Shown: positions 1-8,441 of the stretch, one piece after another
Numbering within the stretch: position 1 is the first letter of the stretch
How the letters are laid out: every line of letters begins with the position of its first letter
From: a bacterium
GTDB lineage: Bacteria > Coprothermobacterota > Coprothermobacteria > Coprothermobacterales > JAADFF01
Assembly (NCBI GenBank): GCA_027063755.1
Contig: JAMORD010000077.1
Span: 1-8,441 of the forward strand
DNA: 8,441 bases
Direction: 5' to 3'
Notes under the pieces: generated by a model
What the model was told of the DNA's origin: nothing
What the model saw: only the letters and a program-made list of their open reading frames with translations
Databases searched by the model: none
Program-made: the position numbers and the translations under genes

Positions 1-938
1 GCAAGGGTTTTAATTTCATAAGGGGTATTGGTTTTAAAGTCAGATAAGTCTATGATGTTTGATTCATTTTGTTTGGATATATCAAGGTTCTCAACAAGAT
101 TACTAAGATTTTCTAATGGTAAAGCAATGCCGTGAGCAATTTTTTTAGATGCATGGATGGAGGTAATGATAGAAACCGATGCTACGAATATAATGGCGAA
201 GAGTATAGCTATACCTATAACTAATATGCTTGTAGAGTAAATACTAAAAACCATAGTAAGATGTCCGTTATCAATTCCCTTTATGTTTAGAGGGGCAATG
301 ACATATGCCTGAGTAATACTTGTATGCTTAAATTGCGTTTGTGTGGGAGATGGAGAAAGAGTGGACAAGATATTTGATGGGACAGATGCTGTTATAAGTA
401 TAGGTTCCATGTTGGGACCATATAGATTTATTCCGTTTATAGAGTGAAAATGTTTGATGAATGCTGTTATAATACTTTTTACCGTGTTGTATACAGGACT
501 GCGTTTACTGGCTACATACCGCACAAAATATGTGCCCGATGGTGTCTTTACAAGGCCAGTGAGTTTTATGGTCATATTGGGATATATCATAGAGACGGAA
601 ACAATAGTGGTACTACTGATATCTGCATCGGTGGGTGTTGCGATAATACTGTCTGAGAGTATGCTGCTGATGCCATTGTCTTCTGCTTGTTTTAATTTTG
701 TTGAGAAGATTGGGATGTAATAGGTGTTTACAAGCCTGCTGACATATGCATTGGTGATATCGCATGTTGCCTCTTGAATAGATCTAACACTATTTGCCAT
801 GTTGCTGTGAGCTATAAATATGATGACAATAGATAAAATAATTGCTACAAGCAAGGATATGGTGATAGACCATATGCGGCTGCGTAGTATTTCCCGCCTA
901 ATGAACTCTTCAAATGTTTCTCTACTGTTTTTCCCCAT
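1..938 (-). CDS. Membrane-bound sensor protein with HAMP domain (histidine kinase-like), N-terminal part
   Basis: The frame is open from the ATG at 938 to the left edge (312 full codons), so the C-terminal output domain is missing. Seen: a cytoplasmic basic start, a membrane segment at about residues 24-44, an extracytoplasmic region at about 45-232, a second membrane segment at about 235-258, and then a HAMP-like stretch. That stretch has a proline/leucine core near 274-278 (LPLENL) and a DEIG-like motif near 306-312 (YEIKTL). This two-TM plus HAMP plan is standard for sensor histidine kinases, and also occurs in chemoreceptors and diguanylate cyclases, so the output type is an inference. 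I do not recognise the roughly 190-residue sensor region. The ATG at 938 is chosen because an in-frame stop lies 12 bases upstream and the next Met is beyond TM1. No ribosome binding site precedes it. It is divergent from the phosphoesterase gene. Confidence 0.8.
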   Translation of the reverse strand, partial: MGKNSRETFEEFIRREILRSRIWSITISLLVAIILSIVIIFIAHSNMANSVRSIQEATCDITNAYVSRLVNTYYIPIFSTKLKQAEDNGISSILSDSIIATPTDADISSTTIVSVSMIYPNMTIKLTGLVKTPSGTYFVRYVASKRSPVYNTVKSIITAFIKHFHSINGINLYGPNMEPILITASVPSNILSTLSPSPTQTQFKHTSITQAYVIAPLNIKGIDNGHLTMVFSIYSTSILVIGIAILFAIIFVASVSIITSIHASKKIAHGIALPLENLSNLVENLDISKQNESNIIDLSDFKTNTPYEIKTL

Positions 939-949
939 GCTACAAATAT

Positions 950-957
950 TTTATACT
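950..957. promoter_or_regulatory. Overlapping divergent -10 elements between sensor and phosphoesterase genes
   Basis: On the plus strand TATACT (952-957) matches five of six -10 consensus bases. On the minus strand TATAAA (955-950) overlaps it by four bases. The whole gap between the two starts is only 38 bp, so both promoters must lie here or inside the neighbouring genes. No convincing -35 box is visible on either strand. The plus-strand start would fall near 964, at the beginning of the ribosome binding site. The minus-strand start would fall a few bases before the sensor's ATG. Confidence 0.45.
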
Positions 958-963
958 AACTGT

Positions 964-972
964 GGAGGTGAT
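964..972 (+). promoter_or_regulatory. Ribosome binding site fixing the phosphoesterase start
   Basis: GGAGGTGAT is a nine-base complement to the conserved 3' end of 16S rRNA. Eight bases separate GGAGG from the ATG at 977, which excludes the upstream in-frame ATG at 914. Confidence 0.85.
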
Positions 973-976
973 TGCT

Positions 977-1474
977 ATGGAAAAATGGTTAGTAATCAGT
1001 GATACCCATGATAATATACCGATGTTGAAAAAACTTCCAGAAATAATAACGAAGTATGGTATTACCCGTATTTTTCATGCGGGTGATTTTATTGCCCCAT
1101 TTGTGATGCCATATCTTATGTTTGATGGTATTGAATTTATCGGTGTATTTGGTAACAACGACGGTGAAAAGCTTTTTATGGTGGAAAAGAGCCAGGGTAA
1201 AGTTAAGGTTGGCCCTATAGAGATAGATACGCCATATGGTAAGGTGTTTCTTATGCACGAGCCATATGCCCTTGATGCGGCTATAAAAAGTGGTTTGTAT
1301 CCGTTTGTGTTTTATGGGCATACTCACAAGGTGGATATACGCAAGGAGGGAGAAGTGCTTGTTGTTAATCCCGGTGAGTACTGCGGTTATCTTACCGGTG
1401 TATCTACGGTGGCTATTGTCAATCCCGAGACGAAAGATGTTGAACTTATAGAGGTGGGCCATGTGGACCGTTAA
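977..1474 (+). CDS. YfcE/MJ0936-type metallophosphodiesterase
   Basis: A 165-residue calcineurin-like phosphoesterase, the same length as the MJ0936/YfcE family. The dinuclear metal ligands are all in place: D9 and H11 (SDTHDN), D37 (HAGD), N60 (FGNND), H94 (LMHEP), H115 and H117 (YGHTH). The family-typical C-terminal NPGE...G motif follows at 131-137. These proteins hydrolyse phosphodiesters in vitro with divalent metal; the natural substrate is usually unknown. It should be soluble and cytoplasmic. The ATG at 977 is chosen because GGAGGTGAT at 964-972 sits 8 bases upstream and the protein then begins directly at the first beta strand. The in-frame ATG at 914 lies inside the divergent gene and has no such site. 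The last 14 bases overlap the start of truD, so the two are probably co-transcribed and translationally linked. Confidence 0.93.
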   Translation: MEKWLVISDTHDNIPMLKKLPEIITKYGITRIFHAGDFIAPFVMPYLMFDGIEFIGVFGNNDGEKLFMVEKSQGKVKVGPIEIDTPYGKVFLMHEPYALDAAIKSGLYPFVFYGHTHKVDIRKEGEVLVVNPGEYCGYLTGVSTVAIVNPETKDVELIEVGHVDR

Positions 1475-2579
1475 GGCAGAGCCAGAAGATTTCATCGTTG
1501 TTGAAGATATTTTACTGCCCCCGGAAGGTGCAGGGTATTACCTGTATTTCTTGAAGAAATCTGGCCGCACCACGCTGGCTGTTGTTAAGGAGCTATATCG
1601 CCGTTATGGAATAAAAAAGGGCGATATACAGTTTGCCGGTATGAAGGATAGAGATGGTATTACATATCAGTATCTGTCATCTGTAAAAGATATTGGTCAA
1701 TATGTAGAGGCAACGACTTATCAGCTGTGGCATACAAAGGATATTACTTCACATATTGATAGAAAAGCCCTCAAGGGAAACTACTTTTCTCTTCTTGTAA
1801 GAGGAGCAAAATTTATAAATACATCTGTATTGTCTGGTGGCTTTATCAATTATTTTGACTATCAACGGTTTGCCGTGTTTTCAGAGGGGATAGCAGCTCG
1901 TTTGATATTGAAAAGACAGTATAAAGAGGCATTATGGACCCTGCTGACACCAGGAACAAGGTCCCTTATTAAAGAGCCATTTGAAGCAGAAGATTTTCGC
2001 AAGTGTCGTAAGCTGGCCCGTACACCTTGGGAACGAAGACTATTTGACTTTTTGCGTAGAAAAGGGCCTAAATATAAAGATGCCCTCAGGTATGTTGATG
2101 GTGACCAGCGGGCTATTAGCATGCTTGCGTATCAGTCATATTTGTGGAACAGAACGGTTTCCAAACTTGTAGAGCGTTATGGCGAAGATATTCGGTATAT
2201 AAATGTGGCTGGTAGGCAACTTGCCGTGGCACGCAGGGTAAGGAAGTCTTATAAGGTACCCTTTATTACATGGTTTTTGGCGGAGGAGTGGTGGGATTTA
2301 CCAGAACCTGTTAGACAAGCGATAAAAGAGGTATTGGAGGAAGAAGGATTTTCTGAACTATTTGAACTTAAGACAAAGGTATATGGCTATACACTGATAC
2401 TTAGATATAGGGATATGATAGAAAGACCTGAGATTATTTCCAATATACAAGAGCAAGAAGGTGTGAGACTGGTCTTCCATTTACCTATAGGATCATATGC
2501 AACTATGTATGTTAAGCAGCTTGCTGTCTATCACGATGAGATGGTTGAAGTAGCTGGGGGGGAACTACAAGCACAATAA
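1461..2579 (+). CDS. truD: tRNA pseudouridine synthase TruD
   Basis: A 372-residue TruD-family protein, which converts U13 of certain tRNAs to pseudouridine. Visible motifs in order: the N-terminal PEDFIVVE (8-15), the catalytic loop with GMKDRDGITYQ (60-70; D63 is the expected catalytic aspartate), GNYF (106-109), NYFDYQRF (130-137), the inserted TRUD region at about 145-310 with AYQSYLWN (223-230), and the C-terminal GSYAT (344-348). The ATG at 1461 has GAGGTGG at 1451-1457 and overlaps the phosphoesterase stop by 14 bases. TruD proteins commonly end soon after the GSYAT strand; this one runs about 24 residues further. The last 22 codons overlap the end of the opposing MFS gene, so the tail may be a recent extension. 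TruD is known mainly from archaea, eukaryotes (Pus7) and some bacterial groups. Confidence 0.95.
   Translation: MWTVKAEPEDFIVVEDILLPPEGAGYYLYFLKKSGRTTLAVVKELYRRYGIKKGDIQFAGMKDRDGITYQYLSSVKDIGQYVEATTYQLWHTKDITSHIDRKALKGNYFSLLVRGAKFINTSVLSGGFINYFDYQRFAVFSEGIAARLILKRQYKEALWTLLTPGTRSLIKEPFEAEDFRKCRKLARTPWERRLFDFLRRKGPKYKDALRYVDGDQRAISMLAYQSYLWNRTVSKLVERYGEDIRYINVAGRQLAVARRVRKSYKVPFITWFLAEEWWDLPEPVRQAIKEVLEEEGFSELFELKTKVYGYTLILRYRDMIERPEIISNIQEQEGVRLVFHLPIGSYATMYVKQLAVYHDEMVEVAGGELQAQ
2512..2579. other. 68-bp tail-to-tail coding overlap of truD and the MFS gene
   Basis: The truD stop is at 2577-2579 on the plus strand and the MFS stop (TTA on the plus strand) is at 2512-2514. About 22 codons of each gene are therefore antisense to the other. 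A run of seven G lies at 2556-2562 inside the overlap. No hairpin terminator is visible between the genes, so the two transcripts must also overlap. Confidence 0.9.
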
Positions 2580-3654
2580 GCCCGAGTATGCCCGCAATGA
2601 TAAAAGGTAGGTGTTTGTCCAATGCATATAAGTAGCCGCCGAGCAATACGCCGGTGGCATTTCCTATATTAACCATAGAAGAGATAATTCCTGTACCAAC
2701 AGCTCTTTCGTGTTCTTCAAGAAATGGAAGAACTATACTTTGGGAACCACTATATAAGCTTTCTGACCAACCATGTGCAAAGTAGTAGATGCCTGCCGTG
2801 GAAAGGGAACTGTGTAATATAGAGAATGCGGAAATACTGACACCTCCGGCCATCAGCTTGAATAAGGAGATAGGACTAAGTCCTATGTGAGATAGTAGTG
2901 GCAATGTTATAGATGCCAGTGGTGATAGAGAAGCTAGTAGTCCTATAACTGCTTCTTTTACTCCTAATGTGTCTTTTAAGTAGAGGGATATGACAACATT
3001 GGTCATGCTACTGCCCAATGCTATGAGTATAGTCAATATAAGTGGCCATACAATTTTTTGTGCTACCGTTGTGTAGCGTGCTTTTTCTTTGTGATGTTCT
3101 CTTAGTGGTGCCATAGGTGGAATGGCAATGTATATGATAAGTGCAGCTATACCTGCCAGTATGGCATAAGATATGAAGATGATGTTATAGCCTATGTATT
3201 GAGCTATAACACCACCAATGGGGGGACCTATAAGAAATCCCAAAGAGATACCTCCAATAAATGTGTATAGTGCCTTGTAGGTGTTATCTGGATATACTAT
3301 GGAAAAAATGTGAACTCTTGGAGGCATTTCCATAAATGCCAAACCTTCAAATATTGCACCTATTATGACGCCATAGATAGAGTGGATAGAGAGATAACAC
3401 AATGCCGCAATAGACGACATAAACCAACCCATGGTTATAATGATGCGAGGAGAAATGTAGTGTGACATCGTGGCACCGACATTGAGGGCTATAAGTCCTG
3501 CTACTGTAGATATTGCCATAACAATGCCGGCATGTACTGATGTGCCACCCAGATCAGATATATAAAGGGGCATAATTCTGGAAAATAGTGAAGCCCCAAT
3601 AGCCCACAGAAAACCGCCTAGTGTTATAAGATAAACTGTTTTCTTGCTTGCCAT
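2512..3654 (-). CDS. Major facilitator superfamily (MFS) transporter
   Basis: A 380-residue polytopic membrane protein with about 12 hydrophobic segments, split by a charged cytoplasmic loop at about residues 181-200. Length and plan fit an MFS secondary carrier. GPPIGG at 143-148, in the fifth segment, resembles MFS motif C of antiporters. The loop between segments 2 and 3 (about 60-70, ending SPR) is a weak form of the GxxxD-R-GRR motif. The substrate cannot be told from sequence; a drug or metabolite exporter is the default inference. The start at 3654 (MASKK) is preferred over the ATG at 3663, because GGGAGGAG at 3671-3664 directly abuts the latter. The C-terminal 22 residues (PPQLLQ... 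after segment 12) are antisense to truD. The gene is divergent from the 197-aa gene and shares a promoter region with it. Confidence 0.88.
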   Translation of the reverse strand: MASKKTVYLITLGGFLWAIGASLFSRIMPLYISDLGGTSVHAGIVMAISTVAGLIALNVGATMSHYISPRIIITMGWFMSSIAALCYLSIHSIYGVIIGAIFEGLAFMEMPPRVHIFSIVYPDNTYKALYTFIGGISLGFLIGPPIGGVIAQYIGYNIIFISYAILAGIAALIIYIAIPPMAPLREHHKEKARYTTVAQKIVWPLILTILIALGSSMTNVVISLYLKDTLGVKEAVIGLLASLSPLASITLPLLSHIGLSPISLFKLMAGGVSISAFSILHSSLSTAGIYYFAHGWSESLYSGSQSIVLPFLEEHERAVGTGIISSMVNIGNATGVLLGGYLYALDKHLPFIIAGILGLIVLVVPPQLLQPSHRDRQQAA

Positions 3655-3663
3655 AATATGCAT

Positions 3664-3671
3664 CTCCTCCC
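3664..3671 (-). promoter_or_regulatory. Ribosome binding site deciding the MFS start
   Basis: On the minus strand GGGAGGAG runs from 3671 to 3664. It is immediately adjacent to the ATG at 3663, too close for initiation, and at workable spacing (9 bases) from the ATG at 3654. Confidence 0.75.
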
Positions 3672-3681
3672 ACGATGCGAT

Positions 3682-3694
3682 ATTATACTATACT
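3682..3694. promoter_or_regulatory. Overlapping divergent -10 elements between MFS gene and three-gene operon
   Basis: The minus strand carries a perfect TATAAT (3687-3682). The plus strand carries two tandem TATACT hexamers (3684-3689 and 3689-3694) that overlap it. No clear -35 box is visible on either strand. A plus-strand start from the second hexamer would fall near 3701, giving a leader of about 20 bases with its ribosome binding site intact. The minus-strand start would fall near 3675, just upstream of the MFS ribosome binding site. A short inverted repeat, ATGC (3675-3678) and GCAT (3697-3700), brackets the elements and could be chance. Confidence 0.5.
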
Positions 3695-3706
3695 TAGCAT
3701 GGGCTT

Positions 3707-3716
3707 GAGAGGTGAT
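3707..3716 (+). promoter_or_regulatory. Ribosome binding site supporting a TTG start
   Basis: GAGAGGTGAT precedes the TTG at 3721 with the same spacing (8 bases from AGAGG) that GGAGGTGAT has before the phosphoesterase ATG at 977. The alternative GTG at 3712 is part of this site itself and so cannot be the start. Confidence 0.75.
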
Positions 3717-3720
3717 TACA

Positions 3721-4314
3721 TTGGTAAAGATTGGTAATGTATACAATATGGGAGATTTCTTTATGCCTCATATGGTAGAGCATGTTAACACCATTATTGA
3801 TTCTTATGGTGCTGGATTTGGTGTTGTAGGTTTTACAGGAAGTGATCTGAAAAGTTATCTTCTCTGGCTCATTGACCATATAGTAGATGGAGTTTATCCT
3901 GCTTGTGGCCTATATATTAAAGAGGCTTATGTAGACTACTATGTGCCTTCTGATAATATCTGGATTAATATGTGGCGACTGGCAATACACTCTAGTCCTA
4001 TAGGATTAGGTGGGGAAGTAGTATTAATTCCGTATGTAAAGAAGTATCCATTTTATATCTTATCGGTTCTTAGTGAGATAGAAAATATTATGAAGAGTAG
4101 TAATATTACAGACATTAATGTGCTTTCTATTCTTGAGAAAAAGCTATTTGAGACGAAGATAAAAATTATTGTCGATATGTCTAAAGAGGAGATGGTCAAG
4201 ATAGATTGGTTGATATGTCGTTTATATAGTGACGAAATGATGTCTTCGCTTTCGGGAGGTATGAGACGTAAATTCAAATCTGCAGTGAGGGAGGTCTGTA
4301 ATGACAAATTCTAA
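3721..4314 (+). CDS. Uncharacterised 197-aa protein, first gene of the HD-phosphohydrolase operon
   Basis: I do not recognise this protein. It has no signal peptide and no clear membrane segment, and looks like a mixed alpha/beta soluble protein. Visible features: a glycine-rich strand-turn near residues 30-40 (GAGFGVVGFTGSD), an aromatic-rich middle (about 62-85, with several Tyr and Trp), hydrophobic strands near 97-115, and a basic C-terminal helix after GGMRRK. The glycine-rich piece is not a P-loop, as it lacks GxxxxGK[ST]. The TTG start at 3721 is chosen from the ribosome binding site at 3707-3716; an internal ATG at 3748 is the alternative. The 3' end overlaps the next gene by 14 bases, which supports a real, translated gene. 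It is the first gene after the divergent promoter, so it probably heads the operon. Confidence 0.72.
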   Translation: MVKIGNVYNMGDFFMPHMVEHVNTIIDSYGAGFGVVGFTGSDLKSYLLWLIDHIVDGVYPACGLYIKEAYVDYYVPSDNIWINMWRLAIHSSPIGLGGEVVLIPYVKKYPFYILSVLSEIENIMKSSNITDINVLSILEKKLFETKIKIIVDMSKEEMVKIDWLICRLYSDEMMSSLSGGMRRKFKSAVREVCNDKF

Positions 4315-4786
4315 AAAAATAATCGTTGCTCTCATTGTACTAATACTTGCTGTGGTCGTTGGTGTATGGTACATGCGTTATGAGATAGATCGGAAGTCAA
4401 CAGATGTTTTTTCTGATGTTAGTAGTCAAATGTATGATACATTGCTTAAGCAATACGAAAAAGACAGACTTTCCAACGATGAGGTTAGCACTTTGGTAGG
4501 TTATCTTGCCCGTACCGTAGCTATGGGAGTATATCCTGATATGCAAATACGCAGTGTAGATATTGGCGATATCAATACCGATGGAAAAATTTTTTCTGCT
4601 CGTAATATTAATGTTGTTCTTGATAGAGCCCGTATAGATATTGATAGTATCACATATGATGGTACACAGACGGCCATATCCTTTTCTGTTTCTAAAGACG
4701 GAAAAGGTGGTTTTTTAGGACATGTATCAGCTGGAAAGATATATATCCTATACTTAGAAGATGGCAAGTGGATACTTGGGAGGTGA
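4301..4786 (+). CDS. Uncharacterised 161-aa membrane-anchored protein
   Basis: I do not recognise this protein. A short basic N terminus (MTNSKK) is followed by one strong membrane segment at about residues 7-24. The remaining 135 or so residues are then predicted to lie outside the membrane. There is no lipobox cysteine, so it should be a bitopic anchor or uncleaved signal, not a lipoprotein. The outer part has an acidic helix (about 33-65) and then beta-rich sequence containing DINTDGK (90-96), which resembles one calcium-binding EF-hand/dockerin-type loop but is single and unconfirmed. The closing LEDGKWILGR resembles the end of small beta-rich secreted domains. GGGAGGT at 4289-4295 precedes the ATG by five bases. 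The start overlaps the 197-aa gene, and the stop at 4784-4786 lies inside the ribosome binding site of the HD gene, so translation is probably coupled. Confidence 0.75.
   Translation: MTNSKKIIVALIVLILAVVVGVWYMRYEIDRKSTDVFSDVSSQMYDTLLKQYEKDRLSNDEVSTLVGYLARTVAMGVYPDMQIRSVDIGDINTDGKIFSARNINVVLDRARIDIDSITYDGTQTAISFSVSKDGKGGFLGHVSAGKIYILYLEDGKWILGR
4778..4786 (+). promoter_or_regulatory. Ribosome binding site overlapping the previous gene's stop
   Basis: GGGAGGTGA contains the TGA stop of the 161-aa gene and lies 10 bases (from GGGAGG) before the ATG at 4794. It excludes the in-frame ATG at 4761 as start of the HD gene, because that codon lies inside the upstream gene with no such site. Confidence 0.75.
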
Positions 4787-4793
4787 AAGAAAG

Positions 4794-6284
4794 ATGGACC
4801 ATCTAAAGGTAAAGTTTGTTAGAGACCCAATACACGGAGAGATAGAGCTATATCCTATTGAAAGCCTTGTTGCAGATACAAGGGCTATGCAGAGGTTGAG
4901 AAAATTGTCTCAGCTTTCTGGTGCTGTATATACATATCCGGGTGCTACTCACACCCGTTTTGCCCATGCACTGGGTGCCATGCATCTTAGTGGACTATAT
5001 GCAAGAAGATTATATCCCGGTGATGATAGGGTGTTTACTCTTGCCCGTATAGCGGGGCTTGTTCACGATATAGGGCATGGTCCTTTTTCCCATCAATTTG
5101 ACGATACGGTTTATCATGCCATGGGGCTGAAAAGGGGGCATGATGACTACAGAGAGAAACTTATACTTGATGTACTCCACCGGCAAATGGAAGAGTTGTT
5201 GCAGGTCAAACCTAAGGCTTTCCGCGATCAATTTTATAAACACCTTGAGTATATAGGCTTTTCTCCAAAGCCTTCAAGCATAGAAGAACTAATGCATGAG
5301 GTGTTTAATGTCTTAGAGGGAAAAGATAGAGAAGGCTACTCTGTTATGTTTAACATGGTGCAAGGACCTATTGGTGCCGACCGTATGGATTTTCTGCTGA
5401 GAGATGTGTACTATTCTGGTGTTAGAGGAGTGGGCTTTGTAGACTATCAACGTATCATTAGACATACGGCTAGGCGCGTATACAAGGGTAAAGAGGTTAT
5501 TGCCTATCATAAGAAAAATATAGACATGCTTTCTTCATTTCTCTTTACTCGCTATATGATGTATAAACATGTATATTTCCACAAGACTTCCCGTGCGGCA
5601 GATATTATGATTCAGGAACTGTTGGAGTTGGCTGCCGATATATTGAAACTGCCAGAGAAGGTTAAAGATACAGATGAATTTATGCAACTGTCCGATGCCT
5701 ATATTACGGAGGGGATACGCTTTTTCTATGAGAATAGGGCCCTGCTTGATGGGAAAGCACGGTCAAAGGTTGAAAGGGCATATGAGCTACTCAGAAGACT
5801 TGAGAGCAGAGATTTGTATAAACCTTTGCTGGATACTATGAAGTATTTTGATGAGAGTGAACTAACGAAAAAGACTATTGTAGATCGTAAGGACATGGTA
5901 AAACTTGAAATTCAGGCATTTATTGGCAAGATAAAAGAGAATATGGAAAAAGTTCTTGGTGGGGTGGGGATAGATGCTGAAGATAGGCAGGAACTTAGCG
6001 ATATATTAGAGCATTTTGACGAGATATTTATAGCCGATGTGCCTTATTATATTACTGTGTTTGACCCTCGCGAGTTTACGGCCAATGATGTATTTATATA
6101 CGATACAAATAAGGTTTGGAGTTTGTCCGAATATCTTGAAGAAGAGTCAGAACAACCGGTACTTATGCATGGTGTAGTCTATCTACTCCGTGTGTATGTC
6201 CGCAAAGATGTACGTAATTTACTTGTGAAATATAACATTATTCCTTCGTATGGAGGGGACAATACCCCATCTACTTTATGGTAA
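4794..6284 (+). CDS. SAMHD1-like HD-domain phosphohydrolase (putative dNTP triphosphohydrolase, COG1078 type)
   Basis: A 496-residue HD-superfamily protein. It begins with the family signature RDPIHGEI (10-17), followed by RLRKLSQL (34-41) and a YPGATHTRFAHALG stretch (48-61). The predicted metal ligands match SAMHD1: H58, H91 and D92 (VHDIGHGPFSH) and D196 (ADRMDFLLRD). Relatives such as SAMHD1 and Enterococcus EF1143 cleave dNTPs to deoxynucleoside and triphosphate, often as allosterically controlled tetramers; that activity is inferred here. The C-terminal part (about 300-496) is helical and charged, as in the family. The protein is cytoplasmic. It is the last gene of a tight operon with two orphan proteins, one of them membrane-anchored, and is followed seven bases later by the palindromic terminator. 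The start is set by the ribosome binding site at 4778-4783. Confidence 0.9.
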   Translation: MDHLKVKFVRDPIHGEIELYPIESLVADTRAMQRLRKLSQLSGAVYTYPGATHTRFAHALGAMHLSGLYARRLYPGDDRVFTLARIAGLVHDIGHGPFSHQFDDTVYHAMGLKRGHDDYREKLILDVLHRQMEELLQVKPKAFRDQFYKHLEYIGFSPKPSSIEELMHEVFNVLEGKDREGYSVMFNMVQGPIGADRMDFLLRDVYYSGVRGVGFVDYQRIIRHTARRVYKGKEVIAYHKKNIDMLSSFLFTRYMMYKHVYFHKTSRAADIMIQELLELAADILKLPEKVKDTDEFMQLSDAYITEGIRFFYENRALLDGKARSKVERAYELLRRLESRDLYKPLLDTMKYFDESELTKKTIVDRKDMVKLEIQAFIGKIKENMEKVLGGVGIDAEDRQELSDILEHFDEIFIADVPYYITVFDPREFTANDVFIYDTNKVWSLSEYLEEESEQPVLMHGVVYLLRVYVRKDVRNLLVKYNIIPSYGGDNTPSTLW

Positions 6285-6290
6285 TGAGTA

Positions 6291-6318
6291 GTGAAAGGGG
6301 CCTTAAGGCCCCTTTCAC
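6291..6318. terminator. Perfect 28-bp palindrome, probable bidirectional terminator
   Basis: The half-site GTGAAAGGGGCC is followed by TTAA and its exact complement, giving a 12-bp GC-rich stem with a 4-base loop. It lies between convergent genes: seven bases after the HD gene stop and directly against the oligoendopeptidase stop (TAA, 6321-6319). The plus-strand tail (TTATTTG) is only moderately U-rich. The minus-strand tail (TACTCATTAC) is not U-rich, so termination may be weaker, or not classically intrinsic, on that side. Confidence 0.8.
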
Positions 6319-8061
6319 TTATTTGAGGTAGGATATAAAGTAGTCTTCTATAAATCTAAGAGCCTCTTTCCATATTTGAGGATTGGCTATATCTATATCC
6401 ATAAGCCTTAGAAGAAGAACTCTGGGATTTTCAGATCCTCCTGCTGCAAGAAGTTCTTTATATTTGTCTACGAAGCCTTCATATCCTTCTTTGTATCTCT
6501 TAAAGATAAGCAGAGACACAAGCTCTGCCAGTGTATAAGAGTATACATAGAATGGTGTGTGCAAGAAATGTGGTATACCAACCCACTCATCTTTATATGT
6601 TTCAGGATAGTCTACACTATCTCCAAAGAGCTTTCCATATGTTTCAAGGTAGAGCTCTGATAGATCATCTGGTGATGCCCCTTCTCTGGTGACTCTTCTA
6701 TGTGCTTCTCTTTCAAAGATATAGAATGTGTTTTGTCTAAAGACTGTTCCGATGATATCTTCTATCTTGCCTGCAATTTCAGATTCTACATTTATACCCT
6801 GATTCCTAAAGTAGTCATGAAGCAGAAATTCACCAAATGTAGATGCCACTTCTGCCAAGGCCAGTGGGGGATGGAAATTTAGCGGTGTTTGTTTGCCGGA
6901 TAGCACCCCGTGAACACCATGGCCTAGCTCGTGGGCTAGTGTTGCCACATCTCGTGATGTACCTGTGAAGTTTACCATGACATATACAGGTGCTCCAGGA
7001 GACTGATACATGCAGAAGGCACCACCCATTTTGCCTGGTACCGATGGGGCATCTATGCGATTTTCTTCAAAGAACTCTGCCACGATGTCGTATATCTCCT
7101 TGTCAAAGGAGGCAAGCGATGCGAGAACGGCTTCTTTGGCTTCTTCCCAAGAGAAAGTTTTCTCTTCTCCTACAGGTGCAAAGAGGTCATAGATAGGTAG
7201 TTTGTCTCCTGCGCCAATTTTCTTTGCTTTCCAAGACCAGTATTTCTGTGGTATATACATGTTTTCCCATACGATTTCGGCCATTGTATCTACAACTTCG
7301 TCATCTACATCGTTTTCTACATTACGCATAGAGACCGGTGATGGATATTTTCTTAGATCGGCTTCTTTGTCCCAGTCCATGGCAACTATGGAAAACAAGC
7401 CTCCCAATGTTTTTCTGTTATCTCTGAAAATACTTAACATAGTATCCCATGCCCATATTCTGTCTTCTCTTTTTCCAGACATACGCATTGATCGTATCTG
7501 GGGCATGGGTATCCATTTGCCATCTTTTTCTGCTCCCAGTGTGCCACTAAGTGTATCGTAGAGCTTAACAGCTCCACCACGACCCGTAGAGTTCTTTAAG
7601 GATACTATTTGTTCTCCCTCAGGAGAAAAGGTGTGTGGTGCTTTTCTCACAAGTTTTTCAAAGAAGTGTTTGTATGTCTCAAGAGAAGGATGTTCCATAA
7701 GAGATTTTAATTTTTCCACACCCAGACCAATAAAGGTAGAAGTAATTTTGGCAAGGTATCCTTCAATCTCACCCGATTCTGCCATCATAAGGCCCATATA
7801 CTTCTGAGCATCGGGATCCTGTGTGTTCTCGGCATATTTCAAATAAATATACGCAGATGCTATGCCTACCCTATGTAAAACCCTCTCTACCTTTACAATA
7901 ATATCCTTTATTTGTTCAGGATTAATGGGAGGTGATATAGCCCTTTGTGTTTCTTCTGCAAGGCTGCGGGCTTCTTCCTTTGCCTCTTTAAATATAGAAA
8001 TAGCCTGCTGAGCATTGTCAAGCAACAAGCTTAGGTCCCATCGTGGCAACTGCTTTTCCAT
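6319..8061 (-). CDS. pepF: Oligoendopeptidase F (M3-family zinc metallopeptidase)
   Basis: A 580-residue protein of normal PepF length. The zinc-binding motif HELGH is at 377-381 (TLAHELGHGVHG), and the third ligand is E404 in LAEVASTFGEFLLHD. PGKMGGAFC (342-350) is the conserved M3B substrate-loop motif upstream. The helical N-terminal domain (about 1-200) matches the oligoendopeptidase N-terminal region that encloses the active site, and the C-terminal YSYTLAELVSLLIFKRY is also typical. There is no signal peptide, so it should act in the cytoplasm on short peptides, in peptide nutrition or turnover. GAAAGGAGG at 8078-8070 lies 8 bases before the ATG. This site can be hidden in a stem formed with RNA from further upstream. 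The gene follows an unknown gene by 50 bases on the same strand. The symbol is given by family; paralogues are common. Confidence 0.94.
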   Translation of the reverse strand: MEKQLPRWDLSLLLDNAQQAISIFKEAKEEARSLAEETQRAISPPINPEQIKDIIVKVERVLHRVGIASAYIYLKYAENTQDPDAQKYMGLMMAESGEIEGYLAKITSTFIGLGVEKLKSLMEHPSLETYKHFFEKLVRKAPHTFSPEGEQIVSLKNSTGRGGAVKLYDTLSGTLGAEKDGKWIPMPQIRSMRMSGKREDRIWAWDTMLSIFRDNRKTLGGLFSIVAMDWDKEADLRKYPSPVSMRNVENDVDDEVVDTMAEIVWENMYIPQKYWSWKAKKIGAGDKLPIYDLFAPVGEEKTFSWEEAKEAVLASLASFDKEIYDIVAEFFEENRIDAPSVPGKMGGAFCMYQSPGAPVYVMVNFTGTSRDVATLAHELGHGVHGVLSGKQTPLNFHPPLALAEVASTFGEFLLHDYFRNQGINVESEIAGKIEDIIGTVFRQNTFYIFEREAHRRVTREGASPDDLSELYLETYGKLFGDSVDYPETYKDEWVGIPHFLHTPFYVYSYTLAELVSLLIFKRYKEGYEGFVDKYKELLAAGGSENPRVLLLRLMDIDIANPQIWKEALRFIEDYFISYLK

Positions 8062-8064
8062 ATG

Positions 8065-8106
8065 ACATGCCTCCTTTCAGATAGCATTTTACCATAGGAG
8101 ACATGC
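8065..8106 (-). promoter_or_regulatory. RNA stem that would hide the pepF ribosome binding site
   Basis: In minus-strand RNA, GCAUGUCUCC (8106-8097) pairs along its whole length with GGAGGCAUGU (8074-8065), using two G-U pairs. One more A-U pair (8096/8075) closes an 11-bp stem with a 20-base loop. The GGAGG of the pepF ribosome binding site is the 5' half of the right arm. The structure forms only in RNA that starts upstream of about 8106. Confidence 0.5.
8086..8094 (-). promoter_or_regulatory. Candidate extended -10 promoter for pepF
   Basis: TGGTAAAAT read on the minus strand fits an extended -10 (TGn followed by a hexamer with five of six consensus bases). The start would fall near 8079, giving a leader of about 18 bases that begins just before the ribosome binding site. 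No good -35 is visible, which is tolerated in extended -10 promoters. Confidence 0.5.
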
Positions 8107-8111
8107 AGTAT

Positions 8112-8441
8112 TTATGGGTATGATTTGATGTTGATAAACTCAGGATGATGGGCTGTTTCTGCTAATTCTACGGTTTCTTTGGAAATCTTCCTTACATTGA
8201 TAGTTTTATTCAATGAGGGGTCTATTATAAGTAGACCTACGCGTATATCTTTGATGCCCTCTTTATTTCTTAATTTCTCTATCATCTTGCTACTCCATAG
8301 TATAGCTTCATCTTCGGTAATGTCTGGTCTAACAATCCATACACCTATGTCCTTTATTGTGTATGAATCTTTGCCACACAGTTCTGGTACGATAAGAGTC
8401 CGAATTGTATCAATATTTCTTACCAACGAAGTGGATCTTAT
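8112..8441 (-). CDS. Uncharacterised protein, C-terminal part (5' end outside window)
   Basis: The frame is open from the right edge to a TAA at 8114-8112, giving 109 residues. A TTG at 8426 could be read as a start but has no ribosome binding site, and the frame stays open upstream (IRSTS...), so the true start probably lies beyond the window. I do not recognise the protein. It looks like a small soluble alpha/beta domain: hydrophobic strands DIGVWIVRPD and IRVGLLIIDPS flank a helix (about EDEAILWSSKMIEKLRN), and one cysteine lies near the start. There is no membrane segment in the visible part. It lies 50 bases upstream of pepF on the same strand and may be co-transcribed with it. Confidence 0.6.
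   Translation of the reverse strand: MRSTSLVRNIDTIRTLIVPELCGKDSYTIKDIGVWIVRPDITEDEAILWSSKMIEKLRNKEGIKDIRVGLLIIDPSLNKTINVRKISKETVELAETAHHPEFINIKSYP

Follow-up and report, generated by a model that had tools for sequence, protein, structure and literature searches.

A candidate promoter in the loop of a stem over the SD of an M3 peptidase gene: a possible translation insulator

The window, the whole stretch of 8,441 nucleotides that was analysed, corresponds to contig 77 in a draft genome of 1.5 Mb. Its minus strand carries a gene for an M3 family oligoendopeptidase (6319-8061, ATG at 8061). The best NCBIfam model for this peptidase is TIGR02290, with a score below the cut-off of the model, and the pepF equivalog model was weaker still. 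The gene named pepF in the earlier note encodes an M3 oligoendopeptidase, but the name itself is a loose one. Upstream lies the 3' end of a codirectional gene (8112-8441, minus strand), closed by a TAA stop codon at 8112-8114. The version of this gene in the only close relative found, JAADFF010000052.1 (genome G001), encodes a protein of 499 aa, for which no Pfam or NCBIfam family was matched. The order of the upstream gene and the peptidase gene is identical in the relative, and the neighbour is codirectional in both genomes. The tandem arrangement, regarded earlier as a possible operon, is supported. On this strand, no terminator-like site was found between both genes. A search of the window and of the relative's locus against Rfam, covering known riboswitch and leader families, gave no match at gathering score. 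A second M3 peptidase gene is present in both genomes (L031 in G000:C115 and L030 in G001:C21), with about 26-29% identity to that of the window. For L030, no similar leader or stem was found ahead of the start.

On the minus strand, the leader between the two genes contains a stem of 11 contiguous pairs, two of them G-U, in which 8106-8096 pairs with 8075-8065. The 11-bp stem described in the earlier note was confirmed at exactly these coordinates, and it buries the GGAGG of the peptidase gene. The 5' arm GCATGTCTCCT (8096-8106), the blocking one, was read directly and found by folding; its inner 8 nt are TGTCTCCT. The 3' arm AGGAGGCATGT (8065-8075) holds most of the SD (AAAGGAGG, 8077-8070). 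According to the predicted fold, a small inner hairpin (AUGGUA/UGCUAU, 8080-8095) would form within the loop of the long RNA, and the start codon would also be pulled into an outer helix (CCAUA with UAUGG). The stem is followed by CATATGGAAAAG and not by a T run, as would be needed for an intrinsic terminator. Folding of RNA from 8130 to 8040 gave a minimum free energy of -22.3 kcal/mol. Compared with shuffled controls this was a modest pass (z = -2.07), with six of 200 shuffles equally good. The z-values for folding of the whole leader were about -2.1 for the window and -1.5 for the relative.

An extended -10 element, TATGGTAAAAT (8086-8096, minus strand), is located in the loop of this stem, and its first T closes the stem. 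The core TGGTAAAAT at 8094-8086 is directly preceded by TA, hence the full TATG extension is present. The placement of an extended -10 in the stem loop is borne out by the sequence, and the element is a credible one. A sigma-70 scan including the -35 gave no match at this site, so the promoter call depends on the extended -10. We infer a transcription start at 8079, 7 nt past the -10, which would give an 18-nt leader. Furthermore, the sequence TGnTAnnAT was found 18 times at a distance of 4-11 nt ahead of the SD of non-divergent genes in the two genomes, compared with 4.9 occurrences expected from the density of the element farther upstream. RNA from such promoters would begin at the SD or shortly ahead of it. 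This enrichment makes short leaders from such promoters look like a habit of the genus, and the element of the window, as far as its sequence tells, fits the class of TGnTAnnAT elements close to the SD.

RNA initiated near 8079 would not contain the 5' arm, and its SD would be exposed, as had been proposed. The folding predictions agree with this. In the window, opening the SD was predicted to cost about 9.7-9.8 kcal/mol in the long RNA and 1.2 kcal/mol in the short RNA, whose 5' end was set 6-8 nt past the -10. For the relative, 10.5 and 1.5 kcal/mol were obtained. At 65-70 °C the predicted costs were 4.9-6.4 (long) and 0.7-1.1 (short).

The comparison of the leader comprises two sequences, the window and JAADFF010000052.1. 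The homolog search of genome contigs yielded this one close locus and otherwise distant homologs from Chloroflexi, and the leader was matched in two of nine genomes of the phylum. The relative keeps the promoter letter for letter. It has an 8-bp version of the stem, in which AGCA pairs with UGCU in place of the lost outer pairs. The inner part of its 5' arm is TGCCTCCT, compared with TGTCTCCT in the window; one U-G pair is thereby changed to C-G. The block CTCCTATGGTAAAATGCTATC is invariant and is followed in the relative by an insertion of 2 nt, by which the loop becomes 2 nt longer. Between the stop codon and CTCCT, five of 11 bases match. With regard to conservation of the stem, one of the checks named in the earlier note, eight of the 11 pairs are kept with one change that preserves pairing, but the outer three pairs are lost and no double change occurred. 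In simulations of neutral drift at 25-30% divergence, a helix of such strength persisted in 8-13% of the trials, hence conservation by itself gives weak support. The retained inner stem together with the change from U-G to C-G may be read as supportive but thin.

An inverted repeat which flanks a -10 could also be a DNA operator, with a repressor bound across the element. The spacing of the arms, however, differs by 2 bp in the relative, so that the half-sites would be turned against each other, and one of the arms is simply the SD. We consider this explanation hardly credible.

A chance origin of the stem requires closer discussion. CTCCT ahead of the -10 might be complementary to the SD by accident; the SD arm would then be held constant by the need for ribosome binding, and the 5' arm would have no function. 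Such drift as was simulated, and the restriction of the pairs common to both sequences to eight of 11, are compatible with this. In addition, a helix score of at least 21 was reached by eight of 569 tandem genes, the window gene and its ortholog counted and loops of up to about 70 nt allowed. Against a chance origin, however, stands the shuffling of the upstream 45 nt, during which promoter, SD and coding start were held fixed. The SD helix of the window was reached in 0 of 400 shuffles and its opening cost in three of 400; for the relative, 19 of 400 shuffles equalled its helix to the SD. Moreover, the only change within the inner stem strengthens it.

Two genome surveys speak against chance as well. 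Gene calling covered roughly 0.5 Mb of G000 and roughly 0.7 Mb of G001, and each SD was scored by its best helix with the 70 nt upstream. In this sample of both genomes, which comprised 839 genes with an SD, the helix of the window ranked second and that of its ortholog was in the top 16; the window gene was first among the 569 tandem genes. Of the 119 ortholog pairs whose starts agreed, that of the window gene had the strongest shared SD helix. The change in opening cost from the long RNA to the RNA of the nearest promoter-like site was used to rank 330 genes, which put the window gene in fourth place and its ortholog in 39th; on this measure the relative is less striking. Taken with these ranks, a stem arising by chance appears rather unlikely to us.

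Many of the other strong matches in the survey seem to be genes in divergent pairs, where a short promoter region serves both genes and the two SDs are complementary to each other. Examples from the two genomes are 3664-3720 of the window and the loci L093, L087, L127 and L155, all divergent pairs with very short promoter regions and complementary SDs. RNA across such regions could hide their SDs.

The frequency of such pairs among the top matches raises the question whether the stem of the window is left over from an earlier divergent pair. The 5' arm would then be the complement of the SD of a gene on the plus strand, and the promoter would have worked in both directions. TAGCAT is indeed present on the plus strand 8 nt ahead of AGGAG. 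The frame that follows, however, has six codons in both genomes, the two peptides are unrelated and their start codons differ, while the actual neighbour is codirectional in both cases. Thus, pairing of the SDs of a divergent pair does not explain the stem of the window, and a relic of this kind is very improbable.

We tentatively propose, with confidence just short of even, that the leader is a cis-acting translation insulator for the M3 peptidase gene. According to this model, transcripts that enter from the upstream gene would fold the stem which hides the SD, and would be translated poorly unless the stem is opened. RNA from the gene's own extended -10 would start at about 8079 without the 5' arm and with a free SD. 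The output of peptidase would consequently track its own promoter.

The earlier note regarded read-through transcripts as silent. We can only infer such silence, and the notion leaves out the ribosomes that finish the upstream gene. It is known that stems can couple translation when they are opened by terminating ribosomes. Like these stems, that of the window covers an SD directly past an upstream stop codon, here 5 nt ahead of the stem. A ribosome at 8114-8112 would occupy a large part of the 5' arm, and the SD would for the most part become accessible again. With a stopped ribosome taken as covering the RNA to P-site +15, the predicted opening cost of the SD in the window drops from 9.8 to about 2.5 kcal/mol. 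Translational coupling is therefore a real rival: ribosomes ending there would shield the outer 5' arm and so free the SD, the long RNA would be translated in step with the upstream protein, and the local promoter would be a second source. In the relative, however, the identical footprint leaves 5.3 kcal/mol, so the reopening effect is not equally kept. Furthermore, a promoter of its own would make coupling unnecessary for the peptidase gene. In contrast to the known coupling stems, the candidate promoter lies in the loop here, so that part of the RNA would never carry the stem. We judge coupling to be unlikely. For the translation insulator it follows from the ribosome's effect on the cost that silence of the long RNA would be expected chiefly where ribosomes do not reach the end of the upstream gene.

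The control logic of such an insulator is already known from phage T4. The longer early transcripts of gene e form an inhibitory structure, which lowers lysozyme about 100-fold, whereas late promoters just ahead of the RBS give RNA without the 5' part of this structure; similar leaders were described for soc, 49 and I-TevI (PMC3014915). Two features of this type are found in the window as well. SD and start codon are paired in the long read-through RNA by prediction, and by sequence the promoter is placed directly ahead of the RBS, so that its RNA would be without the 5' arm. At the level of mechanism, the comparison with gene e drawn in the earlier note seems apt. In T4, however, the late promoters are timed by the infection and the effect was measured, whereas in the window the gene is a cellular one, and its candidate promoter, seen in the sequence, is of the ordinary extended -10 type. 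Unlike in gene e, an upstream stop codon adjoins the stem.

By this analogy, it is possible, though somewhat doubtful, that a chromosomal bacterial gene follows the logic of gene e, with the choice of promoter deciding on translatability and the read-through RNA acting as a decoy. The literature was searched for cellular examples and none of direct relevance was found, which does not imply their absence. If the proposal is true, a scheme documented mainly in T4-like phages would also insulate ordinary genes in compact bacterial genomes, and would be used by such genomes where no terminator separates tandem genes. RNA-seq coverage of a gene of this kind would then overstate its translation.

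Two further cases were noticed in the surveys, both conserved in the two genomes. For the tandem gene of L167 (3708, minus) and L163 (9110, minus; reverse-strand coordinates) the layout is the same as in the window, but the case is weaker. Here, a terminator-like hairpin upstream has a T/C-rich tail able to pair with the SD, and GTAAAATGATATG is located in the loop that separates the two. L111 (6337, minus) and L081 (3508, minus), again in reverse-strand coordinates, have a tight stem at the SD, with a loop of 5 nt. This stem lies close to where the upstream reading frame ends and may couple translation.
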